From: a virus
IMG/VR virus record: IMGVR_UViG_3300033388_001133
Coordinates: 1-42,261 of that record
Length of the DNA stretch: 42,261 nucleotides
Direction: 5' to 3' (one strand)
Both the position numbers and the translations under genes were made by a program. Each line of letters begins with the position of its first letter. Within the stretch, counting starts at the first letter, position 1. The notes beneath the pieces are model-generated. The model was not told the DNA's origin. It worked only from the letters and a program-made list of their open reading frames with translations, and ran no database searches. Shown here one piece after another: positions 1-42,261 of this stretch.

Positions 1-2255
1 TCAGACTGCTTTCGGCCAGCCAACTTAAAGAAGTCATCAGCATCAGCTGCTTCTAAGGAGTCAGATAGACTTCGATCAACCAACTTAAAGAAGTCATCAG
101 CGTCAGTTGTTTCTAGCGAATCAGATAAACTTCGATCAGCCAGTTTGAAGAAACCATCAGCATCAGTTACTTCTAAGGAGTCAGACTGTGACCTATTCCG
201 TTCGCGCAGTTGTTCGTCAGCATCAGCTGCTTCTAAGGAATCAGACTGCGCTCTATCTCGCAACCGGAGTTCAATGCTGTCATCCGTTACTTCAGCAGAG
301 TCAGACAATATACGATTTTGAGTTCCTGCCCTAGTTGCTTCTAGGAAATCAACAGCAGCCAAATCATCAGTCTGTAACCTATTGCGCAGTCTTAATGATT
401 CTTGAGCATCAACTACTGCGAAATCATTAGTCTGTAATCGCTCCCGCAATCGTAACGCTTCAAGAGCATCTGTTACTTCAGCACTATCAGATAGAGTGCG
501 TGGGCTAAGGACTGATCGTTCTATGGCATCTGTTAATTCAGCAGAGTCTAGTTGCTCCCGGAATCTTAAACGAAGTTCAATATTGTTATCTGTTACTTCA
601 ATCGTATCTGTTATCAATACTGCATTAGGCGCGATGGACTTTATTGCTATAACACTATCAATGATCTGCGTTTCAATAACATTATTCAGTATCGTTACTG
701 TACGCTTACGGATTGTCTCTGCTGAATAATCTAAAGCCGCAGCATCAGACTGTATCCGAGGCGCCAGCTTAAAGGAATCATCAGCATCCGTAGCAGTGAT
801 TGAATCAGCTTGCCCCCGGTCACGTAGTCTTAACGGTAGGTCACCCGGGTCAGTGACTGCTATAGTATTATCAGTAAGAGTTCGATTGGTGATACTCGGT
901 CCGGCAGAAAACAAACTGCTTAAACGTATAACGGAGAACGCACCGGACTCGTTGAGCACCTCCCCGGTATTTTGGCTGAATACATCACGGTTCCAAACCG
1001 CAATATCATCAGCAGCAGATAATCCAGTCAGCAACGTACCAAAATTAACTGCTGGATGGCCTGCCTGACCGCTGTTGCGGCTATAGCTGGTGGTGCCTGC
1101 GTAAATATTGTTTGTTGTATTGACTCGGAATCGCGCATCCGGTACAGCACGAGTTACATTTTCAGTCGTATTGGTGGTATAGGCTTGCCCTGCCGCAACG
1201 ATATAATCGCCAGCAGTATCTACTCGAATATCAGAGTCAGTCGTATTGGTAGTGAAGTCTGCATCTGAGTTCTTAATAGTGTCCCAGATAAACTCAGCAT
1301 CTGTTCCCGGATGCCAGTCGCCTGTTGTTGCTTCATAGGCAGCAGTTTCAGCACCAGATGGAAGCTCAACCAGTTGTAGAACGCAGTCCCAATCATCACC
1401 ACCATTCTCACGGGACATAAGTTCAAGCGTTACATCATCCCCTGATGCCGGATATAGCAGACACATCCCTGACATTGCTGCTTGTGATAGGGAATTACTG
1501 TTGCGCGGCCCATACGACTGTAACCATGATCCAGGAACAATTGATCCTGCATTAAGATTTAATCGTGCTTGTGTCTCAGTACGGTTGGCGGTGTTATGTG
1601 TCGATACCCGCATCGAATAAACGGCCAGCACAGGGTTAGTGGTAGCCATATCCACACTGTTCGTGGTACGCGTGAATACGCCAGTCTCTAAATCCTCGGT
1701 CTGGATGTTGCAGGTAGTAGCAGTATTGTCTGTCGCGCTGGTCGTGGTTGCTGCTGATGAACTGTAGAGTCCATAGCTCCACGAATCATCCAGTTTAATA
1801 ATCGTGACGCCAGCCAACTCACCTGTCACACGACTGGGCAATGGCGAGGCAGTTATATTGTCATCACGAACATGGTGAATAAAGAACTCATCGCCATTGC
1901 CAGTTGTACTAGCGACATCAAGAATCGCCGCGCCATTTACTACATAGTCATTAGTCTGTCCATTCAGTCGTAAGAAACCGTGACATGATCCCGCGACAAT
2001 ATCTGATCCGGCAAAATTGATTCGGGATTCAATACCAATGCGAGCATTCTGCCCATCCGCAGATACGATATAGTCTGACCACAAAACCAAGAAGCGACCA
2101 GTTTCACCTAGCGTGAATACGCCAGAAGAATGCGTGATGCCCGAGCCGACATTAGCTACAGCATCAGGCCATATAGCAGTCAGGTCACCAGAGGCATTGG
2201 CAATCGTATCCGTGTTTGACGAATTGCGCCGTACTACATAATCACCAGCACTCAT
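1..2255 (-). CDS. Tail fibre-like protein with jelly-roll domains and 20-22-residue repeats (partial, runs off left edge)
   Basis: I read this frame by hand on the minus strand; it is open from an ATG at 2255 to the window edge, giving 751 codons without a stop, so the 3' end is missing. The first ~400 residues look like two successive C1q/TNF-like jelly-roll domains (segments such as GVFTLGETGRFLV and AGDYIVAAGQAY, each ending in a phrase like VTIIKL or FSVIRL). The rest is a long run of 20-22-residue repeats of the type QSDSLEVTDADExLRLRxR. In the DNA this is a ~60-bp periodicity over bases 1-800. Its start overlaps the stop of the upstream gene (TAATG), so the two are probably translationally coupled. 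A virion fibre or adhesin is likely; the domain assignment is inferred from pattern only. Confidence 0.75.
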   Translation of the reverse strand, partial: MSAGDYVVRRNSSNTDTIANASGDLTAIWPDAVANVGSGITHSSGVFTLGETGRFLVLWSDYIVSADGQNARIGIESRINFAGSDIVAGSCHGFLRLNGQTNDYVVNGAAILDVASTTGNGDEFFIHHVRDDNITASPLPSRVTGELAGVTIIKLDDSWSYGLYSSSAATTTSATDNTATTCNIQTEDLETGVFTRTTNSVDMATTNPVLAVYSMRVSTHNTANRTETQARLNLNAGSIVPGSWLQSYGPRNSNSLSQAAMSGMCLLYPASGDDVTLELMSRENGGDDWDCVLQLVELPSGAETAAYEATTGDWHPGTDAEFIWDTIKNSDADFTTNTTDSDIRVDTAGDYIVAAGQAYTTNTTENVTRAVPDARFRVNTTNNIYAGTTSYSRNSGQAGHPAVNFGTLLTGLSAADDIAVWNRDVFSQNTGEVLNESGAFSVIRLSSLFSAGPSITNRTLTDNTIAVTDPGDLPLRLRDRGQADSITATDADDSFKLAPRIQSDAAALDYSAETIRKRTVTILNNVIETQIIDSVIAIKSIAPNAVLITDTIEVTDNNIELRLRFREQLDSAELTDAIERSVLSPRTLSDSAEVTDALEALRLRERLQTNDFAVVDAQESLRLRNRLQTDDLAAVDFLEATRAGTQNRILSDSAEVTDDSIELRLRDRAQSDSLEAADADEQLRERNRSQSDSLEVTDADGFFKLADRSLSDSLETTDADDFFKLVDRSLSDSLEAADADDFFKLAGRKQS

Positions 2256-4441
2256 TACTGATTCTGGATACCATGTTCAATACAGATATCAGCCGGGGGA
2301 AGCAGAGTCCCACTCGAAGCACGAAGGAAATCAACTAAGGTAAGTGTGTCCGTATTCAACGCAATATTGATAATAGCACTACGAGTAACCAGGATATCAT
2401 CACTCATAGCAAATGAATTCCCATCCAGAATGTCTAATTCATCATTAAGATTAAGAAACAGTCTCCTGCCCCTGACTGAGAATGAATCTGATAAGTCACT
2501 AGTGCTTAATGAATCAACAGCAGGCTGTCTTGTCCTACGCCTAACCGGAACCAACGCATCCGTATTGCTTAACGTATCAAGAGTCTGTTGATGTCGGGAT
2601 GCGTTAGCTAGAGCAGAATCAATCACGCCAGCCTCGCTAAGCATCACTCGTTGCCTAATGTGGTTGAGTGCGATGAACTCAGCGACTGAAATAGTATCAG
2701 CAAAATCTCGGTTATTAGTGCCATGGAAAGCTAACTGTGGCGTATCAGCTATGTTCAGTATCTCCTCCAGTAACACTGCAAACGTCTGTTGCGATTCCCC
2801 CACAGTTACTATCTTAGCAAAGAAGTCCTTCAATGTGACTGAGTCATCCACTGTTCTCTGCCTCTCCAATAATTGAGCAAGACTATCAGACGTTGATAAT
2901 GAATCAGTATTCAACCGGGCTAGTGCCACTGAAGTGTTGACGTTATCCCCAACAGATATTGCTTCAGATACTTGCCGGAAAACCTGTCGCATTATATCGA
3001 GAGCATCAGTCAGATCAGAGACTTGACTCAATTGATCATCAACAATCTTTCTTAAAGTAAACGCATCATCGACTTCAAAATTATCAAACAGCAACCGTCC
3101 CAGAGCCGTATAAAGAAACACTCCATCACTCAATAGCTCGATACGATCCCCGGGAATCCTCTGCCGCAGTAATGTGCCCGGGACTGGGTCAGTTATAGCA
3201 GTGGTCTCAGTCAGCACCCGGTTGATAACGACACCGCCAGTGTCCTCTTGTCCAATGAACAGCATTGGAAATATGTGCGTTGTGGCACTTGCTATTTGGA
3301 TGTCAACTGCGGCGATGTCGAAACCATCCGAAGTGAATGTCGGGTTATCAAAGTCATAATCGTCTGTTGCACCACTTGCTGCCTTTAAAATAATATCTGC
3401 TGACCGGCACTCGTTATCAAGCTCGGTGGGATCAGCATCGTCGTTATCGCGCCAACTAACGCTACATTCCTCACCTTCTTCGGTCATGCAGAAATAAGCC
3501 TGTGCTGATGCGTTGTCATCATTGTATGTGGTGTCGATTACCAGCATTCTCGTCAGCACTCCAATCACTGCCTGTGATATGAAACTGTTGTCGTTCACGT
3601 TCCAGTCGACTGCGGCTGAATTGGGACTGTTGACCATTGCAAGATTTGTGGTTTCATCAATCAAACCCAACAGTCCAATCAACGGCTTGTTAGTCCAATT
3701 CACATCGCGCATTGAAAAAGTCGTGTTGGTCGCATCGTTGCTGGTGATCTCGCAACTTTCTTGCATAACTCCATTACTCTGCGTCTGACCGGCACATCGG
3801 CTAGTATGTATCTGACTGCCTATTGAGGTCCCACCAGCATTATTCAAAGACATGCCCATCACCGCTGCCTGTTCAAGAGTTCCCTCGTCCGACATGAACC
3901 CCCAACAACGGTGTCCGCTATTGCCTCCACCATTATAAGTATTAGCGTGAGAGAAGAATCCTACATTAGGCTTCGTGCCCAAACCGTGCGCCCTGACTTC
4001 CGTTTGTGCGGTGGTCTTGGTGACATCAAGAGTGAAGCAATCCCAAGTGCCGCCGAAGAAACAGATAACGATAAACGATTGTGCAGCACCACTTTCTTGG
4101 GGCGTTATGCGGATACCGTTGGTAATAGCACTCAACGAAGCTGATCTCTTTATTGTGTTACCAGTATCTTCAATCCAAACTGCACCGAGTGTTGCGTGAT
4201 GTCTGTGGAAATTGTTGGTGTCCGCTGGCGTGACAGCATTGTCGCCACTGAAGTTGATGCAGGTTTGAACTGTGAAGTCCGTGAACCCAATACCCCCCAT
4301 AACGTCAAGCTGAGAAGCATCTTCAACCGTTGCGCCGCAAGGAATAAAGATCGCAGCATTGCACACACCTGCGCCAGTGAAGGTGATGTCAGTTGCCGTA
4401 GTGTCTGCTTCGATAACTCCTGAACTTGTTCTAACTTTCAT
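2255..4441 (-). CDS. Tail fibre-like structural protein with C-terminal repeats
   Basis: A 728-residue protein. I chose the ATG at 4441 because it overlaps the upstream stop as ATGA and opens with MKVRTSSGVIEADTT. A longer reading to 4531 only adds residues from another frame of the upstream gene. The N-terminal ~420 residues are Ser/Thr/Gly-rich beta-type sequence with several Cys. The C-terminal ~300 residues carry degenerate ~20-residue repeats (DSLSTSDSLAQLLERQRTVDDSVTL and similar), the same style as the next gene downstream. The two are therefore probably tandem fibre subunits that share a repeat stalk. No catalytic motif is visible. Role inferred from position at the end of the late module. 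Confidence 0.75.
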   Translation of the reverse strand: MKVRTSSGVIEADTTATDITFTGAGVCNAAIFIPCGATVEDASQLDVMGGIGFTDFTVQTCINFSGDNAVTPADTNNFHRHHATLGAVWIEDTGNTIKRSASLSAITNGIRITPQESGAAQSFIVICFFGGTWDCFTLDVTKTTAQTEVRAHGLGTKPNVGFFSHANTYNGGGNSGHRCWGFMSDEGTLEQAAVMGMSLNNAGGTSIGSQIHTSRCAGQTQSNGVMQESCEITSNDATNTTFSMRDVNWTNKPLIGLLGLIDETTNLAMVNSPNSAAVDWNVNDNSFISQAVIGVLTRMLVIDTTYNDDNASAQAYFCMTEEGEECSVSWRDNDDADPTELDNECRSADIILKAASGATDDYDFDNPTFTSDGFDIAAVDIQIASATTHIFPMLFIGQEDTGGVVINRVLTETTAITDPVPGTLLRQRIPGDRIELLSDGVFLYTALGRLLFDNFEVDDAFTLRKIVDDQLSQVSDLTDALDIMRQVFRQVSEAISVGDNVNTSVALARLNTDSLSTSDSLAQLLERQRTVDDSVTLKDFFAKIVTVGESQQTFAVLLEEILNIADTPQLAFHGTNNRDFADTISVAEFIALNHIRQRVMLSEAGVIDSALANASRHQQTLDTLSNTDALVPVRRRTRQPAVDSLSTSDLSDSFSVRGRRLFLNLNDELDILDGNSFAMSDDILVTRSAIINIALNTDTLTLVDFLRASSGTLLPPADICIEHGIQNQ

Positions 4442-5943
4442 AATTGACAGCCTATATATTGCGATGGGCAGGGAGAATCGCCTATTACCGGCGATGACTC
4501 TACTTGAATAGCAGCTTTGATTGCATCCCAATCGTATTGAGCACCATTAGCAGTAGTCACCCAGAAGGTGTGTGTGTTCGGTATACCATGAGTGTGAATC
4601 TCTAGCGCATTAGATGCACTACCAAGATCATCCTTGCCACCTAAGTTTGGTTTCGAGACGACATTGCTTTTGTACATTGTTCCCCGGTAATCCCTGATTG
4701 CAGTAACACCATAGCCACTACCATCGCCTCTGAATAGTTTACTTAGGGCTTTATCTTTGTCAGTATCAGGGCCGTGAAGACCAACACCATTCTGGTAGCA
4801 CAATTCTATGAGGTCTGCTTCATCAACGGGATTGCCGCTCGGGACTTCAGTATTATCCCTCCAGACGCCAAAGTTCCAGCCAAGAGCAACATTAGTTTTA
4901 GAAAACATCGGCCCTACTGCTTCTATTAGCCTTCCTATCTGCTGGTCATACTTCTCGTCGCTGTAACCGGCAGGGTCTTCTTGCTTCCAACTGAGCGCAG
5001 TCTCGGTGGTAAACACCGCTTCTACCGTGGGATTGTCATCGTATCTATCAGCAAAGGCTTGCATGAAGTTAATCCACTGAGTCATTACACTAGTCTCCCA
5101 AACAGCACAATTAAATCCACTTACCGTACCAGCATCAGGAAAATTGGGATCACCAGCACTGTCAGGGTATGGATATATATCTCCTGCCGCCGTTATGTTA
5201 TCGGGTGCTAACTGTGCTGCGTGATCTATCAGCCCTTGTTCTGATCTATTGTCTTGACCAAAGTTCTTCCATTCAAGTGCAACTGCAATGTAGTAGTTAT
5301 GCCCGAATGCTCCGTTCATTGCTTCTAAGGCAGCTATGGCAGTATCCAGTCGAGTCCAGTCATAAACGCCTTCAGTGGTTTCAAGCGTACCCCAAGCAAA
5401 TGCGATGAACGCACCCCATGTCTCAGGTATTTCATCCATACGAGTGATGCCAGAACTTCCGGTAAGAATAGGATCAAAATAAGCATCTTGATCGGGATTG
5501 GAGTGATCTCCCTGCGTCTTCATGTAGTGACCGGGGTGCCATCCTTTCAACTGTTGATCTGTATCAACTACAGAAAACGCAGCAGTTTGAGGATTCCCTA
5601 ACAATGGATTAGATACCGGGCCACTAACATATAGCGGATTGGCCAGCGTAACATCACCAAGCTCATTGGTGTCTACTTCCTGAGCAGCTACCACTATAGA
5701 TACCTGTGACTCTCCAGGGAGAAATAACGCAGTGCCAAACGCCGGGATAACTGAGGCATTAGTAACAGCCCAATCTACCGTTAACTGCTGATCAGTTCGC
5801 GTAGCACGATCTATGAAAATCTGGATATTGGTATTTTCATCACCAGAATAGGATGTCGCATCCAGAGTGAATACAGCCTGTGCCTCGACAGGTTCACTTG
5901 GATCAATAGATGCATCCAATACGAGTTGTTTAGTCCTAGACAT
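4438..5943 (-). CDS. Virion-associated glycoside hydrolase-like protein with N-terminal beta-sandwich
   Basis: 501 residues. Residues ~15-130 resemble a Calx-beta-like sandwich (AQAVFTLDATSYSGDENTN, then a segment ending AAFSVVDTDQQ). Residues ~135-480 look like a TIM-barrel glycosidase: a conserved-looking WGTLETTEGVYDW followed by IAALEAMNG, YYIAVALEWKNF, EAVFTTETALSWKQ and ALGWNFGVW. The Glu residues at the ends of VALEWK and FTTETAL are at the kind of strand ends where retaining glycosidases keep their acid/base and nucleophile. A surface-polysaccharide-degrading tail protein would fit its place among the fibre genes. The family cannot be named from the sequence alone. Confidence 0.6.
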   Translation of the reverse strand: MSRTKQLVLDASIDPSEPVEAQAVFTLDATSYSGDENTNIQIFIDRATRTDQQLTVDWAVTNASVIPAFGTALFLPGESQVSIVVAAQEVDTNELGDVTLANPLYVSGPVSNPLLGNPQTAAFSVVDTDQQLKGWHPGHYMKTQGDHSNPDQDAYFDPILTGSSGITRMDEIPETWGAFIAFAWGTLETTEGVYDWTRLDTAIAALEAMNGAFGHNYYIAVALEWKNFGQDNRSEQGLIDHAAQLAPDNITAAGDIYPYPDSAGDPNFPDAGTVSGFNCAVWETSVMTQWINFMQAFADRYDDNPTVEAVFTTETALSWKQEDPAGYSDEKYDQQIGRLIEAVGPMFSKTNVALGWNFGVWRDNTEVPSGNPVDEADLIELCYQNGVGLHGPDTDKDKALSKLFRGDGSGYGVTAIRDYRGTMYKSNVVSKPNLGGKDDLGSASNALEIHTHGIPNTHTFWVTTANGAQYDWDAIKAAIQVESSPVIGDSPCPSQYIGCQL

Positions 5944-5989
5944 TAGTCAGGGCTCAAAAGAGAAATGGGGCTGGTCGCCCCAATACTCG

Positions 5990-6481
5990 TTATGGTACTG
6001 CGTGCGAGCCGACTTGGACCTGTACTTCCAGATGCAGGAAGTCAGAGTTAGCCAATACAGTACTCAAACCATTAGCCACATTCAGATAGTGACCTGAACC
6101 TGACGTCTGGTGATTAGCAATACCAGCCATCTCAAGCTGGTTACTCGAAACCGAGTCAGCAGACCCACCCCAAGTAGCAACTACAACAATCAATTCAAAA
6201 GAGTTACCGACAACAGCACCAACCTTGCGGCTACACTCCAGAATCTCTTGAGAATTGATATGTGGAGTATAGTTAGCTGTACCAATGGCCAGCCAGCCAT
6301 ACTTCGATCCCGTATCAGCAATGGCCCTGTTCGCCAGATTGTTCAGGCCATCAGCTGTTACGATATTTGGAAGCACCTTCCGGTCAACATCGCCATTCGC
6401 CCGGGTAATTGTACGAATGAACGTGCCTTCTAATTTTAGAAACTGCTCCGCTACCTCTGATTCAGAGATATTTCTGTCCAT
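5990..6481 (-). CDS. Small tail/fibre-associated protein
   Basis: 163 residues starting at an ATG that overlaps the end of the upstream glycosyltransferase gene by 20 bases, with GAGGTAGG as ribosome-binding site. The pattern NIVTADGLNNLANRAI, then YGWLAIGTANYTPHINSQEILE and later EMAGIANHQTSGSGHYLNVANG resembles small tail or baseplate proteins that occur before tail fibres in many phages (a GIGT-type turn followed by E..R... and a GIF-like strand). No enzyme motif is seen. Assignment is by pattern and neighbours. Confidence 0.55.
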   Translation of the reverse strand: MDRNISESEVAEQFLKLEGTFIRTITRANGDVDRKVLPNIVTADGLNNLANRAIADTGSKYGWLAIGTANYTPHINSQEILECSRKVGAVVGNSFELIVVVATWGGSADSVSSNQLEMAGIANHQTSGSGHYLNVANGLSTVLANSDFLHLEVQVQVGSHAVP

Positions 6482-9419
6482 AATTTCCTACCTCACTGTC
6501 AATCACAATTGAAAGAAACTTATCCAGATGCCTTTTGTTTAAGAAACGCGCACCCAACTCAGGCATCTGATCCAGTTGCGGCGCATTCACGCTCATTCCA
6601 CTTGCCAACTTCATTTTGAAGGTAAAGCCTTGGTCCATAATGTTGACTAGCGTATCGTAAAATTCCAAGTGGTCCTTCACCATCCGTATAGTTTGTGGAT
6701 GATCACTATGCTCATCCAGTATTTTCTCCCAGAGCTCAAGGCCCATGTGAGCTTTCTGCTGCATCTCGGGACTTACCATCCCACCATTATCCAGCATCTC
6801 GAATCGGCACATCAGTGCTAGGTCTCTGACCCAAAGGAACTTGCCGAGAATGCGTTCAGGGTTCTCCTCACGATCCCGGGCCATTAAGCTAATATTGCGC
6901 TGGAACCTAGCTCTGCGTACTGGCTCGGTCGGGTAGCCGTGATGGGTGAAGTGCAACTCGTGGACCACCCACGCATAGCCCACACCCTTATTGATATCAG
7001 CTACGAGAGTTGGGTGCTCGTGTACTACTCCCTTGAACCTTACCTTATCGGTGCGCCTGAACAGTCGTACCGGGAAATCAGTGCTGAGTACGCCTAGAGG
7101 CTCTACAGCGAAGTGATGCTGTGGTATCCCGTAACCGTCCCAACCGTTATTGCGCAAATACTTAGGGACACGCTCTGCTCCAATTAGTTCCTCATCACAG
7201 TCAGCCCACATGATCCACTGCATCTTTGCCTTCTCGATCACAAGATTCCGGGCAGCATCGAAACCAATCTCAGTAGGAGAGGGAATGGTGAATACCGTGA
7301 TCGGCAGTTTAGGCGACCTGTTGCCGAGATTAAGACTCCTGATTGCTTCAAAGGTCTCATCCGTAGTGCCTTTGTCTACCCCAACAATGATTTCATCCAC
7401 TACAGGCGCCACGCTCAGCAGTAACCGAGGAATGTCGTACTGGGCATCCTTAGCAATAACGCAGAAGCTGACTGTCTGCTTCCACGGCACAGTCTCCCGG
7501 TACTTACGCGCCCGGTTGATTGCCTTACAGGACTGCTCGCTGTCCGTAAAGGTAAAGGTGGTAACGTACCATCCCAGCACCTCACCAAACGTATTCGGCC
7601 CAGCCGGGAGGCACAACACCTCAAAGTCAGCATGATGACTAAACATCTCCTGAAGGTCTTGGCGCTCGTAATGGTGAAGATGATAACGCTTTGGATACTC
7701 TTTAACGTAGGAGTTTGCTTCCCACGGCCCGAATGGAGTGGTGACCACTACCTTGATGTCACCGACGATGCCCCGGACAATATCCATAAAGTAACCCGGG
7801 TCAGGAACATGCTCCAGCAGTTCTCCGAGGATGATGAGATCGCAACTTACTGCCTCTCTCAGAACAGCAAGACCTTTTTCATCCAGCCAATCATCAAGCA
7901 CATACTCGACGTTAGTCAGTTCCATTTCCTTCATCTTAGCCTCAGCGCACTTAATTGCTGCGGGACTAACATCAATACCAGTGAACTTAATTTCGGGGAA
8001 CATCTTGGCGAGATAGTTGGTAAAGTGGCCGTGGGCGCAGCCGTAATCGATCACGCGGCTACCCGGCTCCAGTTTCTGTATTGAGGCTGCGACTTGGGTG
8101 AACCGGGGGTGATTGATGAATCCTTCGCCCTCATATACGAAGTCAGGACCATCATACATTTCCTCAGTTCCATCCGCATAGTGCACAGCATACGCTGCCT
8201 GGTCGTTACGGAAGTCATACAGCTTCATTTCCTCCAACACTACGTCCGGGACAACGGGCATCCAGTCCAGCATAGCTATGTCGGAGATATGCAGGAAATG
8301 CTTTGCCTTAGCGTCTATGTCCGACTGAGCATCCAGTATCTCATCGACGATATACTCAATCTCGCCAGCAGTTTGGGCCCACGTATAATTGCGTCGTGGT
8401 CTACGTCGAAACCTATTGCTGAAAGTAGATAGGCGCTCCACGAATTTTTCAATCACCTTGTCTTGTGACCCCAGCATATAACAGTTCTCATAATCACCAA
8501 TAGTCTCCGGGAGCGCCGCTGTATTGGTGGTCATTATGTAAAGACCAGCTGCCATTGCTTCCATCGCTGTTATGCAACTGACCTCTTCAAACTCAGTAGG
8601 GTAGCACCAAACATCTGCTTCCGTACACATAAGTTTTACGAGGTCGATTTTAGTCAAGGCTCCGATGTGTTCGCAGTTTGGCAGCTGCTCAATCCTTTCC
8701 CGTAGCATACCATAGAACCCTTCCAGATTCGGAACTGGGTGCTCATAGCCACAGACTTTAAGTTTGATGTGCGGTGCTTTCTCTAACAATTGTTCCATGA
8801 TGCCACCGGGCATCACCAACCGATCCAGCCCACGCTCAGGGCGGGATGAGTATATCATGGTGATTGGCTTCTCACCTTCACCCATATGGGCATGCGAGTT
8901 ATCCTTCAACTCAAACTGCTCAAACAGCGAGTAGTCCACGCCGTTATGGATCGGCGTTACTGTGTCCGGGTTAGGGTTCCAGCATTCTACGATCTGATTC
9001 TTGAACCAGTTGCTAACTGGGAGGATTCTATCTGTTCCCCAAGTCTGCGCCATGAACGCATCATTGTGTCGTTTCAGCGCGATGTCGTGGGCCCACCAGA
9101 GATTAACCTTGGACTGGATAGGGATTGAGAACGCGCCCGGTTGTCGCTGGACTATGTTAATGTCATGCGGAGTATTGTTGCAATAGAAGTGCCAAGCTGA
9201 CCCCAAAGGAGTTTGAGCATTGCGCGGCCCCATAGGGATGTAAGTAACCCCATCCCACTCGCCTCCGGTTTCATGCTCGGTGAACACTACGACTTTGTGA
9301 TCCTTCTTTGCTAGTTCTATCGCAACATAATAGGCAGCACTTTCGCTGCCCCCAAGCGACCGTTCCTTGATCGTTTCGCCATTAAACGGGATTCCACCCG
9401 CATGTATAACAATATGCAT
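6462..9419 (-). CDS. Three-domain glycosyltransferase-methyltransferase-glycosyltransferase
   Basis: 985 residues in one uninterrupted frame. Residues ~1-360 form a GT4-like transferase: an N-terminal GGIPFNGETIKERSLGGSES loop, an IYSSRPERGLDRL strand and an EEVSCITAMEAMAAG motif typical of the nucleotide-sugar site. Residues ~420-620 are a class I SAM methyltransferase (GSRVIDYGCAHGHF, FTGIDVSPAAI, CDLIILGELLEHVPDP). Residues ~655-830 are a GT2-type transferase (VSFCVIAKDAQ, DEIIVGVDKGTTDET, and MWADCDEEL as the DxD-type metal site). It lies between the capsid and tail genes on the late strand, so it probably decorates virion proteins or builds a sugar on them. Another possible target is host surface glycan. 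Confidence 0.85.
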   Translation of the reverse strand: MHIVIHAGGIPFNGETIKERSLGGSESAAYYVAIELAKKDHKVVVFTEHETGGEWDGVTYIPMGPRNAQTPLGSAWHFYCNNTPHDINIVQRQPGAFSIPIQSKVNLWWAHDIALKRHNDAFMAQTWGTDRILPVSNWFKNQIVECWNPNPDTVTPIHNGVDYSLFEQFELKDNSHAHMGEGEKPITMIYSSRPERGLDRLVMPGGIMEQLLEKAPHIKLKVCGYEHPVPNLEGFYGMLRERIEQLPNCEHIGALTKIDLVKLMCTEADVWCYPTEFEEVSCITAMEAMAAGLYIMTTNTAALPETIGDYENCYMLGSQDKVIEKFVERLSTFSNRFRRRPRRNYTWAQTAGEIEYIVDEILDAQSDIDAKAKHFLHISDIAMLDWMPVVPDVVLEEMKLYDFRNDQAAYAVHYADGTEEMYDGPDFVYEGEGFINHPRFTQVAASIQKLEPGSRVIDYGCAHGHFTNYLAKMFPEIKFTGIDVSPAAIKCAEAKMKEMELTNVEYVLDDWLDEKGLAVLREAVSCDLIILGELLEHVPDPGYFMDIVRGIVGDIKVVVTTPFGPWEANSYVKEYPKRYHLHHYERQDLQEMFSHHADFEVLCLPAGPNTFGEVLGWYVTTFTFTDSEQSCKAINRARKYRETVPWKQTVSFCVIAKDAQYDIPRLLLSVAPVVDEIIVGVDKGTTDETFEAIRSLNLGNRSPKLPITVFTIPSPTEIGFDAARNLVIEKAKMQWIMWADCDEELIGAERVPKYLRNNGWDGYGIPQHHFAVEPLGVLSTDFPVRLFRRTDKVRFKGVVHEHPTLVADINKGVGYAWVVHELHFTHHGYPTEPVRRARFQRNISLMARDREENPERILGKFLWVRDLALMCRFEMLDNGGMVSPEMQQKAHMGLELWEKILDEHSDHPQTIRMVKDHLEFYDTLVNIMDQGFTFKMKLASGMSVNAPQLDQMPELGARFLNKRHLDKFLSIVIDSEVGNYGQKYL

Positions 9420-9438
9420 TGCATTCTCCTAGTAGGAA

Positions 9439-9567
9439 TTATGTCCACTTACTGTTAGGATTTCTCCGGTCCCAGTCAGCTTTCTTTTTTTCCCGAGACA
9501 ATTTGCCCCGGTCTTGTTCATTGACCTGACGCTTACGCCCAGATTGCTTATCTACTGGACGCAGCAC
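9439..9567 (-). CDS. Small basic ORF, possibly continuing the preceding gene by frameshift
   Basis: A 42-residue open frame from a GTG at 9567, overlapping the end of the preceding small ORF in another frame. It is very rich in Lys and Arg (SGRKRQVNEQDRGKLSREKK, then KADWDRR) and ends just before the glycosyltransferase start. There is no clear ribosome-binding site. It could be a separate peptide, or the C-terminal part of a single ~85-residue basic protein if the two frames are joined by ribosomal frameshifting or by a sequencing error. Confidence 0.35.
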   Translation of the reverse strand: MLRPVDKQSGRKRQVNEQDRGKLSREKKKADWDRRNPNSKWT

Positions 9568-9712
9568 TAGGCTTGGCCTTTGCTTCAGGCTTTGGACTAC
9601 GCAACCCGACGTGCTTGTTGGTGATACGCGGGTTGATAGTACGCTTTGGATTGGGATGGGATTTGATGTACGCCTCCCTTTCCTTATTACTTAAACCAGT
9701 TGGCATTAACAT
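9548..9712 (-). CDS. Small basic protein downstream of capsid gene
   Basis: 54 residues from an ATG at 9712, preceded by GAGGAGAAATAA, a strong ribosome-binding site of the same style as the early cassettes. The peptide begins MLMPTGLSNKEREAYIKSHP and is Lys/Arg/Pro-rich. It lies between the major capsid gene and the glycosyltransferase on the late strand. No family recognised; a small DNA- or capsid-associated protein is possible. Confidence 0.55.
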   Translation of the reverse strand: MLMPTGLSNKEREAYIKSHPNPKRTINPRITNKHVGLRSPKPEAKAKPSAASSR

Positions 9713-9729
9713 TTATTTCTCCTCAAAAC

Positions 9730-9792
9730 TGGGGACAGAGGTCGGCATGACATGTCCCCAACAGAACTAGCACCAGAGCGATTAAGTGCTAG
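9730..9792 (-). promoter_or_regulatory. Two hairpins downstream of the capsid gene
   Basis: The gap after the capsid stop holds two inverted repeats. One is CTAGCAC/GTGCTAG (9767-9773 with 9786-9792). The other is TGGGGACA/TGTCCCCA (9730-9737 with 9753-9760). Neither is followed by a T run on the minus strand, so they are not classical intrinsic terminators. They could be mRNA-stability or partial termination elements that set capsid expression above that of downstream genes. Confidence 0.45.
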
Positions 9793-9839
9793 AATTCACC
9801 GCCAGAAGCAAGAACGCATACTCACTACCAGTAATCTTT

Positions 9840-10739
9840 TCATCCTGATAGTACCCAAACCTCGACTTCTTCAGTCTTGGTCTTAGGGTCAAACGGATGA
9901 CGCTCGGCAGCCATATTCGGCAAGCCGCCAGTAGCCCATCTGTAAGAGTACATGAACGAAGGCAGATCACGACTAGGTGAGTCTGGCGTGTAGCAGCACA
10001 GCACATTATCAGTCCACACCCGGCTAAGTGTTTCAGCCTGTGCTTCATTCGCTGTATTACGATACGCCTCGCCAACATGGATGTTTGCTACTTCCAAAAG
10101 ATTGGCTACCTGTTGCTTGGTAGCGAAACCCTGTGGAGCAGTGGTTCCATGAACCCGGTCAAGTATCTGCTCATTCCTGCGTAGTGTCCGCCAGGCATTA
10201 CCACCAAACACGAGCCGATTTGGCCTCGTGCCGGTAAGGTCTTGGACATTGTCCATTGCGGTCAGCATGTCACCAATTGGATCGGAACTAGCAGCATTAT
10301 TCCAGCCTGACGCTACACCTGCGCTTGATCCCACGTTAGCTGTATTATTGACCAGGGCAGCAACACGCACTTCCCAACTCAACTGTAGCTTCCGGGTAAC
10401 ATACGCAGCAGCGTCGTTCCAGAGATTTTGCCTGTAAACAGGATCGGCATTCTCGCGATCCTCAATAGTAATAGGCAACTTCAGCGCGTAGTTCTGCGCG
10501 TAGTATGTATCACTAGAGATTGTGCGAGTGATCTTGTTTGCTTCGGTTCCCGGAGAACGCTTGTCTTCTTCAGTCCGCAGAGCATCAGCGCGAGAAAAAA
10601 CACTGTATGCGTCAGACTGCTTATCGACCTGTACTGTCGGCGCGATAGTGCCGGCAATAGTATCAGCCTCCATAAACCCAATGGCCATTTGTGAAAGTAA
10701 CCTATCAAGGTGAAGGTCACGACCTGTTGATTGTGGCAT
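9840..10739 (-). CDS. Major capsid protein
   Basis: 299 residues. The ATG at 10739 is chosen because AAGGAGGG lies 6-7 bases upstream; a longer reading would need a TTG at 10760 and has no such site. The sequence has a HK97-fold capsid look: an N-terminal arm (LLSQMAIGFMEADTIAGTIAP), a long charged stretch, then WEVRVAALVNNTANVG, NRLVFGGNAWRTLRRNEQIL and a C-terminal EVEVWVLSG. It follows the protease/scaffold and decoration genes in the usual order. The assignment is strong from order and composition, without an alignment. Confidence 0.85.
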   Translation of the reverse strand: MPQSTGRDLHLDRLLSQMAIGFMEADTIAGTIAPTVQVDKQSDAYSVFSRADALRTEEDKRSPGTEANKITRTISSDTYYAQNYALKLPITIEDRENADPVYRQNLWNDAAAYVTRKLQLSWEVRVAALVNNTANVGSSAGVASGWNNAASSDPIGDMLTAMDNVQDLTGTRPNRLVFGGNAWRTLRRNEQILDRVHGTTAPQGFATKQQVANLLEVANIHVGEAYRNTANEAQAETLSRVWTDNVLCCYTPDSPSRDLPSFMYSYRWATGGLPNMAAERHPFDPKTKTEEVEVWVLSG

Positions 10740-10752
10740 TGTCGAACCCTCC

Positions 10753-11106
10753 TTAGGCAATTAAGCCCATGTTAAAGTCACCCACAAACGGGAAAATGTC
10801 ACCAGAACCCGCAGCAGTAAGGCAAATGCCTACATACCGCGAAGTGGCAACGCTAATTAAAAACCCAGATGCCGTAACCCCAACCTGAGCACCAGAAGCA
10901 ATAGCTGCTCCGGCAAACGCTTTCATCTGTCCCTTGTAGGCGACGGTAGCGTGATCACCAGCTAGGGCTTTGGTACGGAGGATGCCAACAGCAATCAACG
11001 AATTGATTGCCACTCCCCCGGATAAGTCCACAGCTTTAAACTGGTGTGCTGACAGGTCTTGGGACGCGACAATCGTGAGTGTCTCGTAATTTCTTTCAAC
11101 AGTCAT
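10753..11106 (-). CDS. Capsid decoration/stabilisation protein (DUF2190-like)
   Basis: 117 residues, Ala/Gly/Val-rich. It opens MTVERNYETLTIVASQDLSA and contains IASGAQVGVTASGFLISVA and ICLTAAGSGDIFPFVG. This is the small beta-rich pattern of head decoration proteins placed between protease and major capsid genes in many siphoviruses. The start overlaps the stop of the protease gene (ATGA). The homotrimeric capsid-binding role is family knowledge, not seen here. Confidence 0.75.
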   Translation of the reverse strand: MTVERNYETLTIVASQDLSAHQFKAVDLSGGVAINSLIAVGILRTKALAGDHATVAYKGQMKAFAGAAIASGAQVGVTASGFLISVATSRYVGICLTAAGSGDIFPFVGDFNMGLIA

Positions 11107-12149
11107 GAGTCGCTCCCATTAGCATTGAGGTATGCGACATGCAGCTTTGGGTTAGCTGCACAAGTGAGTTTCAAAGCAACATCAAAACTCGTGTCAGGAT
11201 TGGCAGCTTGACACTTACGCGTCAAAGCCATCAACTCTGCTTCGGGATTGTCGCCTTCATCCTCATTGTCGCCGTGGAGTCCAGTTTGGTCGTCAGGGTC
11301 TTTGACCTTGAACATGACCTTAATGTCTTCCACCTTGATTTCAAGAACACGCTCATCCTCATTGAGTCCAATCTGCTTCTCGTATGTTTCACGAGTCGCT
11401 GGGCTCATTGCCTTTGAACGCACCGCTGCGTCGAGAACGTCGGTGACTGCCTTACGGGCCAGCTTAACCTTTTCCTCCAACACAGTTTTCTCGCCATCTG
11501 CCTTATCAGTCGTAAACTTAGCAATCTTCTCATTGGCCGTTTTTAACTCTCCGGTCAACAAAACATTTGCTTCGCTTAATGGCTTTAGGGCAGCATCAAC
11601 GAGTTTTTGCACATCGTCTTTGTCCATTTCAGATTCATCCTCCTTTGGAATCGTGAAACTGCTTTTCTTACTCTTTACCTTGGTTCCAGCAATGGTTTCA
11701 AATGCTACCCTATGACCCCCGGTAGACCCGGATCGCTTAGCCAGTAAAGCATTCAAGTCAGACAAGGTGCCTACAGCTGGCCTATCAGCACCCAATAAAG
11801 CGACGGCATCCAACACATGATCAAAGCGTTGACCGTCAATCTTAGCGTTCAGCAGTACCTCAACTGATATGGTTCGATACAGTCGCGCCTTAATAGCCTC
11901 GTATACTACTGTCGGAATATCAACAAAATCTGCAAGCAGTTTATTCCCCTGCTTAAAGATTCGGCTGACCCAGCCTATGGCTGGCTGACCATCATTATGG
12001 TCGGCGTCATGCCCAAACTTCAAGGGCACTTTAAAATTCGGTAACGCTTCAAAGTTAGCGATGATATCATCCAGATCAGATTCATCAAAGGTGAACCCAT
12101 TAAAGCTGCCTGTGGCAAAAATCTCTCTGCCTTTTAGTTCATGTGGCAT
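11103..12149 (-). CDS. Prohead protease fused to scaffold (Mu gpI-like)
   Basis: 348 residues from the ATG at 12149, which has GGAGGA five bases upstream at the end of the portal gene; an upstream TTG reading is less likely. Residues ~1-135 resemble the Mu-type capsid maturation protease: LKFGHDADHNDGQPAIGWV supplies a candidate catalytic His, and YRTISVEVLL a candidate Ser. Residues ~165-290 are a charged coiled-coil region (LVDAALKPLSEAN, then TANEKIAKFTTDKADGEK), as expected of an internal scaffold cleaved during maturation. Gene order portal-protease-decoration-capsid supports this. Confidence 0.82.
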   Translation of the reverse strand: MPHELKGREIFATGSFNGFTFDESDLDDIIANFEALPNFKVPLKFGHDADHNDGQPAIGWVSRIFKQGNKLLADFVDIPTVVYEAIKARLYRTISVEVLLNAKIDGQRFDHVLDAVALLGADRPAVGTLSDLNALLAKRSGSTGGHRVAFETIAGTKVKSKKSSFTIPKEDESEMDKDDVQKLVDAALKPLSEANVLLTGELKTANEKIAKFTTDKADGEKTVLEEKVKLARKAVTDVLDAAVRSKAMSPATRETYEKQIGLNEDERVLEIKVEDIKVMFKVKDPDDQTGLHGDNEDEGDNPEAELMALTRKCQAANPDTSFDVALKLTCAANPKLHVAYLNANGSDS

Positions 12150-12150
12150 A

Positions 12151-14430
12151 CTATCCTCCAAACCCTTGTTGTGGGTTAATGCTCGGTGGCCGACTGTACC
12201 GGGAACCTGCTAACTGATCCTTGCCTTCCACATCAGTATCTATAACAGTCACCGGAACAAGGATGCTTCGGCACTGATGATGGTTTGGCGGTCTGTACTT
12301 ATTCCATACTGGCGAATCTAATGGATACACTCTGTCGTCCAAATGATTACATATCCTCGTGGTACGAGAATCCAGTATAGCTGAGTATTCCAAAGCCTCC
12401 ACGAATCCGTCCAGTTCCGGGTCTGTGAAGATACTATACCTGGCCTCGTTGAGCGCCTCAAATATAGTTGTCCGCACCATGCTCTCCACCCTGTGCAGCC
12501 CTGCGCTCTGGCCTATTGCTTCGGCTATCTCGTCGGCTATGCGCCCGGTGGCTGCGCTGTTGATGTCGATACCGATGAACCCGGCCACCACGAACTCATC
12601 ATAAATCTTATTGGTGATCTGATCGGTAGACCACGAGAACTTCACGCCATTAATCAATATACTCTGAATGATTGTCCGCATATCGTCCGACATAGAGCCG
12701 AATGCCCTGAACCCATTTAACCGGAGAAACTCAGCAGCCTCCTCGTCAATACGGCCAAAGTTGAGCTTAAACGATTCCTTGCGGGCTATCAGCAGTTCCT
12801 TCTTAGAATGCTGGATGCCAAGTGCCCATGCCTCTGCTAACGAGTTCTCGATTGCCTTACGCACCCTTGTCTTTTGTTTCGGGTGGAAATCCACTGTTTG
12901 TATTGCGGCGAGTGGTGCAGCCGGGGTTCCCAGTTTCTCCTCCTCAATTCGCGCCACTAGATCAGCGACCATATCCCCAATCCTCTGGTTCAGGGTCGCA
13001 ACAGCGTCACCCTCAATTTTATTGGTCTGGCGTTCTATTACTGCGGTGCTGACTCGCTTCTCAGCCCGGGCGAATGCCACCTTGTTATTGGTGCGCATCT
13101 GGTTCGGGTCTTTAACTGGGTCTCGATCCCCGGTCTGGCCTTCTGGTTGCTTGTTCGCTTCGCCAATCTTAATCTGGAGGTTCAACGGCTCAGTCTTATC
13201 CGGGAATTCCAATAACTGCCGCAGATGATCCTCATCCGACTGAGATGCCTCGACACTACCCGCAGTCACTAGCTCCTGCCAGGTCTTGACCAGTTCGATC
13301 TTCTTCGACTCGGAGACTGATTTAAACTTAAATATTGGGCCTACACCATCTGCGAAGTTTAACCGGGATAGTGGGTTGAAGATTTGCTCATTGAGCGCCT
13401 CCTGTAGACGTGTAGCATCCGCGTCCAATGTCCACAGGAAAGCCTCAAGCTGCGTGTTCGCTTGCGCGAAACCACCACCACCGCTGGATGCTTGGGGAGT
13501 AATTCCGAGCAGGTTGGGCACCAGTAAAGCCTTAGCAATTTGGAGGTCATGGAGGGCAATAGCCTTTTCGTATTGATCTGTCGTTGAGGGATGTTCTACG
13601 TCCATGTCGATATTGGCTGGAAGTAGAATGCTGGTTGAGGTTTGGATAGAGTTCATCGCCGCGAGCATCTGCGCATACTCGGGAGTTCCCGGCGTTAGGG
13701 CTGCTCCGCTGCTTGGCTTCCCAATAACGAACCCACCCCCAAACCTTTCCAAGAACTGATTGTAGAGTCTGATGATGATGTCTTTGGAGTACCAAGAACG
13801 ATATGCTTCCCGGAGGTCGGACTGGCCATAGTGTTGATCGAATTCTGGATTTTGTACATAGTAAACAAATCTGTCGAGATCAATTGATTGCTCCTCTCCG
13901 TCGAACTTCTGGATGGTCTTGGTGATCGTGCCCCACTTATCAGTCTTGAACTCGAATGTGCTGAATGGCTTGGGTATTAACTGCTGCACCCCGAGATATG
14001 GCTTGCCTTTAAAGTCAAATGTATCTACCAGTTTCTCGGTCATCGAGAATCCCTGATACATAGCCATCAGTATGTAATTCATGCCGTCCACGAAACTGCC
14101 GTATGTCTCCCTCACCATCGCTTCGTATATCTCAATTCGCTCTTCATTCTGCTCGTTGGACTCGTCGTTGGCGCCGGGCATCTCAAACATCCAGTCCCGC
14201 GCCGTAATAGCGTCACGCTTGAACCTAACAACTGCCTTCACCTGCTCGTCGATCATCATCTTTTTATAGATGTCGTGGCCTTTTCGCCCAATCAGCGTGT
14301 CTGGGTTATACTTGGGGAAATTGCCCTGATATAGCTGAGAGTCGCTCCAGCCTACCTCTTTGGCTCCGACCAGACGTGGGTCGATGACTGGTGTGTCTTT
14401 CTTGAACCTACTAAAGAATGGAACATTCAT
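12151..14430 (-). CDS. Portal protein (DUF935/Mu gp29-like) fused to Mu F-like minor head domain
   Basis: 759 residues from an ATG at 14430 that overlaps the terminase 3' end. Residues ~1-440 follow the Mu gp29-like portal pattern (IYKKMMIDEQVKAVVRFKRD, then QLIPKPFSTFEF and LLVPNLLGI). Residues ~560-735 match the Mu gpF/SPP1 gp7 minor head family: VRTTIFEALNEARY, then SAILDSRTTRICNHLDDRVY and PPNHHQCRSILVPV with the conserved His/Cys positions. In Mu and most relatives these are two separate genes, so this is a fusion. The protein forms the DNA entry vertex of the capsid. Confidence 0.88.
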   Translation of the reverse strand: MNVPFFSRFKKDTPVIDPRLVGAKEVGWSDSQLYQGNFPKYNPDTLIGRKGHDIYKKMMIDEQVKAVVRFKRDAITARDWMFEMPGANDESNEQNEERIEIYEAMVRETYGSFVDGMNYILMAMYQGFSMTEKLVDTFDFKGKPYLGVQQLIPKPFSTFEFKTDKWGTITKTIQKFDGEEQSIDLDRFVYYVQNPEFDQHYGQSDLREAYRSWYSKDIIIRLYNQFLERFGGGFVIGKPSSGAALTPGTPEYAQMLAAMNSIQTSTSILLPANIDMDVEHPSTTDQYEKAIALHDLQIAKALLVPNLLGITPQASSGGGGFAQANTQLEAFLWTLDADATRLQEALNEQIFNPLSRLNFADGVGPIFKFKSVSESKKIELVKTWQELVTAGSVEASQSDEDHLRQLLEFPDKTEPLNLQIKIGEANKQPEGQTGDRDPVKDPNQMRTNNKVAFARAEKRVSTAVIERQTNKIEGDAVATLNQRIGDMVADLVARIEEEKLGTPAAPLAAIQTVDFHPKQKTRVRKAIENSLAEAWALGIQHSKKELLIARKESFKLNFGRIDEEAAEFLRLNGFRAFGSMSDDMRTIIQSILINGVKFSWSTDQITNKIYDEFVVAGFIGIDINSAATGRIADEIAEAIGQSAGLHRVESMVRTTIFEALNEARYSIFTDPELDGFVEALEYSAILDSRTTRICNHLDDRVYPLDSPVWNKYRPPNHHQCRSILVPVTVIDTDVEGKDQLAGSRYSRPPSINPQQGFGG

Positions 14431-15946
14431 TCGCAACTGTCTCCAATGTATTTCCTAGCACGACCAGTGGCACGCCTGGAATCAATATAGGTGATTGTGT
14501 CGCAAACTGCATTGCCTCTGAATCGGCTCTATCCGGGGACACTATGCCGGCATCAACCATTTCTTTCTTGGTCATCAGGTCTTCAATCTTTTCCATGCCC
14601 GGCTTGCGCTTAATAGAGCACAACTGTGCATCGTGGTCATCCCACTCGTTCTCGTCAATGTAATCCTCGGCCACCACCAACTGCCCGTTCCGGTAGTTGT
14701 CCCTTAGCACCATATAGCTCTGCACCCTCCGGTTACGCCACTCCTCAATGTTGTCACTCCGGGAACCACCCATATACCGAACCACGGGCAAATGCTTCTT
14801 TATACAGTCGCTCACCACCCCGGCGCCCACGCCCAGAGCATCCACCACCACATCGTCCCCATTCTCCTTCAACATCCCGTTCTTAACCCAGATGCGCTCT
14901 ATCTCATCAGCGGTCATGCCTGTGGCTTGTCCGGCTGGGAAGGAATGCTTGGTTTGCTTGGTGAAGTAGGTAAAGGACTGGTATCGAATGCTTTGGGTAA
15001 TGACAGTAAAATTGCCTCCCCCATCACTACAATCGACCGTGATCCGTTGTCTCGGTATAGACCCATCTGGTATATGGGGCCTGTTCCTAGCAGCAGTGAG
15101 CCACTCCAAGGAAATAAGCTGGTTCTCGTCTTCATCAGCAAACTCTCCATAGCAACGAACCCGCACAACCGGAGAATCCACACCGTACTTCTCCTCCATT
15201 TCAGTGACCCACTTCCGGGACACACGGGTCGTTTTATTCAAATCAACGTGAATCTGGTGATAATACTTACTGACTGCTGGTTTTAGATGACTGTCTGCGA
15301 ATGTGCCCTGCAGCTTGGTGGGGTTGCCTATAAGGAGCAGAATGACGATTATGCCCGTGCTGAGCGCACCCTCAATAACTGGATACATTTCCTCGTCAAC
15401 ACCGGATGCCTCGTCAACCACTATCAACATAAAATTGTCGTGGTAGCCCTGCAGGTTTTCCGGGGTCGCTCCGGTTTCTGCGATACACTTCCAGTTGGCA
15501 TCCTTATACCACTCGACCTCCGTGGCCCTAACCTCAAACGTCCTGCGCCAGAACTCTGTTCCCATTCCCTGTATCTTTCGGATGTTCGGCCATAAGCGAT
15601 TCTTCAGCTGCTTAATTGTCGGGGCAGTAGCAGGGGAAATGCCTTTAAAGCCCGCATGCCACCATACGATTGCCGCTGCAGCAAAGAACGTCTTGCCCGG
15701 GCCGTGCATGGCTCGAATGGTAAATTTCTGTCTTGCCTGGAAGTTATGCTTTAATGGGAATAGTATCTTGCCTGCTTTCTCGTTATACCAATGTCGTACG
15801 CAATCGGCCATCGCGTCGAATGCCTCAACCTGCCATATATCCAATTCTATGGAATAAGCTGTTTGGAGGAACCAGACTGGATCAGTTCTGATCTTTATGG
15901 TGACATCTTCGGCCAGTTCGGCCATCTCCTCGCGATTGAGACTCAT
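14411..15946 (-). CDS. terL: Terminase large subunit
   Basis: 511 residues. The ATPase half has a Walker A at residues 82-86 (MHGPGKTFF) and a Walker B ending in DE at 174-179 (LIVVDEAS), then a coupling segment LLIGNPTKLQGTF. The C-terminal half shows the RNase H-like nuclease acidic positions (TVDCSDGGGNF, then VVDALGVGAGVV and SPDRADSEAMQ). It cuts concatemers and drives DNA into the prohead. The start overlaps the upstream gene as ATGA; no strong ribosome-binding site is seen, so coupling is likely. Confidence 0.93.
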   Translation of the reverse strand: MSLNREEMAELAEDVTIKIRTDPVWFLQTAYSIELDIWQVEAFDAMADCVRHWYNEKAGKILFPLKHNFQARQKFTIRAMHGPGKTFFAAAAIVWWHAGFKGISPATAPTIKQLKNRLWPNIRKIQGMGTEFWRRTFEVRATEVEWYKDANWKCIAETGATPENLQGYHDNFMLIVVDEASGVDEEMYPVIEGALSTGIIVILLLIGNPTKLQGTFADSHLKPAVSKYYHQIHVDLNKTTRVSRKWVTEMEEKYGVDSPVVRVRCYGEFADEDENQLISLEWLTAARNRPHIPDGSIPRQRITVDCSDGGGNFTVITQSIRYQSFTYFTKQTKHSFPAGQATGMTADEIERIWVKNGMLKENGDDVVVDALGVGAGVVSDCIKKHLPVVRYMGGSRSDNIEEWRNRRVQSYMVLRDNYRNGQLVVAEDYIDENEWDDHDAQLCSIKRKPGMEKIEDLMTKKEMVDAGIVSPDRADSEAMQFATQSPILIPGVPLVVLGNTLETVANECSIL

Positions 15947-16365
15947 TGCTGTCGAGCAGCTTCTGCAAATGCTAGTAAGGCGCGATCTGCCGCACTAGAA
16001 AGGTCATCAGTGTTCTCGATAGCCTTCAAATCAGGCATGACCTTATTCAGCATTTTAAGGATGGTATCAATCTGCACTTTCCTGCCAGCCTGCCGAGTAT
16101 GGTAAACTGCTATAGTCTCCTTGTCCAGTGTGGTACTGGTATAATGCTCGGTGCGAAGTAGCTTGCCTTCACCGTCCATTACCTCGCGTTCAAACTGTTG
16201 GACTGAATCCTCCAGTTCCTTGTCAATTGATTCAAGATCGGAGAGGTGCTTTTGCAACTGACCTAGAAGGGCTGGCCCTACCAGATGGTCACGAAGTGGC
16301 TGCTTCTTTTTGGTACGCTTAAATGGCGTAACTACTTGGAGATTATTTTGTCGTTTTCGTGTCAT
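15943..16365 (-). CDS. Putative terminase small subunit
   Basis: 140 residues: a basic N-terminus (MTRKRQNNLQVV, then FKRTKKKQPLRDHL), a helical middle with LQKHLSDLESIDKELEDSVQQF, and a helical C-terminus. It is the first gene of the late strand and overlaps the large terminase start as ATGA, the standard place for a small subunit that recognises pac or cos. No HTH can be named with confidence, so the role is from position. Its start borders the CA/TG-poor block. Confidence 0.6.
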   Translation of the reverse strand: MTRKRQNNLQVVTPFKRTKKKQPLRDHLVGPALLGQLQKHLSDLESIDKELEDSVQQFEREVMDGEGKLLRTEHYTSTTLDKETIAVYHTRQAGRKVQIDTILKMLNKVMPDLKAIENTDDLSSAADRALLAFAEAARQQ

Positions 16366-17593
16366 GATTTTAATCAGTTCTGACTGGATACCTTGGTGAT
16401 TTTTTCAAATTTTCCTTGGCTGAAAGTTTACCCAATGCCGGGCCTCGCTTCGTAAATAATCGGGGACTCGATTCGGATCGCGTACCTAAGCCGTTTCTTC
16501 GTTCAATCGCCCTCCCCTCCCCTCCCCTCTCGAAATGGTTACGAAAGAAACTAAATGGCTAGACCTAGTCTAAAATGGATAATACTAGGCCCGAGGATCG
16601 CGAGGAGACGGCGCGAGCGCTTCGAAATGCTACGCGGGAGTCTACCCTAAGGAGTACCCGGGGGTCTAGGAGATCGTCTATTCTAGCCAAAATTAGCCCT
16701 ATTCCCGAGGGATTACGGATACTTAACCGAGCGCGACCTAAGGTCGGAGCGATTTTTATTCTTACCTAGATAGGTAGGCCGAATACGGTTCTAAACCTTC
16801 CCGGTATACTCGAACTATAGACCGTAAGCTATTGATATATATACTATATATATAGTCCCCTAATAGGGCTATAAGGGTAGGGAATATCGGCCCGACTTCC
16901 CCTTAGGGGACGCTCTTTTTACGCTTCTAAGTCTTTGATTTTAAAGGAGATTCGACTTTCCCCTTATATATCAATGGCTTATATATCGGCCTCTCTCGGC
17001 CTCTCGGAACTAGCCGGAATCGGACCTAGTTCTAAGCCTCTCTCCCGCGAATCCCGGACCTCGATCCCGGACTATCGGCCCGGGGGAATCGGCCCGGAGA
17101 GGCCCGTAGAATCGGCCTCGAATCGGTCCCCGGTCCCCGGGGGAATCGGCCTCGAATCGGAGACTATTAGACTTAATCTAAAATGGATAGAATTAAATTC
17201 CTTTTACTCTCCGATTCGGGCTATACTCGGGGTTCTCGGGAATAAGCCTCCCCGTCGAATCGGGGACTAAACGATTCTAACCCGAGCGGATCGCGAGCTA
17301 GTCGGAAATCTAGGTTTAGTAAATCGACCTTTTTTCGCTAACGAAGCGGGACGAGAATCGGGGAATACTCGGTCCCCTTAACGCCCCCGGGTTTAGATCG
17401 TAGGCCGCGTTACTTACGAATTAAGAAAGCCCGAAAGTCTCGCGTATTCGTAATCGAAGTTAAGGATAACCGCTAGCGTTTTTAGCGCGGTTCGAATCGA
17501 TAAGGAAAGTCGATTTAGTACGCGGTTTTAATTCTTTCGAGTCGGGTAGTTCCCGGCGCGACTTTCTTAAATATTTTTTCTCTCTCCTTACGA
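16366..17593. other. Divergent non-coding region: candidate promoter, pac/cos and origin region
   Basis: About 1.2 kb lies between the leftward late genes and the rightward early cassettes. From 16,441 it is nearly free of CA and TG. It contains a four-tract G-run motif, an AT-rich near-palindrome (GATATATATACTATATATATAG, 16,833-16,854) and about nine copies of AATCGG, densest from 17,020 to 17,240. Because TTGACA and TGnTATAAT both contain the missing dinucleotides, consensus sigma-70 elements are nearly impossible here. Only TTGATA (16,832) and TTGATT (16,935) come close, and neither has a well-spaced -10. Open frames at 16,575-16,769 and 16,935-17,270 are probably chance, since TGA cannot occur. 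Packaging or origin function is inferred from position. Confidence 0.5.
16510..16527 (-). other. G-quadruplex-forming motif (minus strand)
   Basis: The plus strand reads CCC T CCCC T CCCC T CCCC, so the minus strand carries four G runs of 4, 4, 4 and 3 separated by single A residues. Single-base loops make this a strong quadruplex candidate. It sits ~145 bases upstream of the putative terS start on the transcribed side and ~70 bases inside the edge of the CA/TG desert. Confidence 0.7.
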
Positions 17594-17624
17594 AGTTTCC
17601 CCGGTTCGCCGGGGGAACTTTTTT
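17594..17624 (+). terminator. Intrinsic terminator upstream of the first cassette
   Basis: An 11-bp stem (AGTTTCCCCGG with CCGGGGGAACT, one T.G wobble) closed by a TTCG loop and followed by six T residues. It implies that a rightward transcript begins upstream in the non-coding desert, so a short leader or small RNA may be made there. Confidence 0.75.
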
Positions 17625-17681
17625 AAGTCGATTCGATTTTACGCGATTCGATTTAACGAAGTTTAACCGAGGAGAATAGTC

Positions 17682-17852
17682 GTTAATATTTACCTAAGAA
17701 TTATCGATCCTAAAACGCGAACCGTTAATAATAAAAAACTTTTCGGAGACCGTTACGAGGAACCCGCGAACGCGATTCGTAGACTCGAAAGAGTTTCCCG
17801 AGAAGCGAGAGAACGCGGTCTAATAATTACGTATCGATTTAAAGATACGTAG
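17682..17852 (+). CDS. Cassette ORF with a canonical ribosome-binding site but no ATG
   Basis: An open frame of ~56 codons lies after GAGGAG (17,669-17,674). The codon at the position where all other cassettes have ATG (7 bases on) is GTT, and the frame also contains ATA, GTC and ATT but no ATG, GTG or TTG. The reading ends IRRLERVSREARERGL and ITYRFKDT before a TAG. It looks like a real helical basic protein, and the next cassette hairpin follows its stop at the usual distance. Either a non-standard start is used or the gene lost its start. The whole frame has no CA or TG. Confidence 0.45.
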   Translation, partial: VNIYLRIIDPKTRTVNNKKLFGDRYEEPANAIRRLERVSREARERGLIITYRFKDT

Positions 17853-17930
17853 TCGATTCTAATAGTCCCCGGTTCGCCGGGGATTCTATAGAGTCGTTTC
17901 TTTTCGAAACGATTTACGAGGAGAGTAAAA
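17853..17930 (+). promoter_or_regulatory. Cassette leader: two hairpins and ribosome-binding site
   Basis: Hairpin A is CCCCGG-TTCG-CCGGGG (17,867-17,882), followed by the linker ATTCTATAG. Hairpin B is TCGTTTC/GAAACGA, directly before ACGAGGAGAGTAAAAATG. There is no T run, so it is a leader element, not a terminator. An almost identical hairpin A precedes the next gene. Confidence 0.7.
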
Positions 17931-18287
17931 ATGCCTAAAGAATACGAAGTCTTTTTATCGACGTTAGATAATACGTCGAGCGACGTTATCGAAAACGCTA
18001 CCGACGAGCGCGACGCGGTTATTTATTCCGCTAACCGTTACGTCGATAAGGCGAGCGATTCCTTTTCGTTCGACGGTTATCGTTACGATATTTTCGAAAC
18101 GGTTTCGCGTATCGAATTAGCGTTAACCTTCGCGAATTTCGAAAGCGATTCGGATTCTATAAACGATCCCGACCCGCTTATTTTCTACGTCGATTTAGTA
18201 ACCGATCCCGTTACGCCCTTTCCGGTAGGCTCGGAAAACGAAGCGGATTATTTCGAAGATAAGAGAGCGAACGACGACGGTTTTTAG
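17931..18287 (+). CDS. Acidic small protein of unknown function, CA/TG-free gene
   Basis: 118 residues, rich in Asp and Glu, starting after GAGGAGAGTAAAA. The only TG in the gene is in the ATG; the protein has no Gln, His, Cys, Trp or internal Met. Asp is written GAC before codons starting with G and GAT before those starting with A, so the avoidance works across codon junctions. No family recognised. Segments RYDIFETVSRIELALTFANF and PLIFYVDLVTDP suggest a compact mixed alpha/beta protein. Small acidic early phage proteins are often host-enzyme inhibitors or DNA mimics, but nothing specific shows that here. Confidence 0.75.
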   Translation: MPKEYEVFLSTLDNTSSDVIENATDERDAVIYSANRYVDKASDSFSFDGYRYDIFETVSRIELALTFANFESDSDSINDPDPLIFYVDLVTDPVTPFPVGSENEADYFEDKRANDDGF

Positions 18288-18385
18288 TTAGTCGATTCTA
18301 ATAGTCCCCGGTTCGCCGGGGGCTCTATAGAGCCGATTTAATAAGCTCTACGCCCGGGCGTTACCCGGTTACGAGGAGAGTAAAA
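18288..18385 (+). promoter_or_regulatory. Cassette leader: hairpins and ribosome-binding site
   Basis: Hairpin A repeats CCCCGG-TTCG-CCGGGG (18,306-18,321) with the same AATAGT prefix and CTATAG suffix as the previous leader. It is followed by TAGAGC/GCTCTA and a GC-rich CGCCCGGGCG palindrome, then ACGAGGAGAGTAAAAATG. Confidence 0.7.
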
Positions 18386-18736
18386 ATGACTACGAAAACG
18401 AAGGTAGAAAAGAAAGTCGCGAGTAAAAAGGTATCGAAGAAAGTTAGTAAAAAGGTATCGAAGAAAGTCGCCCGTAAGTCGATAGACGAGAGTCGTTCGA
18501 TTCGCGGTTTCCCCGGAAACGAAAACCATTTTTATAAAGGTTTTCCCCGCGCTCTCGCCTACGCTATTTTAATTAAGGCGAAAAATCGTACGCTTAACGT
18601 CGCGAAGTTTCTCGATAAAATCGAGAAGTTAAAAGGCGTTAAGAATCGAAGCGCGGCCCGAGGTATCGTCGCGAAGTTAGTCGATAAGCCCGGAGACGAC
18701 GGACGGAAAACTAACTCTATAGCTAAATTCGTATAG
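18386..18736 (+). CDS. Lys-rich DNA-binding-like protein, desert paralogue of the 30.8-kb gene
   Basis: 116 residues. The N-terminal ~32 residues are a histone-tail-like Lys/Val/Ser repeat (VASKKVSKKVSKKVSKKVAR). Residues 49-101 form a small globular domain, FYKGFPRALAYAILIK then FLDKIEKLKGVKNRSAARG. It aligns with residues 91-141 of the protein at 30,805-31,266 at about 25 identities in 43 aligned positions. Where that paralogue has Gln or Cys in the aligned block, this one has Ala or Ile. The gene has one CA apart from its start ATG. A nucleoid- or DNA-binding role is likely from the basic tail; the globular family is not recognised. Confidence 0.75.
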   Translation: MTTKTKVEKKVASKKVSKKVSKKVSKKVARKSIDESRSIRGFPGNENHFYKGFPRALAYAILIKAKNRTLNVAKFLDKIEKLKGVKNRSAARGIVAKLVDKPGDDGRKTNSIAKFV

Positions 18737-18814
18737 AGCGTTTTTATAATCTCCGATTCGAAAGAGTCGGGGATTTTATAAAGCGAAATTCCTTCGCTTA
18801 ACGAGGAGAGAAAA
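18737..18814 (+). promoter_or_regulatory. Cassette leader: hairpins and ribosome-binding site
   Basis: Hairpin A pairs ATCTCCGATT with AGTCGGGGAT, ten pairs of which two are T.G wobbles. Hairpin B is AAGCGA/TCGCTT. Then comes ACGAGGAGAGAAAAATG. The wobbles preserve pairing only in the plus-strand RNA. Confidence 0.65.
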
Positions 18815-19063
18815 ATGACTAATTTTATCGTAGGAGTATTTCTAACGGTTCTAACTTTCGTAGTCGGGGAAGTCGCGTATATTTTAACGCTAACCGAAAA
18901 CGTCGAGCTAATCGGAGGCTATTTAGTATTCGGTTTCTTTACGTTTTCCCCGGTCGTTTTTTACGGGCTCGGTTTCGCTACCGGGCGTCCGGTTAAATCG
19001 AACCGGAGAAAATTTTCTCCGGTCGGACGCGAGTATTTCCCCGGCGAGACGTACGAACGATAG
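18815..19063 (+). CDS. Small two-helix membrane protein, CA/TG-free gene
   Basis: 82 residues with two hydrophobic segments, ~3-26 (FIVGVFLTVLTFVVGEVAYI) and ~33-57 (IGGYLVFGFFTFSPVVFYGL), then a basic tail KSNRRKF. Apart from the start ATG the gene has no CA or TG. An inner-membrane protein is likely; early phage membrane proteins of this size can act in superinfection exclusion, but nothing here proves it. Confidence 0.72.
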   Translation: MTNFIVGVFLTVLTFVVGEVAYILTLTENVELIGGYLVFGFFTFSPVVFYGLGFATGRPVKSNRRKFSPVGREYFPGETYER

Positions 19064-19140
19064 AGGTCGATTCTTAAAGTCTCCGGGCGCGGCCCGGGGA
19101 TTTTATAGAGTCGAGTAATTCGATTCGAGAGGAGAGGAAA
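19064..19140 (+). promoter_or_regulatory. Cassette leader with ribosome-binding site leading to ACG
   Basis: Hairpin A pairs GTCTCCGGG with CCCGGGGAT (wobble included), then TTTATAG, a TCGAGTAATTCGA inverted repeat and GAGGAG at 19,129-19,134. Six bases further, where other cassettes have ATG, the sequence is ACG. Confidence 0.6.
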
Positions 19141-19203
19141 ACGCGGCCCGGGAGCGATCCCGGGAGACTAGGCCCGAGGTCTAGCCCGGTTCGAAATAAA
19201 TAG
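19141..19203 (+). pseudogene. Remnant or ACG-initiated 20-codon ORF after an orphan ribosome-binding site
   Basis: The frame from ACG at 19,141 runs 20 codons to TAG at 19,201. It is preceded by a complete cassette leader and GAGGAGAGGAAA. A single T-to-C change, ATG to ACG, would remove the only TG of a start codon. The encoded peptide is low-complexity (Pro, Gly, Arg, Ser), so it may be the decayed head of a former cassette gene. ACG initiation is possible but weak in bacteria. Confidence 0.35.
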
Positions 19204-19262
19204 TTTCGTTAGTAACCATTTCGAGATCGAGAAAAACGACGCGAGAAAATAAGCCCGGGAGA

Positions 19263-19418
19263 AATCCCAGCCGCCGAATTCTCAGCGACCATTTTTTATA
19301 CCAGCCGCCAAATTTCCATCCGCCATTTTTAATCGGTAAGAATCCCAGCCGCCGAATTCTCAGCGACCATTTTTTATACCAGCCGCCAAATTTCCATCCG
19401 CCATTTTTAATCGGTAAG
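19263..19418. repeat. Perfect 78-bp tandem duplication with internal sub-repeats
   Basis: Two identical 78-base units abut at 19,263-19,340 and 19,341-19,418. Each contains two related half-units that begin CCAGCCGCC and end CCATTTTT. The element CAGCGACCATTTT occurs in each unit and closely related copies lie at 23,667 and 23,686, on the far side of the cassette array. The repeat marks the exact end of the CA/TG desert. Protein-binding iterons or operators are plausible. It is not a CRISPR array: there are only two units and no spacers. Confidence 0.85.
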
Positions 19419-19449
19419 AAATAATTTCTTACCACTGAGGAGAGTTAAA
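19413..19449 (+). promoter_or_regulatory. Leader hairpin and ribosome-binding site
   Basis: GGTAAGAAAT/ATTTCTTACC (19,413-19,433) forms a 10-bp inverted repeat directly before ACTGAGGAGAGTTAAAATG. The same architecture, with a different stem, precedes the gene at 20,660. Confidence 0.7.
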
Positions 19450-19746
19450 ATGTTTATAGTAGAATTATTCGAATGGGAAATGAGTTGCTATAATAAGCCT
19501 AAATTGGATCGCTTCGATACTTTGGAAGCCGCCGAAAAGGAATTCCAATCCGCCGTAGGATTCGCGTATATCTGGCTAGAGTCTAATGCCGTAGACGATT
19601 CGATTGATAGTATTGCTCTAAGCTACGACGCCGATAGTAATGGCGAAGTAAACGACGCCGAGAATTATATCCAATGCGTTACGTTCGTAGACGCTAGTGG
19701 GTTTAGCCAATGTACGTTATTCTCGATACTATTGCGTAAAGAGTAA
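19450..19746 (+). CDS. Small acidic cassette protein, unknown
   Basis: 98 residues, start after GAGGAGAGTTAAA. It contains RFDTLEAAEKEFQSAVGFAYIW and ends FSQCTLFSILLRKE. No family recognised. CA/TG use is about half of normal, and almost all cases are in ATG, TTG or CCAA contexts, so this gene is transitional between the desert and the rest of the genome. Confidence 0.7.
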   Translation: MFIVELFEWEMSCYNKPKLDRFDTLEAAEKEFQSAVGFAYIWLESNAVDDSIDSIALSYDADSNGEVNDAENYIQCVTFVDASGFSQCTLFSILLRKE

Positions 19747-19809
19747 CCTTATTGGGTATTTGAAAGAGTATCCAATATAGGTCGTTCTGACCTAACGAGG
19801 AGAGTTAAA
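19747..19809 (+). promoter_or_regulatory. Cassette leader hairpin and ribosome-binding site
   Basis: TATTGGGTAT pairs with GTATCCAATA, with wobbles, around a short loop. A second GGTC..GACC inverted repeat follows, then AACGAGGAGAGTTAAAATG. Confidence 0.6.
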
Positions 19810-20064
19810 ATGAAACGTAAAGCCATTATGAATATACTACGACTGGCTGACCCGGTAGACGCGGCAATTGATCTACCGTTAGAGGATCGTCGCCACATCG
19901 TCGAGGTAGTCGAGGAAATGCGCGACATCGTCGAAAAGACGGGACCGCATCCAATGGGGTTCGATCCAATCGTCGAACTGGGCCGCGACTATACCTGTAA
20001 TACGCCAGATTGCGAATCTACCGACCTAGACGGTATTGGTAATTGTTTCGCCCACGGAAAGTAG
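19810..20064 (+). CDS. Small cassette protein with Cys/His C-terminus
   Basis: 84 residues: a helical N-terminal half (IDLPLEDRRHIVEVVEEMRD) and a C-terminal segment YTCNTPDCESTDLDGIGNCF followed by AHGK, which could bind zinc through C-x4-C and C-x2-H. The start follows GAGGAGAGTTAAA. No family recognised. Confidence 0.68.
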   Translation: MKRKAIMNILRLADPVDAAIDLPLEDRRHIVEVVEEMRDIVEKTGPHPMGFDPIVELGRDYTCNTPDCESTDLDGIGNCFAHGK

Positions 20065-20128
20065 TCTTATAGCCTATCCCAAAAGGGTAGGCTCTATAGA
20101 CCATTTTCGGTCTACGAGGAGAGTTAAA
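20065..20128 (+). promoter_or_regulatory. Cassette leader: two hairpins and ribosome-binding site
   Basis: Hairpin A is AGCCTATCCC-AAAA-GGGTAGGCT (20,071-20,093, one T.G wobble), followed by CTATAG. Hairpin B is TAGACC/GGTCTA (20,097-20,114), directly before CGAGGAGAGTTAAAATG. Hairpin B recurs at 20,604-20,620. Confidence 0.7.
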
Positions 20129-20566
20129 ATGAACGATAGAAATAAAAGATCGGTAGCCAGTTTGGTAATAGCCAGAGACGCTATTAACGAAGCTATCCGC
20201 CAAATCAATTTAGTACCTACCGCGTTGTGGGTGTGGCGTGAATTGTCCGAGAACGAGAAGGGCGAACTGGACTGGTACAACGGCGTCGAAGATGAATCCG
20301 CCAAAATCTGTAATATCGAGATCGACGGATTTATTGGCGACATCGTTATGGAGTCCAATCTGGTAGAAATCCACATCTACGATAGCGGCAATAATGACTG
20401 GCGCAGTTGGTACCGGGACTTTGGTAAGCAGGACGGTAACGATCCATTCACTAACGATAGTGAACTGGGCTATATATTCGGTCGCTGGGTAGTTCAGGAG
20501 CTCACCCAAACGCCGGGTATCGGAATTGACGACATCCGCGATATTTTTAAGATGACGCCCCACTAG
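20129..20566 (+). CDS. Cassette protein of unknown function
   Basis: 145 residues. The ATG at 20,129 follows GAGGAGAGTTAAA; an upstream in-frame start at 20,036 lies inside the previous gene and is rejected. The sequence has SVASLVIARDAINEAIRQIN, ALWVWRELSENEKGELDWYN and a C-terminal IGIDDIRDIFKMT. CA/TG use is near normal. No family recognised. Confidence 0.7.
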   Translation: MNDRNKRSVASLVIARDAINEAIRQINLVPTALWVWRELSENEKGELDWYNGVEDESAKICNIEIDGFIGDIVMESNLVEIHIYDSGNNDWRSWYRDFGKQDGNDPFTNDSELGYIFGRWVVQELTQTPGIGIDDIRDIFKMTPH

Positions 20567-20659
20567 AGTGATCTAATAGCATCCGCCATTACGGGGGTGC
20601 TACATAGACCATTTTGGTCTACAGGTACTAAATAATTTAGTACCACTGAGGAGAGAAAA
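20567..20659 (+). promoter_or_regulatory. Cassette leader: three inverted repeats and ribosome-binding site
   Basis: TAGCA.../...TGCTA is followed by TAGACC-ATTTT-GGTCTA (20,604-20,620) and GGTACTAAAT/ATTTAGTACC (20,624-20,644). Then comes ACTGAGGAGAGAAAAATGG. The last stem abuts the ribosome-binding site exactly as at 19,413. Confidence 0.68.
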
Positions 20660-21367
20660 ATGGAAACAACGTATAGTAGAATTCGCAGTTCCAATCGCGA
20701 TAAGAAAGACTGTACGGTTGTAATGGTATCCGTGGTCTGCGGCATACCTTACCAAGAGGCATTCGATCTGCTTGAGGCAGAAGGGCGCATAACTGGGAAG
20801 GGATGTGGCGCAGCTATCTACGATAAGGTCATCCGCGAACAGGGATTTGAACTGGAGCGACTGACCAATAGTAGAGGTCATCGACCAATCCGCGAAGGCA
20901 TCCGCCCACTTCAATCCAAGACCGTTCGTACCATAGAACGGGAACTGGCGCGATATTGGGGCGGCCAGAAAGTCTACGTCAACGTCAAAGCGCATATACT
21001 AGCGTGGGACGGTACGGAATGTGTAGACTGGAGCGTGGGACGGCAGCACCGGGTTATATCGGCATATTTGGTATATAAAGGTGATCTACCATCATCTGGA
21101 ACATGCGTTCCAGAGCCAGAGCGGCAGTCTCTCAACCGAGTCGGTCAGACGAGAACTGGAGTCACCGCTCATCTAGTCGGTGAGCCGCCAGTCGATTACA
21201 GTTCAGTCGCAGCCGCATACCGGGCACTAGGCCTGAGCCTAAAAGGTCACCAAAAGGTCCGCCGCTATGTTAAGTACCACGGCAAAGCGACCTTCTGGGC
21301 CTATAAGAATAAGGCTAGTGATGAGTGGTATAGCGACCAGGTTGAGGTAACCATTACAGTACGATGA
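20660..21367 (+). CDS. Papain/C39-like cysteine peptidase-fold protein
   Basis: 235 residues, the largest cassette gene. KKDCTVVMVSVVCGIPYQEAFDLLEAEGR (residues ~15-43) matches the N-terminal catalytic-Cys helix of a common phage papain-like/C39-like fold. VNVKAHILAWDGTECVDW (~107-124) supplies the candidate His and Asp. The C-terminal ~50 residues, with LKGHQKVRRYVKYHG, look basic. Whether it cleaves peptides is not known for such phage proteins. Position in the early array suggests a host-directed or regulatory role. Confidence 0.6.
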   Translation: METTYSRIRSSNRDKKDCTVVMVSVVCGIPYQEAFDLLEAEGRITGKGCGAAIYDKVIREQGFELERLTNSRGHRPIREGIRPLQSKTVRTIERELARYWGGQKVYVNVKAHILAWDGTECVDWSVGRQHRVISAYLVYKGDLPSSGTCVPEPERQSLNRVGQTRTGVTAHLVGEPPVDYSSVAAAYRALGLSLKGHQKVRRYVKYHGKATFWAYKNKASDEWYSDQVEVTITVR

Positions 21368-21438
21368 GAGTTCAGCTAGAGTGTATCCAATCTACCGGGT
21401 ATACTCTATGGTGCACTTTCGCACTAGAGGAGAGAAAA
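21368..21438 (+). promoter_or_regulatory. Cassette leader: two hairpins and ribosome-binding site
   Basis: AGAGTGTATCC pairs with GGGTATACTCT, with G.T and T.G wobbles. A second stem GTGC-ACTTTC-GCAC follows, then TAGAGGAGAGAAAAATG. Confidence 0.65.
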
Positions 21439-21771
21439 ATGACTAGGTCAAATGTACGTGCCGCGAACATGCGGCGTACCAATCGACGGATCCAGTTCAA
21501 GGAAAAGGCTATCCGCGAAACAGAGGCCAGAGCACATCGGCAGCAAGTCCGCCAGATTGCTAAGGCTCCAGCGCCATCCGCCATCCGCAGAATGTTCATG
21601 CGGGTTAGTGGCTGGCTCAATGATCTGTTTAGCATCCGTGGCCACAGCGCTATTAGTGGCTTGGACTTTCGCATCGACCGTGGTGAACGCGGCAGAGGCG
21701 CGAGGCAGTTGCGCTCTATCTTCGGCCAATCGCTGAAGATGCGTTCGACGCGAGATGGGAGGCCAGTGTGA
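21439..21771 (+). CDS. Small Arg-rich protein
   Basis: 110 residues from the ATG at 21,439 after GAGGAGAGAAAA; an upstream start at 21,364 would bypass the leader and is rejected. It is strongly basic (NMRRTNRRIQFKEKAIRETE, RAHRQQVRQIAK) with a short hydrophobic stretch RMFMRVSGWLNDLF. It may bind nucleic acid. No family recognised. Confidence 0.65.
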   Translation: MTRSNVRAANMRRTNRRIQFKEKAIRETEARAHRQQVRQIAKAPAPSAIRRMFMRVSGWLNDLFSIRGHSAISGLDFRIDRGERGRGARQLRSIFGQSLKMRSTRDGRPV

Positions 21772-22043
21772 ATGGCGCAATAACCGTCCAGATATACGAT
21801 TTTAACGACAATCTAATAGTCGTTCCAATGTTCCAGCTACTACAGTGGAAACATTCTATCAGTCTGGAGATGAAGGGTCTGCGCAATTCCCGGGGCAGCG
21901 TCACCGCTCATGTTAGGCGCATTCTATCTGCGCCGAAGTCTTATAAGCGTGAGCACATCTACGATCATCTCAAAACTACCATTGATGATCTCACCGCGCA
22001 ACTGGATGGAACGACCGAGCTCAATCTACAACCAATAGAGTAG
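21768..22043 (+). CDS. Small protein of unknown function
   Basis: 91 residues from a GTG at 21,768 that overlaps the previous stop (GTGA), with GGGAGG nine bases upstream. It contains TVQIYDFNDNLIVVPMFQLL and a helical C-terminal half (YKREHIYDHLKTTIDDLTAQ). It is the first array gene without its own leader hairpin, so it is coupled to the previous gene. Confidence 0.6.
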   Translation: MNGAITVQIYDFNDNLIVVPMFQLLQWKHSISLEMKGLRNSRGSVTAHVRRILSAPKSYKREHIYDHLKTTIDDLTAQLDGTTELNLQPIE

Positions 22044-22110
22044 AGTTCATCACTAGGGCATTAAGGAGTGCCCTAACTGATGCATTCCGCATCGTTCTGA
22101 GGAGAGAAAA
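22044..22110 (+). promoter_or_regulatory. Cassette leader: two hairpins and ribosome-binding site
   Basis: AGGGCA/TGCCCT (22,055-22,074) is followed by GATGC-ATTCC-GCATC (22,079-22,093), then CTGAGGAGAGAAAAATG. The second hairpin recurs base for base at 22,699-22,713. Confidence 0.7.
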
Positions 22111-22536
22111 ATGAGTTGCTGTATGACGAAACTGACCGGGCTCAATATCGGTCGTGAGCAGTGGTACGAGTTCTATCACAGACTGCGTAAGTCTGGGGCA
22201 GGGTATCGCATCCTCGGGCCAACCGATCCATTGGTTGAGAAGATGGAGATCAGCACTATCATCCGCAAATTCGAAAAGGATGGTAAAGTGAGGATCAGCG
22301 ATAGATTCCACGACTGTGACCACGCCGTGAGCACTTGTACGCGGCTAGTTCAGGCGACCCTAGTACATGTCATCGCTCATATGGATGATCTGTATAGCAA
22401 TGCTGAGGGCTGCGGTAGCGCGTGGATTCATTCGCCCGACGATACCTGCGATCCCGATTTCCGGGATTTAGCACTAGAAGCATTCGAGGATGGTCATGCG
22501 CATAGTATCAGTGAAGTGCGTTATGAAACGCATTAG
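22111..22536 (+). CDS. Cassette protein of unknown function, Cys/His-rich
   Basis: 141 residues. It begins MSCCMTKLTGLNIGREQWYE, has FHDCDHAVSTCTRLVQATLV and a C-terminal CGSAWIHSPDDTCDPDFRDL. Several Cys and His could bind metal, but no known zinc motif is clear. Start after GAGGAGAGAAAA. Confidence 0.68.
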   Translation: MSCCMTKLTGLNIGREQWYEFYHRLRKSGAGYRILGPTDPLVEKMEISTIIRKFEKDGKVRISDRFHDCDHAVSTCTRLVQATLVHVIAHMDDLYSNAEGCGSAWIHSPDDTCDPDFRDLALEAFEDGHAHSISEVRYETH

Positions 22537-22609
22537 CTGGTACGAGGAGCATTGGAAGAAATGCAAACGGTGCCAGGAGTCTGATCCAGACCAAACCTGG
22601 CCTAAGTAG
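22523..22609 (+). CDS. 28-residue Cys-x2-Cys peptide
   Basis: A short frame overlapping the 3' end of the previous gene: MKRISWYEEHWKKCKRCQES, then DPDQTWPK. The C-x2-C pair between basic residues resembles half of a zinc ribbon. The next leader begins directly after its stop, which supports it as the last gene of this unit; no strong ribosome-binding site is visible. Confidence 0.4.
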   Translation: MKRISWYEEHWKKCKRCQESDPDQTWPK

Positions 22610-22726
22610 AGTTCATCTACAGTCTATTACTACGCCAATCAGGGGAACGCTACAGAACCCCGAATGGCTGTTAAACCATGCGTGGTAGTAGACTTTATGA
22701 TGCATTCCGCATCGAGGAGAGAAGAA
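22610..22726 (+). promoter_or_regulatory. Long-stem leader and ribosome-binding site
   Basis: AGTCTATTACTACGC (22,621-22,635) pairs with GCGTGGTAGTAGACT (22,680-22,694): 15 pairs, two of them wobbles, enclosing an inner GGGG/CCCC stem. A GATGC-ATTCC-GCATC hairpin (22,699-22,713) then abuts GAGGAGAGAAGAAATG. Confidence 0.7.
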
Positions 22727-22927
22727 ATGGCTATAGAATACTACGTCAAACGTAAGCTCAAGGGCGGCCAATACCGGCACGTCAAGACTTGTACGACTGT
22801 CGAGCAGGCACGACGCGATATGCAACTGCTCAACGACCGTAAAGAAACTGATACTGTCTATGGTGTGTTTTACTCGGAGGATGCTATTGCTGATTATCAG
22901 ATCAGACATCCACTGGTGAGCCCATGA
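22727..22927 (+). CDS. Small basic protein of unknown function
   Basis: 66 residues from the ATG at 22,727 after GAGGAGAGAAGAA. It begins MAIEYYVKRKLKGGQYRHVK, then TTVEQARRDMQLLNDR and VYGVFYSEDAIADY. The pattern suggests a small beta-alpha-beta protein. No family recognised. Its stop overlaps the next start. Confidence 0.62.
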   Translation: MAIEYYVKRKLKGGQYRHVKTCTTVEQARRDMQLLNDRKETDTVYGVFYSEDAIADYQIRHPLVSP

Positions 22928-23253
22928 GTCTTAATAGATTGATGTGCCCACGCTGTCAGGAACTGATGAGTTCCAATCGAACTCGCTATGCTATAAGTCG
23001 CCGGGATAACAAAACCAAAATTTGTTCCCGGTGTGGCACGCGAGAGGCATTGGAAGATTCAGGCCTGGTGGAACCTTGGTTTACTCAGTATATTGCTTCG
23101 TGTGGTCTAGTTCATCGACCGTATTGGGATACGAATTCCCCGGTCTGGCAAGCGCAACTGGAGAAGCAACACGACGAGGAAACTGGTATCGATAAGCTCA
23201 AAGCGGAGGCCGAGGCGGATTTACCAATGATGCTTCGGAACCAAGCAGAATGA
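22924..23253 (+). CDS. Zinc-ribbon protein
   Basis: 109 residues, start overlapping the previous stop (ATGA). MCPRCQELMSSN (C-x2-C) and SRRDNKTKICSRCGTREALE (second C-x2-C) form a zinc ribbon of a type common in phage early regions. The C-terminal half is helical and acidic (QLEKQHDEETGIDKLKAEAE). A nucleic-acid or protein adaptor role is probable; the specific function is unknown. Confidence 0.68.
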   Translation: MSLNRLMCPRCQELMSSNRTRYAISRRDNKTKICSRCGTREALEDSGLVEPWFTQYIASCGLVHRPYWDTNSPVWQAQLEKQHDEETGIDKLKAEAEADLPMMLRNQAE

Positions 23254-23564
23254 ACTATCGTAACCATAGCATGAGTGAGCTAGTGACGGTCTTGAGCACT
23301 GAGCAGGACCATCACGTTTTCATCGAGGCAGCCAAAGTCTTCATCCAGAAGTTTGTCGATGGGAATTATGTTCCCCGGGAGATTCACGATGAGGCAATCT
23401 CTGAAAGAGAGCATGCTGCTGAAATGAAGGGTTATGACGAGGCACGCGATAACTGCCGCGAGGAGGCACTGCGCATCATTGACGCCAATAAGTGTTGGCT
23501 GCTACATGACGGCTACCAAGAAGATTGGAACCAGATGAGGCCGCTGTTCATGGTAATTGGCTGA
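23250..23564 (+). CDS. Small helical protein of unknown function
   Basis: 104 residues, start overlapping the previous stop (ATGA). Mostly helical: HHVFIEAAKVFIQKFVDGNY, HDEAISEREHAAEMKGYDEA, NCREEALRIIDANKCW. It is the last gene of the array, directly followed by an unused GAGGAGAG and the terminator. No family recognised. Confidence 0.65.
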   Translation: MNYRNHSMSELVTVLSTEQDHHVFIEAAKVFIQKFVDGNYVPREIHDEAISEREHAAEMKGYDEARDNCREEALRIIDANKCWLLHDGYQEDWNQMRPLFMVIG

Positions 23565-23565
23565 G

Positions 23566-23613
23566 GAGAGAAAAAAGAACTGGCTCGGGACTTCGGTCCC
23601 GGGCCTTTTTTTT
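23566..23613 (+). terminator. Strong intrinsic terminator after an orphan GAGGAGAG
   Basis: A ribosome-binding-site copy CTGAGGAGAGAAAAAAG is not followed by ATG. Directly after it GGCTCGGGAC-TTCG-GTCCCGGGCC (23,582-23,605) forms a 10-bp stem closed by TTCG, with eight T residues. The array transcript should end here. The orphan site shows that a cassette leader stayed behind where a gene is missing. Confidence 0.9.
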
Positions 23614-23921
23614 GGCCACGATTTAGCAATTCCACCCTAAGTCCCTAATACTATAGCGAAAGTACAGCGACCATTTTAAATCACAGCGACCGATTTTGGC
23701 CCAGTTCATGTCCCCAATAAAAATACTTCCTTTATACAGAAAAAACGAGGATACTAGACGGGCTTTCAAGACTCGGGCATAATCAAGTCTGCTAACTCTC
23801 CTCAGGGTTGCGGGTCTGCCCGGGGGTAAGACTCCACCGTGTCGGTTACCCAACCACAAAACACGTTTGAGCACCCCGGCGTAGACTTTCTTTTTGGGGA
23901 GTACCTGAGGAGATTGGTTGC
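23614..23921. other. Non-coding boundary between cassette array and replication operon
   Basis: Contains two copies of CAGCGACC followed by ATTTT or GATTTT (near 23,667 and 23,686), matching the element in the 78-bp repeat at 19.3 kb. AT-rich stretches at 23,718-23,750 could hold the operon promoter, but I cannot assign -35 and -10 boxes with confidence. A minus-strand frame across this region looks like chance. Confidence 0.45.
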
Positions 23922-25430
23922 GTGAAGCAACAGGCATACATCGGCAAAACAGAACCGTACTCCCAACAAGCGGAGGCATTCGCCCACACAGCGCACCTAG
24001 TCTATGCCGCACTGTTCATGGAGCAGGGCACGGGCAAGACCAAAGTCGCGATAGATCGCTCAGTATATAACTTCGAGCGCGGCAAGATTCAAGCGCACTT
24101 CACGATCTGCCCCAAGAGCCTCACCGACACCTGGATCGAGGAGATAGTTGCCCATTGTCCTGACCGGGTCAAGCCGATCATTGCTGTGTGGGACTCCGGT
24201 CTAACCAAAGCGACCGTAAAGCAACTGGAATCTGTTTTGTATAACACAGACACCAGTCGCCTCACCTTCCTGATAATGAACGTCGAGGGCATCCGCACTC
24301 CGAAAGCGAACAAACTGGCTCACTGGTTCATCCGCCGATTCAAGGTCCATGTGGTATGCGACGAGTCCAGTAAGATTAAAACAGTAAGCACTAAAGCCTC
24401 GATAGCCGCCCACGGCATAGCCGACCATTCAGCCGCCAAGACTATCCTCACCGGCACCCCAGTGACCAAGGCGCCAGCCGACTACTATAGTCAACTCAGG
24501 TTCCTGATGCGCTCCCCACTAGGCTTTACCAATTACTATAGTTTCAGGGCGCGATACTGCGTGTTAGAGCAAAAGGTTGTACGCCTAGCCAAGCCGCAGC
24601 TGAATAAGAAAACGAAGGAGTGGAAGAAAACCCGGGAGATAACCGTCATTACCGGCGCGCAGAATACCGAGGAACTAAAACGAAAACTTTTACCATTTTC
24701 GTTTTTCGTGAAGAAGAAAGATTGCTTGGACCTACCAGATAAGATATATCACAGCCGCAATACCGAACTGACCAAAGAGGGGCTGCGGCTGTATAAGGAC
24801 ATCGCCAAGAAGATCATAACCGAGATAGAGCAGGATCGCTTTATTACCACGGAGATTGCCCTCACCAAGTTATTGAGGCTACAGCAGGTTGTAGGAGGGT
24901 TCCTGCCCAGCGACGACGACATCGAGGCAACACCCATACCCGGTAGCAATCCTAAAATCGACCTTTTAGTGGAAACCATTGAACAATTCCCCGGGCCAAC
25001 ATTAATCTGGGCCCGGTTTAAAGCTGAGCATGTTGCCATCCTGCGGGTGCTCCGGGCCATCACAGCCGCCGATAAGATTGGCGAGATAACTGGAAGGGTG
25101 AAGAAAGATGAAAGAGAAGACACCAGAAGAGCATTCCAAGCTGGAGACAAGGATTTTATTGTATGCACTCAGTCGTGCGCTGGTTATGGATATACTCTTA
25201 CTGCCGCTGAAAACGAGATTTACTATAGCAATACATTTAGTTATGAACACCGCATCCAGTCGGAGGATCGTGCTCACCGAATTGGACTCGATCATAAAGT
25301 CAACATCATTGACCTATGGTGCCCAGTCCCGGGCGCCAAGATCGACGTGGATATGAAGATACAGCAGACGCTCGAAGCGAACTGCGATATGGCGCAGCTA
25401 TGCACTGACGTAAAGGATTTGCTATCATGA
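23922..25430 (+). CDS. SNF2-like superfamily 2 helicase/ATPase
   Basis: 502 residues from a GTG at 23,922 with GAGGAGA upstream. Motif I is MEQGTGKTK at residues 33-41, motif II is VVCDESSK (a DExx variant) and motif III is LTGTPVTKAPADYYSQLRFL. The C-terminal lobe has TLIWARFKAEH, FIVCTQSCAGYGYTLTAAE and EDRAHRIGLDHKVNIIDL, the SNF2 motif V/VI pattern. Such short phage SNF2-like proteins act as DNA translocases in replication or recombination. It heads the replication operon; its stop overlaps the next start. Confidence 0.85.
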   Translation: MKQQAYIGKTEPYSQQAEAFAHTAHLVYAALFMEQGTGKTKVAIDRSVYNFERGKIQAHFTICPKSLTDTWIEEIVAHCPDRVKPIIAVWDSGLTKATVKQLESVLYNTDTSRLTFLIMNVEGIRTPKANKLAHWFIRRFKVHVVCDESSKIKTVSTKASIAAHGIADHSAAKTILTGTPVTKAPADYYSQLRFLMRSPLGFTNYYSFRARYCVLEQKVVRLAKPQLNKKTKEWKKTREITVITGAQNTEELKRKLLPFSFFVKKKDCLDLPDKIYHSRNTELTKEGLRLYKDIAKKIITEIEQDRFITTEIALTKLLRLQQVVGGFLPSDDDIEATPIPGSNPKIDLLVETIEQFPGPTLIWARFKAEHVAILRVLRAITAADKIGEITGRVKKDEREDTRRAFQAGDKDFIVCTQSCAGYGYTLTAAENEIYYSNTFSYEHRIQSEDRAHRIGLDHKVNIIDLWCPVPGAKIDVDMKIQQTLEANCDMAQLCTDVKDLLS

Positions 25431-25606
25431 ATGAAATTGAAGATATAGGTGATAACATAAATGGCTGTTTCATAATAACCTTTGTGGCCATCGTAGTAAT
25501 AGCATTTTCGTATTTCGTAATCAAAGAGATACATGACTGGGCCCACCATGATGAGTGGTGCCAAAACGAGAAAGGCAACTGGACGAGGAGAAACTGTAAT
25601 GAGTAG
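25427..25606 (+). CDS. Small single-TM protein
   Basis: 59 residues from an ATG overlapping the helicase stop (ATGA). One hydrophobic helix, residues ~14-34 (CFIITFVAIVVIAFSYFVI), is followed by an acidic/aromatic tail with HDWAHHDEW. It overlaps the start of the next gene. Function unknown. Confidence 0.6.
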   Translation: MNEIEDIGDNINGCFIITFVAIVVIAFSYFVIKEIHDWAHHDEWCQNEKGNWTRRNCNE

Positions 25607-26150
25607 TACAATTTTAGATGAGTTAGTGGATGGGCCAGCAGATAAGAAGCTGACCGACGAGCAAATGGGTACGCTGGGGATAGCAGTTAACAAGCTGCTT
25701 AATTTCCAGATACTAATAGCCGAACAAGAAGAATTGCTCAAAGCGACCAAAAAGCAGGAGCGAGAGTACAACCAAGGTATCATCCCGCAGCTAATGGCCA
25801 ATCTGGGTTTCGATTCGGTTACTGTGGATGGTAAGAAGATCAGCGTCAAAGATTCGATACAGATAGGCATACCGGCGCCAATGAGGCCAGCCGCCTATAA
25901 ATGGCTGGAGGATAACGGGCACGGTGCCTTAATTAAGACTTTGTTGACTGCTAAGTTTTCAGCTGGCGATCAGGATGCCGCTGAGGAGGCGCAGGAGACA
26001 CTGGACAAGCTCGGTGTGAGTAATGACTTAGTAGAGTCGGTGCATACCGGGACATTGAAAGCCTGGGCCAGAGAAGAACTGGCTCAAGGTAATAGTTTGC
26101 CATCGGACAAGTTTAAAGTCCACGTGGTAAAGATCACCACCGTCAAATAG
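25599..26150 (+). CDS. Conserved-looking replication-module protein
   Basis: 183 residues from the ATG at 25,599, placed 7 bases after GAGGAGA; upstream starts to 25,533 lie in the TM-protein gene and are rejected. It has a coiled coil (LIAEQEELLKATKKQEREYN), SVTVDGKKISVKDSIQIGIP and a C-terminal DKFKVHVVKITTVK. I do not recognise a named family. Position between two helicase/primase-type genes suggests a DNA-binding or accessory replication role. Confidence 0.65.
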   Translation: MSSTILDELVDGPADKKLTDEQMGTLGIAVNKLLNFQILIAEQEELLKATKKQEREYNQGIIPQLMANLGFDSVTVDGKKISVKDSIQIGIPAPMRPAAYKWLEDNGHGALIKTLLTAKFSAGDQDAAEEAQETLDKLGVSNDLVESVHTGTLKAWAREELAQGNSLPSDKFKVHVVKITTVK

Positions 26151-26159
26151 GAGCCAATC

Positions 26160-26957
26160 ATGGCTAGAAAGAAGAAAGTGAGCAAGAAAAGAAATGGAAC
26201 GAAGGGCGCGAATCAGCGCAATGAGACCTTAAATGATCTGTTACAGGATCAAGGGTTTGAACTCGCGACATCTGGCAGTTATGCTATGCCATTCCTACGG
26301 ATACTGCAGAAGCTATCCCCGGAATGCGATAAAGATGAAACTGCCTACATTAAGGGCGCCAAGCCCGGGATGATACTGCATACTGTCCAGAAGACAGTCC
26401 ACACCGAAGTGCCGTTAATCCCGCTGAAGTATAAGGATACCTACATCGAGTGGGTCACTCGGGCTAATGGTGGTGGCTTTGTGCAGGAGTATGATGCGCT
26501 TGATCCGATTGTCTCGGAACTATTGTCGCAATGCACCCGGGTAGAGAATGCAAACATATTGCCTAACGGTAATGAGCTCAAGTTGCACTCTAATTACTTC
26601 TGTGCGTTCGAGCAACCGAGTGGGGAGCAAGAGCCTGTAATGATAAGCATGTCCTCCTCGCAGCTGAAGACATCGCGTATCTGGTTGAGTACGTTACGAC
26701 AGATGACCCTTGAGATTAACGGTGAGGATGTCCCAGCAAGGAACATCCGCAGTTATCAGTGGTTGTTTAGCACTGAGAAGCTGTCGAACGATAAGGGCAC
26801 TTGGTTCGGTTGGACTTACGATAAGCTGGAGGATACCCGGCTGCTCGAATCGGTTGGGCCGATGCAGGCGTCAGTCAATGCTGCGCTTACGGCTAATCTG
26901 TTGACGTATGATCGGAGTCAGCAGCAGGACGGTGGCGCTACAGAGAATGTGCTTTGA
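26160..26957 (+). CDS. Phage replication-module protein with basic N-terminus
   Basis: 265 residues with a Lys-rich start (MARKKKVSKKRNGTK). The core MPFLRILQKLSPECDKDETA, then YIKGAKPGMILHTVQ, is a pattern I associate with conserved phage proteins lying near replication genes, sometimes annotated as ssDNA-binding. Starts three codons after the previous stop with AGGAG. Function not established from the sequence. Confidence 0.6.
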   Translation: MARKKKVSKKRNGTKGANQRNETLNDLLQDQGFELATSGSYAMPFLRILQKLSPECDKDETAYIKGAKPGMILHTVQKTVHTEVPLIPLKYKDTYIEWVTRANGGGFVQEYDALDPIVSELLSQCTRVENANILPNGNELKLHSNYFCAFEQPSGEQEPVMISMSSSQLKTSRIWLSTLRQMTLEINGEDVPARNIRSYQWLFSTEKLSNDKGTWFGWTYDKLEDTRLLESVGPMQASVNAALTANLLTYDRSQQQDGGATENVL

Positions 26958-27319
26958 ACCGTAAGACTTATGCTGTTGATTGGGATGGTACTCTGGTTGA
27001 GTATCATGGATTTGGAGGCCCGTGTCAGTATGGGCCTCCTATTCCCCATATGGTTAGGCGCGTGCACGATTGGATCAGGGAGGGTCATGAAGTGTTGATC
27101 TTCACCTCCCGGGTATCAAACGAGCATTCTCTTAAAAGGATAATGGAGGAGAGTAAGGCTATTGATATCTGCCTCCAGAGAATGGGTCTGCCATTGCTGC
27201 AAATAACAGCTAATAAGTTCATCCGCATCTCGGAGTTTTGGGATGATCGCGGCGTGAGAGTGGAACGAAATACAGGGATAGTCAATGAAGATTTGGGAAC
27301 TATTCAGCGGCCTGGATAG
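26954..27319 (+). CDS. HAD-family phosphatase-like protein
   Basis: 121 residues from a TTG that overlaps the previous stop (TTGA). Motif I VDWDGTLVEY, motif II IFTSRVSNEHS and motif IV-like EFWDDRGVR match the small phage HAD proteins related to polynucleotide 3'-phosphatase domains. A nucleotide or DNA-end phosphatase is likely; the exact substrate is not shown. Confidence 0.72.
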   Translation: MNRKTYAVDWDGTLVEYHGFGGPCQYGPPIPHMVRRVHDWIREGHEVLIFTSRVSNEHSLKRIMEESKAIDICLQRMGLPLLQITANKFIRISEFWDDRGVRVERNTGIVNEDLGTIQRPG

Positions 27320-28766
27320 AGCATATGGGACTTATCAGGTTACAGAGAAGGATGGTGAGAAACTTGCGGGCAAGGGCAGGACGATGCAGCACCCGGTTAC
27401 GCAAGACATTTGGGACCTTCATCTTACTGGTGAGCGTAGCTTGGGTGTCATACCAATTAGGGACGATAATACTGTCGCTTTTGCGGCTATTGATGTTGAC
27501 ACATATCCCTTAGACCATAAAGAGTTAGAAGCAAAAGTCAAAGCCCTTCATCTGCCTCTGGTCGTGTGCCGTTCTAAGTCGGGCGGCGCGCACTTGTACC
27601 TGTTTGTTAAGCCTCCGGGGGCTATGGCTGAGAAGGTGCGGCCTAAGCTGGCGGAGTGGGCTGCTGAGCTTGGGTACTCGGGCGTTGAGATTTTTCCGAA
27701 GCAAGACGAGATTCGGACCAAGGAGGATGTTGGTAACTGGATCAACATGCCTTACTACGGGGGCAATGATGATGAGCTTCGGTATGCCGTGATCAACGGT
27801 AAGAAAGCGACCATCACCAGCTTCATAAAAGAAGCACTCGTGCGATCCATAACGCACGATGAACTGGACAAGGTCGCTGTCAGCGAGGAGGAGCAACTGC
27901 TCACTGGCGGCCCACCCTGTCTTAATACCCTAGTGCGCACCGGGTTCCCCTCCGGCAACCGCAACATATCGCTATTCAATCTAGGAGTGTTTGCTCGTAA
28001 GCGTTGGCCTGATGAGTGGGCTGATAAACTGGACGATCTTAATGAGGCGCATATGGATCCACCGCTCAGCGCCGGGGAAGTCGCACAGATAAAAAGGAAT
28101 CTGGAAAAGAAAACCTACTTCTACAAGTGCTCTGATTCACCTATCAACGCAGTATGTCAGCGCGGTATATGCGCCACGCGGCCTTTCGGTATTGGCGGGG
28201 ATGCGTTCGATGCCGTGGACTTTAAACTGGAAGGTGGCATCCGCTTTCTAACCGAGGATGTGTACTATATAGTCACCATTAACGGCAAGCGAGTCTACCT
28301 AGACGCTCACGCCATTATCGGTATGCACGCTTTCCGCATAGCAGTTATGCGGCAGACCGGGTTCATGGTTCCCAGCATGAAGGCGCGACAGTTCGCCCAA
28401 GTGATGCAAGACATGACCACCGAGGCGCAGGAAGTCGAAGCACCTAAGCATTCCGGCAGACGCGGCCTGTTGCTGAACGAAGTGGTGAATATTGCCTCGC
28501 ATACTAACGTCGCTGAGAACTGGGCCCAATGTATCTCGGGGCTACCGATGCCGGATAATAAGGGCGGTGTGTATCTGTATCCTCACCAGTTAGTTAAGAT
28601 GCTGAAGCGACGATTGTCGATGCCGGCATTGCTTCCTGAGGTATTGTTCGAGGCACTAAGCGGTGAGGGAGTTAAGATCAAGGAAAAGAAAATTGGTGGC
28701 AGGGCATTCTGGTACTTGGAAGATTTGGCTCTGCTTGAGCATCTTGAGGAGGAGCAACCAATATGA
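27285..28766 (+). CDS. Archaeo-eukaryotic-type primase (TOTE/PriS-like)
   Basis: 493 residues overlapping the HAD gene by 35 bases. The catalytic acidic pair is AAIDVDTY (residues 67-74) and the AEP Ser/His motif is SKSGGAHLYLF (97-107), followed by GVEIFPKQDE. The middle has Cys residues in FYKCSDSPINAVCQRGICAT that could form a zinc or Fe-S site of the PriCT/PriL type. The C-terminal ~100 residues are helical. It would make primers for the DnaE-type polymerase downstream. Confidence 0.82.
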   Translation: MKIWELFSGLDRAYGTYQVTEKDGEKLAGKGRTMQHPVTQDIWDLHLTGERSLGVIPIRDDNTVAFAAIDVDTYPLDHKELEAKVKALHLPLVVCRSKSGGAHLYLFVKPPGAMAEKVRPKLAEWAAELGYSGVEIFPKQDEIRTKEDVGNWINMPYYGGNDDELRYAVINGKKATITSFIKEALVRSITHDELDKVAVSEEEQLLTGGPPCLNTLVRTGFPSGNRNISLFNLGVFARKRWPDEWADKLDDLNEAHMDPPLSAGEVAQIKRNLEKKTYFYKCSDSPINAVCQRGICATRPFGIGGDAFDAVDFKLEGGIRFLTEDVYYIVTINGKRVYLDAHAIIGMHAFRIAVMRQTGFMVPSMKARQFAQVMQDMTTEAQEVEAPKHSGRRGLLLNEVVNIASHTNVAENWAQCISGLPMPDNKGGVYLYPHQLVKMLKRRLSMPALLPEVLFEALSGEGVKIKEKKIGGRAFWYLEDLALLEHLEEEQPI

Positions 28767-28945
28767 TTTCTACAATAATTGAGGTAGAGCTTCACCGAGT
28801 CAGGAACAATTGGTTCAGGCTTAAAGTGGTCGGCAAAGACGGTAAGGGTAAAAAGAAAGAAATAAAAACCAATTGGTCTTCAGATCAAACTTACCATTTA
28901 AATGTTGGTGATAAATTAAATGTGACTGTAGGAGACACGGAATAA
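28763..28945 (+). CDS. Small basic beta-rich protein
   Basis: 60 residues, start overlapping the primase stop (ATGA). STIIEVELHRVRNNWFRLKV and YHLNVGDKLNVTVG look like a small barrel, with a basic loop GKDGKGKKKE. OB-like nucleic-acid binding is possible. No family recognised. Confidence 0.55.
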   Translation: MISTIIEVELHRVRNNWFRLKVVGKDGKGKKKEIKTNWSSDQTYHLNVGDKLNVTVGDTE

Positions 28946-29274
28946 TGTCTTCACCAGAGCGAAGGGCCAGAGACAAGGCGCGATACGCCGCAGACCCGGA
29001 GAAGTATAAGGCCAGATCGACAGCCTACCGGATAAAGCGACCCAGATACAATGCCTACATAGATCAAAAGCAAGGCGCTAAACGGCGCGGCATAGAGTTC
29101 AACCTAACCTTTGAAGTGTGGTTGGAATGGTGGGGCGACGATTTGGTTATGCGCGGCAGAAAACGAACCAGTTTGCAGATGTGTCGCTTCGATGATGTTG
29201 GGCCTTATGAAGTAGGCAATATCTATAAGGCAACGCAGGATGAGAACCACAATCATTGCAGGAGCAAGGAATGA
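28945..29274 (+). CDS. HNH-like endonuclease-type protein
   Basis: 109 residues, TAATG overlap with the previous gene. A basic N-terminus (RRARDKARYAADPEKYKARS) is followed by GAKRRGIEFNLTFEVWLEWW, then MCRFDDVGPYEVGNIYKATQ and DENHN. The RxDD.GPY...N....N pattern is that of short phage HNH-type nucleases, but the classical first His is not evident. Activity is uncertain. Confidence 0.6.
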   Translation: MSSPERRARDKARYAADPEKYKARSTAYRIKRPRYNAYIDQKQGAKRRGIEFNLTFEVWLEWWGDDLVMRGRKRTSLQMCRFDDVGPYEVGNIYKATQDENHNHCRSKE

Positions 29275-30755
29275 AACGCACAGCCATATTTGGTCCACCC
29301 GGAACCGGGAAAACTACCAAACTGCTAGAGGTCATTGAGCAGGAACTGGAAGCAGGGGTACAGCCGCTAGATATAGCATTCGTATCCTTCACCAACGCAG
29401 CCGTAAGCGAGGCAAAGAAGCGTACAGCCGCCAAGTTCAAGCTCAAGCAAGCGGATATGTTCTGGTTCCGTACCATTCACAGTCTCTGCTTCAGTCTGTC
29501 CCGGCTACCCGGCCAGCAAGTCATCACCAGCTACGATCTAAAGGTGTTCGCCCAGATTCACCGGGTCATCGAGTTCAGCAACAATCCCAGACGTAAGGAG
29601 CGCGGAGATATAGCATTGGAGGCGTATAACCTAGCCCGGGCCGCGCAAATCTCGCTCAAGGATGCGTGGATGGCATCTACCGATTGGATCGTTCATGACT
29701 TTAGCATAATGGAAGATTTCGTCATTGCTTACGAGGAATGGAAGATGACTACGGGCAAGGTAGACTTCCAAGACATGATCGACAATTACCTAGCCTCTCC
29801 GATTAAAACGCAGGTACAAGTATCCATTATCGACGAGGTTCAGGACTTAAACGGCCAGCAATGGGAGGTGATAGAGAATACGTTTGGGGATTGCGAGCGA
29901 CAGTATATTGCCGGCGACGATGATCAATCTATCTATGCGTGGTCCGGTTCCCGGGTAGACAAAATGCTGGATTACCCTGCTGATGAGAAGATCATACTGG
30001 AACAGAGCTACCGTTGCCCGAGGAAAGTTGCAGCCGTGGCCAATCTCATAGTCAACAGGATAGAGACTCGGCAAGAAAAGCACTGGGCGCCACGTGACGC
30101 AGCCGGCAGTTTCACTATGTATGGCGACTATACGTTTGTGCCGTTTGCTAAGTATCCTGATGAGACGTGGTTCGTGCTAGCTCGTAGCGACTTTATGCTG
30201 GATGATATTCGCTGGTGGCTAAAGAGTATTGGCGAAATCTACCGTGACGAGAAGGGCTACTCTATCAACCACCCCATCGCTCAAAAAATAATGACGATCA
30301 TTAAGCTACAGCGTGGTGAGTCGGTACAGGCCGAGAGTCTACGCAGGGCTGTCTGGGAGTCATCGCTAAATTATAACGTACTGGATTTAGTTCATCTACC
30401 GACTAAAGGATTGGTGACCGCCGAGGAGGCAGTGATTGACTTGAGCAAGGTCGATCCTGTGGACGTATTCTCCCGGACGATTAACGACACCGACACGCTA
30501 GACTACTACCAGAGGGCGCTAGCAATCCATAAAGACCTGACCAAGACCCCGCTAATAGAACTGTCCACGATACATAAGGCGAAGGGCAGGGAGGCAGACA
30601 ACGTCGTAGTGCTACTGGACCAGACCGGGAACATACTGGACGCTGCGCTACTGAACCCGGATAACGAGCATCGCAACTGGTACGTCGCCGTGACCCGGGC
30701 TAAGAAGCGACTCATGTGCATAATGGCGAGCGCCGTTCATAGCTATGACCTTTAA
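29271..30755 (+). CDS. UvrD/Rep-like superfamily 1 helicase
   Basis: 494 residues from the ATG at 29,271 (ATGA overlap, AGGAGCAAGGA upstream); a TTG at 29,256 is rejected. Motif I GPPGTGKTTK (residues 8-17), motif II IIDEVQDLNGQQW, motif III GDDDQSIYAWSGS, motif IV EQSYRCPRK, motif V LSTIHKAKGREADNVVVLL and motif VI WYVAVTRAKKRL are all present. At 494 residues it is compact compared with the ~700 of UvrD. A 3'-5' unwinding role in replication or recombination is expected. Confidence 0.9.
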   Translation: MKRTAIFGPPGTGKTTKLLEVIEQELEAGVQPLDIAFVSFTNAAVSEAKKRTAAKFKLKQADMFWFRTIHSLCFSLSRLPGQQVITSYDLKVFAQIHRVIEFSNNPRRKERGDIALEAYNLARAAQISLKDAWMASTDWIVHDFSIMEDFVIAYEEWKMTTGKVDFQDMIDNYLASPIKTQVQVSIIDEVQDLNGQQWEVIENTFGDCERQYIAGDDDQSIYAWSGSRVDKMLDYPADEKIILEQSYRCPRKVAAVANLIVNRIETRQEKHWAPRDAAGSFTMYGDYTFVPFAKYPDETWFVLARSDFMLDDIRWWLKSIGEIYRDEKGYSINHPIAQKIMTIIKLQRGESVQAESLRRAVWESSLNYNVLDLVHLPTKGLVTAEEAVIDLSKVDPVDVFSRTINDTDTLDYYQRALAIHKDLTKTPLIELSTIHKAKGREADNVVVLLDQTGNILDAALLNPDNEHRNWYVAVTRAKKRLMCIMASAVHSYDL

Positions 30756-30779
30756 CGCAGCCACACTTTAGTATATAAT
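30751..30779 (+). promoter_or_regulatory. Possible sigma-70-like promoter
   Basis: A perfect TATAAT at 30,774-30,779 lies 26 bases upstream of the next ATG. The sequence 17 bases before it is TTTAAC, a poor -35. This is one of the few gaps in the replication operon. Confidence 0.4.
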
Positions 30780-30804
30780 CAACGATCAACCTGAGGAGAA
30801 CGAA

Positions 30805-31266
30805 ATGGCAATCAAGCCCTGGAGCAAATCCGAACTTAAAGAAATTGCGCGTTTGCGCAAAGCGGGATATGACGACAGTTATATTCGTGGCAGTATGAAA
30901 ATATCCCGTGGTTCCAATAATCTGCCACCAGTAACTCAAAGGAGTGGGCCAATGGCCACGAAGAAGAAAGGCAAGAAGAAAGTAGCAAGCAAGAAAGCGA
31001 AGAAACCAGGTCGCAGTAAAGGTGGTTTCCAATGTGGAGAGAAGTTGACTGCTGTTAAGGGTCAGGACGATCAATTCTACAAGAAATTTCCCCGGTACGC
31101 AGCATATCAACTGATCTGTAAGAAAGGCAGCATGGCAACATCAGCCTTCGTAGACGCAGTTGAGAAATTGAGTGGAGTCAAGAGCCGAGGTCAGGCACTC
31201 GGAATCCTCACCAAGCTGCTCGATAAGGGCTGTGTCAAAGCCTCAGGCAAAACCAAGAAGGCATGA
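30805..31266 (+). CDS. Lys-rich DNA-binding-like protein with HTH-like N-terminus; possible dual start
   Basis: 153 residues from the ATG at 30,805 after GAGGAGAACGAA. Residues ~5-35 (WSKSELKEIARLRKAGYDDS, then YIRGSMKISR) look like a short HTH. Residues 50-75 are a Lys tail and 91-141 the globular domain shared with the protein at 18,386. An internal in-frame ATG at 30,952 has AAAGGAG nine bases upstream and would give a 104-residue product starting MATKKKGKKK, collinear with the desert paralogue. Two products from one gene are therefore plausible. Function probably DNA binding. Confidence 0.7.
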   Translation: MAIKPWSKSELKEIARLRKAGYDDSYIRGSMKISRGSNNLPPVTQRSGPMATKKKGKKKVASKKAKKPGRSKGGFQCGEKLTAVKGQDDQFYKKFPRYAAYQLICKKGSMATSAFVDAVEKLSGVKSRGQALGILTKLLDKGCVKASGKTKKA

Positions 31267-31502
31267 AGCAGTCACCAAGACCTCGGGTAGTACATCTACC
31301 CGGGGCAACCTCATTTAACGAAGTGCGTGCTGAGTGCAAGCGACTCAATATGCGCCCCACTATCGACTGTAAGACTAAACAATGGGTACTACGCCCATGG
31401 CTGAGGAGAGTAAATTGTTTCCCGGCTCTACGATCTACGAAAAGCAAAGCGAGCTACCAAATAATCACGGCGCAATTCTGCGCTTCCGATCACCAAAGAT
31501 AG
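31263..31502 (+). CDS. Small basic protein of unknown function
   Basis: 79 residues, start overlapping the previous stop (ATGA). The first ~50 residues (VVHLPGATSFNEVRAECKRL, NMRPTIDCKTKQWVLRPW) look coding. The last ~28 codons overlap the next gene in another frame, which is longer than usual here. No family recognised. Confidence 0.45.
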   Translation: MKQSPRPRVVHLPGATSFNEVRAECKRLNMRPTIDCKTKQWVLRPWLRRVNCFPALRSTKSKASYQIITAQFCASDHQR

Positions 31503-32305
31503 GGGAGGCACTAGGCATACCCTTCAAAAAGGTACGGGTGTATAAGGAAATCAATTACACCGTTGGCGGCACGTACTACAACAATATCAATCCCACTCCG
31601 CAAATCCAGAATCTATACAGCTTCAAAGTGACCGGGAGATATAGCAGCCGCAGTATAAATAATATTGACCCGGTAGATCGCTGGATCGCTCCAGATAACT
31701 TCATCGACCAACTTGCTGAACGCTGTCATATTGAATTCGATAGAAAATTTCCAATCGGAGTTCCCGCAGGTAAACCAGTCATCAGCACCATACCAATGCC
31801 GGTAATGCTGAAGCTGAAGTTTCATTCCTGCTCTACGAACATTGAGTTCAATCGTATGCCTATTTGGACTCGGACGTTTACCTTTGATGATACTGTGGAC
31901 CTGTACCAGACCATTTATTTCCCGGGCAACGACACCTATCTATATAGGGCATCGTTCACGGGCAATAAGATGATCTGCGAATATACTCGTGACCCGGATG
32001 CTGTTGGGGCTAAGATACCCATTCAGGAGTTTGGCTTAACGTCCGTCATTACTCATAGTGCTAGTGAAAACCCCACTCGGCAAGAATACGGCAAAATTGT
32101 CGACATTAATAATGACGCACGTCGATCTATCATGCGGCAGTTAACCGTAGAGCACAATATCTATTCGCTGGGCCGATTTGCTACTTGGCGGAATATCTTG
32201 CTGGATGATGTCTGGGACGATATACACCGCATCCGCGAAATGGTTAACATGGATACTTATACCCGCGACATCGCACTATCTGACATGGGAGTAAACGTAA
32301 AATGA
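31415..32305 (+). CDS. FAD-dependent oxidoreductase-like protein lacking the N-terminal Rossmann motif
   Basis: 296 residues from a TTG preceded by GAGGAGAGTAAA, the array-type ribosome-binding site; an ATG at 31,382 lies upstream of that site. The sequence FPGSTIYEKQSELPNNHGAI and LRFRSPKIGEALGIPFKKV corresponds to the region after the first beta-alpha-beta unit of phage FAD proteins. The C-terminus NIYSLGRFATWRNILLDDVW matches the final FAD-contacting motif of amine-oxidase-like flavoproteins. The GxGxxG dinucleotide loop itself is absent from this frame and I see no good exon for it upstream. It directly precedes ThyX. Flavin binding is uncertain. Confidence 0.55.
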   Translation: MFPGSTIYEKQSELPNNHGAILRFRSPKIGEALGIPFKKVRVYKEINYTVGGTYYNNINPTPQIQNLYSFKVTGRYSSRSINNIDPVDRWIAPDNFIDQLAERCHIEFDRKFPIGVPAGKPVISTIPMPVMLKLKFHSCSTNIEFNRMPIWTRTFTFDDTVDLYQTIYFPGNDTYLYRASFTGNKMICEYTRDPDAVGAKIPIQEFGLTSVITHSASENPTRQEYGKIVDINNDARRSIMRQLTVEHNIYSLGRFATWRNILLDDVWDDIHRIREMVNMDTYTRDIALSDMGVNVK

Positions 32306-33084
32306 AAGTTGAACTGATCGATCACCCACTTTTTGCGCTGGAGCTATTGCTCTACACTAAAAATACCCGGCTACAGGGCGGCCAAACATTACAGGATATA
32401 ATTCATTGGCCTATGGAAAAGAAACTGGAGCATCTAGCCTATATGCGCGACACGATTAAGAGCAGCTGGGAGTTCGTCAATTATACCTTCGAGATTAGCG
32501 GAGTCACCCGGGCCTTCACCCACCAGCTAGTTCGGACTCGTAATGGGCGCTATGCGCAGGAGTCTATGCGTACTGTTGATGTATCCGGGGCTGAGGTTAA
32601 GGCTCCTGACTTTGCTGAGTTCAATCCAGGTCAGGAATTCATGACCCTTAAATGGAATAGAATGGCTGATGACGCTATGATGCATTATAAGGAGTTAATT
32701 GAAGATGATGTTGCACCGCAGGATGCCCGGGGAATCCTCCCCACTAACGTATGTACCTCAATCATCGCTCAATTCTCACTCAGGACACTGCATGAAATGG
32801 CGCAAGTGCGCTTGTGTACTCGAACCCAGGGCGAATACCAGAATGTATTCCGAGAGATGAAAGCAGCGGTGGTTGAGGTGCACCCTTGGGCTGATGACTT
32901 TATCCAAGTCGCATGCGTCAATACCGGAGTCTGCGTATTCCCCCGGTATACCGAGTGTCCGATTCAGGAGGAAACATATAATGCCCGATCCACTTATGAA
33001 TTTCGTAAGCGTAAAGTGAAAGAGGCATTTGATAATATCCGCCACGAAGCAGTGCCTGTAGTTAAAGATGGGAGAACGATGTGA
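32302..33084 (+). CDS. thyX: Flavin-dependent thymidylate synthase
   Basis: 260 residues, ATGA overlap with the previous gene. The signature THQLVRTRNGRYAQESMRT corresponds to the ThyX RHRxxSxNExSxRY motif in its phage variant, and FSLRTLHEMAQVRLCTRTQG is the second FAD/dUMP-binding helix. It makes dTMP from dUMP with FAD and NADPH and would supply the replisome of the same operon. Start is well supported. Confidence 0.9.
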   Translation: MKVELIDHPLFALELLLYTKNTRLQGGQTLQDIIHWPMEKKLEHLAYMRDTIKSSWEFVNYTFEISGVTRAFTHQLVRTRNGRYAQESMRTVDVSGAEVKAPDFAEFNPGQEFMTLKWNRMADDAMMHYKELIEDDVAPQDARGILPTNVCTSIIAQFSLRTLHEMAQVRLCTRTQGEYQNVFREMKAAVVEVHPWADDFIQVACVNTGVCVFPRYTECPIQEETYNARSTYEFRKRKVKEAFDNIRHEAVPVVKDGRTM

Positions 33085-33392
33085 ATGATTCTAAGCAGAA
33101 GTTTGATGATCAGATTCATGCCCTGGCGAAAATTTTTAATGCCAAGAATGAACAATACGGAGACAGTGCCTTCGAGATTGGCGATCATGACTCATCTTTC
33201 AAATGGTGGATGCGATTCTCGGACGTATCCCGGAAATTTACCCGGCTAGAGCAACTCACCACCCTAGCCGCAGGGCCAGTTAGGACTGATGCTGAACATG
33301 AGTTCAGGTTTAATGCCCGAGAGAAACTGGTGGACGACTATAGAGACTTAGCAATTTACGCGATCATCGCTGTGATCGTACTGGAGGAATGA
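33081..33392 (+). CDS. All-alpha NTP pyrophosphatase-like protein (NMAD1/MazG-like)
   Basis: 103 residues from a GTG that overlaps the thyX stop, with GGGAGAACGAT upstream. KNEQYGDSAFE, then RFSDVSRKFTRLEQL and EKLVDDYRDLAIYAIIAVIV, follow the pattern of phage DUF1599/MazG-like helical nucleotide hydrolases. A dNTP pool role next to thyX fits. The family call is by pattern. Confidence 0.6.
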   Translation: MNDSKQKFDDQIHALAKIFNAKNEQYGDSAFEIGDHDSSFKWWMRFSDVSRKFTRLEQLTTLAAGPVRTDAEHEFRFNAREKLVDDYRDLAIYAIIAVIVLEE

Positions 33393-33393
33393 C

Positions 33394-33921
33394 ATGTTAT
33401 TTTTTGATACTGAAACGACCGGACTAATCCGTAACGTAGCACTAAGCCTAGACAAACAGCCACACATCATCGAGATAGGCATAGTGCGTGACCCGGATAT
33501 AAAGGGACGCAACAGGCATTTCCATACCACGCTCCACGTGCCGGTAAAATTAGAACCAATCATCACCAAGATCACCGGGCTGAAGGACGATGATCTGGTT
33601 GACAGTCCTATCTTTGCTGAAATCTATGATGAGCTCTGCGAGTTTGCCGAGGGCGAAACGAAATGGGTGGCACACAACGTGCCTTTCGATAGAGGCATGC
33701 TGGATTTTGAGCTTCAACGAATTAATGTAGCGGAAACTTTACATTGGCCTGTTACGTTCATCGACACAGTCCAGTTAGCCAAGCCGCATTACAATGGTCG
33801 GTTTATGAAGCTGATTAAATTGTACGAGGATTTGATTGGCCCTTATAAGCAGACTCACCGGGCGATAGATGACGCTGAGATGCTGCTGAAAGTCTACCAC
33901 GCACTGATGGTGAAGGGTTAA
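33394..33921 (+). CDS. DnaQ-like 3'-5' exonuclease (proofreading subunit)
   Basis: 175 residues with GGAGGAATGAC upstream. DEDDh residues are all visible: D5 and E7 in FFDTETTG, the second Asp in AHNVPFDRGML, and THRAIDDAEML with the catalytic His and last Asp. It ends TAATG into the polymerase gene, so it is the natural proofreading partner (epsilon-like) of the DnaE-type enzyme. Confidence 0.9.
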   Translation: MLFFDTETTGLIRNVALSLDKQPHIIEIGIVRDPDIKGRNRHFHTTLHVPVKLEPIITKITGLKDDDLVDSPIFAEIYDELCEFAEGETKWVAHNVPFDRGMLDFELQRINVAETLHWPVTFIDTVQLAKPHYNGRFMKLIKLYEDLIGPYKQTHRAIDDAEMLLKVYHALMVKG

Positions 33922-36737
33922 TGGAAATAGCAGCACGAACTGAGTTCACTTTCCGGGAAGTGTATGGCCCTATTAAGCAGGTTGTGGCTGCTGGGGCACG
34001 AGGTATTGCTGACGGTAATAGCTGGGGCCATATCTTCTTTTGGAAGGAGTGCCGGAAAGCAGGATTCAATCCGCTGCTCGGAGTTCGGTTCAATGTGTTC
34101 GCTGAATTCGAGGCGACCCGGGAGCGAGGGGATGAGTGGATCGCTTACGCTAAAGGATCGGCGGGATTGCCGGCTTTATATAGGCTTGTTGAGAGGTCGG
34201 AGGCACAGTTCTACTACCGTCCGAGGCTCCTGTATAGCGACCTAGCCGAAAACGCCGAGGCACTGTGCCTAATAGGTGCTCCATGGGCCTACGCTCCCGA
34301 CTTCCCCTACTACACACACCGACATCCCGGAAACGACGGTATACAATGCCTAAGCCCCGTAGCAGTCTCATCGGATAACTTCTATCCTACCCCCGGGGAT
34401 GAGGAGGTCTACAGATTGATGGCCCTTAGAGGTGGTGTCCTACGAGGTGAGCCTATGCACCTTCTCGGGGAGGCTGAACTGATAGACCGATACGGATTCG
34501 AGGCGCTCGATAGGTCGGTTCAAATCTGGGAGGATTATCAGGTTGACGAGCTACCCGTAGCAACCAATGTTAAGTTCGGTAGCGAGCACCCAATGGACGA
34601 CATCGTCACCGAATGTATGGAGCAGATGGTTGCCCGGGGATTCGATGAGAATGAAGAATATAACGATAGACTTGAGCACGAACTGGAGTTGATAGATGAA
34701 AAAGGATTTGCTGATTACTTTCTTGTTATTGCTGATATGTGTAGGTTTGCTAAGCAACATATGCTCGTCGGCCCAGCTAGGGGTAGTTCTGCTGGTAGTC
34801 TTGTCTGCTGGCTTCTTGGTATCACTGAGGTTGATCCTATTCCTCACGGACTTATCTTTGAAAGGTTCATCGACGTCAATCGGTTTGACTTCCCGGATAT
34901 TGATATCGACTTTCCTGATGACTACCGGGACATGGTTTTTGATTATCTTAGTGACAAGTACGGGCACGCCCGAGTGGCTAGGCTTGGAACGATTATGCGG
35001 TACAAACCGAAGTCTGCCCTGACTGACTTCTCTAAGGTACTGGACATACCGGAGTGGGAGATCAAGGCAGTAAAGGATGCCATCATCGAGCGATCAGGAG
35101 GTGACGCCCGGTTAGGCTTTTGCCTAGAGGATACGCTGAACCTATTGGATGTGGGCAAGGAACTCAAGCTGAAGTATCCGCAGATAGCACTAGCGGGTCG
35201 GATAGAGATGCACGCCCGACAGACCGGACAGCACGCCGCAGGACTCATAATCTGTAACGAACCGATCACTGACTTCTGCGGTAAGTCTAGGAACGGAGTG
35301 GCTCAGGTCGAAAAGAAAGGCAGTGAGCTACTCAACATGCTGAAGATCGACGCACTAGGCCTGCGGACTCTTACGGTACTACAGGACGCTTGCGAGGTGG
35401 CCGGGATAGACTTCCATCATTTTTATAATCTACCACTCGATGATCAAGGGGCATTCGATGTTCTCAATGAAGAAAGATATGCCGGCATCTTCCAGTTTGA
35501 AGGTCCGAGCCTACAAGGTGTCGTCAGACAGACTGGAGTTAAGAATTTCAATGACATTTCAGCTGCAACAGCTTTGGCTAGACCGGGACCACTTAACAGC
35601 GGTGGAACTGCAGAATATATTGAACGAAGAACTGGGGAAAAAAGCATTACCTATCTTCACCCGCTTCTGGAAGACATTACACAAGAGACTTTCGGAGTCA
35701 TTGTCTACCAAGAGCAAGTGATGATATGCACCCGGCAACTAGGCAACTTCAGCTGGGCCGATACCGCGAACATCCGCAAGCTCATGAGCAATCGAGAGGG
35801 TGACGAATCATTCATGGGGTTCGAGGAATTGTTCATCACTGGCGCCATGAGTAACGGTATGCCTAAGAAGGAGGCGCAGAAGATTTGGGATAGTTTCGTG
35901 ACCTTCGGCTCATGGGCCTTCAATAAGTCTCACGCAGTCAGCTACGGAATGGTAAGCTATTGGTGCTGTTGGATGAAGGCGCATCACCCGGGGGCATTCG
36001 CAGTAGGCTGTCTCCGGCATACCAAAGACCCAGACCAAGCCCTACGTCTGCTCCGGGAACTATCCAAAGAAGGAATGGATTATGTTCCGGTTGACGCGCA
36101 ATCAAGTAGACTTCATTGGTCGCTAAAGGATGGTAAGCTGCTCGGAGGATTACTCAACGTCAAAGGCATTGGTGAAAAGAAAGCCATGACCATAATCAAT
36201 TGTCGCGATAACGGCATCACCTTGCCTGCCGGACTACAGAAGCTGCTGGACAATCCGATAACGCCGTATGATCAGCTGTGGCCTGTCACCGATCAGTTCC
36301 GGGCGGTATACGAGAACCCGAAAGCCTATAAGATTGGCGACATTGCGCTATGCTTTACGCACGACGTTCAGGAGGATGGGACGGAGCACGAGCATGTAGT
36401 CATTGGGCGACTGGTCCGCAAGTCTATCCGCGATCTGAATGAGGAGTCGTCAGTGCTGAAGCGCGGCGGCAAGATATTGAAAGAGAACACCATGAAGATG
36501 ACATTCTTAATGGAGGATGATACTGGGATGTTGCTCTGTAGTATCGGACGTTACAAGTATAAGCAGATGGGCAAGCCAATGATCGAGTCAGTATCCCCGG
36601 GAGAATTTCTGGTTGTGAAGGGCAAGATACTGCCGGGGTACAGCCGCATATTTTTCGTGAGCACTTGGTACCGGGTAACTAAGCCCGAGGACTTTTTGAA
36701 ATTGAAGAAAGATCAATATTTGGGTACAGCAGCATGA
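33921..36737 (+). CDS. dnaE: DNA polymerase III alpha-type (C-family) replicative polymerase
   Basis: 938 residues, against about 1,160 for the E. coli enzyme. GPARGSSAGSLVCWLLG (284-300) and the catalytic FPDIDIDFPDD (324-334) are intact, and HARQTGQHAAGLII and SHAVSYGMVSYWCCWMKAHH are conserved palm/finger segments. The C-terminus carries an OB-like domain (FLMEDDTGMLLCSIGRYKYK, FLVVKGKI). The N-terminal PHP domain is short and lacks its HxH metal motif, so it is probably inactive. The stop overlaps the next gene. Confidence 0.93.
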   Translation: MEIAARTEFTFREVYGPIKQVVAAGARGIADGNSWGHIFFWKECRKAGFNPLLGVRFNVFAEFEATRERGDEWIAYAKGSAGLPALYRLVERSEAQFYYRPRLLYSDLAENAEALCLIGAPWAYAPDFPYYTHRHPGNDGIQCLSPVAVSSDNFYPTPGDEEVYRLMALRGGVLRGEPMHLLGEAELIDRYGFEALDRSVQIWEDYQVDELPVATNVKFGSEHPMDDIVTECMEQMVARGFDENEEYNDRLEHELELIDEKGFADYFLVIADMCRFAKQHMLVGPARGSSAGSLVCWLLGITEVDPIPHGLIFERFIDVNRFDFPDIDIDFPDDYRDMVFDYLSDKYGHARVARLGTIMRYKPKSALTDFSKVLDIPEWEIKAVKDAIIERSGGDARLGFCLEDTLNLLDVGKELKLKYPQIALAGRIEMHARQTGQHAAGLIICNEPITDFCGKSRNGVAQVEKKGSELLNMLKIDALGLRTLTVLQDACEVAGIDFHHFYNLPLDDQGAFDVLNEERYAGIFQFEGPSLQGVVRQTGVKNFNDISAATALARPGPLNSGGTAEYIERRTGEKSITYLHPLLEDITQETFGVIVYQEQVMICTRQLGNFSWADTANIRKLMSNREGDESFMGFEELFITGAMSNGMPKKEAQKIWDSFVTFGSWAFNKSHAVSYGMVSYWCCWMKAHHPGAFAVGCLRHTKDPDQALRLLRELSKEGMDYVPVDAQSSRLHWSLKDGKLLGGLLNVKGIGEKKAMTIINCRDNGITLPAGLQKLLDNPITPYDQLWPVTDQFRAVYENPKAYKIGDIALCFTHDVQEDGTEHEHVVIGRLVRKSIRDLNEESSVLKRGGKILKENTMKMTFLMEDDTGMLLCSIGRYKYKQMGKPMIESVSPGEFLVVKGKILPGYSRIFFVSTWYRVTKPEDFLKLKKDQYLGTAA

Positions 36738-36988
36738 TCCTTAGTTATTATGGCAGTTGTGATGAGAAATATCGACCATCAGGCTGGCAGACAATAAGGC
36801 ACACGGTGTCTGGCTACTATAAAAGTTATGAAACCACTGCTGACTATGTACCACAGGGTCTGAACATTTGGTGGATAAAAAAGCGATCAAACCGATTTTC
36901 AGAACCAGGTCAGGAACTTTTTGGACCTTGTGCGCGAACAGCACGAAGCGTAATGAACCAATCGTCAGGCAGATCAGAGGATACATAA
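36734..36988 (+). CDS. Small protein of unknown function
   Basis: 84 residues filling the gap between polymerase and nuclease genes, with ATGA and TAATG overlaps at its two ends. It begins MILSYYGSCDEKYRPSGWQT and has LNIWWIKKRSNRF. The exact end-to-end overlaps are the main support. No family recognised. Confidence 0.55.
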   Translation: MILSYYGSCDEKYRPSGWQTIRHTVSGYYKSYETTADYVPQGLNIWWIKKRSNRFSEPGQELFGPCARTARSVMNQSSGRSEDT

Positions 36989-37410
36989 TGGCTGAGAAAA
37001 GTTTGTGGTCATATCTGAATAAAGGTATGAGAGGCAGGTGGCACCACGCCAAACGTCACGAGGACTTGCTGGGAGGCGGCACCAGCGACGTATCCTACTA
37101 TCACCACGGCAATAGCTGGGTTGAATTGAAGGAGGTCAAGAAACTACCAGTCAGGCCAACGACAGGTATTCACTTGGGCCAGTACCATAAGGAGGAGAAC
37201 CAAAGACACTTCCTCATTATGCGTAAGGGTTGGCTGCTGATCCGGGTAAACTATCCCCGGCGCTGTTACATACTATTGGACTGGAATGACTTGCCGCCCT
37301 TCGATAAACCGCATTGGACTTATGATGAATTAAAGCATCACTCTGTTCAGTATTGGTATACTAGAATTAACTTCGACCATTTAGACAACCTACTAAGGCA
37401 CCCAGAATGA
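36988..37410 (+). CDS. PD-(D/E)XK nuclease (VRR-NUC/resolvase-like)
   Basis: 140 residues from the ATG at 36,988, the start that overlaps the previous stop; an upstream start at 36,868 is rejected. KRHEDLLGGGTSDVSYYHHG gives the E and the catalytic D, and SWVELKEVKK gives the ExK; GQYHKEENQRHFLIMRKGW follows as in Holliday-junction-resolvase-like nucleases. A role in resolving replication or recombination intermediates before packaging is likely. Confidence 0.75.
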   Translation: MAEKSLWSYLNKGMRGRWHHAKRHEDLLGGGTSDVSYYHHGNSWVELKEVKKLPVRPTTGIHLGQYHKEENQRHFLIMRKGWLLIRVNYPRRCYILLDWNDLPPFDKPHWTYDELKHHSVQYWYTRINFDHLDNLLRHPE

Positions 37411-37727
37411 GATACTCTAAGAAGCACGTCAACGAAATCATCGACCAGATTATGAAAGCAGTCGAAGAAGCAGCGCAACAAGAAGTGTTTGTCAGCGATA
37501 GCGCAATCGAACTCATCCGCGAAGAACATCTGCTCATAGACAGGCGATTGAGTTCCATCCCAGAGTATCGCTCAGACATACTCCGGGACTTCATGAGCCT
37601 TAAACTGAGCTACAAAGAACTGATGTCTAAGTACCACTGCTCCGAGCGCACCGTTAAGAAGTTACTAATGGAGTGCGCTGAGGATGATGAGCGGGTGTAC
37701 GCTGAGATAGAATTCAGGCGTCATTAG
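37407..37727 (+). CDS. HTH regulator-like protein
   Basis: 106 residues, ATGA overlap. The C-terminal half LKLSYKELMSKYHCSERTVK, then KLLMECA, is a clear helix-turn-helix. The N-terminal half is helical (NEIIDQIMKAVEEAAQQEVF). It is the last early gene; its stop overlaps the stop of the convergent holin gene by three bases. A transcription regulator of the early-to-late switch is possible. Confidence 0.65.
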   Translation: MRYSKKHVNEIIDQIMKAVEEAAQQEVFVSDSAIELIREEHLLIDRRLSSIPEYRSDILRDFMSLKLSYKELMSKYHCSERTVKKLLMECAEDDERVYAEIEFRRH

Positions 37728-38149
37728 CCACCAGCGACGTCAGTGCGTGCAACTCCGAGTCGCTTCTCATATGTCCGCAGTCCACCCAGACCAAGCATGC
37801 CGAGGAGGATAGTGGTAAGTTGACCTGTATCAAGTTCAGGCATTCCCTCCAAATCTGCTCCACTGAGGAAGGCTGCCCAAGAAGCAATCGGGAGTATAAT
37901 AAAATTCCATCCGAGGGCAATACCGCAAATCCATCCAATTGCGGGTCGCCATCCAGCCACAAAGATACTTCCATGCTGGGCCTCCATCTTATTGATTTCC
38001 AGTTGGCCCTGTACTAGCGAAGTCATAGCGACCAACATCTGGCCTTCCAGTTGTTCCTTTGCCTCCTCCCGTTTGTTCTTGTCGGGGATGAACTTCAGGA
38101 ACCCGTCAACGATAGGGCCAAGCACTCCTTTCAGTAATGTACCAAACAT
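37724..38149 (-). CDS. Holin (GTA-type, three TM)
   Basis: 141 residues. An amphipathic N-terminus (FGTLLKGVLGPIVDGFLKFI) and charged linker precede FVAGWRPAIGWICGIALGWN and FIILPIASWAAFLSG, then a weaker third segment LTTILLGMLGLGGLRTYEK. This matches the holin_3TM family of gene transfer agents and many phages. It forms the membrane lesion that releases the endolysin. Last gene of the lysis cluster, converging on the early operon without a terminator. Confidence 0.8.
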   Translation of the reverse strand: MFGTLLKGVLGPIVDGFLKFIPDKNKREEAKEQLEGQMLVAMTSLVQGQLEINKMEAQHGSIFVAGWRPAIGWICGIALGWNFIILPIASWAAFLSGADLEGMPELDTGQLTTILLGMLGLGGLRTYEKRLGVARTDVAGG

Positions 38150-38388
38150 TATTTCTTCCTCCTAAACCAGTTCCAGCCCGTAAAGAAATGCGGAACCAAC
38201 CAAGCGAATCCCGCTGCTAGTCCTACCCGAAAGAACCAATTGATACCGGATCGCTCTGACCCAGTACCGATTAGCTTCCAGATGTTCTCGCTCAGGGTAT
38301 CCCCGGGAATGTTATTAGCAATAGCAAAGTATTCGACGATACAGAACATCGCCACCCACGCAATCCATAACCAACTATACATATTCAT
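38149..38388 (-). CDS. Small two-TM membrane protein of the lysis cluster
   Basis: 79 residues with two hydrophobic segments, ~3-25 (MYSWLWIAWVAMFCIVEYFA) and ~51-70 (WFFRVGLAAGFAWLVPHFF), and a basic tail. Overlaps the previous and next genes by a few bases. A second holin or pinholin is possible. Confidence 0.6.
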   Translation of the reverse strand: MNMYSWLWIAWVAMFCIVEYFAIANNIPGDTLSENIWKLIGTGSERSGINWFFRVGLAAGFAWLVPHFFTGWNWFRRKK

Positions 38389-38741
38389 CCGAAGTCCTCA
38401 AATCTGTCGCAGTTTAAAGTATCCATTTTCTTTTTTATCTTCTCGATCAGGCGACGCAACTCAACTGAATTGTCGCCATCCTCCTGCTCGTGTAGAGCAT
38501 CAATCAACTCCTCCTCGTACTCATCGCACTTCCATTCGTCACGCGATTCCTTAATGGCGTCGATGACATTCTTCTCAGACACCATTCGCGTTGCGATCAT
38601 TGCGTCGATATCAGCCTTATGCTGGGCGGGCGTAGTCCAACCGACACTAGCCCATAAAGCAATTGTTAAAGATATTGCACTCAGCGAACTCACCACGATG
38701 CCTACTCCCCAAGCCAATTTGGCTCTCGATGATATACTCAT
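38385..38741 (-). CDS. Membrane-anchored coiled-coil protein, possibly i-spanin-like
   Basis: 118 residues. One N-terminal TM helix (WGVGIVVSSLSAISLTIALW) is followed by a ~75-residue charged helical region (MVSEKNVIDAIKESRDEW, LIDALHEQEDGDNSVELRRL). This topology is that of inner-membrane spanins, but no outer-membrane lipoprotein partner is visible, so the call is tentative. Confidence 0.5.
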   Translation of the reverse strand: MSISSRAKLAWGVGIVVSSLSAISLTIALWASVGWTTPAQHKADIDAMIATRMVSEKNVIDAIKESRDEWKCDEYEEELIDALHEQEDGDNSVELRRLIEKIKKKMDTLNCDRFEDFG

Positions 38742-39019
38742 TTTGTCCTCTCCATAAGCGTAGCCACACCTTTGCCTAGCTTAATGATTTCAGTATTGTT
38801 TCGATCCTGAGCGATGCGAACTGATTTCAAAGACGCATTGACATCGTCCAGAGCTATCGTAATGGTGTCTGCTTCAACTGGGTCTTTCGCTATATCGGCC
38901 TTTTCAGCTTTGTGACGCAGCCGTTGCTCGATAGAACCAACCCAGATACCGATAGATAAGATAGCACCTGTTACCCATTTCATGATAGTCACCGTTATCA
39001 TTTGTTCATCAGCCATCAT
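38738..39019 (-). CDS. Small membrane/coiled-coil protein of the lysis cluster
   Basis: 93 residues with one N-terminal TM helix (VTIMKWVTGAILSIGIWVGS) and a helical region ALDDVNASLKSVRIAQDRNN. It overlaps the endolysin 3' end. It resembles haemolysin XhlA-type phage proteins in reverse topology. Exact role unknown. Confidence 0.5.
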   Translation of the reverse strand: MMADEQMITVTIMKWVTGAILSIGIWVGSIEQRLRHKAEKADIAKDPVEADTITIALDDVNASLKSVRIAQDRNNTEIIKLGKGVATLMERTK

Positions 39020-39539
39020 TAAATTCCTTCAAGTTATCAACCAATAAGTCTATCGCAATCTCTCGGTTCTCAATTATTAGTGCTGAGTGGTGTACGAATT
39101 CCGGTTCGATGATAACTGCCGGGCATTTAGTTCGAGCGAGAAAAAAGTCAGGCCCACGCTTTGGATCCATTTTGTACCATCCCTCCTTAACCCCTCGGGA
39201 GGGAGGGAAACACTCTGATAGAGCCTCCTGACAGAGCGTAGCAATGTGTAGACCGGGTTCGCTCCCGGGATAGTATAGAGTTTCGCATCCTCGGCCTACG
39301 TGTTTGCCATCTTTCATTGCGCTATTAAAATGAATCTCTATAGTGATGTCGCCATTCATTATCCGAGCGTTGATGAAGTTCACTTTGGATTGCAGTGTTC
39401 CCGGGGGAACTAACGCACAGCCAGTCCCCATCTTGATATCAAATACGTCAGCCCACTTAACGGCCTCATCATGCTCAGTGAACCGTTCAAAGGTAGCCCC
39501 AGGCGCGGCGGCGTGATGCCCTGCGGAAATGAAGATCAT
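39009..39539 (-). CDS. N-acetylmuramoyl-L-alanine amidase endolysin
   Basis: 176 residues, single domain. FISAGHHAAAPG gives the first zinc His, TIEIHFNSAM the second, and VIIEPEFVHH the catalytic Glu, in the amidase_3 order. No signal peptide is visible, so export would depend on the holin. It cuts the peptide stem from MurNAc in the periplasm. The start overlaps the tail-tip stop. Confidence 0.87.
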   Translation of the reverse strand: MIFISAGHHAAAPGATFERFTEHDEAVKWADVFDIKMGTGCALVPPGTLQSKVNFINARIMNGDITIEIHFNSAMKDGKHVGRGCETLYYPGSEPGLHIATLCQEALSECFPPSRGVKEGWYKMDPKRGPDFFLARTKCPAVIIEPEFVHHSALIIENREIAIDLLVDNLKEFNDG

Positions 39540-41950
39540 AGTATTTCCTTCAATATGACTTTGTCAATATCAATATGTAACGTACCAGTTGTAGTATCAG
39601 CGCGTGCCTGATAATTTAATCCAAGTCCTATCATGGTCGCGCTATTAGTTGAGAATGATAGATCACTATAGAGCACTTCAGCAGAAAAGGTAGTCCAGCC
39701 CACTGAGTTAATTGGAGTAACTATCCTTTCAAGATTCAGCTGTGCCCAACTGGCTCCTTGCAAAGTGTGAGCAAAGCGGCCTTGAAATTCTACTTCTAAG
39801 TATCCTGATTTGATGCTTGTGAAAACTGGAACCCGGTACACGACGCTCAAATGATATCTGGCTGCCTCAATAACTGGTACGAATTTAGTATTGAAAATAG
39901 CTGCTTGATTATTTGCTTGTTGTTCTGAATTTATAACAAATACATGATGTAGGTATGCTGTTTTAATTCCTCCACTATCAGAGTTTATTGATGCATAACC
40001 TTTATAGTCAACTGGCCCGAAAGCGAATGAATCCACCTTGGTCCAAAAGTTATTTGATTGACCGACACCAAGCGGTGTTTTCTCAAAGGTAGGATCAGCC
40101 AGCATAGAGAAGGTATCTTCAGCCCATCGAACAATGTCCCCACTATTAACATCAGGAGTAGGGCTGCTTACTTCACTAGCATAATTTATTGACCTGCCCC
40201 AATAGTAAAATTGACCCTGCGCATTCGGAACATCAATATAATTGGTATTGCGAGTCTCTTTAATCTTGGTTGCGACCCCGAAGCTATTGGTAATGCTTCT
40301 ATAAATTTGAACCCGTTCATATAGCCTAGCAGCAGGTGGGTCCCAATTTATCAATACCCCATCCACAACAGACTTAGCATCAAAGTTAGTTGGCGCGGGT
40401 ACTCCGGGGTTGTTCTTGGTGTAGACTCCCTCTGAGCTAACGGTGTACTCATCAGTAGCTACGTCAGTATACGCCCCAGCGTTATCCTCCTGTAGCACTA
40501 GGTCAATGCCCTTCATGTCATTGATCTTGTAATTGGTTACGCGGAAGGTATCTTGATCCCAGCCCATCTTGGTATTGGATAGCATGATGGTGCCGCCTAT
40601 CTCTACCGGGAGCGTCTTGAAATTGGATGGGTATATTACAGTCCGTTGCAGGTCGCTCTGCTCTAGTAGTCCAGCAGCCAGCCGCTGTGCCATATATATA
40701 TCAGTCGTCATAGGCAGCTGAATGTCTTTGTGTAAGACTTCCCCATTGTCCCGGGCGACATACTCGCTGGCGGTAACTGACGGGGCTTGCATTGCCTGAT
40801 ACCTTCTGTCCCGGTCTATGAAGTATGGCCTGACTGTATTGAAGCGTTTCTCCGCGTCTGTGGACAATTCGATCTGGATGTCACCGCGTAGGTCATCATC
40901 ACCAAATGCTAGGGCAGGAGTCTCATACTCCCATCCGCGTAGTTTCCAGACTCCTTGTACCAGAGCCATAGTCATATTGCCCGAGGACAATATTGATTCT
41001 AAATTTTGTCGATGAGCATGGGCGGTGCTTAATGCTCCGTTACACTTGAACCGCTCAGTGGTGTCGCTGTTCGGAGTAGCGACCGAAGCAGAACAGATCG
41101 CAGCTACCGAGGCGACGTAACCATATTCAATTCGGGCAGGGTCTTCACCGAATCCAAGGTTGGCATCAATCATATAGTCAGCCCAGCACAATGCCGGGTT
41201 ATTACTATACTCCCAAGTCGGTGCACTGTTAACGCGATGCGGCCCGGTTCCCCATGCCGTAGTGCTGTCACTATTCGGATTGTATACCAACTTGCCCTTG
41301 GCTAATGCCTTATAGTTCCGGGGAGCGCCACCCGACCATACGTCAGTCTGGCCATCAAAGAAATCCAACCGCACCAGGAACCAAGCAATGCCCCTGCCTT
41401 GATGCTGACTGTTAATCTCCGAGAATGCGCCTACTAGGTCTGGGGATGCGGCTTGGTTAGGCGTACCAAGGAACTTATCAAAGTAAGCAGTAGTCTGTAA
41501 CGAAGTATCTCCAGCAAGCCACCCACTATCAACAGAGCCATCACCCGCCCAATCAATAGCTGCCTCCGGGATAATCTCATCATCTAGCCAGACATCAGTG
41601 ATGTCCTCGATCTGGTGCCCTGCTAGGACTATGGCATGGTACAGGGATTGGTTATGAGTCCCGGCTGTATTCAAGTACCACAGCGGCCCGGTAAGTAATG
41701 TCTCACCGTACAGAATGCGCTGGTGTTCTAGGGTTCCCCGGACTGTGATCAGATTTGACTTAGCTGTATCATCCAGATCAGGTATGTCGATCAGCTTGTT
41801 GGCTATAGCTCCGAGCAGCGCCAAGCCTATCAGCTTCGCTCCTACGGACACGATAAAAACTGCCGTGGTATAGGAGATGCCGACTGATATTAAATACCCA
41901 GTTATGGCATTGCCTATGGCAGCGAAGAATGCGGGAATTGCTACTGGCAT
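39536..41950 (-). CDS. Tail tip/host-specificity protein (J-like)
   Basis: 804 residues. The N-terminus has two hydrophobic stretches (IGNAITGYLISVGISYTTAV, AKLIGLALLGAIANKLIDIP) and VRGTLEHQRILYGETLLTGP, then LYHAIVLAGHQIEDITDVWL, a pattern shared by tail-tip attachment proteins. A fibronectin-III-like domain lies near residues 515-600 (APTNFDAKSVVDGVLINWDP). The C-terminal ~200 residues are beta-rich. It should form the tail tip that contacts the host. Overlaps both neighbours. Confidence 0.82.
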   Translation of the reverse strand: MPVAIPAFFAAIGNAITGYLISVGISYTTAVFIVSVGAKLIGLALLGAIANKLIDIPDLDDTAKSNLITVRGTLEHQRILYGETLLTGPLWYLNTAGTHNQSLYHAIVLAGHQIEDITDVWLDDEIIPEAAIDWAGDGSVDSGWLAGDTSLQTTAYFDKFLGTPNQAASPDLVGAFSEINSQHQGRGIAWFLVRLDFFDGQTDVWSGGAPRNYKALAKGKLVYNPNSDSTTAWGTGPHRVNSAPTWEYSNNPALCWADYMIDANLGFGEDPARIEYGYVASVAAICSASVATPNSDTTERFKCNGALSTAHAHRQNLESILSSGNMTMALVQGVWKLRGWEYETPALAFGDDDLRGDIQIELSTDAEKRFNTVRPYFIDRDRRYQAMQAPSVTASEYVARDNGEVLHKDIQLPMTTDIYMAQRLAAGLLEQSDLQRTVIYPSNFKTLPVEIGGTIMLSNTKMGWDQDTFRVTNYKINDMKGIDLVLQEDNAGAYTDVATDEYTVSSEGVYTKNNPGVPAPTNFDAKSVVDGVLINWDPPAARLYERVQIYRSITNSFGVATKIKETRNTNYIDVPNAQGQFYYWGRSINYASEVSSPTPDVNSGDIVRWAEDTFSMLADPTFEKTPLGVGQSNNFWTKVDSFAFGPVDYKGYASINSDSGGIKTAYLHHVFVINSEQQANNQAAIFNTKFVPVIEAARYHLSVVYRVPVFTSIKSGYLEVEFQGRFAHTLQGASWAQLNLERIVTPINSVGWTTFSAEVLYSDLSFSTNSATMIGLGLNYQARADTTTGTLHIDIDKVILKEIL

Positions 41951-42261
41951 TATTTAATGCTCCATCCTAACCGACATTTAGCCAGTTCTATTTTGAGTAC
42001 AGTTTTTTCACCTTTGAATAGCCCGCAACCGGCAAATACAAAGCCAAGAGCAATACCAGACCCAACACTAGCACTAACCACATCCCCATCAACACAGGCA
42101 GTAGGGGCAATAGAATAACCCAATGTCCCGGTCGTAAGTGCTTCAATACCTCCGTGTGCTTCAATATACCTAAGTGCACTTGACTTGCTTTTATACGGGT
42201 GAAGTTTTCTGAAGTCTTTTCCATGCCATTCCTTTACTAAAGCATTCGTGAATGTGAAACA
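41950..42261 (-). CDS. Tail assembly protein, DUF6950-like (partial, runs off right edge)
   Basis: I read this frame by hand: it is open from the right edge to TAA at 41,950-41,952, which overlaps the tail-tip ATG (TAATG). The 103 visible residues contain SSALRYIEAHGGIEALTTGT, CVDGDVVSASVGSGIALGFV and end ELAKCRLGWSIK. The GDV...alG...GW.I pattern matches the small proteins that lie immediately upstream of tail-tip genes in many siphoviruses. A frame at 41,988-42,224 on the same strand is its shadow. The 5' end is missing. Confidence 0.7.
   Translation of the reverse strand, partial: CFTFTNALVKEWHGKDFRKLHPYKSKSSALRYIEAHGGIEALTTGTLGYSIAPTACVDGDVVSASVGSGIALGFVFAGCGLFKGEKTVLKIELAKCRLGWSIK

Follow-up and report, generated by a model that had tools for sequence, protein, structure and literature searches.

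We analyzed a 42,261-nucleotide stretch of an uncultured bacterial virus (IMG/VR record IMGVR_UViG_3300033388_001133), hereafter the window. Next to the terminase genes lies a block of about 2.8 kb that is nearly devoid of CA and TG dinucleotides, and a series of genes starting within the block reads away from the terminase genes. Homologues of several genes were found in L003 and L004, two relatives with the same genes in the same place. The features are as follows.

14411 to 15946, minus strand: large terminase subunit (TerL; PHROG 2 terminase large subunit, E 7e-27)
15943 to 16365, minus strand: putative small terminase subunit, by its position next to TerL only (no significant family match); normal CA/TG, marks the left edge of the block
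16441 to 19266: block nearly free of CA/TG (16 left, about 350 expected)
16528 to 16553, plus strand: left arm of a 26-nt inverted repeat (92%) near the block's left edge, keeps TG 16536
16560 to 16581, plus strand: direct repeat TAGACYTARTCTAAAATGGATA, copy 1, keeps TG 16576
16825 to 16837, minus strand: IHF-consensus site WATCAANNNNTTR, keeps TG 16833
16928 to 16940, minus strand: IHF-consensus site, keeps TG 16936; flanking sequence conserved in L003
16969 to 16981, plus strand: IHF-consensus site, keeps CA 16972 and TG 16975; element TATAAGCCATTGATATATAA (reverse strand) is found in L004 as TATAAGTCGTTGATATATAA
17168 to 17189, plus strand: direct repeat, copy 2, keeps TG 17184
17931 to 18287, plus strand: gene 1 (P0001), 118 aa, acidic (net charge -20, pI 4.05); no homologue found, and no ORF like it recognised in the two relatives
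18386 to 18736, plus strand: gene 2 (P0002), basic 116-aa protein with conserved HFYKGFP; homologues in L003 and L004 (58 and 53% aa)
18527 to 18529, plus strand: codon of the invariant His (NHFYKGFP), the only CA/TG inside the three block genes apart from their start codons
18815 to 19063, plus strand: gene 3 (P0003), 82 aa, hydrophobic; homologues in L003 and L004 (35 and 43% aa)
19201 to 19226, minus strand: right arm of the 26-nt inverted repeat, keeps CA 19217
19267 to 21600: graded flank in which DCA/TGH (D = A, G, or T) is depleted with decay and CCA/TGG is normal
19450 to 19746, plus strand: gene 4
19810 to 20064, plus strand: gene 5
20129 to 20566, plus strand: gene 6
20660 to 21367, plus strand: gene 7; homologue in L003, 49% aa

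The original prediction was that positions 16441 to 19266 hold only 16 CA/TG against about 350 expected, and this observation proved to be real and stronger than first described. We counted 5 CA and 11 TG in the block (observed/expected ratio [o/e], 0.05), and o/e was 0.00 to 0.02 per 400 bp between positions 17201 and 19200. Five sites remain between 17200 and 19266, namely three start codons, one His codon, and one site at 19217, whereas four had been predicted in the core. The depletion affects both strands and, as predicted, noncoding DNA and genes, and codon choice depends on the next base: Asp is GAC before G 9 times and GAT before A 6 times, with no GAC-A or GAT-G. The predicted CG enrichment was also observed (o/e, 2.0), but most of it follows arithmetically from forbidding CA/TG. 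To evaluate whether such a block could occur by chance, a check that had been proposed in advance, we examined 3,218 other viral 1-kb windows. Their CA/TG o/e had a mean of 1.10, a standard deviation of 0.15, and a minimum of 0.36. Furthermore, the longest CA/TG-free run in the block is 748 bp, compared to 120 bp in 1.8 Mb of other viral DNA. Chance is thus excluded.

We then mapped the borders of the depletion. The left edge is sharp and lies at about 16437, 75 bp upstream of the putative small-terminase gene. In contrast, the depletion fades to the right over about 5 kb. The claim that genes from 20.1 kb onward show ordinary use had to be corrected, since use is not normal again until about 20.8 to 22 kb. 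DCA/TGH recovers as 0.17, 0.41, 0.36, 0.62, 0.67, 0.82, 0.91, and 1.06 per 400 bp from 19.2 to 22 kb, whereas CCA/TGG returns at once at 19267. By synonymous codon choice, genes 1 to 3 had z scores of about -8, followed by -5.6 (gene 4), -3.3 (gene 5), -2.7 (gene 6), -0.7 (gene 7, about normal), and 0. The three block proteins contain no Met after the start, no Cys, no Gln, no Trp, and a single His. The two relatives have normal CA/TG in this region, so the trait is lineage-specific.

Most of the retained sites sit in functional-looking elements. Twelve of the 16 are start codons (3), the invariant His codon (1), or parts of IHF-consensus sites (4) or long repeats (4). A Gln shared by both relatives is Ala in the block, and a Met shared by both is Leu, and these are not single-step products. 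We also found that this genome avoids palindromic 6-mers, with 199 observed against 323 ± 16 expected between 22 and 42 kb, and that the block lacks many of those palindromes too. Thus, this lineage does evolve by site avoidance.

To find further cases or a host, we ran a series of searches. DNA-pattern scans for more relatives gave only chance hits, and protein scans with P0002, TerL, the polymerase, and gene 7 gave no second case. Only one genome shows the trait. Scans of genome contigs with TerL and the polymerase found no relative, host, or prophage. Rfam gave nothing above the gathering score, and PADLOC returned nothing. For gene 1, no sequence match was found among phages, Pfam, PHROGs, or PDB chains, and a predicted structure (pLDDT 37) was unusable.

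To discriminate between mutation and selection, we compared the composition of the block (GC 0.473, CG 0.112, TA 0.086) with that predicted by several models. A Markov model of the genome that only forbids CA/TG roughly reproduced it (GC 0.486, CG 0.097, TA 0.102). In contrast, a one-way A-to-G mutator at CpA predicts GC 0.62 and CG 0.188, and a C-to-T mutator predicts GC 0.36 and TA 0.192, missing GC by 11 to 15 points. Of the three explanations originally offered, the one-way mutational process is therefore rejected, selection on the DNA that enters first fits best, and a structural need is not excluded, although two syntenic relatives do without it. The original interpretation is thus partly supported. 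Several simpler readings were also rejected. RNA-level targeting does not account for the equal loss of CA and TG or for the inclusion of the untranslated leader, and avoidance of start codons would remove TG only. Avoidance of palindromic restriction sites cannot be the whole cause, since all CA contexts, palindromic or not, are gone. A foreign insertion is at odds with the synteny of genes 2 and 3 in the relatives.

Our preferred explanation, held with moderate confidence, is that the block is the end of the phage genome that enters the cell first, and that selection has cleared it of almost every CA/TG because an agent in the host recognizes that pair, most strongly with A, G, or T before CA, on double-stranded DNA during the first moments of infection. 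In this view, the pressure would fall with distance from the end because DNA that enters later arrives when the agent has been blocked or no longer matters. The analysis itself establishes the depletion, its sharp left edge, its gene-by-gene decay, its absence in two relatives, the sparing of functional-looking sites, the mismatch with one-way mutation, and the palindrome avoidance. That 16.44 kb is the physical terminus, that entry order causes the gradient, and the nature of the agent are inferences. The position of the edge beside the terminase genes, with putative early genes pointing away from it, was the observation bearing on the terminus, and the window itself lacks about 12 kb seen in a relative, the sister phage G003, which is about 83% similar at the nt level. 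The loss of both CA and TG, including in the untranslated leader, suggests that the target is DNA rather than one RNA strand. In support of a special role of first-entering DNA, protective spacers act on early-injected DNA in phage phiFa (PMC7515739), and T7 Ocr is made from the first gene during entry (PMC12707154). Several points weigh against this explanation: no restriction enzyme is known to read two bases, the two relatives also avoid palindromes yet lack the trait, and the different behavior of CCA and DCA in the flank is not obviously explained by a single dinucleotide reader. Moreover, 16 sites survive, so each alone cannot be lethal, and no agent with such a dose response is known.

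As to the agent, we would favor, in this order, a restriction-like nuclease of very short specificity, a DNA-binding protein or small molecule with a CA/TG-step preference that blocks early transcription, or a CRISPR effector with a TG PAM. The product of gene 1, the first ORF of the putative early series, could be a DNA-mimic countermeasure, on charge and position only. A more far-reaching possibility, which we put forward tentatively, is that bacteria carry an unrecognized innate defense, protein or small molecule, that reads CA/TG on incoming double-stranded DNA, a prokaryotic DNA counterpart of dinucleotide sensing by ZAP. This phage would have answered by rewriting its first-entering 3 to 5 kb, giving up nearly all use of five amino acids in its first three proteins.

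Among the alternatives, an internal function that needs CA/TG-free DNA appears unlikely but survives best. This could be a packaging or end structure, an origin, a nucleoprotein scaffold, or protection from a phage-made nickase or DNA modification that acts on CA/TG elsewhere. Consistent with this, the block spans the terminase-proximal noncoding region with its three IHF-type sites and is bounded by the 26-nt inverted repeat. However, the syntenic relatives have normal CA/TG there, and genes 1 to 3 and, in a graded way, genes 4 to 6 are affected too. No DNA-modification gene was recognized among the window's larger genes or in the 12 kb extra of G003, apart from a glycosyltransferase-methyltransferase fusion, without a clear role, among the structural genes, and phage-made DNA modification was rejected on this basis.

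Slightly less likely is a mutational process at CpA in both directions, for example, damage or deamination in CpA context during entry or end processing, that erodes CA/TG at the genome end while purifying selection keeps only essential sites. A local mutator would also give the sparing of functional sites and the decay with distance, and a 50:50 mix of CA to TA and CA to CG predicts GC 0.486, close to the observed value. However, this mix predicts AA 0.065, AC 0.059, and TA 0.127, whereas we observed 0.093, 0.047, and 0.086. Several residues are replaced by multistep changes (Gln CAG to Ala GCG, Met ATG to Leu CTA), and turning TGG or CAG into a stop codon would be lethal in genes that stay open.

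Avoidance of CRISPR targeting, in which the host system would have a two-base TG PAM and the phage would have lost PAMs from the early region, where spacers are most effective, is improbable. Two-base TG PAMs exist, as reported for Cas12c1 and OspCas12c (PMC9522604), as do TA/TG PAMs in CasY systems (PMC6509639), the effective spacers against phiFa come from early-injected regions (PMC7515739), and a PAM read on either strand would remove CA and TG alike. However, CRISPR selects only sites next to acquired spacers, so a near-complete purge needs very long, dense spacer coverage, and a preference for DCA over CCA is not a known feature. Also improbable is a DNA-intercalating small molecule with CpA/TpG-step preference, made by neighbors or the host, that would block early transcription of incoming DNA. 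A two-base step is the natural recognition unit of small intercalators, rebeccamycin is listed with TpG(CpA) and GpT(ApC) preference (PMC3317384), and daunorubicin stops a T5-like phage after first-step transfer (PMC13250531). However, no candidate compound or host is at hand, and ApC is not depleted beyond the forbidding model (0.047 observed, 0.045 predicted), so the putative agent is not rebeccamycin-like. Nogalamycin was also considered as a CA/TG-step intercalator but is listed with little sequence specificity in the paper examined. Finally, although the block rests on a single contig without raw reads and some other phages are CA/TG-poor genome-wide (0.54 to 0.56), assembly error, foreign DNA, or compositional drift is very unlikely given the open reading frames, the conserved residues, the same leaders as neighboring genes, the synteny with relatives, the unchanged GC, and an o/e of 0.02 that is far below any other window.

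If selection by a CA/TG reader is right, the sequence records, almost base by base, the specificity (DCA over CCA), the reach (about 5 kb), and the strength of a defense that has not been described. The block also shows proteins working on a 15-letter amino acid alphabet plus the start Met and one His. If the cause is instead mutational or structural, the block remains a natural case of near-complete dinucleotide exclusion, for which we found no precedent. The original remark that no described system has this signature stands after our searches of the open-access literature, which leave out subscription papers.

We compared the block with the closest known systems. In restriction-site avoidance by phage genomes, including avoidance of type II palindromes (PMC6286503), selection removes words that a host nuclease recognizes, and the present genome shows this for palindromic 6-mers. 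In the block, depletion likewise goes beyond composition, on both strands and in coding and noncoding DNA. However, known avoided words are restriction sites of several base pairs, avoided genome-wide and partially, whereas here the word is 2 bp and not a known restriction recognition sequence, and its loss is about 95 to 98%, confined to one inferred end, graded, and removes whole amino acids. First-step transfer in T5 and leading-region strategies with early antirestriction genes such as T7 ocr (PMC12707154) treat first-entering DNA as special, as is inferred for the block, and an acidic protein of about Ocr size is encoded by the first ORF of the putative early series here. However, our sequence searches found no homology to Ocr or ArdA, and the position of the block at a genome end is inferred. 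T5 and T7 are not known to lack a dinucleotide. Vertebrate RNA viruses avoid CpG under ZAP, a case in which a dinucleotide is avoided because an innate sensor reads it, but that depletion is moderate and concerns one strand of RNA in animal hosts, whereas the present one is near-total, regional, and on both strands of phage double-stranded DNA. Repeat-induced point mutation in fungi (CpA to TpA) depletes the same pair, but it lowers GC and piles up TA, whereas here GC is unchanged and CG rises as the forbidding model predicts.

Counting of CA and TG dinucleotides across the 42,261-bp window, which is the whole of one IMG/VR record, confirmed the depletion described in the original prediction. 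CA/TG was near or above expectation nearly everywhere except at positions 16441-19266, where 16 sites remained of about 350 expected, and in the right flank of this block. In the core (17201-19200), the observed/expected ratio (o/e) was 0.00 to 0.02. The longest CA/TG-free run measured 748 bp (17185-17932), whereas the longest run in 1.8 Mb of other viral loci was 120 bp and the lowest 1-kb o/e among 3,218 windows was 0.36. These comparison loci were a convenience sample, partly retrieved with patterns poor in CA/TG, which if anything favors low values.

We then examined the limits of the block. The left edge was sharp and lay at about 16437, some 75 bp upstream of the putative small-terminase gene. 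In contrast, the right side had two parts. CCA/TGG returned abruptly at 19267, within a 78-bp tandem repeat (19256-19411) that carries CAGCCGCC/CAGCGACCATTTT motifs, whereas DCA/TGH (D = A, G, or T) recovered gradually and was normal only near 22 kb. The CAGCGACC motif recurs at 23665 and 23684 (in 23665-23700), after the end of the early operon. In order to separate codon choice from protein composition, we held each protein fixed and drew codons from the genome's own usage. The three block genes (genes 1 to 3) had z values of -8.1, -8.5, and -7.2, respectively, genes 4 to 6 had values of -5.6, -3.3, and -2.7, gene 7 had a value of -0.7, and later genes scattered between -1.5 and 2.5. His, Gln, Met, Cys, and Trp made up 0, 0.9, and 0% of genes 1 to 3 but 9% or more of all others. 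Thus, the amino acid cost is paid only in the block, while the codon cost extends further out.

To evaluate which sites had been spared, we assigned the 16 survivors to sequence elements, as follows.

Start codons of the block genes: three sites.
Codon of the His of HFYKGFP, invariant in both relatives: one site.
Three matches to the IHF consensus WATCAANNNNTTR, clustered at 16825-16981: four sites.
Arms of a 26-nt inverted repeat near both ends of the block: two sites.
22-nt direct repeat: two sites.
Positions 16504, 16556, 16628, and 16688, outside these assignments: four sites.

The whole window contained six matches to the IHF consensus, and parts of the clustered elements recurred in L003 and L004, the loci of the two relatives that carry the region. 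This pattern is what purging of dispensable sites looks like, although IHF binding itself is inferred from the consensus only. Other elements of the early region were also detected. The sequence ATTTTTTCTCTCTCCTT (17573-17625), conserved in L003 and L004, is complementary to the leader GAGGAGAGNAAAAATG shared by the early genes and is followed by a strong terminator-like hairpin plus a T run (z of -4.6 for 17540-17630), suggesting a possible small RNA that pairs with the early ribosome-binding sites. Within 17845-20130, several early genes are preceded by one or two stable hairpins and GAGGAGAG (12 copies between 17918 and 23563), a unit that continues beyond the CA/TG-free block.

We next asked whether mutation or selection better accounts for the composition of the block. 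A first-order Markov chain of the rest of the genome in which CA and TG were forbidden, with no fitted parameter, gave a GC of 0.486, a CG of 0.097, and a TA of 0.102, compared to 0.473, 0.112, and 0.086, respectively, in the block. The CG enrichment pointed out in the original prediction is therefore mostly a by-product. In the aligned genes, a Gln shared by both relatives was replaced by Ala (GCG), a Met shared by both was replaced by Leu (CTA), and a Trp or His position was Tyr, and most of these replacements need more than one base change. Selection is favored, but a mutator followed by long equilibration is not ruled out. A balanced mix of changes at CpA came closer on GC but missed AA, AC, and TA. 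One-way mutation fitted poorly, since A-to-G at CpA alone would give a GC of 0.62 and C-to-T alone a GC of 0.36.

L003 (TerL 80% identical at the amino acid level) and L004 (69%) carry the same terminase edge, a noncoding gap, and homologues of genes 2 and 3, but with ordinary CA/TG content and at most a weak dip (DCA of about 0.5 in single 500-bp bins). Neither has a recognizable gene 1. A second, diverged protein resembling P0002, the product of gene 2 (40% amino acid identity), is encoded elsewhere in the relative's genome (locus L139, G001:C1:2747-3046). G003, the closest genome by polymerase (92% amino acid identity), lacks the region in its contig and shows that the window misses about 12 kb between its two ends, so the genome is about 54 kb. 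Searches for further relatives with the region found no others in IMG/VR and none in the GTDB genomes. The trait is thus known from one genome.

The phage looks like a virulent siphovirus-type phage, with tape-measure and tail-tube proteins in G003, a J-like tail fiber, and its own polymerase, primase, and helicases, and the IHF-like sites hint at a proteobacterial host. Outside the block, the genome avoids palindromic 6-mers, with 199 observed against 323 ± 16 expected in 22-42 kb and 15 of 64 absent outside the early region. Within the block, 10 of 20 testable palindromes were absent where 2.3 would be expected, most of them being words that were also absent outside. This lineage therefore appears to live under restriction and to respond by losing sites. 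No DNA modification gene was recognized among the window's larger genes or in the 12 kb extra of G003, although a 985-amino-acid fusion of glycosyltransferase, methyltransferase, and second glycosyltransferase domains is encoded among the structural genes (6462-9419). Avoidance of short words was also observed in other phages. An unrelated 46.5-kb phage (G006, IMGVR_UViG_3300036944_000960; loci L193 to L195) avoids many 4-mers genome-wide, with AGAG at 0.05, GATC at 0.06, and CTCC at 0.08 of expectation and CA/TG at 0.54 throughout. Another tailed phage (G007, IMGVR_UViG_3300044260_000003; loci L167/L196) had a CA/TG level of about 0.56 over 20 kb and a CACA level of 0.09. In L004 taken together with L142 and L008 (genome G002), GGACC (GGWCC) was nearly absent, with 2 occurrences against 40 expected counting both strands.

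We propose, with no more than even confidence, that the block results from selection on first-entering double-stranded DNA by an agent that reads CA/TG. The interpretation in the original prediction, which offered selection on early-entering DNA among several explanations, is partly supported. The depletion, its edges and gradient, the pattern of spared sites, and the ordinary CA/TG content of the two relatives come directly from the sequence analysis, whereas the genome end at the terminase junction, the order of entry, and the agent itself are inferred, the first by analogy with lambda, T5, and T7. As for why two bases would be read, a nuclease with so short a site would need host protection by dense modification, whereas a small intercalator or a DNA-binding protein would need none. 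Intercalators do stop phages right after first-step transfer (PMC13250531), and one is listed with a TpG/CpA preference (PMC3317384). A TG PAM is known for Cas12c1 and OspCas12c (PMC9522604). Each of these remains a candidate only. The two-part right boundary, CCA against DCA, suggests either two agents or one with a context preference.

Consistent with the original prediction, which knew of no such system, we found no described system with this signature in the open-access literature that we searched. The acidic gene 1 at the head of the operon resembles Ocr, but in size, charge, and place only. We consider the feature to be new in kind because the defining property of restriction-site avoidance that we tested, an avoided word that is a known recognition sequence, does not hold here, but the feature may nevertheless work like such avoidance.
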